Shown piece after piece: positions 1 through 50,644 of a stretch of DNA of 50,644 nucleotides. The stretch spans positions 1 through 50,644 of the forward strand of contig JAUVDV010000036.1 of assembly GCA_030595125.1 (NCBI GenBank). Reading direction: 5' to 3'. The notes under the pieces are model-generated. The model did not search any database and had not been told where the DNA came from. It was given only the letters and a program-made list of their open reading frames with translations. Each line of letters starts with the position of its first letter. Position 1 is the stretch's first letter. Both the position numbers and the translations under genes were made by a program. Source of the DNA: Deltaproteobacteria bacterium. GTDB taxonomy: Bacteria > Myxococcota_A > Polyangia > JAAYKL01.

Positions 1-83
1 CCCTCGGCGCTTTTGGGGCCGTTGGGGGCGGGTTTTGTGTTTTTCTTTTGTTTGGGTTTTGGGGGGGGGGGGGGGGGGGGGGG
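1..83. other. Low-complexity G/T stretch with a 23-base G run; probable artefact
   Basis: Bases 1-60 are almost only G and T with little C, and 61-83 is an unbroken run of 23 G. This composition is unlike the rest of the window. It resembles the poly-G tail of two-colour sequencing chemistry or a mis-assembled contig end. No coding potential is visible. Confidence 0.6.
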
Positions 84-352
84 CCTTCCCCGCATCAAGA
101 AGACCAGGAAGTAGTGACGGGTCCGCAGCTTGCCTTGATCAAACAACTCAAACTCCCTTCGACTATGGCCGAACTGCGGTGCCCTGATTTTTCTCACGCC
201 CGAGCCCGAGATTAGAATCTCCCCTGAGTTCTGCTTGTGATATGATTCAAAATCATCCAAATCGATATGGAGGGGCCAATGATCTTCGAATCAGTCGGAA
301 TCGAAAAAGCCGGGTTCGCCACTTGCAACTAAGCAGCTTGTCGGAGGTTGAG
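84..352. other. Intergenic region upstream of the first lipoprotein gene
   Basis: No convincing gene was found here. An open frame continues upstream of base 353 (from 242), but the predicted signal peptide and a GGAGG at 343-347 place the start of the next gene at 353. The stretch presumably holds its promoter, although no clear -35/-10 pair stands out. Confidence 0.5.
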
Positions 353-1291
353 ATGAGCGCCTTGAGATTCATTTTGGCGATGTTCACAGCGGTATTTTTT
401 CTTGCTTCTTGCAACGGGGGCGGTTCGAACGCGAGCGACGCCTCGATCGACGGCGGCGACACCGATAGCGACACGGATAGTGATTCCGACACCGACGCCG
501 ACGCGGGCGATGACGCTGGCGCGCCAATGATACCTGGAGATTATGACACCCCCACGCCAATGTTCTGGGCGCTTCTAGATGGTGGTACTTTCTTGCAGGG
601 ATCTGAGAGCGCTCTGTCCCCCTCATCCTGGAATGAGACCCCGGCCCATGATGTCACCGTTCCGACATTCGAGATGATGACCACCGAAGCAACAACCTCT
701 CAGTACGCTCAGTGCGTGCTCGCCGAGGTTTGCGCCGAACCATTGGTTGCTCAGGGTGAAAATTCGGGCAAAAACTGCAACTGGCTTTGGTGGGGTCGCG
801 ACGATCACCCTGTGAACTGTGTCAACGCCTACGAGGCCGAGGTGTACTGCGCCTGGATAGACGCTCGTTTGCCCACGGAATCTGAATGGGAGTACGCCGC
901 GAGAAGCGAAGGTAAGGACATCGAGTATCCCTGGGGTGAAGCCGAGCCGACCTGTGACCTTGCTATAATCAGCGCGGGAAATTATCAGTACGGATGTGGA
1001 CTTGGGCACACCTGGCCTGTCAGCAGCAAGCCCTTGGGGAACACGGAGCAGGGTCTGTGCGACATGGGAGGTAATGTCATGGAATGGGTACAGGATTGCT
1101 GGTACGGCAACTACAGCGGGGCGCCGACAGACGGTAGCGCCTGGGTGGTGGGTTCATGTGAAGATAATGTTCTTCGTGGCGGCGGATACAAACACTCGGG
1201 ATCCGGTCTTCGAACACGTAACCGTGCCTACAATCCCTCTTTCGGACGTGGAGACTACATGGGTTTCCGCTGTGCACGTAGCGCTATTTAA
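353..1291 (+). CDS. Lipoprotein with a formylglycine-generating-enzyme (SUMF1/FGE-sulfatase) domain
   Basis: This is a 312-residue predicted lipoprotein. The start at 353 is chosen because GGAGG lies at 343-347 and the protein then begins with a standard signal peptide ending in the lipobox LASC (Cys20). An Asp/Ser/Thr-rich spacer follows (about residues 35-58). The FGE-sulfatase fold covers roughly residues 75-310, recognisable from RLPTESEWEYAAR, YPWG, CDMGGNVMEWVQD and the terminal GFRCA. In true FGE the strand after RGG(S/G)W carries the two copper-binding catalytic cysteines; here the segment reads GGGYKHSGSGLRTR and has none. The protein is therefore more likely a non-catalytic or binding member of the family, displayed on the cell surface. 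Role unknown; the domain call is firm. Confidence 0.9.
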   Translation: MSALRFILAMFTAVFFLASCNGGGSNASDASIDGGDTDSDTDSDSDTDADAGDDAGAPMIPGDYDTPTPMFWALLDGGTFLQGSESALSPSSWNETPAHDVTVPTFEMMTTEATTSQYAQCVLAEVCAEPLVAQGENSGKNCNWLWWGRDDHPVNCVNAYEAEVYCAWIDARLPTESEWEYAARSEGKDIEYPWGEAEPTCDLAIISAGNYQYGCGLGHTWPVSSKPLGNTEQGLCDMGGNVMEWVQDCWYGNYSGAPTDGSAWVVGSCEDNVLRGGGYKHSGSGLRTRNRAYNPSFGRGDYMGFRCARSAI

Positions 1292-1424
1292 CCGACTGAC
1301 AATTGAGGACTACCACTCCTTCAGCCAGGAAGTGAGCCAGCAGGCCCACCCCCTTGCGTCGAACCCCTGGAAAACGCTATGCTATTGTTTGTTCCGGCGC
1401 CATCTAAAGGAGCGGAGAAGTTGA

Positions 1425-2669
1425 ATGGCTGAAGAGCGGCTAAGATTGGGAGAAACATTGGTCGAGGCGGGGGTTCTCACTCCCGAAGCCCTGACCCAGG
1501 CGCTTGCGATCCAGAAGAAACAACAACTCCGGCTCGGAACCATTCTGCTTCAGGAGGGTTTCGTCAGCGAATCACAGCTGGTCCAGGCCCTTAGCCTCAA
1601 GCTGTCAATCCCCTGGGTGAGCCTGTGGCGAATAGACATCCCCGACGAGCTCCTCGACATGGTTCCCGCGAACGTGGCGGAGGAGTTCTTCCTCATGCCG
1701 ATATACATCCGCCGGACCAAGTCCGGTGAACGGGCCCTGTATGTGGCCATGAACGATCCCACCAACGAGGACGCACTTCGCTTTGTCTCCGCAATGGCCG
1801 GAATAACCGTGAAGCCGATGATCGCGGGACCAACGGATATCGCCTCCGCCATTCGCACGTATTATTATGACGAAGAGGAAGAGCCGCCCGAGTCCGAGAG
1901 TCAGCCCGTCCTGCTGAAGAACGCTCCCAGTCCATCTTCGCCTACGGCTCCGCCGGCAGTGCCGCCGCCGCCCCCTCCCCCGGGTAAATCTTCCGACGCT
2001 CCTGTTCCCTCTCCCCCGGCGCCCCCCAAGGATCCTCCGGAAGAAGATCTCGAGGAACTCGATGAAGACAGCCTCGAGGACGCAACGGAGGAAGAAGAAA
2101 CGGGCACGGATGAGAGTGACGCGGACGGCGAAGAAAAAACTGTCGACGACGAAGAAACTGTCGACGACGAAAAAACCGACGACGAAGAGAAAACTGACGA
2201 CGAAGAAAAAACTGACGACGAAGAAGAAACTGACGACGAAGAAGAAACCGTCGATGAAGAAAAAACCGACGACAAAGAAGACGCCTCAGAGGGAGGCGAA
2301 TCTACCGATGGACCGGTGTTCGTCGACAAGCAAGCGGCCCAACGTGAGGCGGAGAGACGCCTCTACGGGGTTGGGGGCAAGAAGGCAGGCAGAGCGTTCT
2401 CCCTCACACTGCTGGACGGCACCACACTGGCCTTTGGAGCGTCCAAGGCCGCACAAAGCCCTTCAGCTGCGGCTGCGAGCGGCAAGCTCACAAAGGAAGA
2501 CCTCCTGTCCGGATTGAAGGCGGCAGCCCAGGGAACCCCCCTGGACGATTTCCTGCCCGCAGAAAAATGGGAGACCTACTTGCGGGCCCTCCTGAAGATT
2601 CTTTTCAACAAGCACCTGGTCTTCTACGAGGAGTTTCTCAAGGAGATTGAAGGGATCGAAAAGAAATAG
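1425..2669 (+). CDS. MshEN-domain protein with Pro-rich and acidic-repeat linker
   Basis: This is a 414-residue cytoplasmic protein preceded by AGGAG at 1408-1412. Residues 1-150 match the MshEN/GspE N-terminal domain found on type II secretion and type IV pilus ATPases and on some c-di-GMP-binding proteins: paired LGETLVEAGVLTPEAL and LGTILLQEGFVSESQL motifs, then the downstream alpha/beta subdomain. No Walker A or B ATPase domain follows. Instead there is a poly-Pro stretch (about 180-205), a strongly acidic tract of DDEE/KT units (about 210-290) and a C-terminal helical domain of about 100 residues ending in Lys. It may be a regulator or adaptor of a pilus or secretion ATPase, possibly sensing c-di-GMP; this is inference. 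Its 3' end overlaps the convergent oxidoreductase gene by 32 bases. Confidence 0.8.
   Translation: MAEERLRLGETLVEAGVLTPEALTQALAIQKKQQLRLGTILLQEGFVSESQLVQALSLKLSIPWVSLWRIDIPDELLDMVPANVAEEFFLMPIYIRRTKSGERALYVAMNDPTNEDALRFVSAMAGITVKPMIAGPTDIASAIRTYYYDEEEEPPESESQPVLLKNAPSPSSPTAPPAVPPPPPPPGKSSDAPVPSPPAPPKDPPEEDLEELDEDSLEDATEEEETGTDESDADGEEKTVDDEETVDDEKTDDEEKTDDEEKTDDEEETDDEEETVDEEKTDDKEDASEGGESTDGPVFVDKQAAQREAERRLYGVGGKKAGRAFSLTLLDGTTLAFGASKAAQSPSAAAASGKLTKEDLLSGLKAAAQGTPLDDFLPAEKWETYLRALLKILFNKHLVFYEEFLKEIEGIEKK
2130..2282 (+). repeat. In-frame tandem acidic repeat (about 18-base GACGACGAAGAAAAAACT-like units)
   Basis: The repeat lies inside the MshEN-domain gene. Units encode DDEEKT, DDEEET and VDDEET variants, roughly eight copies. 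Period and codon choice (GAC GAC GAA GAA) are conserved, which suggests recent slippage expansion. Confidence 0.75.
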
Positions 2670-3624
2670 CCGCTCGTTCCAGGACACTCGTTACCCTTTG
2701 CCCAAATCGACCGTCGGTCAACGGCGTCACTCCCCCGACAATACACTCCAGGAGATGACGGCACTCCAGAAGCAGCGGGGGTTCGTCCGGAGGACCGGCG
2801 ATCTCGCGGACACCGGAAGACTCGTTACCCACTCCCGATATTGTCAGTTTCCCGCCTGGAACAGCATCGTTGAAAACAACCGTGCCCCGCTCGAAGACGA
2901 TCGTCATCTGCCTGATTCTGTTGTCGCTTTTGCAATCCAGTCGGATGGCCGCCTTCACCGAGCCGGGAAACTCAAGTCCGATCTCGATCTCGTCGATCAC
3001 CCCGCGCGCGGCGTCCAGAGTTCCTCGGGAATGGATGAGCGACGGATCGCAATCGGTTATCGCAAGAACCATCGCCACATCGTGGGGTCCGTAGGCCCAC
3101 AGCACATCCGGCTCTGTGTCCAGATCGATCGGCCCACCGCGTTCGCAGCTAATAGACCGGACATCCCCAAGCGTCCTGTCATGGATGATTCCGAGGATCC
3201 TCTCGAACAATTTGTGATAGCGCATCTGATGCCCGACGAGGAACGTCAATGAGCTGCGCTCGGCCAGGTCGACAAGTTCCATTGCCCCCTTCGAGGTCAG
3301 GGCCATCGGCTTCTCCACCATCACGTGCTTCTTGCCCTGCAGAGCCATCCGGGCATGCTCGTGGTGATCGACCGCAGGCGTACACACCGCAACCAGATCC
3401 ACATAGTCCATGAATGGTTCGAGCCGCTGCTCGACCGTCACGCCGGGGTGGTGTTCAGAAGCTCTGGCCCTTGCGTGGGAATCGACATCTACTATTCCGA
3501 CAAGTCGAGCGCGCGGAATGCCGGCAAGATCTCGCGCCACTTTCATGCCCCATCGACCATAGCCCATCAGCACAATCTTCACCGGTTGTAGCTCGGAGGG
3601 ATGGGTGTTTATCGGCGAATGCAC
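2638..3624 (-). CDS. Gfo/Idh/MocA family NAD(P)-dependent oxidoreductase
   Basis: This 328-residue protein is of usual length for the family, which oxidises or reduces sugar-derived ring hydroxyls with NAD(P). A Rossmann motif GYGRWG lies at residues 21-26 with Asp46 after beta-2, and the family signature EKP (104-106, within VMVEKPMALT) carries the catalytic Lys. The C-terminal alpha/beta domain follows (about 130-328), with WAYGPHD carrying a His/Asp typical of the active site. The start is GTG at 3624, directly abutting the TAG of the upstream gene; GTG encoding Val15 is an alternative. Substrate is unknown. Such enzymes often act on nucleotide sugars in envelope polysaccharide synthesis, but no sugar-pathway neighbours confirm this. 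The last 32 bases overlap the convergent MshEN gene. Confidence 0.9.
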   Translation of the reverse strand: MHSPINTHPSELQPVKIVLMGYGRWGMKVARDLAGIPRARLVGIVDVDSHARARASEHHPGVTVEQRLEPFMDYVDLVAVCTPAVDHHEHARMALQGKKHVMVEKPMALTSKGAMELVDLAERSSLTFLVGHQMRYHKLFERILGIIHDRTLGDVRSISCERGGPIDLDTEPDVLWAYGPHDVAMVLAITDCDPSLIHSRGTLDAARGVIDEIEIGLEFPGSVKAAIRLDCKSDNRIRQMTIVFERGTVVFNDAVPGGKLTISGVGNESSGVREIAGPPDEPPLLLECRHLLECIVGGVTPLTDGRFGQRVTSVLERAAISFRSLQSP

Positions 3625-3939
3625 CTAGTGGTTCTTTTTCTGCAGCAGCTTGATGAGCTCTTCCCTGTCCTTGTCCGTGAGATCGGAGGGAGGCTTCGCC
3701 GGCTCCAGGTCCTTCTTCTTTTCAGGCAGACTGACATCGGGGATACGCTTGCTTACCTCGTCCTTGATTCCAATGGCCTTGTTTTCAAGCTCGGAACCGA
3801 GATCCCTTGCCTCGTCCGTTTCGGATATCCCCACGAGGTGCTCCCACAAGGTCATCTCCCCGAGGGGCACAAGGAAAGCGAACAATGCAACCGCGGCAAG
3901 TATCGCCATTACAACCAGGAATTTTATCAACTTGAACAT
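3625..3939 (-). CDS. Small single-pass membrane protein of unknown function
   Basis: This is a 104-residue protein. An N-terminal transmembrane helix (about residues 5-27, LIKFLVVMAILAAVALFAFL) is followed by a charged, Lys/Glu-rich cytoplasmic or periplasmic tail ending in LIKLLQKKNH. The family is not recognised. Its stop codon abuts the GTG start of the Gfo/Idh/MocA gene, so the two are very likely cotranscribed. It diverges from the zinc-ribbon gene at 4003. No clear ribosome binding site precedes its ATG. Confidence 0.65.
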   Translation of the reverse strand: MFKLIKFLVVMAILAAVALFAFLVPLGEMTLWEHLVGISETDEARDLGSELENKAIGIKDEVSKRIPDVSLPEKKKDLEPAKPPSDLTDKDREELIKLLQKKNH

Positions 3940-4002
3940 ACGGGCATGTTAACGGTTGCCTCGCCCGCTTGACAAGAAATCGACCGACGGATACGGGAAA
4001 AT

Positions 4003-4623
4003 ATGGCGTTCGAAGACAAGACACTCACGTGCGTACAATGCAACCAGGAATTTGTTTTTTCTTCCGGGGAACAGGAGTTTTTTGCAGAAAAAAACCTCGA
4101 TTCTCATCCAAAGCGGTGCAAAGCATGCCGCCTGGAAAACAAGAAGAAAAAACGACAACATCGCAACAGGGGAAGATCCGGCCCGCGCGAGTATCGTTCG
4201 CCTGCTTTCGAAAGCAGCGCCCCGACGCACCAGAAGATGCACGGACGCCCTCGCAGAGACTACCGATCGCCAACTTTCAATAATGGCGGTCCACAACCAC
4301 AAAGCGATTACCGATCTCCTGCTTTCAGGGAGCAAGACAGCATCAATCCCGAAGAGGAGTACCGGGCTCCCGGTTTCAAGGAATACGAGAACATCAATCC
4401 CGAGCAAGAGTATCGAGCTCCCGGTTTCAAGGAAGCAAATGAGACCTGGACCGATCAGAGGCCGGAGTTCTCCATCATTTGCAGCGCATGCGGCAAAGAA
4501 GCCATGGTTCCCTTCCTGCCGGAGGAGAAGGAGTCGCCCATGTGCAGGGAGTGCTACAAGGCTCACCGCGAACAGTTGAAAGCAGAAGAGACACCCGAAG
4601 AAGAGACCCCAGCTGAAGATTAG
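4003..4623 (+). CDS. Zinc-ribbon protein with five YR[SA]P[ATG]F repeats and a C-terminal CxxC..CxxC domain
   Basis: This is a 206-residue soluble protein. Residues 1-45 form a zinc-binding ribbon (CVQC, then CKAC; the middle contains FAEKN), as in the probable-zinc-ribbon family found alone in many bacteria. A low-complexity basic region follows, then five copies of a short motif (EYRSPAF, DYRSPTF, DYRSPAF, EYRAPGF, EYRAPGF) spaced 12-25 residues apart. The C-terminal part (about 158-190) has a second knuckle pair, CSAC and CREC, of the kind fused to DEAD-box or ribosome-associated CxxdX proteins. Nucleic-acid or protein binding is plausible, but no function is known. The arrangement of two zinc modules around a repeat linker is unusual. 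Confidence 0.8.
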   Translation: MAFEDKTLTCVQCNQEFVFSSGEQEFFAEKNLDSHPKRCKACRLENKKKKRQHRNRGRSGPREYRSPAFESSAPTHQKMHGRPRRDYRSPTFNNGGPQPQSDYRSPAFREQDSINPEEEYRAPGFKEYENINPEQEYRAPGFKEANETWTDQRPEFSIICSACGKEAMVPFLPEEKESPMCRECYKAHREQLKAEETPEEETPAED

Positions 4624-4637
4624 GTCCCTCTGCTCTA

Positions 4638-4658
4638 CCGCGGGTGTAAAACCCGCGG
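4638..4658. terminator. GC-rich perfect hairpin between convergent genes
   Basis: CCGCGGGT-GTAAA-ACCCGCGG forms an 8-bp stem 14 bases after the stop of the zinc-ribbon gene. It lacks a U tract, so it may be a repeat-type hairpin rather than a classical intrinsic terminator. Confidence 0.5.
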
Positions 4659-4707
4659 CCACGATGCACGCTTCGCGCACAAGCCCTCCGGGCTTCAATC
4701 ATCCTGA

Positions 4708-4729
4708 CCGCGCCCTCATCAGGGCGCGG
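4708..4729. terminator. Second GC-rich perfect hairpin between convergent genes
   Basis: CCGCGCCCT-CATC-AGGGCGCGG is a 9-bp stem lying 21 bases beyond the stop of the convergent gene at 4750. Together with 4638-4658 and a small stem at 4681-4695 it probably acts as a bidirectional transcription barrier. Confidence 0.5.
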
Positions 4730-4749
4730 CACGAAGGTCGGAAATATAC

Positions 4750-5214
4750 CTAGAATTCCAGGGAAAGCCCGGCGTGGCCCGGTCCTATCACGGGTCGCCA
4801 ACGTGCGGTCATTTCCACGCTCGCCTCGCCCTCGTCATCGTCCGAAGCTCGCCCGACGATGAACCACAGAACGGCCGTGGCCACCCCGGCAAGCCCGCCG
4901 AAAATGAGTATATTCGCCACCACTGAGTGATTGCGCACATCGTCGGAGATATCGTCCATCCCGTCTCCGTCACCTGCGGATTGGGCGTCCTTCCAGTCGT
5001 CATATTCCTGGTCGGCCTGCCACCCAAAACCGGCGCCCACTCCAATTGCCACAACGGAAAAACTGCCCAGGAGGATCGGACCCATTTGAAGATCGGTGTC
5101 CACCTCCAGACCGGGATTCGGCGCATTAGCGAACGGATCCGTTTCTTGCGCCCCGGCGTTGAGTGCCGTCAGGAACAGGCCGAGGAAAAGCACCAAAACA
5201 AAAAACCATCGCAT
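4750..5214 (-). CDS. Secreted or membrane protein of unknown function
   Basis: This is a 154-residue protein. A signal peptide (residues 1-22, cleavage after ALNAGA-Q) is followed by an Asn/Pro-rich stretch, a hydrophobic segment (about 47-65, PILLGSFSVVAIGVGAGFGW), an Asp-rich loop (DGDGMDDISDDVR), a second hydrophobic segment (about 98-118) and a C-terminal strand ending GHAGLSLEF. A terminal aromatic residue after a beta-like strand is typical of outer-membrane proteins, so it may be a small envelope protein. The family is not recognised. It stands alone on the minus strand. Confidence 0.7.
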   Translation of the reverse strand: MRWFFVLVLFLGLFLTALNAGAQETDPFANAPNPGLEVDTDLQMGPILLGSFSVVAIGVGAGFGWQADQEYDDWKDAQSAGDGDGMDDISDDVRNHSVVANILIFGGLAGVATAVLWFIVGRASDDDEGEASVEMTARWRPVIGPGHAGLSLEF

Positions 5215-5281
5215 AAATCCACCTCCATTTTCGTCGTACTCTCTGATCGTTTAGGATGCAAGCCATCCTTTATTTCCAACT

Positions 5282-5299
5282 GCGGGATTTACTTCCGCG
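5282..5299. repeat. Partial copy of palindromic repeat family A
   Basis: GCGGGATTTACTTCCGCG equals the core of the 29-base element found at 25909, 47100 and 47301. It lies just upstream of the CapA-like gene, and the sequence before it (TTTATTTCCAAC) only partly resembles the flank of the other copies. Confidence 0.6.
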
Positions 5300-5324
5300 A
5301 CTGATGCGGGGAAGATTGAACATC

Positions 5325-6299
5325 GTGAATCGTTCACTCCTATTGCTAGTACCGATTGCCTGCATCATGGCGCTCACCGGGTCACCGTCGAGCGAGGGTG
5401 ACGATCTCGCAGGCACGATCCCGGTGCTCGATGGGTCCGTTGAAGAGTCGGCCGCAATACCCGCGCCAAATACCGAATCGACCTGCGAAGGCACGCTCAC
5501 CTCCATCGTGGCGGTGGGGGACATTCAGCTCGGCAGGAAAATCTTCGCCCATATGACTGAGCGAAACGACTATGCGTTCCCGATGCGACAGGTCGCGGAT
5601 ACGCTTACGGCGGCGGATATCGCGATTGGAAATCTCGAGTCGCAGATCTTCCCCTGGTGTCCTGTGCTGACATCCGGAATGCGTCTTTGCGGGGGCAGCC
5701 GCGCGGTCGAGTCGCTGACCCACGCCGGAATAGACGTGGTATCGGTTGCCAATAACCACTCCCACGATTTCGGAAAGAAGGCCTTCGACACCAGTGTCGG
5801 GCTCCTCAAAAAAAACGGCATCGCTGTTGCCGGCCTCGGCCCCCGGCCCGCGCTGGTCGAGAGAAACGGCGTCAGGTTCGCGTTCCTCGCCTATTCGCCG
5901 GTAGACCGCAGGATATCGCTGAGGCGCATCACCTCCAATATCCGCGCCGCAAAGAAGAGAGCGGACGTGATCATCGTTATCGTTCACTGGGGCGTAGAGT
6001 ACAGCAACGAACCGGACGAAGCCCAGGTTGCTCTCGCCGAGTTCCTGGTCTCTCAGGGGGCGAGCCTGATCATCGGCAGCCACCCCCACGTGCTCCAGCC
6101 GATGGTGAAGCTCGGAGACGCCACCGTGGCCTACTCCCTCGGCAACTTTGTCTTTGATCAGATGTGGTCATCCGAAACATCCCATTCGGCGGCGGGGAAG
6201 TTCGATTTCTGCAACACCGAGTTGAAGAGCGCAAAGCTGATCCCTGTCGAGTTGGTCGCCCCTGGAGTTCCCTTTTTCCCACAAGAACCGAATCCATGA
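5325..6299 (+). CDS. CapA/PgsA-like metallophosphoesterase-fold protein
   Basis: This is a 324-residue exported protein of the CapA family (poly-gamma-glutamate/capsule-associated). Family motifs are clear: the VAVGDIQLGR opening, IGNLESQI, VVSVANNHSHDFG (the NNHxxD motif), IVIVHWGVEY and SLIIGSHPHVLQP, with closing YSLGNFVFDQ. These supply the calcineurin-like metal ligands. GTG at 5325 is preferred because GGGGAAG lies 10 bases upstream and the protein then starts with a short signal peptide (VNRSLLLLVPIACIMALTG); ATG at 5304 lacks a binding site and would place coding sequence next to a repeat. No pgsB/capB partner is nearby, so a role in polyglutamate synthesis is not supported by context; an envelope hydrolase is equally possible. 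Confidence 0.88.
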   Translation: MNRSLLLLVPIACIMALTGSPSSEGDDLAGTIPVLDGSVEESAAIPAPNTESTCEGTLTSIVAVGDIQLGRKIFAHMTERNDYAFPMRQVADTLTAADIAIGNLESQIFPWCPVLTSGMRLCGGSRAVESLTHAGIDVVSVANNHSHDFGKKAFDTSVGLLKKNGIAVAGLGPRPALVERNGVRFAFLAYSPVDRRISLRRITSNIRAAKKRADVIIVIVHWGVEYSNEPDEAQVALAEFLVSQGASLIIGSHPHVLQPMVKLGDATVAYSLGNFVFDQMWSSETSHSAAGKFDFCNTELKSAKLIPVELVAPGVPFFPQEPNP

Positions 6300-6336
6300 T
6301 AAATTTATGTTGTAGAGGATGAAACAGGAGGATCAA

Positions 6337-7371
6337 ATGCGTACGTTGTTGACGGCGCTCGCCGCGTCGGTAGCGATAATGTTCCTGATCGGGTGCACTT
6401 CTTCGGTGGTTACCAAGAATGATGACGATGAGGATACCGATAGCTCGGATCTGGACAGTGACTCGGACGGCGATTCGGACAGTGATTCGGACTCGGATAC
6501 CGATGCTGATACGGACACCGATTCGGATACCGACTCGGATACCGACTCGGACACCGACACTGACACCGGCACGGACACCGGCCCTCTGTGGGATGTCGAA
6601 ATCTGCCAGACCGGCGGCTACATGAACGACTGCGGTATCATCAGTTGCGGTAGCCCGCCCCCTTCCCTGACTGAAACCATGGTAATCCCCGCAACAGGGA
6701 ACGGGAAGCTCGTCACATTGAGCATAGACACAAACCCCAGAACCATCTTCTCCTTCAGCGATATCTCCGCAACCCTTTCCAACGGCACGACCACAGTCAA
6801 TTTCTTTAACAACTACAACGCCGCCACGGGAGCTACCTCCCATAACTTCCCTACTGAATGGCGCATTCCCCACTTCTGGGGCGAGGAGATCGGCGGAACA
6901 TGGACCCTGGAGTTCGAGGACTCCGAATACACCGCCGGAAACGGGTTCTCGCTTCTGGAATGGTGCCTCACCTTCGAAGATCCGAGCACCACGGCAACCT
7001 ATCTCACATCGGGCAACTGGAGCGGAACTCAGACTGGCCAAATCGACGACTACAACAGCACAAACGATCCCCCCAGCCCGACCACATCGGTTTTCGAGAC
7101 CAAGATCAACGATCTGATAAACGCCAACGGCTCAACCCCTACCCTCTCCCTGACGGTCAGCCACTCGAGCCCGTCTGATCTGTCCATCTCGCTCATCGCC
7201 GCCGACGGAACGAATTTTTCCATCAAGAGCCAGGGCTCGGGCAGCATCCCCTCCACGTTCCCACTGACCGGTCTCTCCTCCGACTGGCTGACCGGCATGT
7301 ACAAACTCTCGTTTACAGACCACTCGGCCGGCACTTCGGGCACCCTCTCGGGATGGAGTATCGGAATTTAG
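6337..7371 (+). CDS. Lipoprotein with Asp/Ser/Thr spacer and two proprotein-convertase P-domains
   Basis: This is a 344-residue protein. The start at 6337 is supported by AGGAGG at 6326-6331. The signal peptide ends in the lipobox LIGC (Cys20). Residues about 27-82 are a long D/S/T-D low-complexity spacer. Two P/Homo-B-type beta-sandwich domains follow (about 85-220 and 225-344), each with the conserved GTWTLEFED / MYKLSFTDH strand and the closing LLEWCLTF / LSGWSIGI. P-domains normally stabilise or target secreted proteases; here no catalytic domain is present. The protein is probably a surface-displayed binding lipoprotein. It is codirectional with the VWA-like lipoprotein 38 bases downstream. 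Confidence 0.88.
   Translation: MRTLLTALAASVAIMFLIGCTSSVVTKNDDDEDTDSSDLDSDSDGDSDSDSDSDTDADTDTDSDTDSDTDSDTDTDTGTDTGPLWDVEICQTGGYMNDCGIISCGSPPPSLTETMVIPATGNGKLVTLSIDTNPRTIFSFSDISATLSNGTTTVNFFNNYNAATGATSHNFPTEWRIPHFWGEEIGGTWTLEFEDSEYTAGNGFSLLEWCLTFEDPSTTATYLTSGNWSGTQTGQIDDYNSTNDPPSPTTSVFETKINDLINANGSTPTLSLTVSHSSPSDLSISLIAADGTNFSIKSQGSGSIPSTFPLTGLSSDWLTGMYKLSFTDHSAGTSGTLSGWSIGI
6421..6582 (+). repeat. Low-complexity GA(T/C)-(T/A)C(G/C) repeat encoding the Asp-Ser/Thr spacer
   Basis: Six-base alternation of Asp codons with Ser or Thr codons, coding the spacer of the P-domain lipoprotein. Similar tracts occur in other lipoprotein genes of the window (about 455-515, 7505-7545, 19805-19900 minus, 24655-24712, 41853-41956 minus). 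Confidence 0.8.
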
Positions 7372-7409
7372 ATCCACCCCTTGCAGAGAATTGAGGAAGG
7401 AAAAGAATC

Positions 7410-8537
7410 ATGAAAGCGATATGGTCAGTATTGCTCATGACGACAGCCTCGATCTCTATTGCTCAATGCAAGCATGTTGAAGGTCAATACTCCATCGACG
7501 GGGGAACAGATACTGACACCGACACGGGCACTGACACCACGCAGAACATCCCTCTTGACGGCGTGGCGATGCTTGTGGTGGTGGCCAATTCAGTCTCCAT
7601 GGGTGAAGAACAAACCATCCTGAGGAGTGCCATTCCATCCCTTGTGACCTCGATAACGGGAGGGGGCGGCTTTTACGTCGATGATATGCGCTTCGCGGTC
7701 GTGACCACCGATATGGGGTTTTCGTGGGGAGGACATCCGTATCAGGACGGTGACGGTTGGCCAGAAGAAATTCCGCCAACCTTTTGCAGCGCATCGGGGG
7801 ACGACGGCACATTCCAGAGCAATCAGGGCTGCCCCGAGGGTTTCGCCGAGACCACGCCTCAGGCGCCCAACTCCGATATTGCATCACAAGCGGCGTGTCT
7901 GATCACATCGGATATTTCCGGGTGCGGCTGGGAACAGCAGCTGCAGGCTGCCGCCGTGGCATTGAACAAGCCGGACAACGCCTGGTTCGTGCGAGAAAAC
8001 GACCTGCTCGTCATCCTTGTGGTCAGCGACGAAATGGACTGTTCGCTGGAAGACGGTCCCGGCATGTTCGCCACAGATGATGTTCAGGATCCGGGAAGTA
8101 ACGATTTGATATCCAGGAAGAATGTGGCGTGCGGAAACAATCAGCAGTACCTCTACTCCACCACTCACTTCGCGGACGCCTTCTGGCAAGTGAAGAACTA
8201 CGCGTACAACGCGGTTCTCTTCGCAGCCATAGTCGGAGTTCCCAAAAATGACCATTGTCAGGGGACAGGCGACCATATCTCCGATTGTCTGGAGCAACCA
8301 GAAATGCAGTTGACCGAACATTTCGTGCTTAGCGAAACCACCAAGAGCTACTTTTTCTTTGAACCAGCGTGTACGAGATGGGATGAGACAGATGCCGAAC
8401 CGGGCAGGCGTTATGTAGATCTGGCAGTCAATAAATTTGGACCAAACGGCTACATATATTCGATCTGCAACCCCGACTGGAACCCGGCCATGCAGGACAT
8501 CGCCGAGATGATCGAAAGACAATTCAACGACTACTGA
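7410..8537 (+). CDS. Lipoprotein with a von Willebrand factor A-like domain
   Basis: This is a 375-residue protein preceded by GAGGAAGG. The signal peptide ends SIAQC (Cys20) and a short TDTDTDTGTDT spacer follows. The rest resembles the VWA-type domain common in myxobacterial surface lipoproteins: a first strand VAMLVVVANSVSMGEEQ in which the MIDAS signature DxSxS has become ANSVS, a central MRFAVVTTDMG, and LLVILVVSDEMDCS. Loss of the first MIDAS Asp suggests altered or absent metal binding. At least ten cysteines probably form disulfides. The 3' end overlaps the small convergent gene at 8531 by 7 bases. Function unknown; adhesion is an inference. Confidence 0.85.
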   Translation: MKAIWSVLLMTTASISIAQCKHVEGQYSIDGGTDTDTDTGTDTTQNIPLDGVAMLVVVANSVSMGEEQTILRSAIPSLVTSITGGGGFYVDDMRFAVVTTDMGFSWGGHPYQDGDGWPEEIPPTFCSASGDDGTFQSNQGCPEGFAETTPQAPNSDIASQAACLITSDISGCGWEQQLQAAAVALNKPDNAWFVRENDLLVILVVSDEMDCSLEDGPGMFATDDVQDPGSNDLISRKNVACGNNQQYLYSTTHFADAFWQVKNYAYNAVLFAAIVGVPKNDHCQGTGDHISDCLEQPEMQLTEHFVLSETTKSYFFFEPACTRWDETDAEPGRRYVDLAVNKFGPNGYIYSICNPDWNPAMQDIAEMIERQFNDY

Positions 8538-8713
8538 TAAGCCACATCAGAATCCATATCGGTATCGCTGTCAGAACTTGGGTCGGATTGTGTATCCTCG
8601 TAAATCTCAATTTCGTCCTCATCTTCGTTGCAACTACACCCTGAACCAGACGGCGGAGGGGCGGTATCGAGCAGTATTGCTGCAAATAGAAGCACCAAAA
8701 ATTTGGAAAGCAT
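8531..8713 (-). CDS. Small exported Asp/Glu-rich protein
   Basis: This is a 60-residue protein. A hydrophobic signal sequence (MLSKFLVLLFAAILLDTA) is followed by a GCSC cysteine pair and a very acidic Asp/Ser/Glu tail that resembles the spacer of the larger lipoproteins. A purine-rich AAGGAA site sits about 6 bases before the ATG. It could be a genuine small exported protein or the surviving 5' fragment of a longer Asp-rich lipoprotein gene. It is codirectional with, and 29 bases downstream of, the HicA-like gene. Confidence 0.45.
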   Translation of the reverse strand: MLSKFLVLLFAAILLDTAPPPSGSGCSCNEDEDEIEIYEDTQSDPSSDSDTDMDSDVAYQ

Positions 8714-8742
8714 CTAATTCCTTTTCCTTTCCCTGGCCAGTG

Positions 8743-8979
8743 TCATTCCCAGAAATCGTCAGGCAATTTGAACCGCTTGCGAAGGTCGCTGAGTACATAT
8801 GGCAGCATCGCGGTTTTCCGCCCATGATACTTCACCGGATACGAAACCGGGTGTCCGTCGATGTCGGCATGAAAGATCATCCGGTGGCTGCCCTTGCCCT
8901 GCCTCACATGAAACTCAAATCGATGATCGTACTTCCGCAACTTTCGTTCTAATTCGCGGTACGTGTAAGACTTGCTCAC
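8743..8979 (-). CDS. hicA: HicA/YcfA-like mRNA interferase toxin
   Basis: This is a 78-residue protein of normal HicA size. The double-stranded-RNA-binding-like fold is recognisable from RELERKLRKYDHRFEF, then the catalytic GSHRM (His32 in the G-S-H motif), the strand MIFHADIDG, and the end LRKRFKLPDDFW. HicA toxins cleave mRNA and are neutralised by HicB. The start is GTG at 8979. It lies 9 bases downstream of the HicB-like gene, so the antitoxin is translated first, the reverse of the E. coli hicAB order. Toxicity is inferred from the family. Confidence 0.75.
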   Translation of the reverse strand: MSKSYTYRELERKLRKYDHRFEFHVRQGKGSHRMIFHADIDGHPVSYPVKYHGRKTAMLPYVLSDLRKRFKLPDDFWE

Positions 8980-8988
8980 AACTGGCGG

Positions 8989-9363
8989 CTAGCTGGCGCG
9001 AAGAACGGGCTGAAACTGGCTGTCCCTGTCGGGGTAAGGCATGGGCAAAGGGAGCATTCCGTAGCCGCTCAGGTGCTCAGGTGGAGCCGTTTGCTCTCGC
9101 TTGGCCTCTTCGAGTTGGCGCCAGATCTCGAAGTACTTGGGCTCAGCCGGATGGTGCAGCAATTCGAGTTGCCCCTTTGCCAGGGCAAAAGTAATCTGCA
9201 TCTCCAGCAACTCCAGCAGATCGGTTATGGCATCGAACGGGGTAGCGCCTCGGCCTTTCAGGTCTATGTCCAGGCAGTGCGCGGTGTGCAGACCATCTTC
9301 CTGGTAGTTGAGCACATTGACAGTTAGCTGCACTCGGACTTGCTTTTTACCAGCCTTGGACAT
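8989..9363 (-). CDS. hicB: HicB-like antitoxin
   Basis: This is a 124-residue protein. Residues about 8-65 match the HicB RNase-H-like fold: VQLTVNVLNYQEDGLHTAHCLDIDLKGRGATPFDAITDLLELLEMQ, with the usual hydrophobic strand, the CLDIDLKGRG turn and the helix LLELLE. The C-terminal half (about 75-124, charged, ending in a PLPMPYPDRD stretch) is not an obvious ribbon-helix-helix or HTH domain. AGAGGA lies 4 bases upstream of the ATG. It is directly followed by the HicA-like gene, forming a type II toxin-antitoxin operon that may autoregulate. Confidence 0.72.
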   Translation of the reverse strand: MSKAGKKQVRVQLTVNVLNYQEDGLHTAHCLDIDLKGRGATPFDAITDLLELLEMQITFALAKGQLELLHHPAEPKYFEIWRQLEEAKREQTAPPEHLSGYGMLPLPMPYPDRDSQFQPVLRAS

Positions 9364-9405
9364 TGTGTCCTCTCATCGTAAAAACATTCTGCTTTTTCGA
9401 GTTTG

Positions 9406-9428
9406 TGACAATTGTAAAAAAGTGTCAA
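9406..9428 (-). promoter_or_regulatory. Candidate promoter element and inverted repeat upstream of the HicB-HicA operon
   Basis: On the minus strand a perfect -35 box TTGACA (9423-9428) overlaps an inverted repeat TGACA-N12-TGTCA (9406-9427). No strong -10 was found at 17-base spacing (CAAACT, 9400-9405). The repeat could be an operator for autoregulation. Confidence 0.3.
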
Positions 9429-9446
9429 TTTCGCCTGAGTTGAGAA

Positions 9447-10433
9447 TCAGAAGGCGTAGGCTTCTTCTTCTGCTCCAGGAGCGTAGGTCAATCCGAGCAG
9501 GAATCTCATCTGGGGTGTGCCGAGCAGGTCGCCGGTGCCGACCGAGGATCCGCCGGAGAGCCATATGGTTACGGCCTTGGCTTCGTCCGGAACATAACCG
9601 ACGCCGCCCCGGTACTCGAATCCGACTCGATCGAATCCGTTGAGCTCCACCACGGTGGTCCCCTCCGCTGACAGAAGGAGCCTGCGATCGAGATAGTGCC
9701 CGGTCACGCCCAGCCCCGCGATACCCTGATGCCCAACCGTGAGATTCGCGAGCCTGGCCTTCTGTGTACGAAGGCGCGCCCCGAGGTTCAGCGCCGCCGA
9801 GAACTTGCACCTGTGGAAGTCGATGATGGCGTTCGGCGCTATGACCAACCCATTCTCACCGGCAAAGTTTAGCTCGTCGCCGGTGGGGATGCTCATGGCC
9901 ACGTCCAGCGCGAGACCGAAATTGCGACGATCTGGGATCTCCGCGCCGCCGCCGACGAACCTGGTCTTGATGTCGAATCTGAGATCCCGAAGCGCGGAAC
10001 CCGCCAGCTTGTACGTAGAATCATCAGCGCCCAGCGGCATGAACGGCATGGCTCCCACTCCGTCCTGATCGATCACCACCGGAAGAAGAATGCCGAGCTG
10101 CATGAGATCCTTGATGCCGAAAGCCCACATGAAATCCGCTGTGGTGGCATGCTCCACGACCCACATGGTATCGCCGACGCCCGTGTTGTCCGTCACTTCG
10201 ACGCCGAGCGGTTTTCGGTAATGGCCGAATAGCGCACCGAAGGCCACGCCCTTGTGTCCGACGATATCGCTCGATTGCAGAGTTGGAAAGTTGCTCGGTC
10301 CCGGCGAGACCCACAACAACTGACTGTCCACACCTTCTCCGTCACCAATAATCTGTTGCGCGTGAACAACGCTCGACAAGAACAAGACCGTCAACATTAC
10401 CAGCAATCTGAAAATCCAGGCCCTTGGTGCCAT
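9447..10433 (-). CDS. Outer-membrane beta-barrel protein, transporter-like
   Basis: This is a 328-residue exported protein. The start at 10433 has GGAGGG 7 bases upstream. The signal peptide is residues 1-25 (cleavage VVHA-Q). The remainder alternates amphipathic strands rich in Gly and aromatic residues and ends in the typical F-terminal barrel region (LLGLTYAP...YAF). The DFMWAFGIKDLMQLGILLPVV and SIPTGDELNFAGENG motifs resemble the barrel that precedes OmpA domains in deltaproteobacterial envelope proteins, but no OmpA domain is fused here. It lies 101 bases downstream of the ybbR gene on the same strand, so it may share that transcript. Confidence 0.8.
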   Translation of the reverse strand: MAPRAWIFRLLVMLTVLFLSSVVHAQQIIGDGEGVDSQLLWVSPGPSNFPTLQSSDIVGHKGVAFGALFGHYRKPLGVEVTDNTGVGDTMWVVEHATTADFMWAFGIKDLMQLGILLPVVIDQDGVGAMPFMPLGADDSTYKLAGSALRDLRFDIKTRFVGGGAEIPDRRNFGLALDVAMSIPTGDELNFAGENGLVIAPNAIIDFHRCKFSAALNLGARLRTQKARLANLTVGHQGIAGLGVTGHYLDRRLLLSAEGTTVVELNGFDRVGFEYRGGVGYVPDEAKAVTIWLSGGSSVGTGDLLGTPQMRFLLGLTYAPGAEEEAYAF

Positions 10434-10534
10434 CCGTCATCCCTCCATTCCACATCGGTCTTCAATTTTCATTGATAGCCCGTACAGCGAAGCTACGCCA
10501 CGAAAATCGACCTTCAACTGCTTGTGGATCCAAT

Positions 10535-11527
10535 CTACTTGGTCTTCGGAGCGGCGGACGCGCGCGTCTTGACAAGAACTGTTTCGGGGACGATGGAACC
10601 CACCTTCACGTCCTTGGGCAACCCGCTAACCTCCACCTTAGCCCGCAAGACACCACCCTTGCGAGGCTCAGCCTTGTCCAGATCGACCTGCACAACCAGC
10701 AACCCCGGATCGAGCCTGTCCAGGGCCACCTTCGCGCCGACCAGGGAAACTGCCACCTCAGTGGGCCGGATTTCCACGGTGTCCTCCGGATTTCCCCTGG
10801 TGCGAACCAGGAGCCCGGCAAGCATCCTCTGCCCCGGAGTCCATTTCACCTTCAACGTTATCTCCAGATCATCACTGTACTTGAAGGACAGTCCCTCCGT
10901 GCGGCGGATGGGGATCTTCACACTGTGCTCGCCAACTCCGAGGCCCTCGATATCCACGGCCTCGGTTTCCAGGTGGATGAGAGATCTGACAAGGGACGCA
11001 GGACCCGCAACAGTCACTTCGGAGGGCTCGGCAGAAGGCTCCTCATCGAGCTGCGCCCCGCTCTTGAGACGGCCGTGTGTCTTGACTCTTACCGGCAAGC
11101 GCCGGGTCACGACCCGCTCGATGCGCGTCAGAACCACGTCAGGGTTGATTCCCACGACCTGCACCCCGGAGGGAAAATCGAACATCTCGGGCTCGAAATA
11201 GAATGTGAACGATCCGGGTTTGGCCCTGCTGCCAAGGTTCATGACCACCTGCTTCATCGGGCCGGTCTTTATGGACTCGATGATAGATGGTCGGCCGCGC
11301 AACGAAACCCTCACCGTGTCCGGCGGCTCACTTGTCAGGAGCAGTCCCGAAACCTCCGTGGGGCGTATAACGTTTACCTCTACGTCGACCCAACGGTCGA
11401 CCTTCTCCTGAAAACGAACGATGGTCACGAGCCCGAGCGTGATCAGGAGCGCAACAAGCTTGAGACCGAGATTCTCGGTCACTGATCGTCTTGCGAAAGT
11501 CTTGATCTCTCTCAAGCCGAGATTCAT
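10535..11527 (-). CDS. cdaR: YbbR/CdaR-like regulator of diadenylate cyclase
   Basis: This is a 330-residue protein. A short cytoplasmic N-terminus is followed by one transmembrane helix (about residues 21-37, GLKLVALLITLGLVTIV) and then repeated YbbR domains (about 45-125, 135-215, 225-310), each with VxVxLRGRPS-like strands. YbbR/CdaR proteins anchor in the membrane and modulate CdaA. It overlaps the cdaA stop by 4 bases (11524-11527), indicating translational coupling. In many genomes glmM follows ybbR; here an outer-membrane protein gene follows instead. Confidence 0.9.
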   Translation of the reverse strand: MNLGLREIKTFARRSVTENLGLKLVALLITLGLVTIVRFQEKVDRWVDVEVNVIRPTEVSGLLLTSEPPDTVRVSLRGRPSIIESIKTGPMKQVVMNLGSRAKPGSFTFYFEPEMFDFPSGVQVVGINPDVVLTRIERVVTRRLPVRVKTHGRLKSGAQLDEEPSAEPSEVTVAGPASLVRSLIHLETEAVDIEGLGVGEHSVKIPIRRTEGLSFKYSDDLEITLKVKWTPGQRMLAGLLVRTRGNPEDTVEIRPTEVAVSLVGAKVALDRLDPGLLVVQVDLDKAEPRKGGVLRAKVEVSGLPKDVKVGSIVPETVLVKTRASAAPKTK

Positions 11528-12393
11528 CCTCGTTTCTCCGATCCGTCACCGGTCCCTGACCGGTCTGACGCACGATGCTTCTTTTTACCGGCCTTTTTGC
11601 CGCGTTGACCGAGGGTTTTCTTTTCCGCAAGGAAGAGGCCCAGCAACGCCTTGCGCAGCATGCCCACATCAAGATCCTTGTTGAGCTTCCCGCCGTAGCA
11701 AAGAGAGATGGTCCCACGCTCCTCCGAGACCACTACCGCAACTGCGTCCGTCTCTTCCGTTATTCCGATGGCCGCCCGATGCCTGGTTCCCAGTGTTTTT
11801 TCGATCTTGGGATTGGACGACAGAGGCAAGAAAGCGCCCGCCTCCCTGATCTGATAGTTCTTGATTATCGCAGCGCCGTCGTGCAGCGGGTTTTCCATCT
11901 TCGGAATAAAGATGGAGTAGAGAAGCTCCTTGGTTACAGCCGCCTCGATGTTGGTGCCCTGCTCGATTATGAACTCGCTGAGAGATGCCTCCCTCTCGAA
12001 CACTATCAACGCGCCGATATTCTTTGCGGCCATGGATGATGCTGCCCGGATTACCTCCTCGAGGGTTGCGGTTTCCTTTGCCTTGGAAAACCAGGCAAAC
12101 TTGCCGACCCGCACCAGGGCTCTCCTGATATCGTCCTGAAATATGATCAACGTGAAAATCACGACGACCGACATGAATTGGTCGAGAAGCATGAACGTGG
12201 TGACCAGACCGATGGCCTTGCTCACCAGATAGACCACGATGAGAAGGAGCAGCCCCAGCGCCATCGGAACCGTCCGTGTACCGCGAACCAGCAACAACGA
12301 AATATAGATCAGGTAATAAACGATCACGAAGTCAATCGCCACCGAGACCCAGCCGCCTGAATCGTCCATCAGGTTGGTAATAAAATCAGGCAT
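11524..12393 (-). CDS. cdaA: Membrane diadenylate cyclase CdaA (c-di-AMP synthase)
   Basis: This 289-residue enzyme condenses two ATP into cyclic di-AMP. Three N-terminal transmembrane helices (about 15-36, 42-62, 67-85) precede the DAC domain (about 90-255), with the signature DGA at 172-174 (ENPLHDGAAI) and RHR at 204-206 (GTRHRAAIG). The C-terminal tail is strongly basic (KKAGKKKHR). The ATG overlaps the folP stop region by 8 bases and the 3' end overlaps ybbR by 4, so it is translated as part of the folP-cdaA-ybbR cluster. c-di-AMP typically controls potassium and osmolyte balance and wall stress. Confidence 0.96.
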   Translation of the reverse strand: MPDFITNLMDDSGGWVSVAIDFVIVYYLIYISLLLVRGTRTVPMALGLLLLIVVYLVSKAIGLVTTFMLLDQFMSVVVIFTLIIFQDDIRRALVRVGKFAWFSKAKETATLEEVIRAASSMAAKNIGALIVFEREASLSEFIIEQGTNIEAAVTKELLYSIFIPKMENPLHDGAAIIKNYQIREAGAFLPLSSNPKIEKTLGTRHRAAIGITEETDAVAVVVSEERGTISLCYGGKLNKDLDVGMLRKALLGLFLAEKKTLGQRGKKAGKKKHRASDRSGTGDGSEKRG

Positions 12394-13240
12394 GGGAACC
12401 TCCAGGCATCGATCCTTGCACGATCCCGTGGGCGATGGTCACCACCTGCTTCATGATGACGACGTCGTGAACCCTGACCGCGCGGGCGCCATTCATGATG
12501 GAGGCCGTCACCGCTGCCGCAGTTCCGCCGATCCTGCGATCGACGGGCGCCCCCGTCAAATCGAAGATGAATGACTTCCTCGATGGGCCGACGACAACCG
12601 GATATCCGAGATCGACTATCTCCCGCAATCTCCCTAGCAGTTGCAAGTTATGCTCTGATGTTTTTGCAAAACCGATTCCAGGATCGAGCCAGACATTGTC
12701 CCGAGAAACACCCGCTTCACGCGCGATCTTGACCGCCCCCTCGAGTTCCTTCACCACTTCGGCCACCACATCCCCGTAGGATATTTCCTCCTGCATGTCC
12801 TTGGGAAGCTTGCGTGAATGCATTATCAACAACTTCGCGTCGACGTTCGCAGCGATCGAAGCAAGCTCCTTCCCACCTCTCAACGTGGAAACATCATTGA
12901 TCATTCCCGCTCCGACATCAACGGCCTGCTTCGCCACTTCGGATTTTGTAGTGTCAACCGAAACAACGGCAGCGGTTTTGCCCGCCAGCGCGCTTATCAC
13001 GGGGATCACACGGGAAATCTCCTCTTCTTCTGATATCGATTTGCTTCCCGGTCGCGTCGACTCCCCTCCCACGTCGATGATATCCGCGCCCTGGTCAGAC
13101 ATGGCGAACCCATGATCTATCGCCTTTTGAGTGTCCATGAAACGCCCACCGTCAGAAAACGAGTCTGGTGTCACGTTGATTATCCCCATCACGAGCGGGC
13201 GATTTGTGGGAAGTACGAATTCCACGAAATCAGCATACAC
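12386..13240 (-). CDS. folP: Dihydropteroate synthase FolP
   Basis: This 284-residue enzyme condenses p-aminobenzoate with dihydropterin pyrophosphate in folate synthesis. The pterin-binding TIM barrel is evident: MGIINVTPDSFSDGG (first signature), DIIDVGGESTRPGS (second signature), VSVDTT, NDVS, WLDPGIGFAK, VGPSRKSF and RVHDV. The start is GTG at 13240 with no strong ribosome binding site; a second GTG at codon 6 is possible. It sits between ftsH and cdaA in the same orientation, an arrangement seen in several bacterial groups. Confidence 0.97.
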   Translation of the reverse strand: MYADFVEFVLPTNRPLVMGIINVTPDSFSDGGRFMDTQKAIDHGFAMSDQGADIIDVGGESTRPGSKSISEEEEISRVIPVISALAGKTAAVVSVDTTKSEVAKQAVDVGAGMINDVSTLRGGKELASIAANVDAKLLIMHSRKLPKDMQEEISYGDVVAEVVKELEGAVKIAREAGVSRDNVWLDPGIGFAKTSEHNLQLLGRLREIVDLGYPVVVGPSRKSFIFDLTGAPVDRRIGGTAAAVTASIMNGARAVRVHDVVIMKQVVTIAHGIVQGSMPGGSHA

Positions 13241-13299
13241 TCATATGATCGGGCGAAACAAAAAACGGACTATTTACGATATACGGGCAGGTTGGCGAA

Positions 13300-15144
13300 T
13301 TATGCCGGCTGGGAATTGGAGTAGCTGACTTCGCCGGTGGCTCCGTTATCCTTGAGGATCTCGTCGACACCTTTCCCGCCGAGGACCTCGAACTCCAGCA
13401 GCGCTTCCGCCAGGGCATTGAGGGTCTTCAGATTTGCATCGAGCAGCTTTCTGGCCCGTCGGTACTGCTTCATGACCAGGTCGTAGACTTCATTGTCGAT
13501 GGTTTCGGCGATCTTCTCCGAAAACTCCTGGTGCTGAGCTATCTCGCGCCCCAGGAAAATCGCTTCCTCTTTCTTGCCGTAGTACAGGGGGCCCAGCTTG
13601 TCGTTCATGCCCCACTCGCAGACCATCCTCCGGGCCAGGGCGGTGGCGGACTGGATATCCTGCCCGGCGCCGGTGCTCAACTCCTTGAACTCGATCTCCT
13701 CGGCACACCTTCCGCCCATGAACACGGCGATCTTGCCCTCGGTGAAGGTTCGGGTCAGATTGAGCCTGTCCTCGAGGGGAAGCTGCTGCGTGAGTCCCAG
13801 CGCCCTACCCCTCGGGATGATTGTAACCTTGTGCACGGGATCGGTTCCCGAGATAAGTCGCGCCACCAACGCGTGCCCCGCCTCGTGGAAGGCGGAAACC
13901 CGCTTGTCTTTTTCGCTGATGATCATGGAGCGACGTTCGGCGCCCATCATCACCTTGTCTTTGGACTCCTCGAAATCGTCCATCTCCACGACGTCCTTGC
14001 CCTTGCGAGCCGCGAGCAGGGCCGCCTCGTTGACGAGGTTCTCGAGATCCGCGCCGGTAAAACCGGGTGTCCCACGGGCGAGAACCGACAGGTCCACTGC
14101 GGAGGATATCGGCGTGCGTTTGGTGTGCACGTTCAAGATCCCCTCGCGCCCCTTGACGTCGGGAGTCGGCACCACGATCCTGCGATCGAATCGCCCCGGC
14201 CGAAGCAAGGCGGGATCGAGCACGTCCGGTCGGTTGGTGGCGGCAACGATGATGACACCCTCGTTGGATTCGAAACCATCCATCTCCACAAGAAGCTGGT
14301 TGAGGGTCTGCTCTCGCTCGTCGTGCCCTCCCCCGAGCCCGGCGCCGCGCTGGCGTCCCACCGCGTCTATCTCGTCAATAAACACGATGCATGGCGCGTT
14401 CTTCTTTCCCTGTTCGAAAAGGTCGCGCACGCGGGACGCGCCCACACCGACAAACATCTCTACGAAATCGGAACCGCTGATCGAAAAGAAGGGAACCCCC
14501 GCCTCCCCCGCAATAGCACGGGCCAGCAAGGTCTTTCCCGTTCCGGGCGCGCCCATGAGCAGAACCCCCTTGGGAATACGCCCCCCGAGACGTTGGAAGC
14601 GTTTAGGATCTCTGAGAAAGTCGATGATTTCCTCGAGTTCCTCCTGGGCCTCGTCGATGCCGGCCACATCGGAGAAGGTCATCTTCTTGCTGTGATCCGA
14701 CATGAGCCTCGCCCGGCTCTTCCCGAAACTCATGGCCTTGCCGCCCCCCGCCTGGATCTGGCGCATGAAGAAAAAGAACACGAGCAACAGAACAATCATG
14801 GGGAGCCAGGAGATCAGAAAGCCGTGAAGCAGGCTGTCGTCGTCGTCCTCCTGGTACTTGAGCTTGACATTGCGATCGAGGAGATCCTTGTTGATTTCGC
14901 GGTCGGGCTCCACGCCCACTGTTTGAAGCTTTTCCTCCAGACCTGTCTCAGTGGTTCGTGTGTAGAGGTACTTTCGGCCGCGAATGTTGACTTCCTTGAC
15001 CTTTCCGTTGTTCAGGTCGGTCTGGAACTCGCTGAAGTCCACCTCCGTGCGTCCCGAGTCACTGTTGCTGACTACCATGACGACAAGCAGGAAAAGGAAA
15101 ATCAGAACGCCCCAAAGGAGCATGGTCTTGAATTTCTGGTTCAC
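13300..15144 (-). CDS. ftsH: ATP-dependent zinc metalloprotease FtsH
   Basis: This 614-residue membrane protease is of standard length. Two transmembrane helices (about 8-27 and 111-128) flank the periplasmic domain. The AAA module has Walker A GAPGTGKT at 198-205, Walker [12 protein letters not shown] and the second region of homology ([20 protein letters not shown]). The protease site HEAGH is at 420-424, with the third zinc ligand Asp in the conserved AGQDIQSAT. It degrades misfolded membrane proteins and selected soluble regulators as a hexamer. The start is GTG at 15144 preceded by AAGAGAG. It follows tilS by 104 bases. Confidence 0.98.
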
Positions 15145-15248
15145 TTTATCTCTCTTAATCCGCTCTATTCCAAATACTTACCGGGGCTTCACGCTCACTG
15201 TCCGGCGTTGTTTAGCACGGTAAGCCATGTAATTCAATTTCATATCTT

Positions 15249-16616
15249 CTATGTGGACATTGGAAAATCAATGTCAAGGAAAGGGGCGTTGTCGTCTAGC
15301 AGCCATCGGATCGAAATACCCTGTTGACGTCCGCGCACGAGAGCCGGGCACGAAATAACCTCTTCCTCCTTTGCGAGGACCGGCACGAAATCCCGATAAG
15401 GTCTCGGTATTCCGCCGTCGATCAGCACCTGCTTGAACTTCCGACCGGACCCCGCCAATCTGTCGCCGGGCCGCCGTGCCCTGACTTCCAGGTCCTTCAC
15501 ATCCCCGAAATCGTCTGCCCTGATCTCGGCAATGGCCCCGAGGGCCGCAAACCTGGCCTTCCACATTCCCGATCCTGAAGCGCTCGGCTGCCCCGAGCCG
15601 GTGGGCTTGGGCGGGAACTCGCCGGGAAAAACGAGAAGGGATCCCCGATAGACGTGAACGCGCCCCTCGCCGGGAATCGGCAACTCGTCGGTGCATTTGC
15701 CGCCGGCCAGCAGCTCCTCGATTGCCTCGAAATGCGACCGGGACAATCTTCGCAAGTCGCCTTTCACGGAGCGAATGGCAAATCTCACCAAGCGGCCCCA
15801 GACCTCCCGAGGGAACGCCTGAAATACTTCGGAACTTACCTTAACCCCACCTGCCAACCGCAGCGTCGTTATACTCTTTTCACCCTGCATCCGGTCGTCT
15901 ACGAATCGAGAGATTCCACCCATCTCTACCGCGAGCGCCGCCAATCTTTTTTGTATCCCGGGTTGAAGAGAATCCATCAGCGGCAGCAACTCGTTGCGCA
16001 CTCGCACTCGCAAAAAACGCGTATTCGCGTTGCTCGGATCCTCCACCCAACCCGCGCCGCGATTATCGAGGAAAGCCCGGATGTCATCTCGCCCCACACC
16101 GAGCATGGGCCTCACAATCTGAACCCGGCCGTGTTTCCTGCTCTTCGGTATCCCCGACAGGCCGTCGAGGCCGGTACCGCGCAACAGACGCAACATTACT
16201 GTCTCGGCCTGATCATCGCGCGTATGGGCGGTGGCTATGAAGGCCGCACGAAGCTCGACTGCCAGCTCCTCCAACAGCCCGTAACGCACATCCCTTGCCC
16301 ACTGCTGCACGGATTCTCCATCGGGGACGGGCGAAGAGACATTGACGCGGTGTGCCTCTATCCCGAGCTTCGCGGAGCGCTCCTCCACAACCCTCCACTC
16401 CCGATCGATCCCCTCCCGAAGCCCGTGATCCACAAACCCGACCCGCAGGGCCACGTCCCCGGAACGATACACGTGGGCAGCCAACTCCATCATGCCCATG
16501 GAATCCGAACCGCCCGAAACTGCGAGAAGGACCGTTGCGCCCTTCTGCACAAGATGCCGCATGGATTCGGCGGAGACAGCCAGCTCGTCGGGAATATTGA
16601 GAGACCCCGGAGTCAT
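15249..16616 (-). CDS. tilS: tRNA(Ile)-lysidine synthase TilS
   Basis: This 455-residue enzyme modifies C34 of the tRNA(Ile) CAU anticodon to lysidine using ATP and lysine. The N-terminal PP-loop SGGSDS (about 34-39), FVDHGLR and TAHTRDDQAETV motifs are intact. The middle TilS domain contains RFLRVRVRNELLP. The C-terminal domain has the characteristic RRPGDR...GRKFKQVLIDGGIPRPYRD. The ATG overlaps the stop of the SLOG gene by 4 bases, so translation is coupled. tilS-ftsH adjacency is widely conserved. Confidence 0.97.
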   Translation of the reverse strand: MTPGSLNIPDELAVSAESMRHLVQKGATVLLAVSGGSDSMGMMELAAHVYRSGDVALRVGFVDHGLREGIDREWRVVEERSAKLGIEAHRVNVSSPVPDGESVQQWARDVRYGLLEELAVELRAAFIATAHTRDDQAETVMLRLLRGTGLDGLSGIPKSRKHGRVQIVRPMLGVGRDDIRAFLDNRGAGWVEDPSNANTRFLRVRVRNELLPLMDSLQPGIQKRLAALAVEMGGISRFVDDRMQGEKSITTLRLAGGVKVSSEVFQAFPREVWGRLVRFAIRSVKGDLRRLSRSHFEAIEELLAGGKCTDELPIPGEGRVHVYRGSLLVFPGEFPPKPTGSGQPSASGSGMWKARFAALGAIAEIRADDFGDVKDLEVRARRPGDRLAGSGRKFKQVLIDGGIPRPYRDFVPVLAKEEEVISCPALVRGRQQGISIRWLLDDNAPFLDIDFPMST

Positions 16617-17155
16617 TTTCCTTTGTCCTCAATGCGCGGCTTGATCAAGGCGATCGCCTGCGCCGCATCCGTGGCCTCCATTATAGTGTCGGGGCGACGG
16701 TCGTCGATGGACTGACCCGCCAGCCTGGCCGCCCAGCCGCCGGTGGTGTTCATGGCCACTATTGGTTTGTCCATCTGCCAGGCGAAGGCCAGCTCTGAAA
16801 GGGTTCCGGCACATCCCCCCACGGCAATGACCGCCCACGCGGTCCTCGTGATCACTGCGTTCCTGGCCCATCCCATGCCGGTGGGGATCACTATGTCCAC
16901 GTGATGATTCGCCCAGTCCTCGCGATCCGTCGGTGTTATCCCGATAGCGAGATTGCGGCCCGACCCAAGCTCGTCCCGCGCGATCACAAACCCCTCGCAG
17001 GCCGCTTCCATCACGCCTGCGCCGCCGCCACACACCATGTGCCAGCCTTCTTTCGCAACAGCGCGTCCGACATCTGCCGCAACTTCCATCACTCCCTGTG
17101 TTGCGGAAGAAGCCCCGATGATTGCGATGACAGGTGTTCTTCTCAGTTTGCCCAA
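16613..17155 (-). CDS. SLOG/TIGR00725 family nucleotide-binding protein
   Basis: This 180-residue Rossmann-like protein resembles the LOG (lysine decarboxylase-like) superfamily: IAIIGASSATQ at the N-terminus, MVCGGGAGVMEAACEGF (the GGGxGxM signature) and a WAVIAVGGCAGTLSELAFAW loop in place of the canonical PGGxGTxxE. The TIGR00725 branch has no assigned reaction; SLOG domains are thought to bind or hydrolyse nucleotide derivatives. The start TTG at 17155 overlaps the kinase stop by 13 bases and has no visible binding site, so the exact start is uncertain. It overlaps tilS by 4 bases. Confidence 0.87.
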   Translation of the reverse strand: MGKLRRTPVIAIIGASSATQGVMEVAADVGRAVAKEGWHMVCGGGAGVMEAACEGFVIARDELGSGRNLAIGITPTDREDWANHHVDIVIPTGMGWARNAVITRTAWAVIAVGGCAGTLSELAFAWQMDKPIVAMNTTGGWAARLAGQSIDDRRPDTIMEATDAAQAIALIKPRIEDKGK

Positions 17156-18768
17156 GGATCGCTCAGATCGGAGTGCTTGTTCGTCTTCTTCTTCTTTACC
17201 TTGATCGTCTTCGTGGACCCGGACCCGCTGCCGGAAGAAGAGGATCCTGACGAGCTGGACTTTTTCTTGCTACGCCTCAGCTTTTTGAGGGTCAGCTCGA
17301 ACACATCGGGAGTCCCTGCAGAAACCACGATGTCCAGATTTTTGTAGCCGTCGAGCTTGATGGTGTAACCGACGGGCGTCTCGCCGAGTTTGGGCTTGAC
17401 CATTTCGAACGGCAGGTTGCCCATGAACGCCTCATCCCGATAGATGGACGCACCCTTGGGAACGCTGATCACGTTAACCGTCGAAGCTGCGGCCTCCGGC
17501 TTCTCGAGCACGGGTTCGGGGGTTGGTTCAGGAGTGGGCTCGGGAGTGAGCTGTGAAATCTCTACCTGCGGCTTGACCGGTTGCGCCTGCGCCTTCGTGG
17601 GCGTGGTTCCGACTCCGAGAACAAACACGGCCACAACAACGCCGATGACGGCGAGCGCGCCGATGCCGGCAAAGATCGGCCACTTGGAGCGCCCCTTGCT
17701 GCCCGGGATATCCTGCCGATGACGGGCGCCTTTCGAGCCGACCACTTCGGAGGGAGAAGGCGGGGGGACGGTGGTGGCGGCGGTATCCCGCATCTGGTCG
17801 AATACAATCTCCGGCGTGCGCTCTTCCTGTAACGCCAGAAGATCCTCGGAAAACTCCGCCATGGTCTGGTAGCGCTTCTCCGGCTTCTTGGCGATGGCCT
17901 TGAGAAGAACCGCCTCGACATTAGGATTAACGTCCACTGGCGGAACCAGTCGACGTGGGGGAATCGGCTCCTCGTAAAGGTGCTTGGTGAGAACACCCAT
18001 GAAGGTGTCCGCCTCGAACGGAACGTGCCCGCAGAGCATCTCGTACATGATGATGCCCAGAGAATAGATATCGGTGCGCGCGTCCACGTCGGCCCCGGCG
18101 GCCTGCTCCGGAGACATGTACTGGGGCGTTCCGAAGATCATTCCTGTCTTGGTCAACCGACTCGACTGGCTTGCCACCTTTGCGATCCCGAAATCGAGGA
18201 CCTTTACGAAATCTTCAACGTCCCCCTTTGTGATCAGGAAGATATTATCCGGTTTGAGATCCCGGTGAACGATATTGGAATTGTGCGCGGCGCCGAGGGC
18301 CTCACAACTCTGGATCATCACGTTGATCGTGCGTTCGAGGGTCAGGTCCACACGTTCTTCGATGACATCGTGAAGCGCATCGCCGTCGAGGAACTCCATC
18401 ACGAAATACGCCGAACCGTCCGGCAGCTGACCGAAGTCGGTGATCTCGATGATGTGTTCGTTGCCGATGGCTGCCGCGGACTGGGCCTCCTGCACGAACC
18501 GGGCTCCCACCTCGGACTCGTTGGAAAGCTCGCCGCGAAGAACCTTGAGCGCGCACTTCTTGCCGATGATCGCATGGGTGGCCAGGTAGACCACGCCCAT
18601 GCCGCCCTCGCCGATCTTGGTATCTATCTGGTACCTGCCGTCGATCGTGGTTCCTACAAGCGGATCTTCGACCTCTCCCTCTTCCAGCTCAACAAGGGAC
18701 TCGCCGTCAACCGGGCAAAACTCCTCTTCGCCGAGGAACCGCTTTCCACATTTGGGGCATGCTCTCAT
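17143..18768 (-). CDS. Transmembrane Ser/Thr protein kinase with N-terminal zinc knuckle and PEGA domain
   Basis: This is a 541-residue protein. The start at 18768 follows GGAGCGGAG and gives a zinc-knuckle N-terminus with Cys4, Cys7 and Cys18 (CPKCG...FCPVDG). The Hanks-type kinase domain (about 46-310) is complete: GEGGMG loop, Lys75, catalytic Asp170 in HRDLKPDN, DFG Asp192 and GTPQYMSPEQ. A transmembrane helix lies at about 364-386, followed by a Pro-Thr-Glu repeat (TPEPTPEPTPEP), a PEGA domain (about 428-500) and a Ser/Gly plus Lys-rich tail. Predicted to phosphorylate cytoplasmic targets in response to an envelope cue. It heads the SLOG-tilS-ftsH-folP-cdaA-ybbR run. Confidence 0.95.
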   Translation of the reverse strand: MRACPKCGKRFLGEEEFCPVDGESLVELEEGEVEDPLVGTTIDGRYQIDTKIGEGGMGVVYLATHAIIGKKCALKVLRGELSNESEVGARFVQEAQSAAAIGNEHIIEITDFGQLPDGSAYFVMEFLDGDALHDVIEERVDLTLERTINVMIQSCEALGAAHNSNIVHRDLKPDNIFLITKGDVEDFVKVLDFGIAKVASQSSRLTKTGMIFGTPQYMSPEQAAGADVDARTDIYSLGIIMYEMLCGHVPFEADTFMGVLTKHLYEEPIPPRRLVPPVDVNPNVEAVLLKAIAKKPEKRYQTMAEFSEDLLALQEERTPEIVFDQMRDTAATTVPPPSPSEVVGSKGARHRQDIPGSKGRSKWPIFAGIGALAVIGVVVAVFVLGVGTTPTKAQAQPVKPQVEISQLTPEPTPEPTPEPVLEKPEAAASTVNVISVPKGASIYRDEAFMGNLPFEMVKPKLGETPVGYTIKLDGYKNLDIVVSAGTPDVFELTLKKLRRSKKKSSSSGSSSSGSGSGSTKTIKVKKKKTNKHSDLSDPWAN

Positions 18769-18863
18769 TATGCTCCGCTCCACGAGGCAAACCACCCCGT
18801 AAAAAATCCCCCCACTTGTTATATACTACTTAGACGATAATGAATGGCAATGGATCTATCAAG

Positions 18864-20006
18864 TTATTCGGAATTGAGTTCGTCTGAAACACTCCACTCG
18901 ACACCATCGTAATGAAGGATCATCGCAGCCTGATATCCAAACTCGCCCTCAGCTCCGAATCCGCCGACCGCGTAGACATCGGTTGACGACGATCCCCACA
19001 CGTCCATCAGCTGAAGGTTTTCAACAGTCGGGATAATCATCTCGCTCCACGCGGCGCCATCGTAGTGGAGGATTTTGTCCAGCCCGACCGCGAATACACT
19101 GTCTGAGGAAAGACCATAGATACCATGAAGCGATACTGTTACCGGGCTTGTCATGTGCGACCAACCCAGACCGCTGTGGTGAAGAATTACGCCGTTTTGT
19201 CCAACGGCAAATGCGTCGTTGTCGGCGTGGGCCCAGACATCCAATAGAAAGCAGTTCAGGGGGAGAGAATGATACTGCCAGGCAGTTCCGTCGAATTTTG
19301 CGGTTTTCTCATCACCAACAACGAAGAGATTTCCACCGGGTGCGCCGGTCATCGAATAAAAATACCCATCGTAATATCCGGCCAGTGCCTCGAAATGCGC
19401 GGAGGTCCAATCAGAACCGTCGAAGTGAAGCAGCAACGGCGATAGGCCTACAAAGAGGCTTGTATCGTTCAGTATTGCATATACGTCATCAGAAGAATTC
19501 TCCCACACTGCTGTGGAAAAACAAGTGGTGCTTCCCTCATCGGTGGCATTTGCCCAGGCATCTCCATTGAAACGCATTATTGCGTACCCCGCCGATCCAT
19601 AGACAGTGCCGGAAGTTGTGTAAACATCATCCCAGGATCTGCCGTGGATATCGTGAATGCACATGGGTGACGGGGCAACGGTCAGTTCCCAGTTCGTACC
19701 ATCGCCGTGCAGCAGCGTTCCGTCGTAACCTCCGGCCCAGATATCTGTTGAAGACGAACCCCATATTGCAACCAATTTGCCGGCATTCTCCGGGAGATAG
19801 CCGGTTCCGGTATCCGTATCCGATTCCGAATCTGAATCTGACGCTGTGTCACTTTCACTGCCGGTATCGGTTTGTGAATCGGTCTCAGTATCTATTGTGC
19901 CGCCGGTTGGTTGTTCCTGCTGTTGCCAGCAACCCCAAATCACAAGAGCGAAAAAGAAGGGGGCAAACAAAAATGCTTGTGGTGCTTTGATCATGCTCTC
20001 TTGCAT
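18864..20006 (-). CDS. Lipoprotein with Asp/Ser/Thr spacer and WGSS..DVYAVG propeller-like repeats
   Basis: This is a protein of about 380 residues. The signal peptide ends VIWGC, followed by a spacer of TD, SD and SE pairs. The remainder consists of about six to seven repeats of roughly 45-55 residues with the pattern VWGSSSTDVYAVG...ILHYDGxxW, in line with a beta-propeller of the type abundant in myxobacterial lipoproteins. Start choice is uncertain: ATG at 20006 and ATG at 19994 both precede the signal peptide, and neither has a strong binding site. Surface display is inferred from the lipobox; the ligand is unknown. Confidence 0.85.
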   Translation of the reverse strand: MQESMIKAPQAFLFAPFFFALVIWGCWQQQEQPTGGTIDTETDSQTDTGSESDTASDSDSESDTDTGTGYLPENAGKLVAIWGSSSTDIWAGGYDGTLLHGDGTNWELTVAPSPMCIHDIHGRSWDDVYTTSGTVYGSAGYAIMRFNGDAWANATDEGSTTCFSTAVWENSSDDVYAILNDTSLFVGLSPLLLHFDGSDWTSAHFEALAGYYDGYFYSMTGAPGGNLFVVGDEKTAKFDGTAWQYHSLPLNCFLLDVWAHADNDAFAVGQNGVILHHSGLGWSHMTSPVTVSLHGIYGLSSDSVFAVGLDKILHYDGAAWSEMIIPTVENLQLMDVWGSSSTDVYAVGGFGAEGEFGYQAAMILHYDGVEWSVSDELNSE

Positions 20007-20123
20007 GTCTCGCCGAAGCTTCACGCGACGGTGGACGACAACGTTGCCCCTTTTTAAGACATTATATCGTAACGCAAGGTCGGAGACTGTCGAAAAACAC
20101 TTGGGGAAACACGTGGGGTCAAA

Positions 20124-20942
20124 CTAAGGCTGATAGAATTGGACGAGGATGGGGCCGCCATTTGATCGGAGGGTTATCTTCTTGTCGCCGGTTCCGCGAA
20201 CGTAACGAATCAGGCCGTCGCCGAGTTCCTGGGCAGACCCGGCCTCGAGGGACGCTGAAATTTCGATGCTGCCTCCATCCGGATAGCATGAGATCTCGAA
20301 ATTCTGGAGGGGGATCTCGACTTGAAGCAACTCCCCGTCCGTCTCCGCATCCAACGGGCGCCCATTCACACCACCGGCCAGCACGTGGGCCTGCCCCCCG
20401 GATTTTACGACAATCTCCCCTTCCGCCTCCACGCTGACATCACCGTCTTCCGCGACAGCGCTGACGATCGAGGTTCCCCCGCCTGTCACCGAGATGTCGC
20501 CCTTCCCCGTCTCGAGCGTCAGGGCCCCTTCCAGATCTTCCATGATAAGATCGCCGTCCTCAACCGTAACGGTCACACCCGCCTCGAGCGGTAACGTGCC
20601 GAGACGATCCAGCCTGAGATCCACGAGACCGACCTTGTCCCTCGGCGGATCAAACTTCAGCATCAATTCTGTAATGTCGGGGTTCACATCCAGCCGGGCC
20701 AGCCTGAGGTTAGCATGGGCATCCGCGTCGGTTCTCCCCATGGCAAATGCAGTGCCGCACAGCTTGACGTCTCCTGTCTCCATCCCCCGCATACTAATGT
20801 CCCCGTCCACGTTGACGATGCGCACGACCGAAAAACCGTCGAACGTAAAAGTCTCCTCGTAGTCATCCTGAGCCGAGAACTGGATCACGCAACCGGCCAG
20901 TAACAGCGCCGCCACCCATGACCACCGTTTCACAGATACCAT
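20124..20942 (-). CDS. Lipoprotein with DUF4097-like beta-helical (putative adhesin) domain
   Basis: This is a 272-residue protein. The start at 20942 is fixed by GGGAGG six bases upstream; it overlaps the stop of the caspase gene by 13 bases. The signal peptide ends LLAGC (Cys18). The body is a series of short strands with repeating DGDISMRG, EDGDLIMEDLEG, GKGDISVTGGG and EDGDVSVEAEGEIVV motifs, typical of the DUF4097 fold in which self-assembling beta turns follow one another. The last gene of the sigma factor/anti-sigma/caspase operon, it presumably works in the envelope with the caspase-like protein. Confidence 0.85.
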   Translation of the reverse strand: MVSVKRWSWVAALLLAGCVIQFSAQDDYEETFTFDGFSVVRIVNVDGDISMRGMETGDVKLCGTAFAMGRTDADAHANLRLARLDVNPDITELMLKFDPPRDKVGLVDLRLDRLGTLPLEAGVTVTVEDGDLIMEDLEGALTLETGKGDISVTGGGTSIVSAVAEDGDVSVEAEGEIVVKSGGQAHVLAGGVNGRPLDAETDGELLQVEIPLQNFEISCYPDGGSIEISASLEAGSAQELGDGLIRYVRGTGDKKITLRSNGGPILVQFYQP

Positions 20943-23011
20943 GTGAGACCTCCCAGATACTCGATCGCAAACGCCCCGTGAGTCTGCGCGACATCGCCGT
21001 GAAATCGCCTCGTCTGGACAGCGACCCCGCCGCGAATTCCGAAATCCAGAGACCACGAACGCGCCGGGAAGTAGTGCAGCGAGCCGGACAGGTACGGAAA
21101 AAGGCCCCACCCGGATTCTACATCGGCGAGGACGCGATCCTCGTCGTCCCCCGACAAGGTCTCCGAGTCCATGTGAATCTGAACGAGCATTCCCACACTG
21201 GAAGACAATCCCAGGTTGTCATTCAACATCCCGCGCAGACGAATCTCCGGCGCAAAGCTTAAGGTAGTCAAGCCCGTACTGGGAATCACGTTGACGTTCC
21301 GCAACCCGATTACAACGTGCTCGTGCACCGCGTAGCCCACACCTAATCCTCCTCCGAACCCGCCGTCCACACTGTCTCCGTTCACGGGAACGATGCAGGG
21401 GGCCATTGAGAGCGTGAGATCCAGCTTGAGTTCTTTGAAGTCGGGGGCGCCCGGTCCACCCTTCGTTGTGGAATAAAACGCGTCGATGGCGGAATAGGCG
21501 TACGTATAGAAAGCGGCAAGGGCAAGGGTGCCCATCCCCGCCAGCTTTGCGGCGCGAACCTCCCTCGAGTCACCCTGATTCATACCGTACGCCAACCCGA
21601 CGCCACCCGCGACGGAGCCGGCGAAGACTCCGGTAAGAACTGCCGCCTTGCCCAACCTCCCGTCAATCCCCTGCCCGAGGCCGGGAAGAAGCAGCGAGGC
21701 GCCCATAGATGCCGCCGGAGGAATTCGCGCGCCGGATCTTTTTGCAAATGACCTTGAGTCGTCGAACCCGTTGTCGCCCACTTCCTGCGGTTCTTCCGGC
21801 CCTTCCGGCTCACTCGGTTCGTCCGGTCCCGTTTCGACCACCGGGGGCCTGCGCACAGCCGCCGTGTCCCCGGACCAGGCCGCTCCCCCGCCGAGGGGTA
21901 TGTCGTCGAGGGGCGCCACAGATCCGCGCCCGGCCCCGAACTCGTGTTCCGTGACCGCGCCCTTCAAAACAACCGACTCGAGGGGAATGGAGGTGAAACT
22001 CCCGGCGGATAGAGGCACCTGCGCGCCGTCAGCGAGGTTAACGTCGGCGGTACCGAGACTCTCGCTGGATCGCCACCGCACCTCGTACTCCCCGGGAAAC
22101 AGCGCCACCGTCACCGGAACGCCGTTCTTCTTGGCGACCTCGGCTTCTATCTGACCGCCCTTGCCGATGAAGAGAACTGTGCCCTCCATGGCCGGCGCGA
22201 GTTTCACCCGGGCGCGTCCGTCTCCGATCGCGGTGAGCGCAATGTCGCCTTCGCCTTCCAGAGCGTACAGAAAGGTCGGATGCTGAACCCCCGCCGTCGT
22301 TCCCTCTGTCTCGCGCACCGTGTACTTGTAGGCGTAGTCGTAGGCCTCGATGGCCGAGACCCTCCCGTCTCCGGTGTTGTCGGCCGCGCCTCGCAGCCCG
22401 GACATGAGGTGGTGGCTGAAGAACGAAGATTGCAGGATCTCGGATTCCTGGGCCGGCTCGGTCGCGGAAGCCGACGTGATGATCACGAGCCCCTTCACGT
22501 TGACGGGTCGTTCGTCCATGAACGGCGAGATTACCTTGCCGCCCTTTGCTCTCGTGATTTCTCCGGACTGGCAGGCGTCCACGATGGCCACGCGAACCTT
22601 CGCCGGCAGAAGTTCGAGCCGCCGGCGGATCTCCTCGAGGGATATTCCCCGTCCGCCCATCCGCAGATATCCGGAATCCGCATGCCCGGAGTAGTAGAAG
22701 AGGAACACGGAATCACCGCCCGCGCTCGAAGCCTCTTCCACGAGTTCGTCGAAAGCCCCGCGCAGATCCTTAGGGAAGCTACCCGTCAGGAGGATCAAGT
22801 TCTCCTCTCGAACACCGCCTATTTCCGAAAGCAGCGCCGCCATCCTCTTTGCGTCCTGCTCGGCGTACTTGAGGGGCTCGCTTCTGGACAGGCCCTGGTT
22901 GTTACCCGCGACGATGGCAAATCGGACGACCTCCGAGGCGAAGGACTCCCTACCCAGCAGCGCAACCACCAGCACTCCAACGAACATCGCCGCCTTGAAA
23001 ACCCGTTCCAC
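20930..23011 (-). CDS. Exported caspase-family (C14) peptidase fused to a C-terminal membrane/barrel region
   Basis: This is a 693-residue protein. The signal peptide is residues 1-25 (cleavage SFA-S). The caspase-like domain (about 28-255) has the catalytic dyad His110 (FYYSGHAD) and Cys147 (VDACQSG). A beta-rich region (about 258-350), Pro/Glu-rich linker (about 385-425), hydrophobic Gly-rich segment with LLLPGLGQG (about 440-480) and a C-terminal portion of likely outer-membrane strands (about 525-693, ending LGGLTWYL) follow. Bacterial C14 peptidases are often linked to signalling or cell death; an exported one attached to a barrel is less usual. The start is GTG at 23011, 9 bases after the anti-sigma-like gene, and the 3' end overlaps the DUF4097 gene. 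Confidence 0.9.
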   Translation of the reverse strand: MERVFKAAMFVGVLVVALLGRESFASEVVRFAIVAGNNQGLSRSEPLKYAEQDAKRMAALLSEIGGVREENLILLTGSFPKDLRGAFDELVEEASSAGGDSVFLFYYSGHADSGYLRMGGRGISLEEIRRRLELLPAKVRVAIVDACQSGEITRAKGGKVISPFMDERPVNVKGLVIITSASATEPAQESEILQSSFFSHHLMSGLRGAADNTGDGRVSAIEAYDYAYKYTVRETEGTTAGVQHPTFLYALEGEGDIALTAIGDGRARVKLAPAMEGTVLFIGKGGQIEAEVAKKNGVPVTVALFPGEYEVRWRSSESLGTADVNLADGAQVPLSAGSFTSIPLESVVLKGAVTEHEFGAGRGSVAPLDDIPLGGGAAWSGDTAAVRRPPVVETGPDEPSEPEGPEEPQEVGDNGFDDSRSFAKRSGARIPPAASMGASLLLPGLGQGIDGRLGKAAVLTGVFAGSVAGGVGLAYGMNQGDSREVRAAKLAGMGTLALAAFYTYAYSAIDAFYSTTKGGPGAPDFKELKLDLTLSMAPCIVPVNGDSVDGGFGGGLGVGYAVHEHVVIGLRNVNVIPSTGLTTLSFAPEIRLRGMLNDNLGLSSSVGMLVQIHMDSETLSGDDEDRVLADVESGWGLFPYLSGSLHYFPARSWSLDFGIRGGVAVQTRRFHGDVAQTHGAFAIEYLGGLTWYL

Positions 23012-23020
23012 TCCCTTGCG

Positions 23021-23824
23021 CTACTCCTTGATTATCCACACGCTTGCCTGCTCACAGGTGAGCGGCAATCGATCGATCTTCTTGAGATTCACGCCGGATT
23101 CTACCAGCGCTTTCGCGGCCCCAAAAACCTTGTCGACACCGAGGTCTTTTCCAGAACACAGGAAGAACCTCTCCACACCCACCGCATCGTCGAGCTCGAT
23201 GGTGAGATCCTTACCGTCGCGACCGGGAAGATAGGTGGTGACCGAACCACGTCCGTCGATCCCCACCATCACGACGGGAAGATCGACCGGGAGGTCGTAC
23301 CAGAACTGGATGCTGTCACCCTCTTTCAGCTTCTGCCCGGAGGCGCCCATTGTTTTCCCGTCGCCGCTCTTGAGATAGAAACCGAGGTTCGACCCCGAAG
23401 GAGCATTGTCGCCTCCCGGATTTTTGGGTGAGCCCATGAGGTTGATGTTCTCGTCGAGACGCTTGTCGTTCCACCCGGGAAACAGCTCCGTTGAACGCGA
23501 ATCGTGCGACGGGCCGCCGGTGAGAAAAATCACCGCCACGACCGCCGCCGCCGCGACGGGAACCGCAACCGCAACCCTGGCGAACCAGCTGTCGAACAAG
23601 CCGCGGCGCTCCGGGGAGGTCCACAGCTTGCGAATCTCTGCCGGGACAGGAAGCATGGCAAACGCCTTTTCATCCGCTTCGGTGTCGGCCAGCAGCTCGC
23701 CGCATGTCTCGCACTGCGCCGCGACGCTCTTCAGGGCGGACATCTCCGCTTCGCTCATCTCGCCGAGGATATATCGCTCAACCGCCAGACGGCTGAGGTG
23801 TACGTGTTTGTCCGAGTTGCTCAT
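23021..23824 (-). CDS. Membrane anti-sigma-factor-like protein with DUF4384-like periplasmic domain
   Basis: This is a 267-residue protein. The ATG at 23824 overlaps the sigma factor stop by 4 bases (ATGA), so the two are coupled. The N-terminal cytoplasmic part (about 1-70) has the helical layout of zinc-finger anti-sigma domains (RYILGEMSEAEM...QCETCGELL), but the His normally four residues before the CxxC is not there, so zinc binding may be altered. One transmembrane helix (about 84-105, VAVAVPVAAAAVVAVIFLTGG) is followed by a periplasmic domain with strands like DUF4384 (FYLKSGDG...GDSIQFWYDL...VGIDGRGSVTTYLPG). Likely holds the ECF factor until an envelope signal arrives. Confidence 0.82.
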   Translation of the reverse strand: MSNSDKHVHLSRLAVERYILGEMSEAEMSALKSVAAQCETCGELLADTEADEKAFAMLPVPAEIRKLWTSPERRGLFDSWFARVAVAVPVAAAAVVAVIFLTGGPSHDSRSTELFPGWNDKRLDENINLMGSPKNPGGDNAPSGSNLGFYLKSGDGKTMGASGQKLKEGDSIQFWYDLPVDLPVVMVGIDGRGSVTTYLPGRDGKDLTIELDDAVGVERFFLCSGKDLGVDKVFGAAKALVESGVNLKKIDRLPLTCEQASVWIIKE

Positions 23825-24321
23825 CGTCCCGCCCTCAGCAATCGCATGGCCCGCTTTGGCGCCCGCTCCTTGAACTTGACGATGCGCTTTCGCACCAGCG
23901 AAACAGAACAACCCATCACCTCGGATATCTCCCGATAGGTCATCTCCTCGACCACCGCGTACATCATCGTCTCCCGGATCTTCTCATCGAAACCGACCAT
24001 CACCTGCATTACGAAATCCCTGGACCAGGTCTCTACCGGCTGGTGCGGCTCCGGCTCGACGAGCGCCTCCTTGTCGAGTCGATCTCGATTCTTGGAGTCA
24101 CGGATTCGGTTGAGGCAGATGTTTGTGGCTATTCGGTACAACCAGGTGGCGGGGGAAGCCTGACCGCGAAAGCTCGCCATGGAGCGCATGGCGCGGATGA
24201 ACACCTCCTGGGAAGCGTCCTGCGCGTCGTCCTCGTTGCGTAGTATTCCCAGGCAACGACGGCGAACCATTCCGCCGTAGCGACGATAGATATCCTCGAT
24301 TTCCCTCGAGCCGGCCTTCAT
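23821..24321 (-). CDS. ECF-subfamily RNA polymerase sigma factor
   Basis: This is a 166-residue protein. Region 2 (about 5-75) contains YRRYGGMVRRRCLGILRNEDDAQDASQEVFIRA and the -10-recognition stretch FRGQASPATWLYRIATNICLNRIR. Region 4 (about 105-160) contains the HTH MTYREISEVMGCSVSLVRKRI. The start at 24321 is favoured by GGGGAA five bases upstream and by the family's usual short N-terminus; an in-frame ATG at 24408 with AGGAGGG only two bases away would add 29 residues. It is the first gene of the sigma/anti-sigma/caspase/DUF4097 operon and probably activates its own transcription. Confidence 0.95.
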   Translation of the reverse strand: MKAGSREIEDIYRRYGGMVRRRCLGILRNEDDAQDASQEVFIRAMRSMASFRGQASPATWLYRIATNICLNRIRDSKNRDRLDKEALVEPEPHQPVETWSRDFVMQVMVGFDEKIRETMMYAVVEEMTYREISEVMGCSVSLVRKRIVKFKERAPKRAMRLLRAGR

Positions 24322-24336
24322 ACACGTTCCCCTCGT

Positions 24337-24352
24337 GGTGAAAACATTCACC
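24337..24352. promoter_or_regulatory. Perfect inverted repeat in the leader of the ECF sigma operon
   Basis: GGTGAA-AACA-TTCACC lies 15 bases upstream of the preferred sigma factor ATG. It could be an operator or a small mRNA hairpin next to the ribosome binding site. Confidence 0.35.
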
Positions 24353-24516
24353 GCGTTTGCCCGCTGCGTCAAGTTGCTGATGGGAATTGCCGATGCGATC
24401 GCGTTCATGCCCTCCTGCCTTTCATAGGGTTGGACACATACCGCGGCCAAAAGTGTCACCGAAAATATCAGTTCTGGTATTATTGAATGGATTGTCCGCC
24501 TGGGTCAGACGCTTGT

Positions 24517-24547
24517 CCGCCGTCGCCCACTTCGTGGGCTATGGCGG
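24517..24547 (-). repeat. Palindromic repeat family B, copy 1
   Basis: This 31-base element, read on the minus strand, is closely matched by 47004-47034 (CGCCATAG...CGACGGCGG ends with a variable inner stem). The inner arms GCCCAC/GTGGGC pair around TTC. It lies between the divergent sigma operon and the lipoprotein gene. Confidence 0.7.
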
Positions 24548-24571
24548 ATGAACGAGATTGAGGGGAGGAAA

Positions 24572-25735
24572 ATGAAGGCAATATTGAAACTGGCTGTGGT
24601 TGTCGTGTGTCTGGCCGCCTGCGGCGTTAGTGACAAGAAGATCACTCCCGACTCCGGGACCGACACGGACACCGATGCTGACACCGACACCGATACCGAC
24701 ACGGATACGACATCGTATTGGGATTGGCAGGAGTCGGATATCCCGAATGAGATCTATAACGCCCACGATGATTTTCTACTCTGGGCGGCGGACGTGGACG
24801 ATGTGGTGGTCTGTTCCGGCGATGACCAAGGCGGCCTCGCCGAGTTCAACGGCGCATCGTTCACCGTGTCGACTCTGCCTTCGGGAATCGGCGTATTCGG
24901 GTGCGAAGGTGTGTGGGGCAACGGCACGGATGTCTGGGCATGGGGATTTCTCGGATTCGACTATGACGAATTCCGCGTATTGCGGCGCGATGGGGCGGCC
25001 TGGGTCGAGGAGCCGGTGGAGGGTTTCGAGGACTGCGCCTCGGCGCCCGAGTACTGCCACATACAGGCGATGTTCGCGGACGGCGTCGGCGCGCCCCGCG
25101 CAACCGGTTGGTCCGACGCGGATTGGGACCCGCCCGTGGTGGGAGCGCGCGTCGTGTGGGAGCGACAGGTGGCGACTGAGTCGTGGACCGTCGATACGGG
25201 CGCCGTCTTTCCCGGTTTCGACACAATGGAATGGATGTGCAATATCGTCAGCGGCTCCGTTCCAGTGTGGGTCGGCGCTATGGACTCTGTATCGAAGGTT
25301 CTCGAAGTCGCCGCCGGGATAGTCGATCTGGGCTATCCGCAATCGGAGTGGATAAGGTGGTTGGACCGGGACGGCGCGGGCGGGCTCGTCGCAAGCACCG
25401 GTTTCGATCTGCTACGGTACGATGGCGTCACGTGGAACGTGGAGGCGAGCACTACGTGCGACCCCGGCCCGTTGAATACCTGCTGGAACATCGGGGCTGT
25501 GGACGCCGACGGGGCCGTGTACCTCGGCGACGGCCGAGGCGGCTTCGGCGATGGCGGGTCGGGCCAGTGGTGGCTGCACCGATGGGACGGGGAGAACCTC
25601 GCGGAGATCCTCGAGCCTTGCCCGGAGCCCAACCCGTCTTGCGGCATTACAGACGTAACCGTGGTTGGAAACCGCATCTACGCGGTCGGAAGACGCGACT
25701 ACACCGGAGTACTCCTCTGGGCCGATATTCCCTGA
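24572..25735 (+). CDS. Lipoprotein with Asp/Thr spacer and propeller-like repeats
   Basis: This is a 387-residue protein. The start at 24572 is supported by GGGGAGG at 24562-24568 and by the signal peptide that follows, ending LAAC (Cys17). A spacer of DT pairs occupies about residues 29-46. The remainder resembles the WGSS-type lipoprotein at 18864 in rhythm, with motifs such as EGVWGNGTDVWAWG, VLRRDGAAWVEE, LLRYDGVTWNVE and RIYAVGRRDYTG, so a divergent propeller is likely. Several Cys pairs could form disulfides. It is transcribed divergently from the sigma factor operon. No function can be assigned. Confidence 0.82.
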   Translation: MKAILKLAVVVVCLAACGVSDKKITPDSGTDTDTDADTDTDTDTDTTSYWDWQESDIPNEIYNAHDDFLLWAADVDDVVVCSGDDQGGLAEFNGASFTVSTLPSGIGVFGCEGVWGNGTDVWAWGFLGFDYDEFRVLRRDGAAWVEEPVEGFEDCASAPEYCHIQAMFADGVGAPRATGWSDADWDPPVVGARVVWERQVATESWTVDTGAVFPGFDTMEWMCNIVSGSVPVWVGAMDSVSKVLEVAAGIVDLGYPQSEWIRWLDRDGAGGLVASTGFDLLRYDGVTWNVEASTTCDPGPLNTCWNIGAVDADGAVYLGDGRGGFGDGGSGQWWLHRWDGENLAEILEPCPEPNPSCGITDVTVVGNRIYAVGRRDYTGVLLWADIP

Positions 25736-25748
25736 AAAAGTCTGTCAG

Positions 25749-25875
25749 AATGGTGCCAGTCACTTTTGCAATGAGTTCGAACCCAGTCTAAGACGGCGCA
25801 ACCATTGACGTTTACGCCCATTCCAAATGGTGCCAGTCACTTTTACAATGAGGTGCCAGTCACTTTCACAAGGAG
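25749..25875 (+). repeat. Three direct copies of repeat family D (AATGGTGCCAGTCACTTTT...)
   Basis: Copies at 25749-25775, 25826-25852 and 25852-25875 share GGTGCCAGTCACTTT followed by (T)(G/A)CAATGAG or CACAAGGAG. The last two are directly adjacent. Such short directed repeats are reminiscent of REP-type elements mobilised by Y1 transposases; no transposase gene is present here. Confidence 0.7.
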
Positions 25876-25908
25876 AAAAAACAGCCCGCAGGGCTTTCAG
25901 CGTCAAAT

Positions 25909-25937
25909 ATTTCTGGCCGCGGGATTTACTTCCGCGG
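25909..25937 (+). repeat. Palindromic repeat family A
   Basis: This 29-base element (ATTTCTGGCCGCGGGATT-TACTTCCGCGG) is identical to 47301-47329 and to the reverse complement of 47100-47128. The CCGCGG arms pair around GATTTACTT-like loop bases. It ends 7 bases before the stop of the SGNH hydrolase gene. Confidence 0.8.
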
Positions 25938-25944
25938 ACCAGGC

Positions 25945-27348
25945 TCACCGCTCGAATGTTTGATATCCATAGAGCAGCGATTCGGCCAGCCAGTTTCCGA
26001 TCTTCCTGGCGCCGTGTTCGGTGGGATGTATGAGGTCGCCGCCGCCGAGGCCTTTCCTGTACCACTTGCCCATGCTGCCCTTCCCCCCCATGGCGTTCCA
26101 GGTGTCGAAAAACGCGCACCCTTCTGCGAGGGACACTTCCCGCTGGGCCTTCGACAGTTTGCGCGGCATCTTCCAGGAATCGAACGTTCCGCCGGCGTTT
26201 TTCTTTGCCTGATCCAGAGGACCCACCACCAGGAAGGACGTATCCGGCAACGCGGCGCGCATGGTGCGAATGAGCTTTGCCAGGTGCACACGATACTCAC
26301 GCAAGACCAGGAACCTGTTGGCCCCCTCGTTGGCTCCGAACATCAAAACTACCAGGGAAGGATCCCTTCTTTGCAGTTCCCCCGCCCAGTGCTCCTCGTC
26401 GTACCGCCCGAGTACGGAGGCCCGGGCGCCGTTGATGGCCAGGCTGTCGTAAACGACTCCCCTCTCCCCGCTCTCCATCACCGCCCCGAAAAGACGCAAC
26501 ACTCCATCGTTATTGAACTCCACGCCGATCTTGCCCCGACCGCCGCGCACATCGACAGTCTTGTGAACTGTCCTCTTTTCCACCGCGTCAGTGGATATCG
26601 TCTCGATCTTCTCTCCATCCAGTGACAGATCGAAGCTGCCGCCGTGGGGCTGCTCCAGATACGAGATGTCAAAACCGGACACCCGACTGCCCTCGTCGAC
26701 GGTGCCCACCCATGTCTTTCCATGACTGCCCCGCTGCGCCTCGAAGGCAACTCCTCCGAGCCCGTAGAGCCCGTCGCTCACCGGATCCGAAGTCAGCACC
26801 CGGCTCCTCCACTTTCCCCGCGCGCCGTGTTCCACGTTCAGGTGCTTGTACCAGCGCCACGGCTTGCCCAGAAGGATGAAACCGTGCCCCCCGTCTCCGA
26901 ATCTGGTCTGCAGAATCTGTCGCACCCGCCCGGAGAGTTCATCGGTGGTGAGAATAGAGTCTCCGTAGTGAAGAACCCGGACCACATTCCTGGCTCCTCC
27001 CCCGGATTCGAGCTTGCGCAGCGCCCGATAGAGAGTCCCCATGGCCCCTGTCGGGTCTTCGATTTTCTGATGTGGATCGGCTATCTTCTCTAGTGACACG
27101 GACTTCACGTGGGATTCGTCTTCACTCTCCAGATTCACCGTGGAAACCAACGTCCCGGATCCCGCCAGTCCCGCCGGCCCCGCCGCGACAATCTCCACTT
27201 CGGCTCCGTCGCCTTGCGGAGTGTCCGACGCGAACAGAAAACAGTACACGCACAGGGCGACACCACCCATCGCGGCGAGACAAGCCACAGCCACAATTGT
27301 CTTTTTCGCAGGGCGCTCCTTCCCGCGCGATTTGATCGAAGATTTCAT
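25945..27348 (-). CDS. Membrane-anchored SGNH/GDSL-family hydrolase
   Basis: This is a 467-residue protein. A basic N-terminus and one transmembrane helix or uncleaved signal (about 17-39) are followed by a linker and a large SGNH fold. Block I is LHYGDSIL (Ser131), the later block reads MFGANEGAN (Asn) and block V is DLIHPTEHG (Asp438, His441), giving a complete Ser-His-Asp set. An inserted beta domain (about 210-300) separates blocks, as in O-acetyl-peptidoglycan or polysaccharide esterases. Substrate unknown; deacetylation of a cell-envelope glycan is the likely role. It diverges from the flavoprotein gene. Confidence 0.9.
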   Translation of the reverse strand: MKSSIKSRGKERPAKKTIVAVACLAAMGGVALCVYCFLFASDTPQGDGAEVEIVAAGPAGLAGSGTLVSTVNLESEDESHVKSVSLEKIADPHQKIEDPTGAMGTLYRALRKLESGGGARNVVRVLHYGDSILTTDELSGRVRQILQTRFGDGGHGFILLGKPWRWYKHLNVEHGARGKWRSRVLTSDPVSDGLYGLGGVAFEAQRGSHGKTWVGTVDEGSRVSGFDISYLEQPHGGSFDLSLDGEKIETISTDAVEKRTVHKTVDVRGGRGKIGVEFNNDGVLRLFGAVMESGERGVVYDSLAINGARASVLGRYDEEHWAGELQRRDPSLVVLMFGANEGANRFLVLREYRVHLAKLIRTMRAALPDTSFLVVGPLDQAKKNAGGTFDSWKMPRKLSKAQREVSLAEGCAFFDTWNAMGGKGSMGKWYRKGLGGGDLIHPTEHGARKIGNWLAESLLYGYQTFER

Positions 27349-27431
27349 TGAAAGGTCAAATACATCAATACCGCGCCCAGAGCGAGGCGGATCTCTCGAC
27401 AGGACACCGAAAAACCTCTAGATCCATCCCC

Positions 27432-29018
27432 ATGAGCTTCAGACTGCACAGCCTATCGGTTCCATACGACGGCCACATAATGGAGGATCTGAAACACAAA
27501 GTTCTGACCCGCCTCAAATGCAATGACGGCAATCTCCTCTCGTTCAAAGTGGTCAGGCGGTCGGTGGACGCACGCAAGGGCTCGGTAAGACTGGTCTTTT
27601 CGGTAGACGTGGAGTTACGTGACGAAAGCCGGGCCGACATTGCCGCCGCGATATCCGTGGAACCCCCAACACTACCAATCGTCGAACCCGGAAACGCCCC
27701 CATGCCCCGCAGACCCGTGGTGGTGGGCGCCGGGCCGGCAGGTCTCTTCGCTGGCCTCCTGCTCGCCCGCCACGGATATCGACCGCTGATACTCGACCGG
27801 GGAGGCACGGTTACGCAGCGTGTGACCGCCGTGAGTGATTTCATGACCAGTCGGGAGCCGGATCCCGACTGCAACAACCTGTTCGGAATTGGGGGCGCCG
27901 GCACCTTCTCGGACGGCAAGCTGAACACCTCCCTGAGCCATCCATGGACTGGCGAGGTCCTCCGCGTGCTCGAGGAGTGCGGCGCGCCGAAGGACATCCT
28001 CATCGACGCCAGGCCTCACGTGGGCACCGATCTCCTCGGAGCGACCGTCACGGGCCTTGTGAGGAGCATCGAGGCAGCGGGTGGGTCGATTCTGACCGGT
28101 GTCAGGATGACCGGGCTCAAAATCGTTCGCGGTCGCCTCGAGGGAATCGAGACCACGGACGGGCCGATCGCCACAACATGCCTGGTCCTGGCCATCGGAC
28201 ACTCGGCACGCGACACAATGCGAATGCTCCACTCCTCGGGAGTGACAATCGATCCCAAGCCGTTCCAGATGGGAATCCGCGTGGAGCACCCCCAGAAGTG
28301 GATCGATCGACGCCAATTCGGCAGAGCCGCCGGACACCCATCTCTGGGCGCGGCGGACTACAAACTCACGGCCCGTGTGGACGGTGTTCCGATCTTCTCC
28401 TTCTGCATGTGCCCCGGCGGGCAGACCATCCCCACCGTCAACGAGTCCGGGCACCTGTGCTTGAACGGCATGTCGGGCAGCGCGCGTGACTCGGCATTCG
28501 GGAGCAGCGGGATCGTCGTCACCCTGAAACCGGAAGTCTATGGAGGCACTAACCCATCGAAATGCATGGCCTTTGTCGAAACGGTGGAATCCGCATGTTT
28601 TGTCGCGGGAGGATCCGACTACTCCGTTCCGGCGCAGGGGCTCGTGGATTTCGCACGGGGTGTCCCCACAAAGGGAGACTTGCCACGAACCAGCTATCCA
28701 CTGGGAACTTTCCGATCCACGCTGGACCAAATCCTCCCCCAATTCGTGACCGATCCCATACGGACGGCGCTGGAACAATTCAATCGCAAACTCCCGGGAT
28801 ATCTCCACGTGGACGCTGTCGCGATGGCTCCCGAATCGAGAGCATCCTCCCCGCTGAGGATCACCCGAAATCGTGAGACCGGATGCTGCATCGACATCGA
28901 GGGAATCTACCCGGTCGGCGAGGGCGCCGGTTATGCTGGGGGCATAATGAGTTCTGCCCTGGATGGGATGAGCTCGGCGCGGTTCATCATCGGACGATAT
29001 CGTGCTCCGGGAGGCTAG
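27432..29018 (+). CDS. FAD-dependent oxidoreductase (COG2509-like)
   Basis: This is a 528-residue flavoprotein. ATG at 27432 is chosen because the family begins with a small alpha/beta N-terminal domain (RLHSLSVPYDGH...), here residues 1-85, with VRRSVDARKGSVRLVFSVDVEL. The FAD-binding Rossmann motif VVVGAGPAGLFAG lies at about residues 97-109, followed by GIGGAGTFSDGKLNT and the terminal GIYPVGEGAGYAGGIMSSALDG that closes over FAD. Family members are uncharacterised dehydrogenases found in bacteria and plants. No ribosome binding site is obvious. It is flanked downstream by a hairpin repeat. Confidence 0.92.
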   Translation: MSFRLHSLSVPYDGHIMEDLKHKVLTRLKCNDGNLLSFKVVRRSVDARKGSVRLVFSVDVELRDESRADIAAAISVEPPTLPIVEPGNAPMPRRPVVVGAGPAGLFAGLLLARHGYRPLILDRGGTVTQRVTAVSDFMTSREPDPDCNNLFGIGGAGTFSDGKLNTSLSHPWTGEVLRVLEECGAPKDILIDARPHVGTDLLGATVTGLVRSIEAAGGSILTGVRMTGLKIVRGRLEGIETTDGPIATTCLVLAIGHSARDTMRMLHSSGVTIDPKPFQMGIRVEHPQKWIDRRQFGRAAGHPSLGAADYKLTARVDGVPIFSFCMCPGGQTIPTVNESGHLCLNGMSGSARDSAFGSSGIVVTLKPEVYGGTNPSKCMAFVETVESACFVAGGSDYSVPAQGLVDFARGVPTKGDLPRTSYPLGTFRSTLDQILPQFVTDPIRTALEQFNRKLPGYLHVDAVAMAPESRASSPLRITRNRETGCCIDIEGIYPVGEGAGYAGGIMSSALDGMSSARFIIGRYRAPGG

Positions 29019-29024
29019 ATTTTG

Positions 29025-29074
29025 ACCCCATCCCGGCCTTCCCCTGCGTGGGGAAGGGGAAGTTGATGGAGGCC
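29025..29074 (+). repeat. Repeat family C, copy 1
   Basis: This element begins ACCCCATCCCGGCCTTCCCC and forms an 8-bp stem CCTTCCCC/GGGGAAGG. It ends in GGAGGCC. It immediately follows the flavoprotein stop, so may double as a terminator hairpin. Confidence 0.75.
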
Positions 29075-29165
29075 TCTTTTAGTATCTTTTACGATACCAT
29101 CACGCTCGTTCAGACCACACTCGAACAGCCGACTACTGAACACCTGAGGGGTATATTAACACGCA

Positions 29166-29184
29166 AATTCTATTGAATAGAATT
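29166..29184. other. AT-rich perfect palindrome
   Basis: AATTCTATT-G-AATAGAATT, a 9-bp inverted repeat in the middle of the intergenic region. It could be a protein-binding site or hairpin; nothing nearby identifies a partner. Confidence 0.35.
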
Positions 29185-29294
29185 GCACCAGCGAGATTTC
29201 GTCCTTTTTTTTTCACCTTTTCCGTCCTGGCTTTTCCGACCCATTGTTAATGTTGTTTTTCGGATTGGGGAGCCAAACGTAAAGCGAAGGATCA

Positions 29295-29346
29295 ACCCCA
29301 TCCCGGCCTTCCCCTGAGATAGGTGAAGGGGAAGATGATAGAGGCC
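29295..29346 (+). repeat. Repeat family C, copy 2
   Basis: Same start as copy 1 (ACCCCATCCCGGCCTTCCCC), with the loop replaced by TGAGATAGGT and the end GAGGCCAAC. It sits 14 bases beyond the end of the minus-strand operon. Confidence 0.75.
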
Positions 29347-29359
29347 AACTTTAAAGGGA

Positions 29360-30253
29360 TCAACCCCGCCAGATGACCCGGCGTTTGTTCCGTGGAGGAA
29401 CTCGATAGAACACTCCGTCGGGTTTGCCGACGGCTATCACGGCACCGACGGTGTACCCCCCTGGAATATCGAAACGTTCCCGCATCTTCCGGTCGCGTAT
29501 CAGCGCCGTCAGGGCATAGCCGTTGAAGCACGCTCCCAGGTCCATGGATTGCGCTGCCAGCAGAATTTCCATCGCCGCCAGATTGCACCCCGCGTTGGCC
29601 AGGTGTGGCAAGCCCGATGAAAAAAGCAGCATTACCGAGGAGGCGTTGTAGAAGAGACGATCATCCTCGCCGGCCAGTGTCCTGGTGAACATCTCGACAA
29701 TCGCCGGCATGCGAAGACGGTATGCGGCAACAGTCTTCCGCCCTACTTTCAGGCCGATGCCGAAACGTACAATGGGGTTGGCGAGTTGGCGCTGGAGCGC
29801 AAGATAATACCTGGAGGTTTCCACTGCGAGTTCTCGCACGGCGTCGCGCCCCTGAAAAACCATGAATCGAATGTTCTGGGAGTTTGTGGAGGTGGGAGCC
29901 CATCGGGCAATGTCGATCAGCTTGTCTACCTGACCCCTCGAAACGGACTCGTCCAGAAATCTCCTGCAACTTCGTCGCTCGATGAAGAGCTTTTTCACGT
30001 CCTCGCGGTCCAGTGACTCCGGGTTCTCGATCTCCACAAATTTCTCCGCCGGTAACTCCGAATGGGAAAGAGCGCTGTCCGCGCAGACTGCCACGCAGTG
30101 CCCGCAACCGATGCATCGACCCGGATTGCTCAGCTGGAGCTCATCGGCCTCCCACGACAGAATCCGTGAAGGACAGGACGCCTCACACGCCCCACAGCGA
30201 GTGCACCTGTCGGAATCAACTGTAATATCGATATCGCCGCTTTTGGAAAACAT
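29360..30253 (-). CDS. Ferredoxin-nitroreductase fusion protein
   Basis: This is a 297-residue protein. Residues 1-62 hold two [4Fe-4S] motifs (CTRCGACEASCP and CIGCGHCVAVC). A flavin-dependent nitroreductase domain (about 85-270) follows, with RRSCRRF at the start, the WAPTSTNSQN FMN-binding loop and the late GACFNGYA segment. Such fusions take electrons from the FeS domain to reduce an unknown substrate. It is the last gene of the 2-oxoacid/NADH operon, 17 bases after the zinc-ribbon gene, so it may share or regulate that electron pool. Confidence 0.92.
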   Translation of the reverse strand: MFSKSGDIDITVDSDRCTRCGACEASCPSRILSWEADELQLSNPGRCIGCGHCVAVCADSALSHSELPAEKFVEIENPESLDREDVKKLFIERRSCRRFLDESVSRGQVDKLIDIARWAPTSTNSQNIRFMVFQGRDAVRELAVETSRYYLALQRQLANPIVRFGIGLKVGRKTVAAYRLRMPAIVEMFTRTLAGEDDRLFYNASSVMLLFSSGLPHLANAGCNLAAMEILLAAQSMDLGACFNGYALTALIRDRKMRERFDIPGGYTVGAVIAVGKPDGVFYRVPPRNKRRVIWRG

Positions 30254-30270
30254 CCCTACTTCTCAAACGG

Positions 30271-30705
30271 TTACATCTGGATTTTCGTCTCGCCAACGTA
30301 CATGCGATCGAGTTGCTCGTCCAGATTCACGATTCGAAGGGAATGCTTCTGGCATCCGATCGTTGGACAGGCCTCCACCTGGCCGCCATCGGGCAGGTTT
30401 ACGGCGAACATTGGGATGTTGCACAGATTGCACTGCTCATCGATGGTCAGCGAAGCGTTGCACTCGGGGCAAAATACTTCGATGACATCTCCTTCATTCA
30501 ACGAAACGTCGCTCTCGTACTCGTGTTTCCCGTAGAACGGGTGGAGATACAGCATTCCCGAATGTCCACCGAGCCTGATCTTGACCGCAATGGCGCGTTC
30601 CCCATCGAATTTTTTGTCTTCGACCATGAGGGAATGCCCGGCGGGGCACGTACCGTTTCCCACCCTGATTCGTCCGACGAGTTTTTCAGGAATTTTTGCG
30701 GTCAT
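30271..30705 (-). CDS. Conserved zinc-ribbon protein of the 2-oxoacid oxidoreductase operon
   Basis: This is a 144-residue protein. ATG at 30705 shares its A with the TGA of the upstream ferredoxin gene (TGATG), giving tight coupling. Eight or nine cysteines form paired knuckles: CPAGH, CPEC, CNLC and CPTIGCQKH. The centre (GERAIAVKIRLGGHSGMLYLHPFYGKHEYE) is beta-rich. The family is not one I can name. Its position suggests a chaperone, assembly factor or small subunit for the neighbouring iron-sulfur complex; this is inference. Confidence 0.8.
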   Translation of the reverse strand: MTAKIPEKLVGRIRVGNGTCPAGHSLMVEDKKFDGERAIAVKIRLGGHSGMLYLHPFYGKHEYESDVSLNEGDVIEVFCPECNASLTIDEQCNLCNIPMFAVNLPDGGQVEACPTIGCQKHSLRIVNLDEQLDRMYVGETKIQM

Positions 30706-31106
30706 CACTTCATCTCCAGTGCGCCGTGTGGGCAGAATTTCACGCATGTGGGATCCCCTCCGCAGAGATCGCACTTGACGGGAACCCCCTCGTTCAGTTC
30801 GAAATGCATGTGCCCGAAGGGACAAGCCGGCTCACAAAGGCCGCAACCGACGCACCTCTCTTCGTCTACTTCTATTGCGCCGGTGAGCTCGTTGCGAACC
30901 AGGGCTTCGGTCGGGCATACCTTGACGCACGCCGCCTCCACACACTGAAGACAGGTCATCTGCATGTACCGCTCGTCACCTACCTTGTAGATGTTGATGC
31001 GTGAACGAGCAAACACGCCTTCGGTGCCCTTGATCATCGAGCACGCCAGCTCACAGGTTCGACAACCGGTGCAGTTTCTCGGAATGACTACAAATGTCTT
31101 TTGCAT
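30705..31106 (-). CDS. Polyferredoxin-type electron transfer subunit, four [4Fe-4S] motifs
   Basis: This is a 133-residue protein. ATG at 31106 is chosen over a longer frame because the canonical N-terminus QKTFVVIPRNCTGCRTCELAC follows directly. The cysteine motifs (CTGCRTCELAC, CLQCVEAACVKVCP, CVGCGLCEPACP, CDLCGGDPTCVKFCP) match the DMSO reductase FeS-subunit/HycB/CooF class, which carries four [4Fe-4S] clusters. There is no twin-Arg or signal sequence, so it is cytoplasmic. It would wire electrons between the oxidoreductase and NADH modules of the same operon. Confidence 0.93.
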   Translation of the reverse strand: MQKTFVVIPRNCTGCRTCELACSMIKGTEGVFARSRINIYKVGDERYMQMTCLQCVEAACVKVCPTEALVRNELTGAIEVDEERCVGCGLCEPACPFGHMHFELNEGVPVKCDLCGGDPTCVKFCPHGALEMK

Positions 31107-31126
31107 TCTCTTGATATCCCCTTGCC

Positions 31127-31879
31127 TCAAGACCCTACCTTGTCGAAATGGGAAGCGAGTTTCTTCTTCTTGCACGCAGAACAGGTCGTGTAGTAGTCGG
31201 CCGGCAGATCGCGGTTTGCGATAGCGTAATCGCGATATTCTTCTGTCAGCACGGGCTCGCCGCAACCTTCGCAGGCCACGAAGTTGAATTTCTTGTCCCA
31301 GATTTCCCGTGTGGTCCGGGTGTCATTCACCTCGATGTGGCCGGTCGGACAAATGGCCGCGCAAGCGCCGCAGCCGATACAGTTTTCAGGGTTCTCGAAG
31401 AATGGCGGCGCGATCTTCTTGTCGTGACCCCTGCCGACGGTTCCGATGGCGTTACAACCCATCCTCTCGCAAGCGCGAACGCACAGGGAGCACATGATGC
31501 ACTTGGAGCCGTCGTCAATCTGCTCGTACCGAACAGAGATTTCGCCGTTCTCCTCGGCCATCCAGCGGATCACATCCGAAGTTGGACAACGGGCCATCAG
31601 GAGGTCGAGTGTCGTCCCGCGCGAACGCCTGACCGCCTCGCTGGAGGTGCTGATCACGAGCCCTTCTTCCACAGGGTAGAGACACGCCGTGACCAGGTTT
31701 CTCCAACCTCCCCAGTCCTTGTGCGTGATTTCGACCATGCAAACCCGGCACGCGCCCACATCGTCGAGAGCCTCGTGATGGCACAAAGTCGGAATGTAGA
31801 TCTCGTTGCGATTTGCAACCTCGAGGATGCTCTCCCCGTCTTTTGCGCTGATTTTTTTTCCGTCAATGTAGATGTACAT
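31127..31879 (-). CDS. NuoG/HydA N-terminal-like [2Fe-2S]/[4Fe-4S] subunit
   Basis: This is a 250-residue protein starting at 31879. The N-terminal [2Fe-2S] domain has Cys33, Cys44, Cys47 and Cys66 (pattern Cx10Cx2Cx18C). The His/Cys-ligated cluster region of NuoG is reduced to RCPTSDVIRW and lacks ligands. A two-cluster ferredoxin domain follows (CIMCSLCVRAC and CIGCGACAAICP), then a C-terminal pair CEGC...CSAC that may bind zinc or another cluster. No H-cluster or molybdopterin domain is present, so it is neither a full hydrogenase nor a formate dehydrogenase. It lies 13 bases after the NuoF-like gene and probably completes a NuoEFG/HydABC-type electron-transfer module. Confidence 0.92.
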   Translation of the reverse strand: MYIYIDGKKISAKDGESILEVANRNEIYIPTLCHHEALDDVGACRVCMVEITHKDWGGWRNLVTACLYPVEEGLVISTSSEAVRRSRGTTLDLLMARCPTSDVIRWMAEENGEISVRYEQIDDGSKCIMCSLCVRACERMGCNAIGTVGRGHDKKIAPPFFENPENCIGCGACAAICPTGHIEVNDTRTTREIWDKKFNFVACEGCGEPVLTEEYRDYAIANRDLPADYYTTCSACKKKKLASHFDKVGS

Positions 31880-31892
31880 AATCGCCCTTACC

Positions 31893-33776
31893 CTAGTTTG
31901 TAACCACGGCGTCGAACTTGCATACCAGACGACAGGCTCCGCACTGTGTGCACTTGTCCTGGTCGATAATATGAACCTGCTTCTTTTCACCGGAGATCGC
32001 GTCTGGCGGGCAAGCCTTCTTGCACACCAGGCACCCGGTACACTTGTCGGGATCAATGGTAAACGTGGTGATATCCCTACAGACGCCTGCCGGGCACCGC
32101 TTGTCGTTTACATGCGCCTCGTACTCTTCCCTGAAATTCTTCAGGGTGGACAGCACCGGGTTGGGAGCCGATTTTCCGAGCCCGCACAGAGACGACACCT
32201 GAATTTCTTTCCCGAGTCGCTGGATCTTCTCCAGGTCTTGCGGCTCACCCTCCCCTCTCGACAGTTTATCGAGCATGGCGTGGAGCTGATATACGCCCTC
32301 ACGACAGGGGACACACTTTCCGCAGGACTCCTCCATCAGGAATTTGAGGAAGTACTTTGCAACGTCAACCATGCAGGTGCGATCGTCCATCACGATCATT
32401 CCGCCGGAACCCATCATGGAGCCCGCCTTCGCGAGCGCATCGAAATCGACGGGGAGATCGAGATGGTCCTCCCCGAGGCATCCGCCCGACGGGCCGCCTG
32501 TCTGCACGGCCTTGAAGGGTCGCCCATCGATTATTCCGCCGCCCATCCCGAAGACCACATCGCGCAAACTGGTGCCCATGGGGACCTCGATGAGACCGGT
32601 GTTGACCACCTTTCCCACCAGGCAGAAGGCTTTTGTCCCGGGTGACTTCTCAGTGCCCCTCGACGTAAACCAATCGCTGCCCTCGTTGATGATTGACGGC
32701 ACACAGGCAAATGTCTCCACGTTGTTGAGGACTGTCGGCTTGTCGCGGAACCCGCGCTGCACCGATCGAACGTACTTGGCCCGAGGTTCGCCCACGCTCC
32801 CCTCGATGCTCCGCATCAACGCCGTGGACTCGCCGCAGACGAAAGCCCCGCCACCGCGCGCCACGCTAATATCGAAATCGAGATCGCTGCCGAGTATCTT
32901 TTTGCCGAGCAATCCGTTCTCCTCGCAGGTCTTCACTGCCAGGCTGAGCCTCTCGACAGCTCTTGGATACTCGTGCCGCACGTAAATGAAGCCCGTGCTG
33001 GAACCGACCGCGTGGGCGCAGATGATCATTCCCTCGATGACGCGGTAGGGATCGCCCTCCATGATGCAACAATCCATGAAAGCGCCGGGATCGCCCTCGT
33101 CGCCGTTGCAGATGACGAAACGCTCATCACCCTCGGCGCTGACGCATGACCGCCATTTTCTTCCGGTGGGAAAACCTCCGCCTCCGCGACCGCGCAGACC
33201 GGATTTCTCGACCTCGGAGATCACCTGGTCGGGATCCATCTTCAGCGCCTTGGCCAGTGAAGAGAACCCACCGGACGCGACGTAGGAATCGAGGCTGTCT
33301 GCAGCCACCGATCCACACCCCTCGAGCGCCACGAGCTCCTGCCCCTTGTAAAAGGGAATATCCGCCCTGCCCTTGAGCCGCTTCTTGTCTTCGGGGTTCT
33401 TGTACAGGAGCTTCTCGACCACCTGTCCGCCCGCGAGGGTCTTTTCCACAATATCTTTGACGGCGGAAACCTTGACCCCGGTGTACAGGATATCATCTGG
33501 AAGGATGTGAACCAGCGGCCCGATCTGGCAAAAACCCTGGCACCCCGTGAGCGAAACAAACAGCGGGTCTTTCTCTTTTCCACATGGCTCAAGCTCGACT
33601 TGCACGGGCAACCCGGCCTTTTTGGACTCCTTGACCAGCGCGTCGTAAACCTCGAACGCTCCGAGCGCCGCGCAACCGGTGCCCGAGCACACGCGCACAT
33701 GTGTCTTCACATTTTCATTGGCCTTGTGTAGCGCTTTTCGACGTGCCTCAAGCTCTTTGCGGTTTGCTATTCCCAT
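31893..33776 (-). CDS. NuoF/HydB-like NAD(P)H-binding flavoprotein subunit
   Basis: This is a 627-residue protein with the domain order of HydB/HndC subunits of electron-bifurcating complexes. A thioredoxin-like [2Fe-2S] domain (CSGTGC...GCQGFC, about 28-85) precedes the FMN/NAD(H) domain (GLRGRGGGGFPTGRKW; NGDEGDPGAFMDC), a SLBB segment, the [4Fe-4S] motif ESCGKCVPCREG and a C-terminal two-cluster ferredoxin (CTGCLVCKKACP, CTQCGACRLVC). It would exchange hydride with NAD(P) and pass electrons to FeS clusters. No membrane arm of complex I is encoded nearby. It is 10 bases downstream of the NuoE-like gene. Confidence 0.96.
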   Translation of the reverse strand: MGIANRKELEARRKALHKANENVKTHVRVCSGTGCAALGAFEVYDALVKESKKAGLPVQVELEPCGKEKDPLFVSLTGCQGFCQIGPLVHILPDDILYTGVKVSAVKDIVEKTLAGGQVVEKLLYKNPEDKKRLKGRADIPFYKGQELVALEGCGSVAADSLDSYVASGGFSSLAKALKMDPDQVISEVEKSGLRGRGGGGFPTGRKWRSCVSAEGDERFVICNGDEGDPGAFMDCCIMEGDPYRVIEGMIICAHAVGSSTGFIYVRHEYPRAVERLSLAVKTCEENGLLGKKILGSDLDFDISVARGGGAFVCGESTALMRSIEGSVGEPRAKYVRSVQRGFRDKPTVLNNVETFACVPSIINEGSDWFTSRGTEKSPGTKAFCLVGKVVNTGLIEVPMGTSLRDVVFGMGGGIIDGRPFKAVQTGGPSGGCLGEDHLDLPVDFDALAKAGSMMGSGGMIVMDDRTCMVDVAKYFLKFLMEESCGKCVPCREGVYQLHAMLDKLSRGEGEPQDLEKIQRLGKEIQVSSLCGLGKSAPNPVLSTLKNFREEYEAHVNDKRCPAGVCRDITTFTIDPDKCTGCLVCKKACPPDAISGEKKQVHIIDQDKCTQCGACRLVCKFDAVVTN

Positions 33777-33786
33777 TGCGCTTATC

Positions 33787-34260
33787 TCAACCTTCCTCGA
33801 TAATTTTCACGATTGTCCCGGGCTTGACGTCGGCGATGTACCGCGTATTCGCGATGACCACCGGCGCCAGCGCGCACGCACCGACACAGTTGACCACCTC
33901 GACGGTGTACTTCATGTCCGGCGTGGTCTCACCGGGGCCCACGCCGAGACCGATGCGCAAATCCTCTACCACCACCGGAGCTCCTCGAATATGACAACTC
34001 GTGCCAAGGCAGACCTTGACGATGGTCTCTCCTCGGGGGACCAGGCTGAACGCCTTGTAGAATGTGGCCACGGAAAACGCCGAGTTCAGAGGCACATCCA
34101 GGTATTCTGCTGCGGCCCTGATCGCTTCCCCGGGAAGATAGTGAATTTCGCTCTGGAGATCCTGCAACAAGTGAACGAGATGACTTCGCTCACCCTTTTC
34201 GAACCTGGCCAGCACGGCGCCGACTTGCTTCATGTCTACCGCGGGAGCAGCATTCATCAT
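33787..34260 (-). CDS. NuoE/HydC-like [2Fe-2S] subunit
   Basis: This is a 157-residue thioredoxin-like protein. Helical N-terminus (LVHLLQDLQSEIHYLP) and the four-cysteine [2Fe-2S] site CLGTSC...CVGAC match NuoE and HydC/HndA. It partners the NuoF-like subunit in NAD(P)H oxidation. The ATG overlaps the stop of the preceding 2-oxoacid oxidoreductase gamma gene by 4 bases (34257-34260), directly coupling translation of the two enzyme modules. Confidence 0.95.
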   Translation of the reverse strand: MMNAAPAVDMKQVGAVLARFEKGERSHLVHLLQDLQSEIHYLPGEAIRAAAEYLDVPLNSAFSVATFYKAFSLVPRGETIVKVCLGTSCHIRGAPVVVEDLRIGLGVGPGETTPDMKYTVEVVNCVGACALAPVVIANTRYIADVKPGTIVKIIEEG

Positions 34261-34797
34261 GCGCCTCCCTTCATTTTCTCACCCTCCGCATACCCCGCCT
34301 CGAAAGCCGCGACATTGGCCGGGATGAACTTGGCCTTGGACGCGAATTCCTTTTCGATCTTGGCGATGGTCACGCTCTTATCCACGATACCGGACCACCC
34401 CACGTATGCGCCGAGCATCACCAGGTTTGCCGCGCGAGCCGTGCCCGCCTTCTTGGCGACATCGTTTGCGGCGATGTTGAGCACCGTGCAATCGTCCCTG
34501 TCGGCGGTGATCGGAATGAGCGACGTGTTCACAACGATGAGGCCGCCCTTCTTGACCCTCGGACCGAACTTCTCCAGGGAGGGTTGATTCATCACCAGCA
34601 ACGCGACCGGTTCGATGATGTAAGGCGATCCCACCGGATCGTCCGATACGCATACGGTCACGTTTGCGGTGCCGCCACGCATCTCCGGACCATAGGAAGG
34701 AAGCCAGCTGACCTCCTTGCCGTCCTCCATTGCCGCGTATGCCAGGAGTTTCCCGGAAAGCAGCATGCCCTGCCCTCCGAACCCCGCCATAAGGACC

Positions 34798-34811
<14 letters not shown>
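34257..34811 (-). CDS. 2-oxoacid:ferredoxin oxidoreductase gamma subunit
   Basis: This is a 184-residue protein with the gamma-subunit signature AGFGGQGMLLSGKLLAYAA at its N-terminus and SYGPEMRGGTANVTV. GGAGGG before ATG 34811 fixes the start, which overlaps the TPP subunit's stop by 14 bases. In four-subunit 2-oxoacid oxidoreductases this subunit contacts CoA and the alpha subunit. It immediately precedes, with a 4-base overlap, the NuoE-like gene. Confidence 0.95.
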
Positions 34812-35561
<750 letters not shown>

Positions 35562-35565
<4 letters not shown>

Positions 35566-36644
35566 TTCCCGCTCCTTGAGCCGCCGACCTTCGCGATTGA
35601 CGCCCTGAGCTGCTCGACCACATCCTCAACAGAGGGAATGATCCCGCCCGCCTTGCCATAAAAATCGATAGGCACGGTTCCCTCCGCGGCGAACTGCACA
35701 TCGAGCAGCATCTGCCCCATATTCATCTCCACGCAAAGAACGCGCTTGCTCCTGTCGATGAGCTCGCGCAGGGGTTTGTACGGAAACGGCTTGGCCGTGA
35801 TGGGTCGGAACAATCCGATGTTGATGCCCTCACCCTTGAGCACGTCGATCGCCGTCTTGCAGATGCGAGCCATCATTCCAAAACCGGTCAAAAGAACATC
35901 GAAGGGCTCCTCGGTGTTGTAGTACTCCCACCGCTGCTCGTTCTCGGTAATGAGCTCGAACTTGGCCTTGAGTTTTTCGTTGTGATCATTGAGTTTCTGC
36001 GCGTCGAGATACAACGAGTTCACGATGCGGCGCTCGCGCCCCTTGCAGCCGGTGAGTGCGTAGTCGGTCGGCCCGAGCGGCTCACCCACCTTGACCTCCG
36101 GAAACTCTACCGGCTCCATCATCTGGCCGATCATCCCGTCGCCGATGAGTATGACCGGGTTGCGGTATTTCTCCGCGAGTTCGAACGCAACGAGCATCAG
36201 GTCAACCGCCTCCTGCACGGAAGCCGGCGCGAGCACTATGAGGTTGAAGTCACCGTGACCCGTGCCCTTGGTGGCCTGAAGATAGTCGCCCTGGGCCGGA
36301 AGAATGCCGCCGAGACCGGGACCGGCGCGCATGATGTTGACGAGCACGCACGGCAGCTCGCATGCGGCGATGTAGGACAGACCCTCCGCCATGAGGCTGA
36401 TGCCGGGCGATGACGATGTGGTCAGAACACGAACACCGACTCCTGCGGCGCCGTAGATCATGTTGCTGGCCGCAACCTCGCTCTCCGCCTGAAGATAGAG
36501 CCCGCCCACCTCCGGCAACCGCCTGGACAGGTACTCGGGCACCTCGCTCTGGGGGGTGATCGGATATCCGAAGAAATGAATGCAACCGGCGCGAATGGCA
36601 GCCTCGCCGATTGCTTCGTTTCCTTTCATCAATACCTTTGCCAT
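35562..36644 (-). CDS. vorB: 2-oxoacid:ferredoxin oxidoreductase alpha subunit, VorB type (3-methyl-2-oxobutanoate)
   Basis: This is a 360-residue protein with the characteristic N-terminus AKVLMKGNEAIGEAAIRAG and GYPITPQSEVPEYL, QAESEVAASNMIYGAA, the TSSSPGISLMAEG segment and IGDGMIGQMMEP. This resembles proteins annotated as 3-methyl-2-oxobutanoate dehydrogenase subunit VorB, so a valine-derived oxoacid is the likely substrate; 2-oxoglutarate remains possible because KOR and VOR are difficult to separate from sequence alone. It lies 15 bases downstream of the small ferredoxin subunit gene. Confidence 0.93.
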
Positions 36645-36659
36645 GATCGGGTCCTTTCC

Positions 36660-36893
36660 CTAGTACGCGAAGAACTCGTATTGCGTTCCCTCGATATACA
36701 CCTCGAGGGCGACCTCCGGGCATGCTATGGCGCACATCCGGCACCCTAAGCAGCGCGATTGGTCAACCGCCGATGCAAACTTGTAACCCTTTGCGTTTAG
36801 GTCACTGGACATCTTCATGATCTCCTGCGGGCAGGCGTCGTTGCAGCGCTCACAACCCTTGCAACGCTCGACCATTACCTGAATCTTGGGCAT
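36660..36893 (-). CDS. 2-oxoacid:ferredoxin oxidoreductase delta (ferredoxin) subunit
   Basis: This is a 77-residue protein. GAGGAG lies 7 bases upstream of ATG 36893. Two [4Fe-4S] motifs (CKGCERCNDACP and CLGCRMCAIACP) carry electrons out of the TPP subunit to external ferredoxin or, here, probably to the adjacent NADH module. It starts 10 bases after the stop of the P-loop ATPase gene. Confidence 0.95.
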   Translation of the reverse strand: MPKIQVMVERCKGCERCNDACPQEIMKMSSDLNAKGYKFASAVDQSRCLGCRMCAIACPEVALEVYIEGTQYEFFAY

Positions 36894-36903
36894 TCCACAC
36901 TCC

Positions 36904-37689
36904 TCACGGTCGAAAGATGGGTTTCGTTCGTGCGGCCGGCATGTTTTCCGGTCGCTCTTCCGGACTATCCTGTTTTTTCCCGGTTCGCAACCAGGGCGGA
37001 AGCATGTTTCTCTCGATAGCAAAAATCGGCACGTCGAGCGCCAGGATCTCGGGCGCTTGCGCAAGCGCTCCCATGGCCGTTACGAACTCCACGGGGACAC
37101 CGCTGACCTTTGAAACTTTCGCGGCGAGATCGTACCCCTCGACGATGACATCGGCGGTGGTCTGATCCACCAGGTGCGAGTTGACGATGAGCCCCGACAC
37201 CTTCAATCTGGACGACTCCTCGATCATCTTCATCATCTTGACGCACCCCTCAACCGTGTCGGTGAAGGGCCGCCGGGAGTTGATGACCTGCAGAAGCGAG
37301 TACGGACCATCCGCCAGAGCCTGGCGAAAAGACGAGAGCATCTTGGCGCCCACATCGTCTCCCCCCACGTCGAAGATAGAGAAATCCTCGCCGGCGGGCT
37401 CGAGCATCGCCTTGATTCGGGGAACCACGATGGGCAGATCCGCGTACTGTTGCTCACCGGGAGGGATCACCACCTCGATGCCGGCGGCCTCCATGAGCGC
37501 CCCCGCCTCGCGGCTGCGAAAATACGGATTGACGATGTCCAGATCGGCGATGACGACCTTCTTGCCGACTGCGGCGAGCCCGAGCGCCAGGTTGACCGCT
37601 ATCTCGGTCTTTCCCGAGCCATAGTTCCCGACGATCATCACCAATCGCTCGGAAGGCTCCCATAAGACAGCGTTTTTATCCACGGCCAT
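36904..37689 (-). CDS. P-loop ATPase of the CobQ/MinD/ParA class at the head of the operon
   Basis: This is a 261-residue protein. AGGAGG is placed 8 bases before ATG 37689. The deviant Walker A GNYGSGKTE (about 21-29) is followed by VVIADLDIVNPYFRSRE and FSIFDVGGDDVG, typical of SIMIBI-class ATPases that assist metal centre or iron-sulfur assembly or partitioning. Similar genes adjoin 2-oxoacid oxidoreductase operons in other anaerobes, which suggests a maturation or assembly role; not demonstrated. The C-terminal tail is Pro/Lys rich. Confidence 0.85.
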   Translation of the reverse strand: MAVDKNAVLWEPSERLVMIVGNYGSGKTEIAVNLALGLAAVGKKVVIADLDIVNPYFRSREAGALMEAAGIEVVIPPGEQQYADLPIVVPRIKAMLEPAGEDFSIFDVGGDDVGAKMLSSFRQALADGPYSLLQVINSRRPFTDTVEGCVKMMKMIEESSRLKVSGLIVNSHLVDQTTADVIVEGYDLAAKVSKVSGVPVEFVTAMGALAQAPEILALDVPIFAIERNMLPPWLRTGKKQDSPEERPENMPAARTKPIFRP

Positions 37690-37807
37690 AGTCTCTTCCT
37701 CCTGGACGAGCGCTGTTTAACGCGTTCGTTCAGATACCTCAATGACTCCCGTCATAGACTACATACTTGATTTGGAACTTTTTAACCTCCAAAACGTCAA
37801 TACACAC

Positions 37808-38731
37808 ATGAATCCAAATCGAATCACCCCCATCGCGCTGGCGGCACTTGTCGCCGTCGCCGTCTCCTGCGGCCCTCGGGACAATCCGACCCCCCAGGCG
37901 CCGCAAGAGCCGATCAGTAACAGTGTGGTCTCGCCGCCCCCCGACGCGCCGGACAACGATGCGTTTGACGCTCACCTGAAAACCGTGGAGTCCCGGGCTC
38001 CCGAGGGTTTCACCGTGGTCCCCGAGCCGCCCTTCGTGGTCATTGGAGACGAGACGCCCGCGCAGGTGGCATCAAGGGCAAGGGGGACCGTTCGCTGGAC
38101 GGTGAAGATGCTTCGACAGGACTTCTTCGCAAAGGATCCTTCCGAGATCATCGACATCTGGCTCTTCAAGGACGATATCTCGTACCGCCACCACGCCCAG
38201 ACCCTGTTTGGCGACAATCCGGACACGCCCTACGGATACTACTCGGCCGCCGACCGCGCCCTCGTCATGAACATCTCCACCGGGGGCGGCACCCTTGTTC
38301 ACGAGCTCGTCCACCCCTTCATGCGGGCAAACTTCCCCGAGTGTCCCGCCTGGTTCGACGAGGGGATGGGTTCACTGTACGAGCAGTCGGCCGGCCGGGA
38401 CGGTCACATCGTGGGTCTGACCAACTGGCGCCTCGCGGGCCTGAAGCAGGCCATAACCGGGGGCGAGGTCCCCTCCTTCGAGGTCCTCACCTCCACCACC
38501 GATATCCAGTTCTACGATCGGGACCCGGGCACCAACTACGGCCAGGCCAGATATCTGTGCCTCTACCTGCAAGAGAAGGGGCTGCTCGTGCCCTACTACC
38601 ACGAGTTCGTCGCCAATCACGATGGGGATCCCACCGGCTACAAGACCCTCATGCGGGTGCTCGACGTGAAGGACATGGCGCAGTTCAAGAAAGAATGGGA
38701 GTCCTGGGTCATGAGCCTCTCCTTCCCGTGA
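37808..38731 (+). CDS. Lipoprotein with a gluzincin-like metallopeptidase domain
   Basis: This is a 307-residue protein. ATG 37808 begins the signal peptide NPNRITPIALAALVAVAVSC (Cys21). After a Pro-rich linker, the domain contains HELVH (zinc motif HExxH) and, about 20 residues later, WFDEGMGSLYE, with Glu in the position of the third ligand as in the DUF1570/M48-like lipoprotein peptidases. The region before it (about 85-165) is alpha/beta. It probably cleaves or binds envelope proteins. It is divergent from the large operon, and 118 bases of shared upstream DNA may carry both promoters. Confidence 0.82.
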   Translation: MNPNRITPIALAALVAVAVSCGPRDNPTPQAPQEPISNSVVSPPPDAPDNDAFDAHLKTVESRAPEGFTVVPEPPFVVIGDETPAQVASRARGTVRWTVKMLRQDFFAKDPSEIIDIWLFKDDISYRHHAQTLFGDNPDTPYGYYSAADRALVMNISTGGGTLVHELVHPFMRANFPECPAWFDEGMGSLYEQSAGRDGHIVGLTNWRLAGLKQAITGGEVPSFEVLTSTTDIQFYDRDPGTNYGQARYLCLYLQEKGLLVPYYHEFVANHDGDPTGYKTLMRVLDVKDMAQFKKEWESWVMSLSFP

Positions 38732-38764
38732 AGTAACACCGCAAAATCCGGAAAATAATCAGAA

Positions 38765-38784
38765 AATAATGACTCCCACTCTTT
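38765..38784 (+). repeat. Repeat family E, copy 1
   Basis: AATAATGACTCCCACTCTTT, found again at 40541-40560 (identical) and 39784-39803 (variant), all in the same orientation. It precedes the L-domain lipoprotein gene. Confidence 0.7.
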
Positions 38785-38828
38785 GAAAAAAGGCATAATG
38801 GATTGTCTGGCAAAGGATCAGACAGACA

Positions 38829-39758
38829 ATGCGATACATAATTTCAATAGTACTTGTGACCGTGTCGGTTGTCGGCGGGTGTGGCAATGTCAATCCAGGT
38901 TCGATTTGCGATGAGGGCGTTCACGAGATTCACGACGCCGACGACTTGGAGGCATTGAAACACTGTACGGCTTTAAGCGGCAGTCTCATCATAGAGGAGA
39001 CGGAAATTGCTTCGATCAGCCTTCCAAACCTCATCTCGGTGGGCAACGTACTGTGGATAATGAACAATGATGACCTTACAGGCTTGGATATGGGCAGCCT
39101 GACATCTGTAGGTTTATCCTTGTGGATCCGCAGCAACAAATCCCTCACCGACCTGAACGGCCTGAGCGCCCTCACCTCGACAGGGGAATTGGAAATAGAA
39201 TGCAACACCGTCATGTCCGATCTGGACGGCCTGAGCGCTTTGACCTCGGTAGATGGGGTCTTTCGAATCTCAAACAACGATGCCCTCACCAACCTGGACG
39301 GCCTGAGCGCCCTCACCTCGGTAGCGGAGAGCTTGGGAATTAGCCACGATGCCGCCCTCACCGATCTGGACGGTCTGAGCGCCCTCACCTCGGTGAAAAG
39401 ATTATATATTTACGACAACGACGCCCTCACCAGCATCGAAGGTCTGAATGCCCTCACCCCGGCGGATGGATTGGTGGATTGTTTCATCGGCGATTGCGCC
39501 GCCCTCACCAACCTCGACGGACTGAACAACATCACCTTGACAAAGTATTTGACGATTAGCAACAACGCCGCCCTCACCAACTTGGACGGTCTCAGCGGTC
39601 TCACCTCGGTGGGGTATTTGGATGTTTACGCCAACGAAACCATTCCCGACTGCGAGGTGTGTGAGTTGCTGGAACAACTTACCACCGCCCCGGATGAGAC
39701 TGAGGTTTACGACAACCTCGACGACACCTGCACCCCGGTCCCCGACAACTGCCCGTGA
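38829..39758 (+). CDS. Lipoprotein with receptor-L-domain/leucine-rich-like repeats
   Basis: This is a 309-residue protein. The signal peptide ends VGGC (Cys18). About nine repeats of 22-25 residues follow, with consensus LTNLDGLSALTSVxxLxIxxNxA, similar to the receptor L-domain beta-solenoid. DNA repeats inside the gene are nearly identical (GACGGCCTGAGCGCCCTCACC), suggesting recent unit duplication. The C-terminus has four cysteines. Lipid-anchored, probably surface-exposed and ligand binding. The gene is bracketed by copies of repeat family E. Confidence 0.85.
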   Translation: MRYIISIVLVTVSVVGGCGNVNPGSICDEGVHEIHDADDLEALKHCTALSGSLIIEETEIASISLPNLISVGNVLWIMNNDDLTGLDMGSLTSVGLSLWIRSNKSLTDLNGLSALTSTGELEIECNTVMSDLDGLSALTSVDGVFRISNNDALTNLDGLSALTSVAESLGISHDAALTDLDGLSALTSVKRLYIYDNDALTSIEGLNALTPADGLVDCFIGDCAALTNLDGLNNITLTKYLTISNNAALTNLDGLSGLTSVGYLDVYANETIPDCEVCELLEQLTTAPDETEVYDNLDDTCTPVPDNCP

Positions 39759-39783
39759 ACCGCATAGGGGGGTAATGCTGGAA

Positions 39784-39803
39784 AACAGTGACTCCCACTC
39801 TTT
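39784..39803 (+). repeat. Repeat family E, copy 2 (variant)
   Basis: AAACAGTGACTCCCACTCTTT-like: GTGACTCCCACTCTTT is shared with copies 1 and 3 in the same orientation. It lies between the L-domain gene and the first PIN-toxin module. Confidence 0.6.
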
Positions 39804-39822
39804 AGAAAGTAGACCGGCGAAA

Positions 39823-40254
39823 TTATGGAACGGTTATCTCGAACGTGTTGAAAACCTCAAAGTCGCGGGAGTTTGACGTGATTATGGCGCGTACGCCGTT
39901 GCTGGCATAGGTGGCGGCCAGCATGGTGTCGAGGATGCGTTTGCGTCCCAGACGGGCGGTGGCCATCCAGTCGGTGAACAGCGCTACGCTCCCGGCGTCG
40001 GGGAAGACCTGCTTCGTCTCCACGGCGTTCCACCACATTGATGCGCGCTCGAGCGCTGCCGGCATCTCCAGGGGACGATCAAAGCGCCTCGGATCGGAGA
40101 CGACGTGCGCAAATTCGGCGATCACCTGCGGAGCCATTGCCAGCAGATCTCCGTCGCCGACCAATTTCTCCAGCAAGGCTCGCGCAGCACTGTGACCGGG
40201 GTGACCGAATACCTCCGCCGCCACAATGAATGTCGTATCCACACCCCTAATCAT
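39823..40254 (-). CDS. vapC: VapC-like PIN-domain ribonuclease toxin
   Basis: This is a 143-residue protein starting at 40254, 8 bases inside the antitoxin gene. PIN acidic residues are in place: Asp6 (RGVDTTF), Glu47 (IAEFAH), the central Asp in RILDTMLAATYA and the final Asp in NSRDFEVF. These coordinate Mg for RNA cleavage. It is paired with the RHH antitoxin gene and is thus a predicted type II toxin. Confidence 0.88.
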   Translation of the reverse strand: MIRGVDTTFIVAAEVFGHPGHSAARALLEKLVGDGDLLAMAPQVIAEFAHVVSDPRRFDRPLEMPAALERASMWWNAVETKQVFPDAGSVALFTDWMATARLGRKRILDTMLAATYASNGVRAIITSNSRDFEVFNTFEITVP

Positions 40255-40480
40255 CCAACATCTCCGCGAGTAAGTCATCGTCCGCCCCGAGAGGTGCGTG
40301 CACTTCTCCCAGCGAAAGGGGTCCAAAATCGAGAATGCTCGATCGCCGGGCCAGCCGTGTATCGTGATATTGGGCCATCGCCTCGCGAATCAATTCAGAC
40401 GCTGTTCGGTCGTTTGCCCGAGCGTATACCTGAAAGGCACGGTAGATCGGCTCGGATACATTGATGGTTATTACTTTCAT
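40247..40480 (-). CDS. Ribbon-helix-helix (CopG-type) antitoxin
   Basis: This is a 77-residue protein. The N-terminal beta strand MKVITINVSEPIYRAF and following helices (DRTASELIREAMAQYH) are characteristic of RHH dimerisation and DNA binding. The C-terminal acidic tail (DDDLLAEMLDD) would bind the toxin. It overlaps the PIN gene start by 8 bases. A promoter and palindromic operator overlap its 5' end; the transcript may be leaderless. Confidence 0.88.
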   Translation of the reverse strand: MKVITINVSEPIYRAFQVYARANDRTASELIREAMAQYHDTRLARRSSILDFGPLSLGEVHAPLGADDDLLAEMLDD

Positions 40481-40482
40481 AC

Positions 40483-40514
40483 ATACATGGTAATGTATTT
40501 ACAGAATGAGTCAA
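40483..40514 (-). promoter_or_regulatory. Promoter and palindromic operator of the RHH-PIN module
   Basis: On the minus strand, -35 TTGACT (40509-40514) and -10 TACCAT (40487-40492) are separated by 16 bases. The perfect inverted repeat ATACAT-GGTA-ATGTAT (40483-40498) overlaps the -10. The antitoxin ATG is at 40480, about 7 bases after the -10, so the mRNA may be leaderless; no Shine-Dalgarno is visible. Confidence 0.5.
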
Positions 40515-40540
40515 CCTCACGCCGCCAAAAACAATCGGAG

Positions 40541-40560
40541 AATAATGACTCCCACTCTTT
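40541..40560 (+). repeat. Repeat family E, copy 3
   Basis: Identical to copy 1 (38765-38784). It separates the RHH-PIN module from the AbrB-PIN module. Confidence 0.7.
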
Positions 40561-40668
40561 CAGAAACTCTTCCAGAAGCAACTGCGCACTTTTGCAGTCT
40601 TTCTTTACTTTATCATTTCTTCTTTACTTTTGACCGTTATGCGTTACTTTATAAAAAAAGGAGGAAAC

Positions 40669-40911
40669 ATGACTGTTTCCATGGTTTCCGAGAAAGGGCA
40701 GATCACCTTGCCGGCTGCCGCGAGGCGCAAGGTTGGGATTAAGCCCAGGGATCGGGTTGTGATAGAAACCACTGACGACGCCATTATTATCAGACCGGTG
40801 GCGGACTTCTTCGAGTTAGAAGGCTTTCTCGGCGATGCGTTACCCGAGAAAACGGAACAGGAGGCGATGGCAAAAGCGGTCGCTGAACACCGTCTGAAGG
40901 ACACTCCATGA
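40669..40911 (+). CDS. AbrB/MazE-type (swapped-hairpin) antitoxin
   Basis: This is an 80-residue protein. AGGAGG at 40659-40664 fixes ATG 40669. The N-terminus is a typical SpoVT/AbrB domain (VSEKGQITLPAAARRKVGIKPRDRVVIETTDDAIIIRPV) which binds DNA as a dimer; the helical C-terminus would wrap around the PIN toxin. It overlaps the PIN gene by 4 bases (ATGA). Confidence 0.92.
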   Translation: MTVSMVSEKGQITLPAAARRKVGIKPRDRVVIETTDDAIIIRPVADFFELEGFLGDALPEKTEQEAMAKAVAEHRLKDTP

Positions 40912-41315
40912 GAGCGGTGTTTCTGGATACAAATGTTTTTCTGCGATTCTTCACGAGTGACGACGACGGTCAGCACGAGCTGGCGGCCAGGCTCTTTCGC
41001 AAGGCAAAAAAGGGCGCGATCTCACTGATTACAGGTCCACCGGTTCTGTTTGAAATAGCCTGGACCTTGCGGGCGGCCTACAAGCAGCCCAATGAAAAGA
41101 TTCTGGATGTCATTGAAGCCGTTACTGCCTTGCCGGGCATTACACTTACGGACAAGGATGTCGTCGAAAGAGCCCTCCCCCTCGCGAGAAACACCGGCCG
41201 AGAGTTCGCCGATGCGTACATCGTCGCGTTGGCCGAGATTGCCGGCGCGGACGAAATTGCGACTTTCAACACCAGTCATTTTAAAAAACTGGGAGCAACC
41301 GTATATCGCTTTTGA
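40908..41315 (+). CDS. vapC: VapC-like PIN-domain toxin
   Basis: This is a 135-residue protein. Asp7 (FLDTNVF), Glu49 (LFEIAW) and Asp102 (FADAYIVALAE) fit the PIN active site. The fourth acidic position, usually in a D near the last strand, is replaced in ATFNTSHF, a variation seen in some PIN proteins. The gene overlaps the AbrB-type antitoxin. It ends 14 bases from the stop of the convergent lipoprotein gene. Confidence 0.9.
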   Translation: MRAVFLDTNVFLRFFTSDDDGQHELAARLFRKAKKGAISLITGPPVLFEIAWTLRAAYKQPNEKILDVIEAVTALPGITLTDKDVVERALPLARNTGREFADAYIVALAEIAGADEIATFNTSHFKKLGATVYRF

Positions 41316-41329
41316 ACTGGAACCTTGGT

Positions 41330-42061
41330 CTAAGGACAGTCGAACGAGAAGGTGTTTTCGTACCAGACCCACGATGTCGTTTCGCCCGCGCCGGGATATT
41401 CGTATAGCTGGTTGAGTGTGCTGACGGCGCCGTCGCAGGTGTAATAGACATGCAAGGTGGCGTCAGGGGCGTTGACCTGACTCCCGGTATTCCAGAACGT
41501 CACCTCATACGGCCCATCCCCTAGCGGCCTGAGGTCCGGACTGACGATCCATTCGTCCTGGGTGTAGTTCCATTCCACTTGCGCACAGTAATTGCCGCCG
41601 TGAGGAGTGAAACCGGTGCTTCCAGTGCTGCCGAAATACACTTCCCATGAATACGAGGTGTTGACCACGAGGGTGGTCCAACCCGAAGAGAGGGAACCGC
41701 TCTCGAAGTCCTCCTGGGCAATCGTCGTCGATGAGTCGTCGGTTATCGCGATATCATCGAGCCCGTGCCAAGCTCCGTCATCGCCCACGTACTGGAACCC
41801 CACCAGGATCGCGTCCGACGGAAAGCCTGCGTCCCCTCCGCCGTCCGGACCCGCATCCGAATCAGTATCGGTGTCAGTGTCCGAATCTGTGTCCGTATCT
41901 GTGTCCGAATCTGTGTCCGTATCTGTATCCGTGTCGGTGTCCGAATCGGAATCGCTCCCTCCGTCGTCCGGAATCGTCCCGAGACCCTCCCCGCTGTCCG
42001 GGGTGCATCCGGCAAGGAGAAATATTGCGACAATGCCCAGCTTCACCAGGTTAAAATTCAT
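41330..42061 (-). CDS. Lipoprotein with Asp/Ser/Thr spacer and choice-of-anchor-J-like domain
   Basis: This is a 243-residue protein. The signal peptide ends LLAGC (Cys19). A spacer of D-S/T pairs covers about 36-70. The C-terminal jelly-roll-like domain (about 83-243) contains DFESGSLSSGWTTL, YSWEVYFGSTGSTGFTPHGGNYCAQVEWN, DEWIVSPDL and VTFWNTGS, a pattern of choice-of-anchor J domains that often bind glycans or act as accessory modules of secreted enzymes. Only the last domain-like portion of such proteins is present. It is presumed surface-exposed. Confidence 0.85.
   Translation of the reverse strand: MNFNLVKLGIVAIFLLAGCTPDSGEGLGTIPDDGGSDSDSDTDTDTDTDTDSDTDTDTDSDTDTDTDSDAGPDGGGDAGFPSDAILVGFQYVGDDGAWHGLDDIAITDDSSTTIAQEDFESGSLSSGWTTLVVNTSYSWEVYFGSTGSTGFTPHGGNYCAQVEWNYTQDEWIVSPDLRPLGDGPYEVTFWNTGSQVNAPDATLHVYYTCDGAVSTLNQLYEYPGAGETTSWVWYENTFSFDCP
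41853..41956 (-). repeat. Low-complexity repeat encoding the Asp-Ser/Thr spacer
   Basis: On the plus strand it reads as alternating GTC/ATC/TCC-G(A/T)(A/G/T) hexamers such as GTGTCCGAATCT, coding SDTDTD on the minus strand. It forms part of the lipoprotein gene at 41330-42061. Confidence 0.8.
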
Positions 42062-42086
42062 GATCTAAATTTACCGCCTTTTCTCT

Positions 42087-42569
42087 TCATTGTCTAAATA
42101 CGATCTGCAGCACGCCCTTCTTTGTGGGTCTCATCACAAGCACGTCGCCCGGCTCCGCTCCCCTGGGTTTATCCACAACTCCACGCACCCTCACCACGTC
42201 ACCGACCCGAATCATGCGGGCCAGGTAACGGCCCTTGCCCTTCTTGCCGATGGGACCCGACTCCTCCACCCCGCCCTGTACGTCCATGGTCTCGCCGTCG
42301 CCCGCTATCCAGACCCGGCCCGTTCCGTCCTCCAGATAAAATCCCTCGCACTTCTGCCGGACGTTCTGGGGCACCCACATCTTGCGCCCCCGTCCACGGG
42401 GACCGTGCTGCCACGCCTCGGTCAAATGGAAGTAAAATACGCATTTCGTGCTTGTTCCCGGAACGGTCATCTCCCGCGCGGCCACGACCTTTCCCTCCAC
42501 AACGCGGTCGTCCCCCTGCGCGAGATTGCCCACGTCGGTTCGCCTCTTCAGTTTCAGGAACATGCTCAC
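42087..42569 (-). CDS. Hypothetical OB-fold-like protein
   Basis: This is a 160-residue protein with an N-terminal basic patch and central beta-rich segments VVEGKVVAAREMTVPGTSTKCVFYFHLTEAW and GFYLEDGTGRVWIAGD, ending in VRVRGVVDKP and a basic tail. This rhythm resembles GIDE/OB-like domains, but I cannot assign the family confidently. There is no signal peptide or transmembrane helix. The ATG overlaps the stop of the upstream lipoprotein gene by 4 bases, so the two are translationally coupled. Confidence 0.68.
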   Translation of the reverse strand: MSMFLKLKRRTDVGNLAQGDDRVVEGKVVAAREMTVPGTSTKCVFYFHLTEAWQHGPRGRGRKMWVPQNVRQKCEGFYLEDGTGRVWIAGDGETMDVQGGVEESGPIGKKGKGRYLARMIRVGDVVRVRGVVDKPRGAEPGDVLVMRPTKKGVLQIVFRQ

Positions 42570-43024
42570 CGATCGATTTTCCCGACTTGATTGTCCAGCT
42601 CCGTCCTTCTCCAGACGTCACCGTTTTCGTATGACATTTCAATCCGGACTTCGGCCTCACCGTCCAGATTTTTGCCCCTGGTCACCACAATCCAGAGATG
42701 ATCCCGCACGGAGACGGTCAGTTCCGCCTCCAGGATCTCTCCTCCCACCTCGCTCACGGCCCTCACGCGCACCTCTTTTGGTGTAGGGCGCGCACCGAGA
42801 TAAATGTAATCCGTGGGCTCCCGAAACGGCACCGGACCGTAGAACAGCGGCTCTCCGTCCACGGTGATTTTTATCGGGGCGATCGTTTCGTCGGGATCCT
42901 CGTTGGCCACGGAGAAGACGACTACACACCCATCATGGGCCGCTCCTGAGGAATCTCCGCCGTCCGAACGCGCGCCACATCCGCAGAGAAACGCCGTTAT
43001 GAGAATCAACACTGTTAACCCCAT
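42566..43024 (-). CDS. Small lipoprotein; start codon supplied by repeat family C
   Basis: This is a 152-residue protein. ATG 43024 follows GGGGAAGG five bases upstream, both lying within a copy of repeat family C, and begins a signal peptide GLTVLILITAFLCGC (Cys16). The mature part is beta-rich (CVVVFSVANEDPDETIAPIKITVDGEPLFYG; DHLWIVVTRGKNLDGEAEVRIEM), of unknown family. An alternative ATG at 43093 would add 23 residues, most encoded by the repeat. It is coupled to the downstream OB-like gene and 75 bases from the upstream hydrolase stop. Confidence 0.68.
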   Translation of the reverse strand: MGLTVLILITAFLCGCGARSDGGDSSGAAHDGCVVVFSVANEDPDETIAPIKITVDGEPLFYGPVPFREPTDYIYLGARPTPKEVRVRAVSEVGGEILEAELTVSVRDHLWIVVTRGKNLDGEAEVRIEMSYENGDVWRRTELDNQVGKIDR

Positions 43025-43067
43025 CCCGGCCTTCCCCTGCGAGGGGAAGGGGAATTTGTTTGCGGCC
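43018..43067 (+). repeat. Repeat family C, copy 3
   Basis: Same ACCCCATCCCGGCCTTCCCC start and 8-bp stem as 29025 and 29295. In this orientation the minus strand supplies a ribosome binding site and ATG for the small lipoprotein gene. Confidence 0.75.
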
Positions 43068-43099
43068 AGCTTTGACAGGTTGGTCATGAACATACGTTG

Positions 43100-43951
43100 T
43101 CACTCAATCTGCCCTGCGTCCACAACTCTCGGCTCGACGAGCCTTTTCAATCCGGACATCCCGGTTACCGCAAAGTCGGATCTGTACGAGTGCCCCGCCC
43201 CCTTCATATCCACGAACACCGCCCGTATTCCGCGGGCCTCGAGACGCCTGGTCGCGTCCCTGGCGAGGTTCCGCCTCCCGGGCGCGCTCATCGCCATGCC
43301 CACTCCCTTCACGCCCACCCGTGACAGGGACTTGATCTTCTTTTTGTCGAGCTTCTTGACCCCGCCTTCCACCAGAAAGAGAAACTCGTATTTTCCCGGA
43401 TCCGCCAGCGCCAGATCCGGAGCCAGTATTCCGCCGAGGGAGAACCCGGCCAGCACCATCCGCTCCCTGGACACCCGCCCCGGATATCTCTCTTCCAGCG
43501 CCTGGAGAGAGGCCTCGATCTCACGTCTGACAGCCCCCGAGCCGTTGTATGTCCACCTGTCCTCCGCCCTGCTCGCCCATGGTGTCCGAACTCCCCTGGG
43601 ACAGAGCGTCCACCCGTAGAACCCGGCGACCTCGCCCCACACGTCGCACTCCCACTCGGGTCGATCGAAGTTGCCGTGCAGGACCACCACCACCGGTTTG
43701 GGCCAGCCCGAGTCATCCGACGGGCCCACGTGGGACGCCGGTCGAAAACCCGCCACCTTCAGAGGAACGGGTCCAGCCGGCGAAGTCTCCACGGGAGGCG
43801 GCGCGGCATCCGGTTGCGATTCCGCCTTTTCGGGATCGCTCGATGCCTGCTCCATCGGTTTGATAATCTCCGGGGTAACCGCCCCGATCGGGCTCCCCGG
43901 GGCCTTCTCCGACCCGCATCCGACAAGTAAAATCAGAAACACTAGTTTCAT
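43100..43951 (-). CDS. Lipoprotein alpha/beta hydrolase
   Basis: This is a 283-residue protein. A very short signal peptide MKLVFLILLVGC gives Cys12. After a Pro/Ser/Ala-rich linker the hydrolase fold begins with VVVVLHGNFDRP, followed by the nucleophile elbow LAGFSLGGILAP (GxSxG) and later KGAGHSY with the presumed catalytic His. The Asp is probably in the MAMSAPGRR region. Esterase or lipase-like activity at the envelope is likely; substrate unknown. GAGGA lies before the ATG. The gene leads a short minus-strand run with the small lipoprotein and OB-like genes. Confidence 0.85.
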   Translation of the reverse strand: MKLVFLILLVGCGSEKAPGSPIGAVTPEIIKPMEQASSDPEKAESQPDAAPPPVETSPAGPVPLKVAGFRPASHVGPSDDSGWPKPVVVVLHGNFDRPEWECDVWGEVAGFYGWTLCPRGVRTPWASRAEDRWTYNGSGAVRREIEASLQALEERYPGRVSRERMVLAGFSLGGILAPDLALADPGKYEFLFLVEGGVKKLDKKKIKSLSRVGVKGVGMAMSAPGRRNLARDATRRLEARGIRAVFVDMKGAGHSYRSDFAVTGMSGLKRLVEPRVVDAGQIE

Positions 43952-44002
43952 TCGTCCTCGTGCTATCCTTCCATGAGAAGGCCTTGCGGAGCAGGACAGA
44001 CG

Positions 44003-44872
44003 CTACTTGATCTGCTTCTCCAGCTCGCTCATGTCGGGCAACTCGTCCAGGTTGGGCATCAGGATTATCTCGATGCGACGGTTCTGCGCCTTGTGTTCCT
44101 TGCTGTCGTTGGCGACCATGCGCTGGTACTCGGAGTATCCCGAAGCGGAGAGGTTCTTTGGACGAACCCCCATCTCCTGAAGCGCCCGCACAACCGCCAC
44201 CGATCGGGCCGTGGAGAGTTCCCAATTATCCTTGAAACGACCACTGGTCATGGGCACGTTGTCGGTGTGGCCCGCAACCTGGAACTCCCGGTTTTTTATC
44301 TGCGAAAGCACACCAGCCACCTCGCCAAGGGTGGCCAACCCACTCTCGCTCACCTCCGCCTTGCCGGAGTCGAAGAGCACGGCGCTCGGCAGTTCCAGCG
44401 TCAGCTTGCCGTTCCTGATGCGCACGTTGAGCTTGCCCCCGGCTATAAGGGACTTGAACTTGCCCAGAAGCCCCTTCAGGGTGTCCAGGCGTGCCTGGGC
44501 CGCCGCCTGTTTGCGCTTCATCTCATCGATGAGCTTCTGCTGCTCGTCGAGGGTAGTCTGGTACTTGGCGGCCATGGAGTCCTTGTCGCCACCCAGCTTC
44601 TCCAGGCCCTCCTCCAGTTCCCTCATGTAGTCCACAAGCGTCAAGATGCGCGCCTCGAGTTGCCGATTCTTCTCATCCAGGGCAGCCACGTTCGCCTCCA
44701 GCCCATCCACCTCTCCGAGAAGAACTCCCCTCTCGTCGGTCAGCTCCGACAAATCGATGTTCAGTTTGGCGATCTCATCCTGCTGACCGGCAATCTGATC
44801 CTTGTACTTCTGGCAACCCGACACCATGAGTACCAGCGCCAGTCCCAGCAGAAGATTTTTAATATTGATCAT
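44003..44872 (-). CDS. OmpA-family lipoprotein with coiled-coil stalk
   Basis: This is a 289-residue protein. GGAGG eight bases upstream fixes ATG 44872. The signal peptide ends MVSGC (Cys20). A long coiled coil with heptad Leu/Ile (about 25-155) leads to an OmpA C-terminal peptidoglycan-binding domain (about 165-285): LFDSGKAEVSESG, VAGHTDNVPM, ELSTARSVAVVRAL, SASGYSEYQRMVAND and NRRIEIILMP. It tethers the outer membrane to peptidoglycan. It is divergent from the methylmalonyl-CoA epimerase gene. Confidence 0.94.
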   Translation of the reverse strand: MINIKNLLLGLALVLMVSGCQKYKDQIAGQQDEIAKLNIDLSELTDERGVLLGEVDGLEANVAALDEKNRQLEARILTLVDYMRELEEGLEKLGGDKDSMAAKYQTTLDEQQKLIDEMKRKQAAAQARLDTLKGLLGKFKSLIAGGKLNVRIRNGKLTLELPSAVLFDSGKAEVSESGLATLGEVAGVLSQIKNREFQVAGHTDNVPMTSGRFKDNWELSTARSVAVVRALQEMGVRPKNLSASGYSEYQRMVANDSKEHKAQNRRIEIILMPNLDELPDMSELEKQIK

Positions 44873-44990
44873 CGTCCACACCTCCATTCCTTGGGATGAC
44901 CATAACATTCATTCGCCCGCCATGGCACTCCATTGACACGGTCGCACAAACAATGGGAGGGTTGGTGCTCGAAAATCGGGAGAGCAAAAA

Positions 44991-45401
44991 ATGAAAGTAA
45001 AGAAGATCAGTCATATCGGCATTTCGGTTCCCAGCATCGATGATTACATCGGTTTTTTCGAGGGCTTTCTCGACCTCGAATTCACCGGCACAGAGGTCGT
45101 CGAGGATCAGAAGGTGAAGGTCGCGTTCCTCACCATCGGCGAGTCCCGGATAGAGCTGCTGGAGCCCACGGCCCCCGACAGCCCGGTTCAAAAATACATC
45201 GACAAGAACGACGGCAAACCCAGAATTCACCACGTGGCCTATGAGGTAGAGGATCTGGAAGCCGCGCTCGAAGAGGCCAAAGAGGCAGGTATCAAGCTCA
45301 TCGATGAGAAGCCTCGCATCGGCGCGGGAGGCGTGCGCATAGCCTTCATTCATCCCAGAGCGAGCGCGGGCGTTCTCACCGAGCTCTGCGAACAACACTG
45401 A
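44991..45401 (+). CDS. mce: Methylmalonyl-CoA epimerase
   Basis: This is a 136-residue VOC-fold enzyme, the usual length. KISHIGISVPSIDDYIGFF, the strand IELLEP and HHVAYEVEDLEAALEEAKEAGIKLIDEKPRIGAGG with IAFIHP and GVLTELCE provide the metal ligands (His, Gln/Glu, His, Glu). It interconverts (S)- and (R)-methylmalonyl-CoA. The start is preceded by GGGAGAG. It is 22 bases upstream of the carboxyltransferase gene. Confidence 0.95.
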   Translation: MKVKKISHIGISVPSIDDYIGFFEGFLDLEFTGTEVVEDQKVKVAFLTIGESRIELLEPTAPDSPVQKYIDKNDGKPRIHHVAYEVEDLEAALEEAKEAGIKLIDEKPRIGAGGVRIAFIHPRASAGVLTELCEQH

Positions 45402-45423
45402 CACCCATAGCGGAGATTCTTTT

Positions 45424-46983
45424 ATGACCAACAAGCGCCTTCAAGCGAGTATCGAGGATCTCAGATCCAGACTGGAAAACGCCGAGAACCATGCGCCGGC
45501 GGCCAAGATCGAGAAACGACACGAAAAGGGCAAGATGACGGCCCGGGAGCGCGTCCTGAAACTCCTGGACGACGGGTCCTTTCACGAGACCGGCGCCCTC
45601 ATGACCCACCGATGCACCGACTTCGGCATGGAAAAGAAGAAGATCCCCGGTGACGGCGTAATCACGGGCTGGGGCACCATCGACGATCGCCAGGTTTTTG
45701 TCTTCTCTCAGGACTTCATGGACTTCGGCGGCGCCCTCGGCGAAGTCTTCGCGCAGAAGATTGTCAATGTGATGGACATGGCCATGGCCGCCCGCTGCCC
45801 CATTATCGGGCTCAACGACTCCGGCGGCGCGCGAATCCAGGAGGGCGTACTCTCCCTGGGCGGTTACGGCGATATCTTCTTTCGAAATACCATGGCGTCG
45901 GGCTTCATCCCCCAGATATCGGCCATCATGGGGCCGTGCGCTGGCGGCGCGGTCTACTCGCCGGCCATAACGGATTTCACCTTCATGGTTCGCGAGACGA
46001 GCTACATGTTCATCACCGGCCCAAACGTGATCAAGGCGGCCACGGGCGAGGAGATCTCCCCGGAGGATCTCGGCGGCGCCAGGTCCCACGGGTCCAAGTC
46101 CGGCGTGTGTCACTTCGAATACAAGTCGGAGGAAAGCTGCCTCGAAGGAATCAGGGAGCTGTTGAGCTACCTCCCTCGCAGCTGCGAGGAACGCACGCCC
46201 AAGATCGAATTCGATCCGGAACAGGATCCGCAAGCCGACAAGATCCTCGATCTCATCCCGGAGAATCTTAAAGGCGTCTACGACATGCGCAAGCTCGTCA
46301 AGGTAATCTCGGACGACGGCGCCTGGTTCGAGGTGCTCAAGAGTTTCGCGCGCAACTTCATTACCGGATTCGCCCGCGTCGGCGGACGGTCGGTGGGTAT
46401 CCTGGGCAACAACCCCATGTTCTCGGCCGGGTGCCTGGACATCAACGCCTCGGACAAGGCCGCGCGGTTCGTTCGGTTCTGCGACTGCTTCAACATCCCC
46501 ATGATCACCTTCGTGGATGTGCCGGGTTTCCTGCCGGGAACGGTCCAGGAACACGCCGGCATCATCAGACACGGCGCCAAGCTCCTGTTCGCGTACTCCG
46601 AGGCGAGCGTCCCCATGATCACGGTAATCGTACGCAAGGCCTACGGCGGCGCCTACGACGCCATGTGCTCCAAGCATCTGGGATGCGACATCAACTTCGC
46701 CTGGCCCAACGCCGAGATCGCCGTGATGGGCGCGGCGGGGGCCATGAACATCATCGGGCGCAAGGAGATCGCGGCGGCCGACGATCCGGAAGCAAAGAAG
46801 GCCGAGCTGGTCGAGGAATACGTAGGCAACTTCTCCAACCCCTACAAGGCCGCAGAGCTGGGCTACATCGACGCGGTGATCGAACCGACGGAGACCCGAG
46901 CCCGCCTCATCGACGCCCTTTCCACCATCGCCGGCAAGAAGATCGAACGGCCGCGCAAGAAACACGGCAACATTCCATTGTAA
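45424..46983 (+). CDS. Acyl-CoA carboxylase/methylmalonyl-CoA decarboxylase carboxyltransferase subunit
   Basis: This is a 519-residue protein of the PccB/MmdA type. N- and C-terminal crotonase-like halves carry LNDSGGARIQEGVLSLGGYG, IMGPCAGGAVYSPAITDF, the second CoA site DVPGFLPGTVQEHAGIIRHGAK and VIVRKAYGGAYDAMCSK. It transfers the carboxyl group between carboxybiotin and propionyl-CoA. Biotin carboxylase or membrane decarboxylase subunits are not in the window, so carboxylase versus sodium-pumping decarboxylase cannot be decided. It forms an operon with mce. Confidence 0.95.
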   Translation: MTNKRLQASIEDLRSRLENAENHAPAAKIEKRHEKGKMTARERVLKLLDDGSFHETGALMTHRCTDFGMEKKKIPGDGVITGWGTIDDRQVFVFSQDFMDFGGALGEVFAQKIVNVMDMAMAARCPIIGLNDSGGARIQEGVLSLGGYGDIFFRNTMASGFIPQISAIMGPCAGGAVYSPAITDFTFMVRETSYMFITGPNVIKAATGEEISPEDLGGARSHGSKSGVCHFEYKSEESCLEGIRELLSYLPRSCEERTPKIEFDPEQDPQADKILDLIPENLKGVYDMRKLVKVISDDGAWFEVLKSFARNFITGFARVGGRSVGILGNNPMFSAGCLDINASDKAARFVRFCDCFNIPMITFVDVPGFLPGTVQEHAGIIRHGAKLLFAYSEASVPMITVIVRKAYGGAYDAMCSKHLGCDINFAWPNAEIAVMGAAGAMNIIGRKEIAAADDPEAKKAELVEEYVGNFSNPYKAAELGYIDAVIEPTETRARLIDALSTIAGKKIERPRKKHGNIPL

Positions 46984-47003
46984 TCATCCATGGTACAAGA
47001 TCT

Positions 47004-47034
47004 CGCCATAGCTCGCTTTGGCGAGCGACGGCGG
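47004..47034 (+). repeat. Palindromic repeat family B, copy 2
   Basis: CGCCATAGCTCGC-TTTG-GCGAGCGACGGCGG; inner arms CTCGC/GCGAG pair. It is matched on the opposite strand by 24517-24547. Confidence 0.7.
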
Positions 47035-47099
47035 ACCCGTCACAAACCCCAGCTAAACGTCGCGATCATCCAATGATGTCGGCCCTCATTGCGCCAGCA

Positions 47100-47128
47100 C
47101 CGCGGAAGTAAATCCCGCGGCCAGAAAT
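47100..47128 (-). repeat. Palindromic repeat family A, inverted copy
   Basis: Exact reverse complement of 47301-47329 and 25909-25937. Confidence 0.8.
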
Positions 47129-47300
47129 ACGGCCTGCGGCCGAAAACGGCGGGGCCGTCACTAATCCGCCCATTCGCTCGAACTCCGACACGAGGAGTCC
47201 GTCTTCTTATCGTTACCACTGATTTCTGATGTATTCGCGCAGCTCAAAAAAATGAACATGAGGTTTTGAGGGCGGTGCCCTTTCCGACACGAAGTGGCGC

Positions 47301-47329
47301 ATTTCTGGCCGCGGGATTTACTTCCGCGG
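47301..47329 (+). repeat. Palindromic repeat family A, direct copy
   Basis: Identical to 25909-25937; inverted relative to 47100-47128. With that copy it could form a large stem-loop enclosing about 170 bases. Confidence 0.8.
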
Positions 47330-47353
47330 GACGAGAGCGAAGCAGGGCAAACG

Positions 47354-48262
47354 TCACACGGCGGACCCGCTTGATAGATATCCCATTATTCCGTCCAGGG
47401 TATTGCCCAGGAAGTGCCGCTCGCGGATCTGGAGATCCTCGTCGAGCTGGTCGAAATGCCCCTGCCCGTACAGGGGATCGATTTCCATTAACCTCGCGAA
47501 CAGGCGCGGTTCCAGGTCGTCGGTGGACTCCTCCTTCAGCTCCCGTATCGTATCCACCCACCTCACGAGTTGCTCCTTCGCTGCATGAACATACCTGAAG
47601 GCGCCTTTGACCTGCCCGTAATGGGCGAAGGCGGTCACCTGCGGTTCCTCTTTTATGGCGAGGAGTCTCTCAAAGGATTGGAGGGCCTGGTCCATGAAAA
47701 ATCGGGGCGGCGTGGCCGGGCGCAGGTACAGATCCCCGCTAGGAATGACCTGATGGGTACCGATGGCCTCACCGACGTAGAGAATGGAATCGTGTAGAAA
47801 CGAAACGTGGTGAACCGCATGCCCGGGGGTCATGATGACATCGATGCCGCGGTCCGCGAGATCTTCCTTCGTCGCGATGGCATCCGCCGAAATCGGATCC
47901 GGTTTTCCGTACATTTGAGCCGTCTCACCGAGCACCTTCTTTGATCCCGCCCACAACCGCTCGGGTTCAACAATGTGTTTGACGCCGTCCGGATGGCAGT
48001 AGAGCCTTGCCCCGGGAAATGCATCGAGCACCTGCGCTGCGCCGCCGCCGTGATCCAGATGGATATGGGTGAGGATCACGAAATCCAGCTTCTTCACTCC
48101 GAGCGTCGCCAGTCTATCGATGAGATATTCGATGGTCGATTGCGGCCCGGGATCCACGATGTACGTGAGGTCATCGCCGCGCCATACCCAGCAACTCAGA
48201 AACCGTCGATATCCCGTAGCCTTCTGATCGAGATCCACCAGATCCAGTTTACCTTTGCACAT
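47354..48262 (-). CDS. MBL-fold metallo-hydrolase
   Basis: This is a 302-residue protein. The metal motif THIHLDHGGG provides His66, His68, Asp70 and His71; TPGHAVHHVSF and FAHYG provide later His ligands. An IVDPGPQ start and a C-terminal helical extension (about 205-302) fit a glyoxalase II-like or lactonase-like hydrolase. The ATG is 15 bases after the kinase stop with GGAG four bases upstream, so it is cotranscribed with the STPK. Substrate unknown. Confidence 0.9.
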   Translation of the reverse strand: MCKGKLDLVDLDQKATGYRRFLSCWVWRGDDLTYIVDPGPQSTIEYLIDRLATLGVKKLDFVILTHIHLDHGGGAAQVLDAFPGARLYCHPDGVKHIVEPERLWAGSKKVLGETAQMYGKPDPISADAIATKEDLADRGIDVIMTPGHAVHHVSFLHDSILYVGEAIGTHQVIPSGDLYLRPATPPRFFMDQALQSFERLLAIKEEPQVTAFAHYGQVKGAFRYVHAAKEQLVRWVDTIRELKEESTDDLEPRLFARLMEIDPLYGQGHFDQLDEDLQIRERHFLGNTLDGIMGYLSSGSAV

Positions 48263-48277
48263 GATGCTCCGCTCTCT

Positions 48278-50098
48278 TCAACGAGGTGTGAAATTGATTT
48301 TGAAGATCTCTGTTCCGCCCGCCCCGGTGGTCGGAAAGATCCACGTCTTTACCCATGTCCTGATACAGTCGTCAAGCAACGGATAGGCGGAGGTGCCTTT
48401 CAGCGAAACCCCCTTCACCGTACCACCAGGTCTGATCCGGATTGTCATCCCGGCGTTCACCGATCTGCCCGATGGCGCCTCGCCGCCTTTCAACGACCGG
48501 TTGTAGCACTCCACCAGCTGCCCCTTCTTGGCGTTGTATACCAGATCCGCCTGCGCCCTGGTCAGCGAGCCGGCTCCCCCGGGGATTACCTTCTGAACGC
48601 CGGGCCCCGGTCGAAGCGTCTTCTTCATGGTGACCTCGACACGTCGGTCCTCGGAGGGAAGAACGGCGACGACGAAGGGCTTGCAACCCTTTGCCTCCAC
48701 GCGGAGGGTGGCGATGGTCTCGCGCCGATCGACTCTGAACGGGTTCATGGGGATCAACACATCGCGATAGTAGATCTTTGCCCCTTTCGGCGCTCCCACC
48801 ACCTCGATGAGCACGCCCGCCTCTGTCTCCTCTTTTGTCTCTGCTTCTGTCTCCGCCTTTACCTTTGCAACCTCTGTCGAGGGATCCGCCACGGATGTCT
48901 CGACAACGACCGGAGGATTCGTCGGTGCGGGTGTCCCGAAGAAACCCGTCGCCCACAGCCCCCCCCAAACCCCGACTCCAATCACCGCCAGCGCCAGGAA
49001 CATCGCGCGAAGCACTCCGTGGCGACTTCTCTTTTCCGGATCTTTCTCGTCGGGCTTCCCTGCGTCCGTCCAGGCCTCCGGCGTGCGGGTCTCCTTGAGC
49101 ACGTCCGACAGCACTTCGGCCGCGCTCGGGCCCTCAATATCGAGAGTTGTCGTGTCGTATCCGAGATCCCCGATTGCGATTCCCTGGTTCTTCATGTCGC
49201 GCGTGACCAGCTCCAGGCTTCGCGCCCTTCCCTCGAAGTCCTCCAGCTCTCGCAGCGCGCCGAGCATCTCAGTCGCACTCTTGAACCTCCTGGTCCTTCT
49301 CTTATCCAGCGCCTTCATCACGATGGCCTCGGCCACAAACGGGAACCCCGCGTACGCCATGGTGGGCGGTTTGGGGGGCTCGGTCAGCGAGGCGATGAGG
49401 ATCGCGTTGTAGTTGTCGCCGTCGAAGGGAAGCTCACCGGACAGCATCTCGTACATGATGACGCCCATGGCGTACACGTCCGCGCGTCCGTCGATATTTC
49501 GCAGGCCCCGGGACTGCTCCGGGGACATGTACGAGGGCGTCCCGAGCAGGGAGCCGTCTGCCGTCAACCTGGTCTCCTTGTCGGCGGTGGTGAACTTGGA
49601 GATGCCGAAGTCGATCAACTTGATCTCGGGTGGGCCCTTCTTTGTGCGCACGATGAAGATATTGTCCGGCTTGAGATCCCGGTGAACGACGCCCGCATCG
49701 TGGGCCGCCTGCAGCGCCTCGAGGGTGGGTTCCATCACCGCGCATGCGGCGCCGAGATCGATGGGCCCGACCCGCGTGAGCAGCTCGCCGAGGCTCTCCC
49801 CTTCGAGGTACTCCATCACGATGTAGGGATCGTCCAGATCTGACACGCCCACGTCCAGGATGTCCACGATGTTCTTGTGCTTGACCGCAGCGGCGGCCTG
49901 GGCCTCCCGGTAGAAGCGCTTGACGATGTTCTCGTCCCTGGTGAACACCGAGCGCAGGATCTTGACCGCCACGTTCCTGCCCACGCCGATGTGACGACCC
50001 AGGTAGACCTCACCCATGCCGCCCATACCGAGGGTCCGCAACAGCTCGTAGCGATCACCCAGCTTGCGCCCGGTATATGTTCCTGGCGTATCCACCAT
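48278..50098 (-). CDS. Transmembrane Ser/Thr kinase with PEGA and AgmX/PglI-like C-terminal domain
   Basis: This is a 606-residue protein. The kinase domain (about 17-290) includes GMGGMGEVYLG, Lys46, HRDLKPDN (Asp141), DFG (Asp163) and GTPSYMSPEQ. A transmembrane helix (about 362-386) is followed by an acidic linker, a PEGA domain (about 428-495) and a C-terminal domain (about 520-606) with LVECYNRSLKGG...IRIRPGGTVKGVSL...LDDCIRTWVKTWIFP, the pattern of the AgmX/PglI or TonB C-terminal domain, whose paired Cys probably form a disulfide. It would sense or transduce at the periplasmic face and phosphorylate cytoplasmic targets. It forms an operon with the MBL hydrolase. Confidence 0.94.
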   Translation of the reverse strand: MVDTPGTYTGRKLGDRYELLRTLGMGGMGEVYLGRHIGVGRNVAVKILRSVFTRDENIVKRFYREAQAAAAVKHKNIVDILDVGVSDLDDPYIVMEYLEGESLGELLTRVGPIDLGAACAVMEPTLEALQAAHDAGVVHRDLKPDNIFIVRTKKGPPEIKLIDFGISKFTTADKETRLTADGSLLGTPSYMSPEQSRGLRNIDGRADVYAMGVIMYEMLSGELPFDGDNYNAILIASLTEPPKPPTMAYAGFPFVAEAIVMKALDKRRTRRFKSATEMLGALRELEDFEGRARSLELVTRDMKNQGIAIGDLGYDTTTLDIEGPSAAEVLSDVLKETRTPEAWTDAGKPDEKDPEKRSRHGVLRAMFLALAVIGVGVWGGLWATGFFGTPAPTNPPVVVETSVADPSTEVAKVKAETEAETKEETEAGVLIEVVGAPKGAKIYYRDVLIPMNPFRVDRRETIATLRVEAKGCKPFVVAVLPSEDRRVEVTMKKTLRPGPGVQKVIPGGAGSLTRAQADLVYNAKKGQLVECYNRSLKGGEAPSGRSVNAGMTIRIRPGGTVKGVSLKGTSAYPLLDDCIRTWVKTWIFPTTGAGGTEIFKINFTPR

Positions 50099-50193
50099 CA
50101 GTTAAGTGCCCTCAAGACTGAAATTCGACCTGATTAAAAACACAAATGTTGATCAAGGAAAACATTACAATATTGCTGTGAGGATTTTCTCGA

Positions 50194-50433
50194 TTACGCG
50201 GCGTAGGTGCAAAACTCCAGGGCTGCGCCCCGGGCGATCTCGCGCTCAGCGATCTCATAGGCGGCTTTCGAGGCCGCAGTGTCAATCGATGCCTCGCCGC
50301 AGTTTTCGCAGACCAGCGCCGGGATCGACTCCACTACCACGACACTGCGCCCACGCCGGAAGGTGACGTCGGTTCGGCCCAGGCTCATCCGTCCCTTGCA
50401 CAGGGGACATCCGATTCCATTTGTTGTCATCAC
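50194..50433 (-). CDS. YgiT-type zinc finger protein (MqsA-antitoxin-like N-terminus)
   Basis: This is a 79-residue protein. CPLCKG and CENCGEA at the N-terminal half are the two knuckles of the YgiT/MqsA zinc finger; the DVTFRRGRSVVVVESIPALVCENCGE strand is typical. The C-terminal helix is short and no HTH follows. Such proteins are usually paired with a DUF4258/MqsR-type toxin gene upstream, but here only about 130 bases precede the IS110 transposase, so a partner may have been displaced by the insertion. Confidence 0.82.
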   Translation of the reverse strand: MMTTNGIGCPLCKGRMSLGRTDVTFRRGRSVVVVESIPALVCENCGEASIDTAASKAAYEIAEREIARGAALEFCTYAA

Positions 50434-50469
50434 CCAGAACCTTTCCCGGCCAAATGTGTCTGATGGGAT

Positions 50470-50512
50470 AAAGCGGCCGGCCCCTTTCGAGGGCTACCAC
50501 ATTGTGATAGCC
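50470..50512. other. Two adjacent hairpins in the IS110 left non-coding end
   Basis: AAAG-C-GGCC/GGCC-C-CTTT (50470-50487) and GGCTA-C-CAC-ATT-GTG-A-TAGCC (50492-50512) lie about 50-95 bases before the transposase ATG. In IS110 elements this region encodes the bridge RNA, so these are candidate stem-loops of such an RNA. Confidence 0.4.
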
Positions 50513-50564
50513 GCATGGTTACAAGACCAAAACGTGCTCAAAAAGGCACAGAAGGGGACCGACC

Positions 50565-50644
50565 ATGCATTACTGTGGATTGGATCTGGGAAAGAAGTCG
50601 AGCAATTTCTGCATCGTGGATGAGAAACGTTCGGTTATTCGTGA
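50565..50644 (+). mobile_element. IS110-family transposase, 5' end only (truncated by window edge)
   Basis: ATG 50565 is preceded by AAGGGG. The first 26 codons read MHYCGLDLGKKSSNFCIVDE followed by KRSVIR, the beginning of the DEDD domain of IS110 transposases, with the first catalytic Asp in the GLDLGKK motif. The frame runs open off the right edge of the window. Too short to tell whether the IS is intact. Confidence 0.75.

Follow-up and report, generated by a model that had tools for sequence, protein, structure and literature searches.

The window, a stretch of 50,644 nucleotides from a contig of a Deltaproteobacteria bacterium, carries four closely packed genes on the minus strand (Table 1). 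The first encodes an ECF sigma factor, the second a membrane anti-sigma-like protein, the third an exported C14 caspase and the last a DUF4097-like lipoprotein. The initial annotation had given spacings of −4, +9 and −13 bases between them, and this layout was reproduced. The same three spacings are found in another genome of the genus (G002), and the +9 and −13 spacings also in G001, where the contig stops short of the sigma gene. The sigma gene ends at 23821, and its start is probably not 24321 but an in-frame ATG at 24408. An AGGAGG ribosome-binding site (24416-24411) is found 7 bases 5′ of this ATG and is kept in G002. The sigma protein matches Sigma70_r2 (66.3 bits, cut-off 24, E 2e-18) and Sigma70_r4_2 (29.5 bits, cut-off 25.7, E 6e-7) from Pfam, as well as TIGR02937 (76.7 bits, cut-off 42.9). 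With regions 2 and 4 both exceeding the curated cut-offs in a short protein, it is an ECF sigma factor.

Table 1. Genes, protein domains and other features of the operon, with positions in the window
Feature	Position	Strand	Description
DUF4097-like lipoprotein	20124..20942	-	272 aa, LAGC lipobox; lineage-restricted addition
Exported C14 caspase (export predicted)	20930..23011	-	693 aa, GTG start; PF00656; 9 bases past anti-sigma gene
Predicted C-terminal outer-membrane beta-barrel of caspase	20933..21643	-	residues 457-693; about 10 long strands, moderate pLDDT
Caspase domain	22226..22930	-	residues 28-262; H110 and C147; similar to metacaspase-4
Membrane anti-sigma-like protein	23021..23824	-	267 aa; 4-base overlap with sigma gene; structure model
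DUF4384-type periplasmic beta domain of anti-sigma (predicted)	23024..23395	-	residues 144-267; homologue matches, model, structure search
M130-G131 in anti-sigma stalk	23432..23437	-	at the family's K-G place; alignment, stalk list
Predicted membrane helix of anti-sigma	23522..23596	-	residues 77-101; model
ECF sigma factor	23821..24408	-	195 aa from probable ATG 24408 (166 aa from ATG 24321); Sigma70_r2, Sigma70_r4_2
Conserved block 5′ of sigma gene, GTGACACTTT-N5-GCGGTATGTGTCC	24432..24459	-	kept between window and G002; promoter role putative

The initial annotation had looked to a sigma-factor promoter motif upstream of 24321. A gapped-dimer search of the approximate upstream regions of 70 sigma genes gave no informative motif, since the k-mers were largely limited to the Myxococcus/Corallococcus group and probably overlap coding sequence. 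With up to 3 mismatches allowed, the conserved block in front of the sigma gene has a single match in the genome, so it gives no sign of a regulon. Both sides of the operon are occupied by lipoprotein-like proteins with Ser/Asp/Thr-rich low-complexity linkers (18864-20024, minus strand; 24548-25735, plus strand). A Ser/Thr kinase is encoded at 17143-18795 (minus strand); G001, G002 and G003 likewise have a homologue downstream of their caspase gene, and at locus L058 a homologous kinase stretch (40%) follows shortly past the caspase.

The second protein is predicted to have a sigma-binding domain in the cytoplasm and to cross the membrane by one helix; a disordered stalk and a domain of the DUF4384 type would then lie in the periplasm. 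In the structure model, N-terminal helices and the membrane helix are followed by a stalk of very low confidence (residues 103-140) and a beta domain; the structure search covered residues 142-267 only. DUF4384 (PF14326) matches 16 of the 31 aligned proteins and zf-HC2 matches 4 of them, the window protein matching neither. The H-x3-C-x2-C signature of zf-HC2 is incomplete in the window protein, where C-x2-C is present and Ala replaces His. A PHROGs comparison gave no match. The general features of a transmembrane anti-sigma factor are in place, namely a helical N-terminal domain, a membrane helix and a periplasmic domain in the model, and a gene coupled to that of the sigma factor by a 4-base overlap.

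The third protein matches Peptidase_C14 (PF00656; 44.6 bits, cut-off 21.4, E 1.8e-11), and its caspase domain superposes on metacaspase-4 (6w8r_A) with a Z score of 22.7 and an rmsd of 2.5 (209 aligned residues, 21% identity). The model shows an apparent N-terminal signal sequence, the caspase domain, a beta domain, a disordered linker and some 10 long strands. The His-Cys dyad (H110, C147) is present in 121/121 aligned rows, a few of which are the same locus twice. Two acidic residues, D53 and D145, are likewise invariant, and align with Asp95 and Asp211 of TbMCA2, the proposed S1 pocket residues of that enzyme (PMC4357240). In these sequence features, the caspases of the window type resemble metacaspases that are specific for basic residues. 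The caspase domain is predicted to lie in the periplasm, held to the outer membrane by the C-terminal barrel, a call made with moderate confidence. One relative has a PF13505 match, and the C-terminal residue is F, L or Y in 33/60 caspases, compared to 5/59 sigma factors and 0/60 anti-sigma proteins.

Could this caspase be a killer, in a device for self-destruction or against phages? We consider this very improbable. There is a weak PADLOC caspase match (E 1.7e-4) that would fit such a role, but no other defence model matched, the EACC1-associated caspase model NF047832 scores 60.4 bits, far under its cut-off of 140, and the predicted export of the enzyme also speaks against it. The protein matched no TPR or CHAT model and does not fall into the CRISPR CASP (Csx29) class.

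The recurrent unit is one of three genes: the ECF sigma factor, the DUF4384-type membrane anti-sigma and the exported C14 caspase. For these three, the proposal of a single transcription unit is well supported by spacing and recurrence; the fourth gene, which the initial annotation had included, lies outside the general system. Its product scores 19.5 bits against DUF4097 (PF13349; E 7e-4), below the curated 22.9. When other genomes were compared, co-occurrence of all four genes was rare, with the DUF4097 gene limited to the window, G001, G002 and G006, and a four-gene system was rejected because this gene is lineage-restricted. In G003, a Ser/Thr kinase gene takes its place directly behind the orthologous caspase gene.

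A caspase homologue was found in 36 of 59 related genomes. The order sigma, anti-sigma, caspase was counted by hand in 29/41 first loci, including the window; in the remaining ones, the pair follows the caspase or is divergent, the anti-sigma-like protein has no N-terminal domain, the contig ends, or there is no pair. In the first sample, 5 caspases are encoded upstream of the sigma/anti-sigma pair and 3 have no pair nearby. In a set of 80 named-genome loci, mostly from Myxococcota with the addition of bins labelled Fibrobacteria, Chitinivibrionales, Spirochaetaceae and Acidobacteria, the trio is found in 72, and a contig end interrupts 5 of the remaining 8. Approached from the anti-sigma side, a caspase is directly downstream in 65 of the 74 best anti-sigma matches from the 59 related genomes.

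Since the named-genome loci had been found via the caspase, we made a second count in a phylum-wide sample for which the anti-sigma profile was the sole criterion. Strong profile matches occur in 41 of the 141 sampled Myxococcota genomes. A caspase is directly downstream in 38/40 loci and a sigma factor upstream in 37/40; of the two loci that lack the caspase, L239 stops at a contig edge and L230 lacks the anti-sigma domain. The sigma and caspase distances correlate (r 0.83, 58 loci), showing that the genes travel together. Some lineages have many caspase paralogues. The genome of the window (G000) has one C14 match only, whereas G003 and G005, of the same family, have 17 and 16 matches to the window caspase.

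The linkage between sigma factors and metacaspases is itself already known. Asplund-Samuelsson et al. reported sigma-70 genes in four metacaspase operons of Myxococcus xanthus in 2012, and found operons of the same structure in Anaeromyxobacter, Haliangium, Sorangium, Ralstonia and Fibrobacter (PMC3501461). These cases share with the window a sigma factor and a caspase homologue in one predicted operon, in the Deltaproteobacteria, and the window operon very probably belongs to the same group. Part of the idea in the initial annotation was thus already on record. The operon passage of that paper, however, contains no anti-sigma factor, DUF4384 domain, barrel, stalk motif or mechanism. In the open PMC literature we found no account of a DUF4384 anti-sigma as the middle gene, of the predicted outer-membrane anchor or of the stalk motif, and the titles and abstracts of the DUF4384 papers in this set are unrelated to sigma factors.

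This stalk motif is R-x-K-G, which recurs shortly before the DUF4384 domain across stalks that are otherwise variable. Among 65 non-redundant stalks, dominated by one phylum and with shared ancestry, KG is found in 57, against a mean of 16 and a maximum of 27 in composition shuffles, and R-x-KG in 41, against a mean of 1.4 and a maximum of 7. Because the motif was first spotted in this set, the phylum sample is the cleaner test; here, with the same reservation as to phylum and ancestry, KG is found in 34/40 (shuffles: mean 7.7, maximum 17) and R-x-K[GS] in 27/40 (shuffles: mean 0.9, maximum 5). The 65-stalk and 40-locus counts may be slightly low, as some proteins with long linkers, truncations or a C-terminal shift (L080, L103, L236) had their stalks misplaced by the hydrophobicity-based finder. 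When the phylum sample was recounted with the profile as anchor, R-x-K[GSA] was found in 31/39; the figure for [KR]G, 39/39, is not specific to the stalk since some 130 residues were searched. In the control, R-x-KG occurs in 0/20 other anti-sigma-like proteins from the same genomes.

Departures from the motif are mostly conservative: K-S (L040, L117, L223), K-A (L225, L228) and R-G (L135, L240). Where the position after the putative cut, P1′, is changed, it is mostly S or A, and P1 is R in some proteins; a basic-specific protease that takes a small P1′ would tolerate both. Small residues are generally favoured just after the cut. One anti-sigma protein, next to a divergent caspase (L181:2429-3742), carries five tandem FRVKS[DN]APAS-like repeats in its stalk. 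In the clade of the window (window, G001, G002, G003 and G006), M-G replaces K-G and the S1 acids of the caspase are unchanged. Clade-specific caspase positions (41, 138, 162, 195 and 289) were considered as a cause of this replacement and gave no clear reading.

The position of the motif allows for another explanation. A structural role is possible because K-G is only a few residues before the first strand of the folded domain, and K-G might thus be a feature of the DUF4384 boundary, or else the site of an unrelated protease, with the caspase uninvolved. Three sigma/anti-sigma pairs that keep R-x-KG with no adjacent caspase (L172, L173 and L174, in genomes that hold other caspase matches) would fit this explanation, and show that the caspase is not required beside a motif-bearing pair. 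It is nevertheless quite unlikely in our view, as conservation extends to the R three residues before G, and as the motif is absent both from four membrane DUF4384 proteins without the anti-sigma domain (L039, L056, L175 and L230) and from the domain start of the separate DUF4384 lipoproteins L162, L164 and L166. Two of these lipoproteins, L162 and L166, come directly after an ORF that by eye resembles a CHAT protease.

Two of the membrane proteins without the anti-sigma domain, L039 and L056, still adjoin a caspase, and DUF4384, a known partner of orthocaspases, occurs fused to them in cyanobacteria (PMC7475262, PMC8283722). Both points would suit a DUF4384 domain that binds the caspase, such that binding and not cleavage matters, the anti-sigma serving as a docking site or inhibitor, or the bound caspase shielding the anti-sigma. 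We regard this as rather unlikely. Binding does not by itself require the K-G motif, the catalytic residues of the caspase are invariant, and once other distances are accounted for the partial correlation between the anti-sigma C-domain and the caspase is weak (0.11).

The resemblance of these caspases to basic-specific metacaspases suggests that K-G may be a cleavage site, and the caspase the trigger of the system and not, or not only, its output. Prokaryotic orthocaspases are described as cutting behind positively charged residues (PMC6426788), and MaOC1 cuts after clusters of basic residues (PMC7935541). There is also a precedent in the Csx29-Csx30-CASP-sigma system, where a sigma inhibitor is cleaved by a protease of the caspase superfamily; this cleavage is proposed to lift the inhibition of an ECF-type sigma factor (PMC10028731). 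Csx29 differs in being a TPR-CHAT protease that is switched on by Cas7-11 and target RNA, in place of an exported C14 caspase and a membrane anti-sigma. Together, the motif, the invariant S1 acids, orthocaspase specificity and this precedent lend plausibility to a cut of the anti-sigma by the caspase.

Our tentative proposal, to which we would give somewhat less than an even chance, is that this is an envelope-signalling operon in which the caspase cuts the anti-sigma stalk and thereby frees the sigma factor. Envelope disturbance would activate the caspase or bring it within reach of the anti-sigma, and the stalk would be cut at a basic residue, in most family members between K and G of R-x-K-G. 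The leftover membrane stub would be removed by further proteolysis in a cascade of the RseA type, freeing a sigma factor that may also transcribe its own operon. In the RseA/DegS/RseP cascade of sigma-E, too, a membrane anti-sigma is cut periplasmically to start sigma release, as proposed here; there the site-1 protease is the serine protease DegS, whereas in the present case the operon itself would supply a cysteine caspase for this step. The ECF54 group (PMC8999054) is a further parallel, with CHAT-domain and other proteases in the context of an ECF sigma factor and proteolytic control proposed. That said, ECF54 is described as controlled without an anti-sigma, which the window operon has.

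With M-G in the window's own clade, and with the motif kept in L172-L174, which have no caspase next to them, the mechanism is a testable hypothesis, and a weaker one for the copy in the window. With methionine in place of the P1 lysine, the window clade would cut elsewhere, have changed specificity or have lost the stalk step.

In the order of events that the initial annotation read from the layout, the caspase is produced by the freed sigma factor. The envelope signal would then free the sigma factor via other proteases, with the exported caspase as an output that acts on envelope or extracellular proteins. As textbook background, the targets of ECF sigma factors often include their own operon, and the caspase is the third gene of this one; its predicted export and the existence of pairs with no neighbouring caspase (L172-L174) also suit an output. 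We think it somewhat unlikely, for it leaves unexplained both the R-x-K-G motif in the anti-sigma and the caspase beside nearly every DUF4384 anti-sigma of the window type. The conserved stalk motif would make action of the caspase on the anti-sigma at least as likely as a caspase that is the output of the sigma factor.

The proposal that the caspase cuts the anti-sigma can be stated for the family as a whole. The outer-membrane-tethered periplasmic metacaspase would then serve a widespread class of ECF anti-sigma factors as their dedicated site-1 protease, cutting R-x-K-G in the stalk between K and G, and would be a transducer of envelope signals, not a death enzyme. In this general form we hold it to be less likely than not. 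To our knowledge, the roles of prokaryotic caspase homologues are largely unknown. Should the caspase indeed cut the anti-sigma, this would give a large group of bacterial caspases a defined substrate with a predicted scissile bond, and a physiological role.

What the first reader, a model, noticed from the sequence alone, without database searches (positions are those of the whole stretch)
29360..37689. An 11-gene operon joins a VOR/KOR 2-oxoacid:ferredoxin oxidoreductase to a NuoEF/HydBC-type NAD(P)H module
What is seen: eleven minus-strand genes without gaps above about 20 bases, including a 4-base overlap between the oxidoreductase gamma gene and the NuoE-like gene. They encode the four VOR-type subunits, NuoE- and NuoF-like subunits with HydB-style extra ferredoxin domains, a NuoG/HydA N-terminal-like subunit, a four-cluster polyferredoxin, a zinc-ribbon protein, an Fd-nitroreductase and a P-loop ATPase. 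What is known: HydBC/NuoEF modules are core parts of electron-bifurcating complexes. Inference: the whole set forms one complex that oxidises a branched-chain 2-oxoacid with NAD(P), perhaps by confurcation, without a hydrogenase. This would be a different pairing from the known HydABC enzymes.
Basis: partly seen in the sequence, partly recalled or inferred. Interest (0 to 1): 0.8.

Follow-up and report, generated by a model that had tools for sequence, protein, structure and literature searches.

The report
Keto-acid oxidase with bifurcating NADH module
A run of adjacent bacterial genes appears to build an enzyme that breaks down keto acids and splits the released electrons between two carriers; it is a new version of a recently proposed enzyme family, and relatives have repeatedly swapped or dropped its NADH part.

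Summary
In detail: eleven minus-strand genes, 29360-37689, no gap above 20 bases. The pairing is real and old: searching the class by VorB alone, 26 of 30 readable VorB operons have a Bfu gene directly after VorC (20 NuoE, 3 NuoF, 3 BfuA), and the nine-gene core recurs in four families outside the class. It is not categorically new. The NuoE/NuoF/NuoG-like proteins meet the sequence tests of the Bfu (HydABC-like) bifurcating family, in which a pyruvate version, Por-Bfu, was predicted in 2022. This one differs: its oxidase is VorB-type, not PorA-type, and it carries a WorS-like four-cluster subunit as in the aldehyde enzyme Wor-Bfu. I saw this combination in none of nine literature searches. 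Best reading: 2-oxoacid + CoA oxidation feeds electrons through PFd and BfuA to FMN, where they split between NAD+ and ferredoxin. Activity and substrate are untested. Against an obligatory eleven-subunit complex: relatives lost NuoE, then NuoF, while keeping VOR-BfuA-PFd, and the zinc protein and nitroreductase occur only in some. NuoEF in this operon has several origins, some shared with the same family's Por-Bfu.

The parts
36904..37689 (-). ATPase (P-loop, CbiA/ParA-like, 261 aa), first gene; travels with VOR, also in relatives without Bfu genes
   Evidence: Pfam CbiA 3.1e-6; with stand-alone VOR in L195 and L203
36660..36893 (-). VorD, two-[4Fe-4S] ferredoxin subunit (77 aa)
   Evidence: Fer4 domains; order conserved
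35562..36644 (-). VorB, alpha-type subunit of the 2-oxoacid oxidoreductase (360 aa)
   Evidence: NCBIfam PRK07119 VorB 509.7 bits, cut-off 399; POR_N, PFOR_II
34798..35565 (-). VorA, thiamine-diphosphate beta-type subunit (255 aa)
   Evidence: TPP_enzyme_C; its CxxC and two further Cys align with Cys of solved 2-oxoacid oxidoreductase beta chains such as 6n2n_B
34257..34811 (-). VorC, gamma-type subunit (184 aa)
   Evidence: Pfam POR 3.7e-40
33787..34260 (-). NuoE/BfuC-like [2Fe-2S] subunit (157 aa)
   Evidence: 2Fe-2S_thioredx 1.4e-41; four Cys in 34 of 34 VOR-operon NuoE rows
31893..33776 (-). NuoF/BfuB-like FMN/NAD subunit with N-terminal [2Fe-2S] and C-terminal 2x[4Fe-4S] domains (627 aa)
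   Evidence: Pfam; best PDB match bifurcating HydB 8a6t_B 743.5 bits; cluster ligands
31127..31879 (-). BfuA/NuoG-N-like subunit: [2Fe-2S], 2x[4Fe-4S] and a C-terminal Cys4 site (250 aa)
   Evidence: Invariant Cys in 15 sequences; best PDB match 9mqx_A 257.3 bits over nearly the full length
30705..31106 (-). PFd, four-[4Fe-4S] ferredoxin like WorS (133 aa)
   Evidence: 16 Cys invariant in 38 of 38 rows, 37 distinct; best PDB match 9mqx_E; NCBIfam PadI N-terminus 108.6 bits
30271..30705 (-). ZnR, small Cys-rich beta protein of unknown family (144 aa); accessory, only in some relatives
   Evidence: no Pfam or NCBIfam match; model pLDDT 72.1 without a PDB fold match at E 0.5 or better
29360..30253 (-). 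NTR, 2x[4Fe-4S] + nitroreductase protein (297 aa); accessory, only in some relatives
   Evidence: Pfam Nitroreductase 1.7e-22 + Fer4

Best explanation
The core (VorD-VorB-VorA-VorC, NuoE, NuoF, BfuA, PFd) encodes one electron-bifurcating 2-oxoacid oxidoreductase, here called VOR-Bfu. VorBAC would oxidise a 2-oxoacid with CoA at thiamine diphosphate. Electrons would leave through the VOR clusters to the four-cluster PFd, go on to the two [4Fe-4S] and one [2Fe-2S] clusters of BfuA, and reach FMN in the NuoF-like subunit, where they are shared between NAD+ and (through the NuoE cluster and the further clusters of NuoF) ferredoxin. NuoEF is a plug that evolution exchanges or removes; VOR with BfuA and PFd is the steadier part. 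Shown here: gene content, order, cluster ligands, conservation, tree conflicts and losses. Inferred: that the proteins form one complex, the electron path, bifurcation itself, a branched-chain substrate, and the direction (oxidation favoured).
For: Unit: in the class sample found by VorB alone (33 of 289 genomes, 34 places), 30 are readable past VorC: 20 go on with NuoE (and NuoF where the contig allows), 3 with NuoF, 3 with BfuA, 4 with no Bfu gene. The nine-gene core recurs in four families outside the class. NuoEF lies between VorC and BfuA-PFd, so it is sandwiched. Bifurcating type: 20 Cys/His positions incl. H555 (H525 in A. mobile NiFe-Bfu) are invariant in all 23 complete VOR-operon NuoF (22 operons plus the first copy of G006); the 2022 paper says this His is absent from non-bifurcating homologues. 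BfuA and PFd: their best solved relatives are chains A and E of one entry, 9mqx, whose chain B is second best for NuoF. VOR-PFd contact: the NCBIfam PadI profile (beta subunit of NADH-dependent phenylglyoxylate dehydrogenase) matches PFd at its positions 5-135 and VorA at 228-363 (both far under the model's own cut-off), i.e. one natural protein joins the two kinds of domain. BfuA of most VOR and of WOR-type operons, which have PFd, form one side of the BfuA tree (99/98) against POR, where no PFd was seen. NuoEF exchange with Por-Bfu of the same family: f8 VOR and f8 POR NuoF form one 100/100 clade; second-type VOR NuoF (L048, L083, L084, second copy of G006) and f1 POR NuoF form one 100/99 clade; one clade for all VOR NuoF is rejected, p-AU 7.5e-58. 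Genome: no PF00676 (E1_dh) match at 95% completeness, with 13 of 14 control genomes ringing.
Against: No protein, transcript or activity data. In one lineage of the same family NuoE is gone (G010, G004, G012) and then NuoF too (G005, G013), while VorDBAC, BfuA and PFd stay; in G050 the operon lacks NuoEF and PFd, and G355 keeps PFd with a 143-aa remnant-like protein: the NADH module is dispensable or borrowed. Four of 30 readable VorB operons lack Bfu genes altogether. Of 20 stretches taken around PFd matches in the phylum, 7 show PFd with no VOR gene, so PFd is not tied to VOR alone. Three f8 VOR operons and G050 have BfuA on the POR side of the tree, and that side also holds unlabelled loci with a weak PFd-like neighbour. 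Position 506 (C476 of NiFe-Bfu) is Ser here and A/T/R/S/C/V elsewhere. A low-potential 2-oxoacid could reduce ferredoxin and NAD+ without bifurcation; the family's authors say the benefit is not clear. No complex was modelled (the tool takes single proteins).
Confidence: 0.68

Rival explanations
1. Two enzymes in one transcript: an ordinary VOR that reduces free ferredoxin through VorD, and a separate NuoEF-BfuA-PFd enzyme that exchanges electrons between ferredoxin, NAD(H) and an unseen partner.
For: VorD gives VOR a normal exit to ferredoxin. Stand-alone ATPase-VorDBAC operons exist (L195, L203). NuoEF is lost in several relatives. PFd relatives also occur without VOR (7 of 20 stretches).
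Against: When NuoEF is lost, BfuA and PFd stay with VOR in G005 and G013. NuoEF sits between VorC and BfuA. A PFd-like domain is fused to a VorA-like domain in the PadI profile. No other third-substrate enzyme lies in the operon, and flanking genes are not conserved.
Confidence: 0.15
2. A plain, non-bifurcating NAD-linked 2-oxoacid dehydrogenase: NuoEF only passes electrons to NAD+, as PadH does in phenylglyoxylate dehydrogenase.
For: Three genera keep NuoF without a NuoE in the operon, and every NuoE match in G010 and G012 lies beside or inside another NuoF, as do those of G004; this would leave only the FMN-NAD path. 2-Oxoacid oxidation does not need bifurcation to reduce NAD+. A KOR-type cluster of the same genome (L068) has a GltD/PadH-like flavoprotein instead of NuoEF.
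Against: The B1-B5 ligand positions stay invariant, also in NuoF of the NuoE-less operons; non-bifurcating homologues lack B2-B5. The window has NuoE.
Confidence: 0.12
3. The same complex running mainly in reverse: NADH and reduced ferredoxin are confurcated to carboxylate an acyl-CoA to a 2-oxoacid for amino-acid synthesis.
For: The Por-Bfu authors suggest this direction for pyruvate synthesis in Dehalococcoides and syntrophs, though elsewhere they discuss oxidation. The genome has no PF00676 match but several ferredoxin-type oxidoreductases.
Against: No neighbouring amino-acid synthesis genes are conserved. NAD(H) at about -280 mV is a poor donor for a couple near -500 mV (values, the latter for pyruvate).
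Confidence: 0.2

Closest known systems
Por-Bfu (predicted, Schut et al. 2022, PMC9304861; section 5 read, sections 4 and 6 first parts)
   Same: Four-subunit thiamine 2-oxoacid oxidoreductase beside BfuABC; Type 2 BfuA; NuoE-NuoF-BfuA at the end. The window's own genome also has a POR-type cluster at C134 (best NCBIfam match PorA_Arch, 493.7 bits, under its 550 cut-off).
   Different: Window VorB is not PorA-like (PorA_Arch 100.8 bits; VorB 509.7 against 399). No PFd or ATPase was seen in the POR clusters read here (some end with the contig).
Wor-Bfu / Class IV WOR (AmWOR1, WorABCSL; PMC13328260, passages only; PDB 9mqx, taken by me to be this enzyme, not stated by a call)
   Same: BfuABC plus a four-cluster WorS-like subunit; BfuA and PFd have their best solved relatives in 9mqx; most VOR and the WOR-type BfuA lie on one side of the tree.
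   Different: No tungsten aldehyde oxidoreductase (WorL) in the operon; VorDBAC takes its place.
NADH-dependent phenylglyoxylate dehydrogenase (PadEFGHI; NCBIfam models; role of PadH recalled)
   Same: 2-oxoacid oxidoreductase linked to NAD+; four-cluster ferredoxin domain joined to the thiamine beta subunit.
   Different: NAD+ is reached by a GltD-like flavoprotein there (recalled), by NuoEF-BfuA here; the PFd-like domain is a separate gene here.
HydABC bifurcating [FeFe]-hydrogenase
   Same: NuoF-like subunit is closest in the PDB to HydB 8a6t_B (743.5 bits).
   Different: No H-cluster domain; BfuA is 250 aa and ends in a Cys4 site.
Stand-alone VOR (ATPase-VorDBAC)
   Same: Same first five genes in L195 and L203; VorB over the same NCBIfam cut-off (524.8 bits for L195).
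   Different: No NuoEF, BfuA or PFd within the 9 kb read downstream.

Membership tests
Bfu (HydABC-like bifurcating) family, as defined by Schut et al. 2022 | BfuB domains: FMN-binding 51K, SLBB, NADH_4Fe-4S, extra 4Fe-4S ferredoxin domains | tested here: met
   Pfam, (SLBB 23.9 bits, just under its cut-off of 27; the paper uses InterPro domains)
Bfu (HydABC-like bifurcating) family, as defined by Schut et al. 2022 | BfuC thioredoxin-like [2Fe-2S] subunit | tested here: met
   four Cys in 34 of 34 VOR-operon NuoE rows
Bfu (HydABC-like bifurcating) family, as defined by Schut et al. 2022 | His ligand of cluster B2 (H525) and Cys C438, C531, C536 | tested here: met
   H555, C468, C561, C566 of the window; invariant in 23 complete VOR-operon NuoF; correspondence by equal spacing to the residues quoted
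Bfu (HydABC-like bifurcating) family, as defined by Schut et al. 2022 | Further B2 ligand C476, Thr in about two thirds of the family | tested here: inconclusive
   Ser506 in the window; S/A/T/R/C/V in relatives, POR too
Bfu (HydABC-like bifurcating) family, as defined by Schut et al. 2022 | Type 2 BfuA: A1, A2 and A4 clusters only, A3 and A5 absent | tested here: met
   Invariant C33/44/47/66 and eight further Cys at 127-177, no conserved Cys between 66 and 127; mapping to cluster names is my reading
Bfu (HydABC-like bifurcating) family, as defined by Schut et al. 2022 | Coupled reduction of NAD+ and ferredoxin | not testable with these tools
   needs enzyme assay
Por-Bfu | Pyruvate-type (PorA) oxidoreductase subunits | tested here: not met
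   PorA_Arch 100.8 bits, cut-off 550; VorB 509.7, cut-off 399
Wor-Bfu (Class IV WOR) | WorL tungsten aldehyde oxidoreductase subunit | tested here: not met
   No AFOR domain among the eleven proteins
Wor-Bfu (Class IV WOR) | WorS, four [4Fe-4S] clusters | tested here: met
   16 Cys in 38 of 38 PFd rows, 37 distinct; 9mqx_E best match
VOR (NCBIfam PRK07119) | VorB over the curated cut-off | tested here: met
   the only match over the cut-off in the genome
VOR (NCBIfam PRK07119) | Branched-chain 2-oxoacid as substrate | not testable with these tools
   Family name, plus elimination: other alpha subunits of the genome match PorA best (C134) or PRK08659 2-oxoacid alpha over its cut-off (C173, C140); C195 and C8 are Ior-like by length only, not scanned
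Phenylglyoxylate dehydrogenase PadEFGHI | PadH-type FAD/NAD flavoprotein | tested here: not met
   None among the eleven genes
HydABC hydrogenase | H-cluster domain (PF02906) | tested here: not met
   Not in the window's BfuA; the genome's single match is on contig C16

The most novel reading that the evidence does not exclude
VOR-Bfu is a nanowire-fed keto-acid bifurcator with an exchangeable plug: PFd subunits chain several VOR units onto one BfuA, and the NuoEF plug has been copied between the VOR and POR operons of one lineage, kept in tandem (G006) and finally shed, giving a living series from bifurcating (NuoE+NuoF) through NuoF-only to NADH-free forms.
Probability: 0.3. Interest if true: 0.66.

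Novelty: new variant of a known kind. Interest (0 to 1): 0.5.

Why it matters
It widens the set of third substrates of Bfu enzymes and links the Por-Bfu and Wor-Bfu designs. The nested loss of NuoE and then NuoF within one family gives a natural comparison for an open question named by the family's authors: what the NADH branch brings to an oxidation that is already low-potential. The repeated exchange of NuoEF between two keto-acid operons is evidence from evolution that the module works as an interchangeable plug.

Tried and rejected
Categorically new complex: rejected after the Bfu paper showed Por-Bfu and Wor-Bfu. Hydrogenase-linked NuoEF: not found, within the limits stated. Substrate from neighbours: no conserved catabolic neighbour; the methylmalonyl-CoA epimerase and carboxylase-like genes at 44991-46983 (named by eye) are 7-8 kb away on the other strand and were not followed up. 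ZnR fold: model pLDDT 72.1, best PDB match E 0.54, so no assignment. A lost NuoE moved elsewhere: in G004, G005, G010 and G012 each NuoE match lies beside or inside another NuoF (G004:C202 checked). In G013 the one on C483 is followed by a NuoF start at the contig end, and the one on C564 shows no NuoF match in the 567 bases left: unresolved. Literature: nine searches gave no VOR-Bfu; six papers were opened: PMC9304861 (abstract, all of section 5, first parts of sections 4 and 6, passages), and PMC13328260, PMC5109826, PMC11201294, PMC7382037, PMC12174285 (matching passages only); the rest were seen as listings.

My own slips: row L050 was given in a wrong frame (right ORF used). In one search labels of L039, L048 (WOR?) and L086 (KOR) came from truncated contigs, and L049 is labelled WOR though it is the tail of a VOR operon; so the 49-row side of that tree holds 25 VOR, 20 WOR-type and 4 unlabelled rows. 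'WOR' there means a PFd score and spacing, no WorL was read. In one search, 20 short or weak NuoF rows were dropped (listed there). In one search, 4 unreadable rows were left out of the counts of change, and L189 and L192 also for NuoF. In one search the NuoF/NuoE order of L210 is an artefact of the chosen start. One search counted L080, a repeat of L042, among the 38 PFd rows. A note says nine bifurcating-type NuoF in the genome; eight is right.


Full report
What is there. I read the junctions: none exceeds 20 bases and four pairs overlap. Order: ATPase, VorD, VorB, VorA, VorC, NuoE, NuoF, BfuA (NuoG-N-like), PFd (four-cluster ferredoxin), ZnR, NTR.

How far it is conserved. A search of 59 relatives with the BfuA-like protein gave matches in 27 (E <= 1e-20), and reading the surrounding stretches showed the same order in many. 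To avoid choosing by the answer, I searched the class with VorB alone: 33 of 289 genomes, 34 places (E <= 1e-90). Thirty of the 34 can be read past VorC; 20 continue with NuoE (and NuoF where the contig allows), 3 with NuoF and no NuoE, 3 with BfuA and neither, 4 with no Bfu gene; 4 are cut by contig ends. A phylum search with PFd (28 of 377 genomes) was followed at 20 places: 11 show VOR genes, 7 of them the full nine-gene set and from four families outside the class (f40, f54, f62, f65); 2 show BfuA and PFd on cut contigs (one with NuoEF); 7 show PFd without VOR. The flanks of 21 VOR loci share almost nothing.

What family it belongs to. Schut et al. 2022 (PMC9304861) define the Bfu family: HydB-like BfuB with five clusters, BfuC, and a variable BfuA that brings electrons from a third substrate. 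They predict Por-Bfu in Dehalococcoides and syntrophic Proteobacteria. The window's NuoF has the family's ligand set. With equal spacing to the residues they quote, H555, C468, C561 and C566 stand for H525, C438, C531 and C536 of the A. mobile enzyme, and 20 Cys/His positions are invariant in the 23 complete VOR-operon NuoF compared (which Cys serves which cluster is my assignment). Position 506 (C476) is Ser here and varies in relatives, in POR operons as well. BfuA has a [2Fe-2S] set, two [4Fe-4S] sets, no conserved Cys between them for a further cluster and a C-terminal Cys4 site, which fits their Type 2. The nearest solved proteins are HydB 8a6t_B for NuoF and, for BfuA and PFd, two chains of one entry, 9mqx. 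I take 9mqx to be the aldehyde enzyme AmWOR1 from its chain set; the title was not shown. PMC13328260 (passages) says that in AmWOR1 three WorSL form a cluster wire into one WorABC plug.

How it differs. VorB is over the NCBIfam VorB cut-off (509.7 against 399) and far under the PorA one (100.8 against 550). The genome has its own POR-type Bfu cluster at C134 and a KOR-type cluster at C173 that has a GltD/PadH-like flavoprotein with a BfuA-like and a ferredoxin protein but no NuoEF. VOR-Bfu thus combines a Por-like catalytic idea with the Wor-like bridge. PFd resembles the N-terminus of PadI (108.6 bits), and VorA matches a later part of the same PadI profile (42.2 bits; cut-off 700), so in phenylglyoxylate dehydrogenase the two kinds of domain are one protein; this is the best sequence hint that PFd docks on VorA.

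What the trees say. The BfuA tree (103 rows; bootstrap not settled) puts 25 VOR BfuA on one side with 20 WOR-type BfuA (99/98), apart from the 21 POR BfuA; three f8 operons and G050 are exceptions. The NuoF trees do not group VOR NuoF: f8 VOR and f8 POR NuoF form one clade (100/100), and a second type of VOR NuoF (L048 of f1, second copy of G006 of f1, and L083, L084) forms a 100/99 clade with f1 POR NuoF. One clade for all VOR NuoF is rejected (p-AU 7.5e-58; 6.7e-100 without the second G006 copy; I had seen the tree before the test). G006 carries both types in one operon: contig C9 ends inside the second NuoF and C109 begins in it, with an exact 127-base overlap; a repeat shared with its POR copy could give the same overlap. 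In the VorB trees the losses nest: G008 has NuoE and NuoF; G010, G004 and G012 lack NuoE; G005 and G013, inside that group, lack NuoF too (on the phylum-wide tree four changes suffice for each gene, stand-alone VOR counted). No closer NuoF is elsewhere in G005 or G013: the best is 55% identical and lies in a POR-type Bfu cluster in both. NuoF of the NuoE-less operons keeps the 20 positions. In G355 a 143-aa protein that looks to me like the last ferredoxin part of NuoF joined to the Cys4 end of BfuA stands before PFd.

Reading. I favour one enzyme in which VOR, PFd and BfuA form the input arm and NuoEF the NAD+/ferredoxin plug, with 2-oxoacid oxidation splitting electrons between NAD+ and ferredoxin. 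Wor-Bfu is reported to reduce neither acceptor alone, and the authors extend this to Por-Bfu as a hypothesis. Why lineages shed the plug is open; they may borrow NuoEF from Por-Bfu (the tree shows the parts are exchangeable over time) or hand electrons to ferredoxin only. The branched-chain substrate is plausible: it is the family name; the genome's other alpha subunits match pyruvate-type (C134) or PRK08659-type (C173, C140) models, or are Ior-like by length (C195, C8, not scanned); and no PF00676 E1 component was found (an E1 of another family was not sought). No test was made.

Verdict. Observation confirmed, interpretation partly supported, new variant of a known kind. None of nine literature searches (open-access library only) showed this combination; the supplement of the 2022 paper, where it could be listed under Por, was not readable.

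Noticed in passing
G000 contigs C18, C32, C81, C134, C138, C143, C179, C200 (L002-L008, L060-L066): Eight NuoF of the long bifurcating type in one genome (the PF01512 hits on C9 and C196 look like RnfC), tied to Nfn-, formate-dehydrogenase-, glutamate-synthase-, POR- and VOR-like partners among others.
   Followed up: partly
L065:3936-5909 (G000:C179): A BfuA-like N-terminus fused to aldehyde ferredoxin oxidoreductase domains (AFOR_C 5.6e-97) in one 658-aa protein next to NuoE-NuoF: a one-piece Wor-Bfu-like arrangement.
   Followed up: no
L061:15712-18564 (G000:C138): A 951-aa protein joins BfuA-like clusters, a molybdopterin oxidoreductase and a C-terminal NuoE-type domain.
   Followed up: no
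L068:6251-11151 (G000:C173): KOR-type subunits followed by a GltD/PadH-like flavoprotein, a BfuA-like protein and a ferredoxin, without NuoEF.
   Followed up: partly
L215:9535-9963 (G355): 143-aa protein that looks like the NuoF C-terminal ferredoxin part joined to the BfuA Cys4 end, between VorC and PFd.
   Followed up: no
L066 (G000:C32) and L114:9989-13843: BfuA-like protein with a FlpD domain beside a 689-aa Fer2_4/Pyr_redox_2 (SoxA-like) protein and NuoEF; in a Bacillota contig (L114) the same parts are one 1284-aa protein: third substrate unknown.
   Followed up: partly
window 44991-46983: Methylmalonyl-CoA epimerase-like and acyl-CoA carboxylase-like genes on the other strand (named by eye).
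   Followed up: no
G000:C9 and C196 (L059, L067): Two Rnf-like gene groups (by eye).
   Followed up: no
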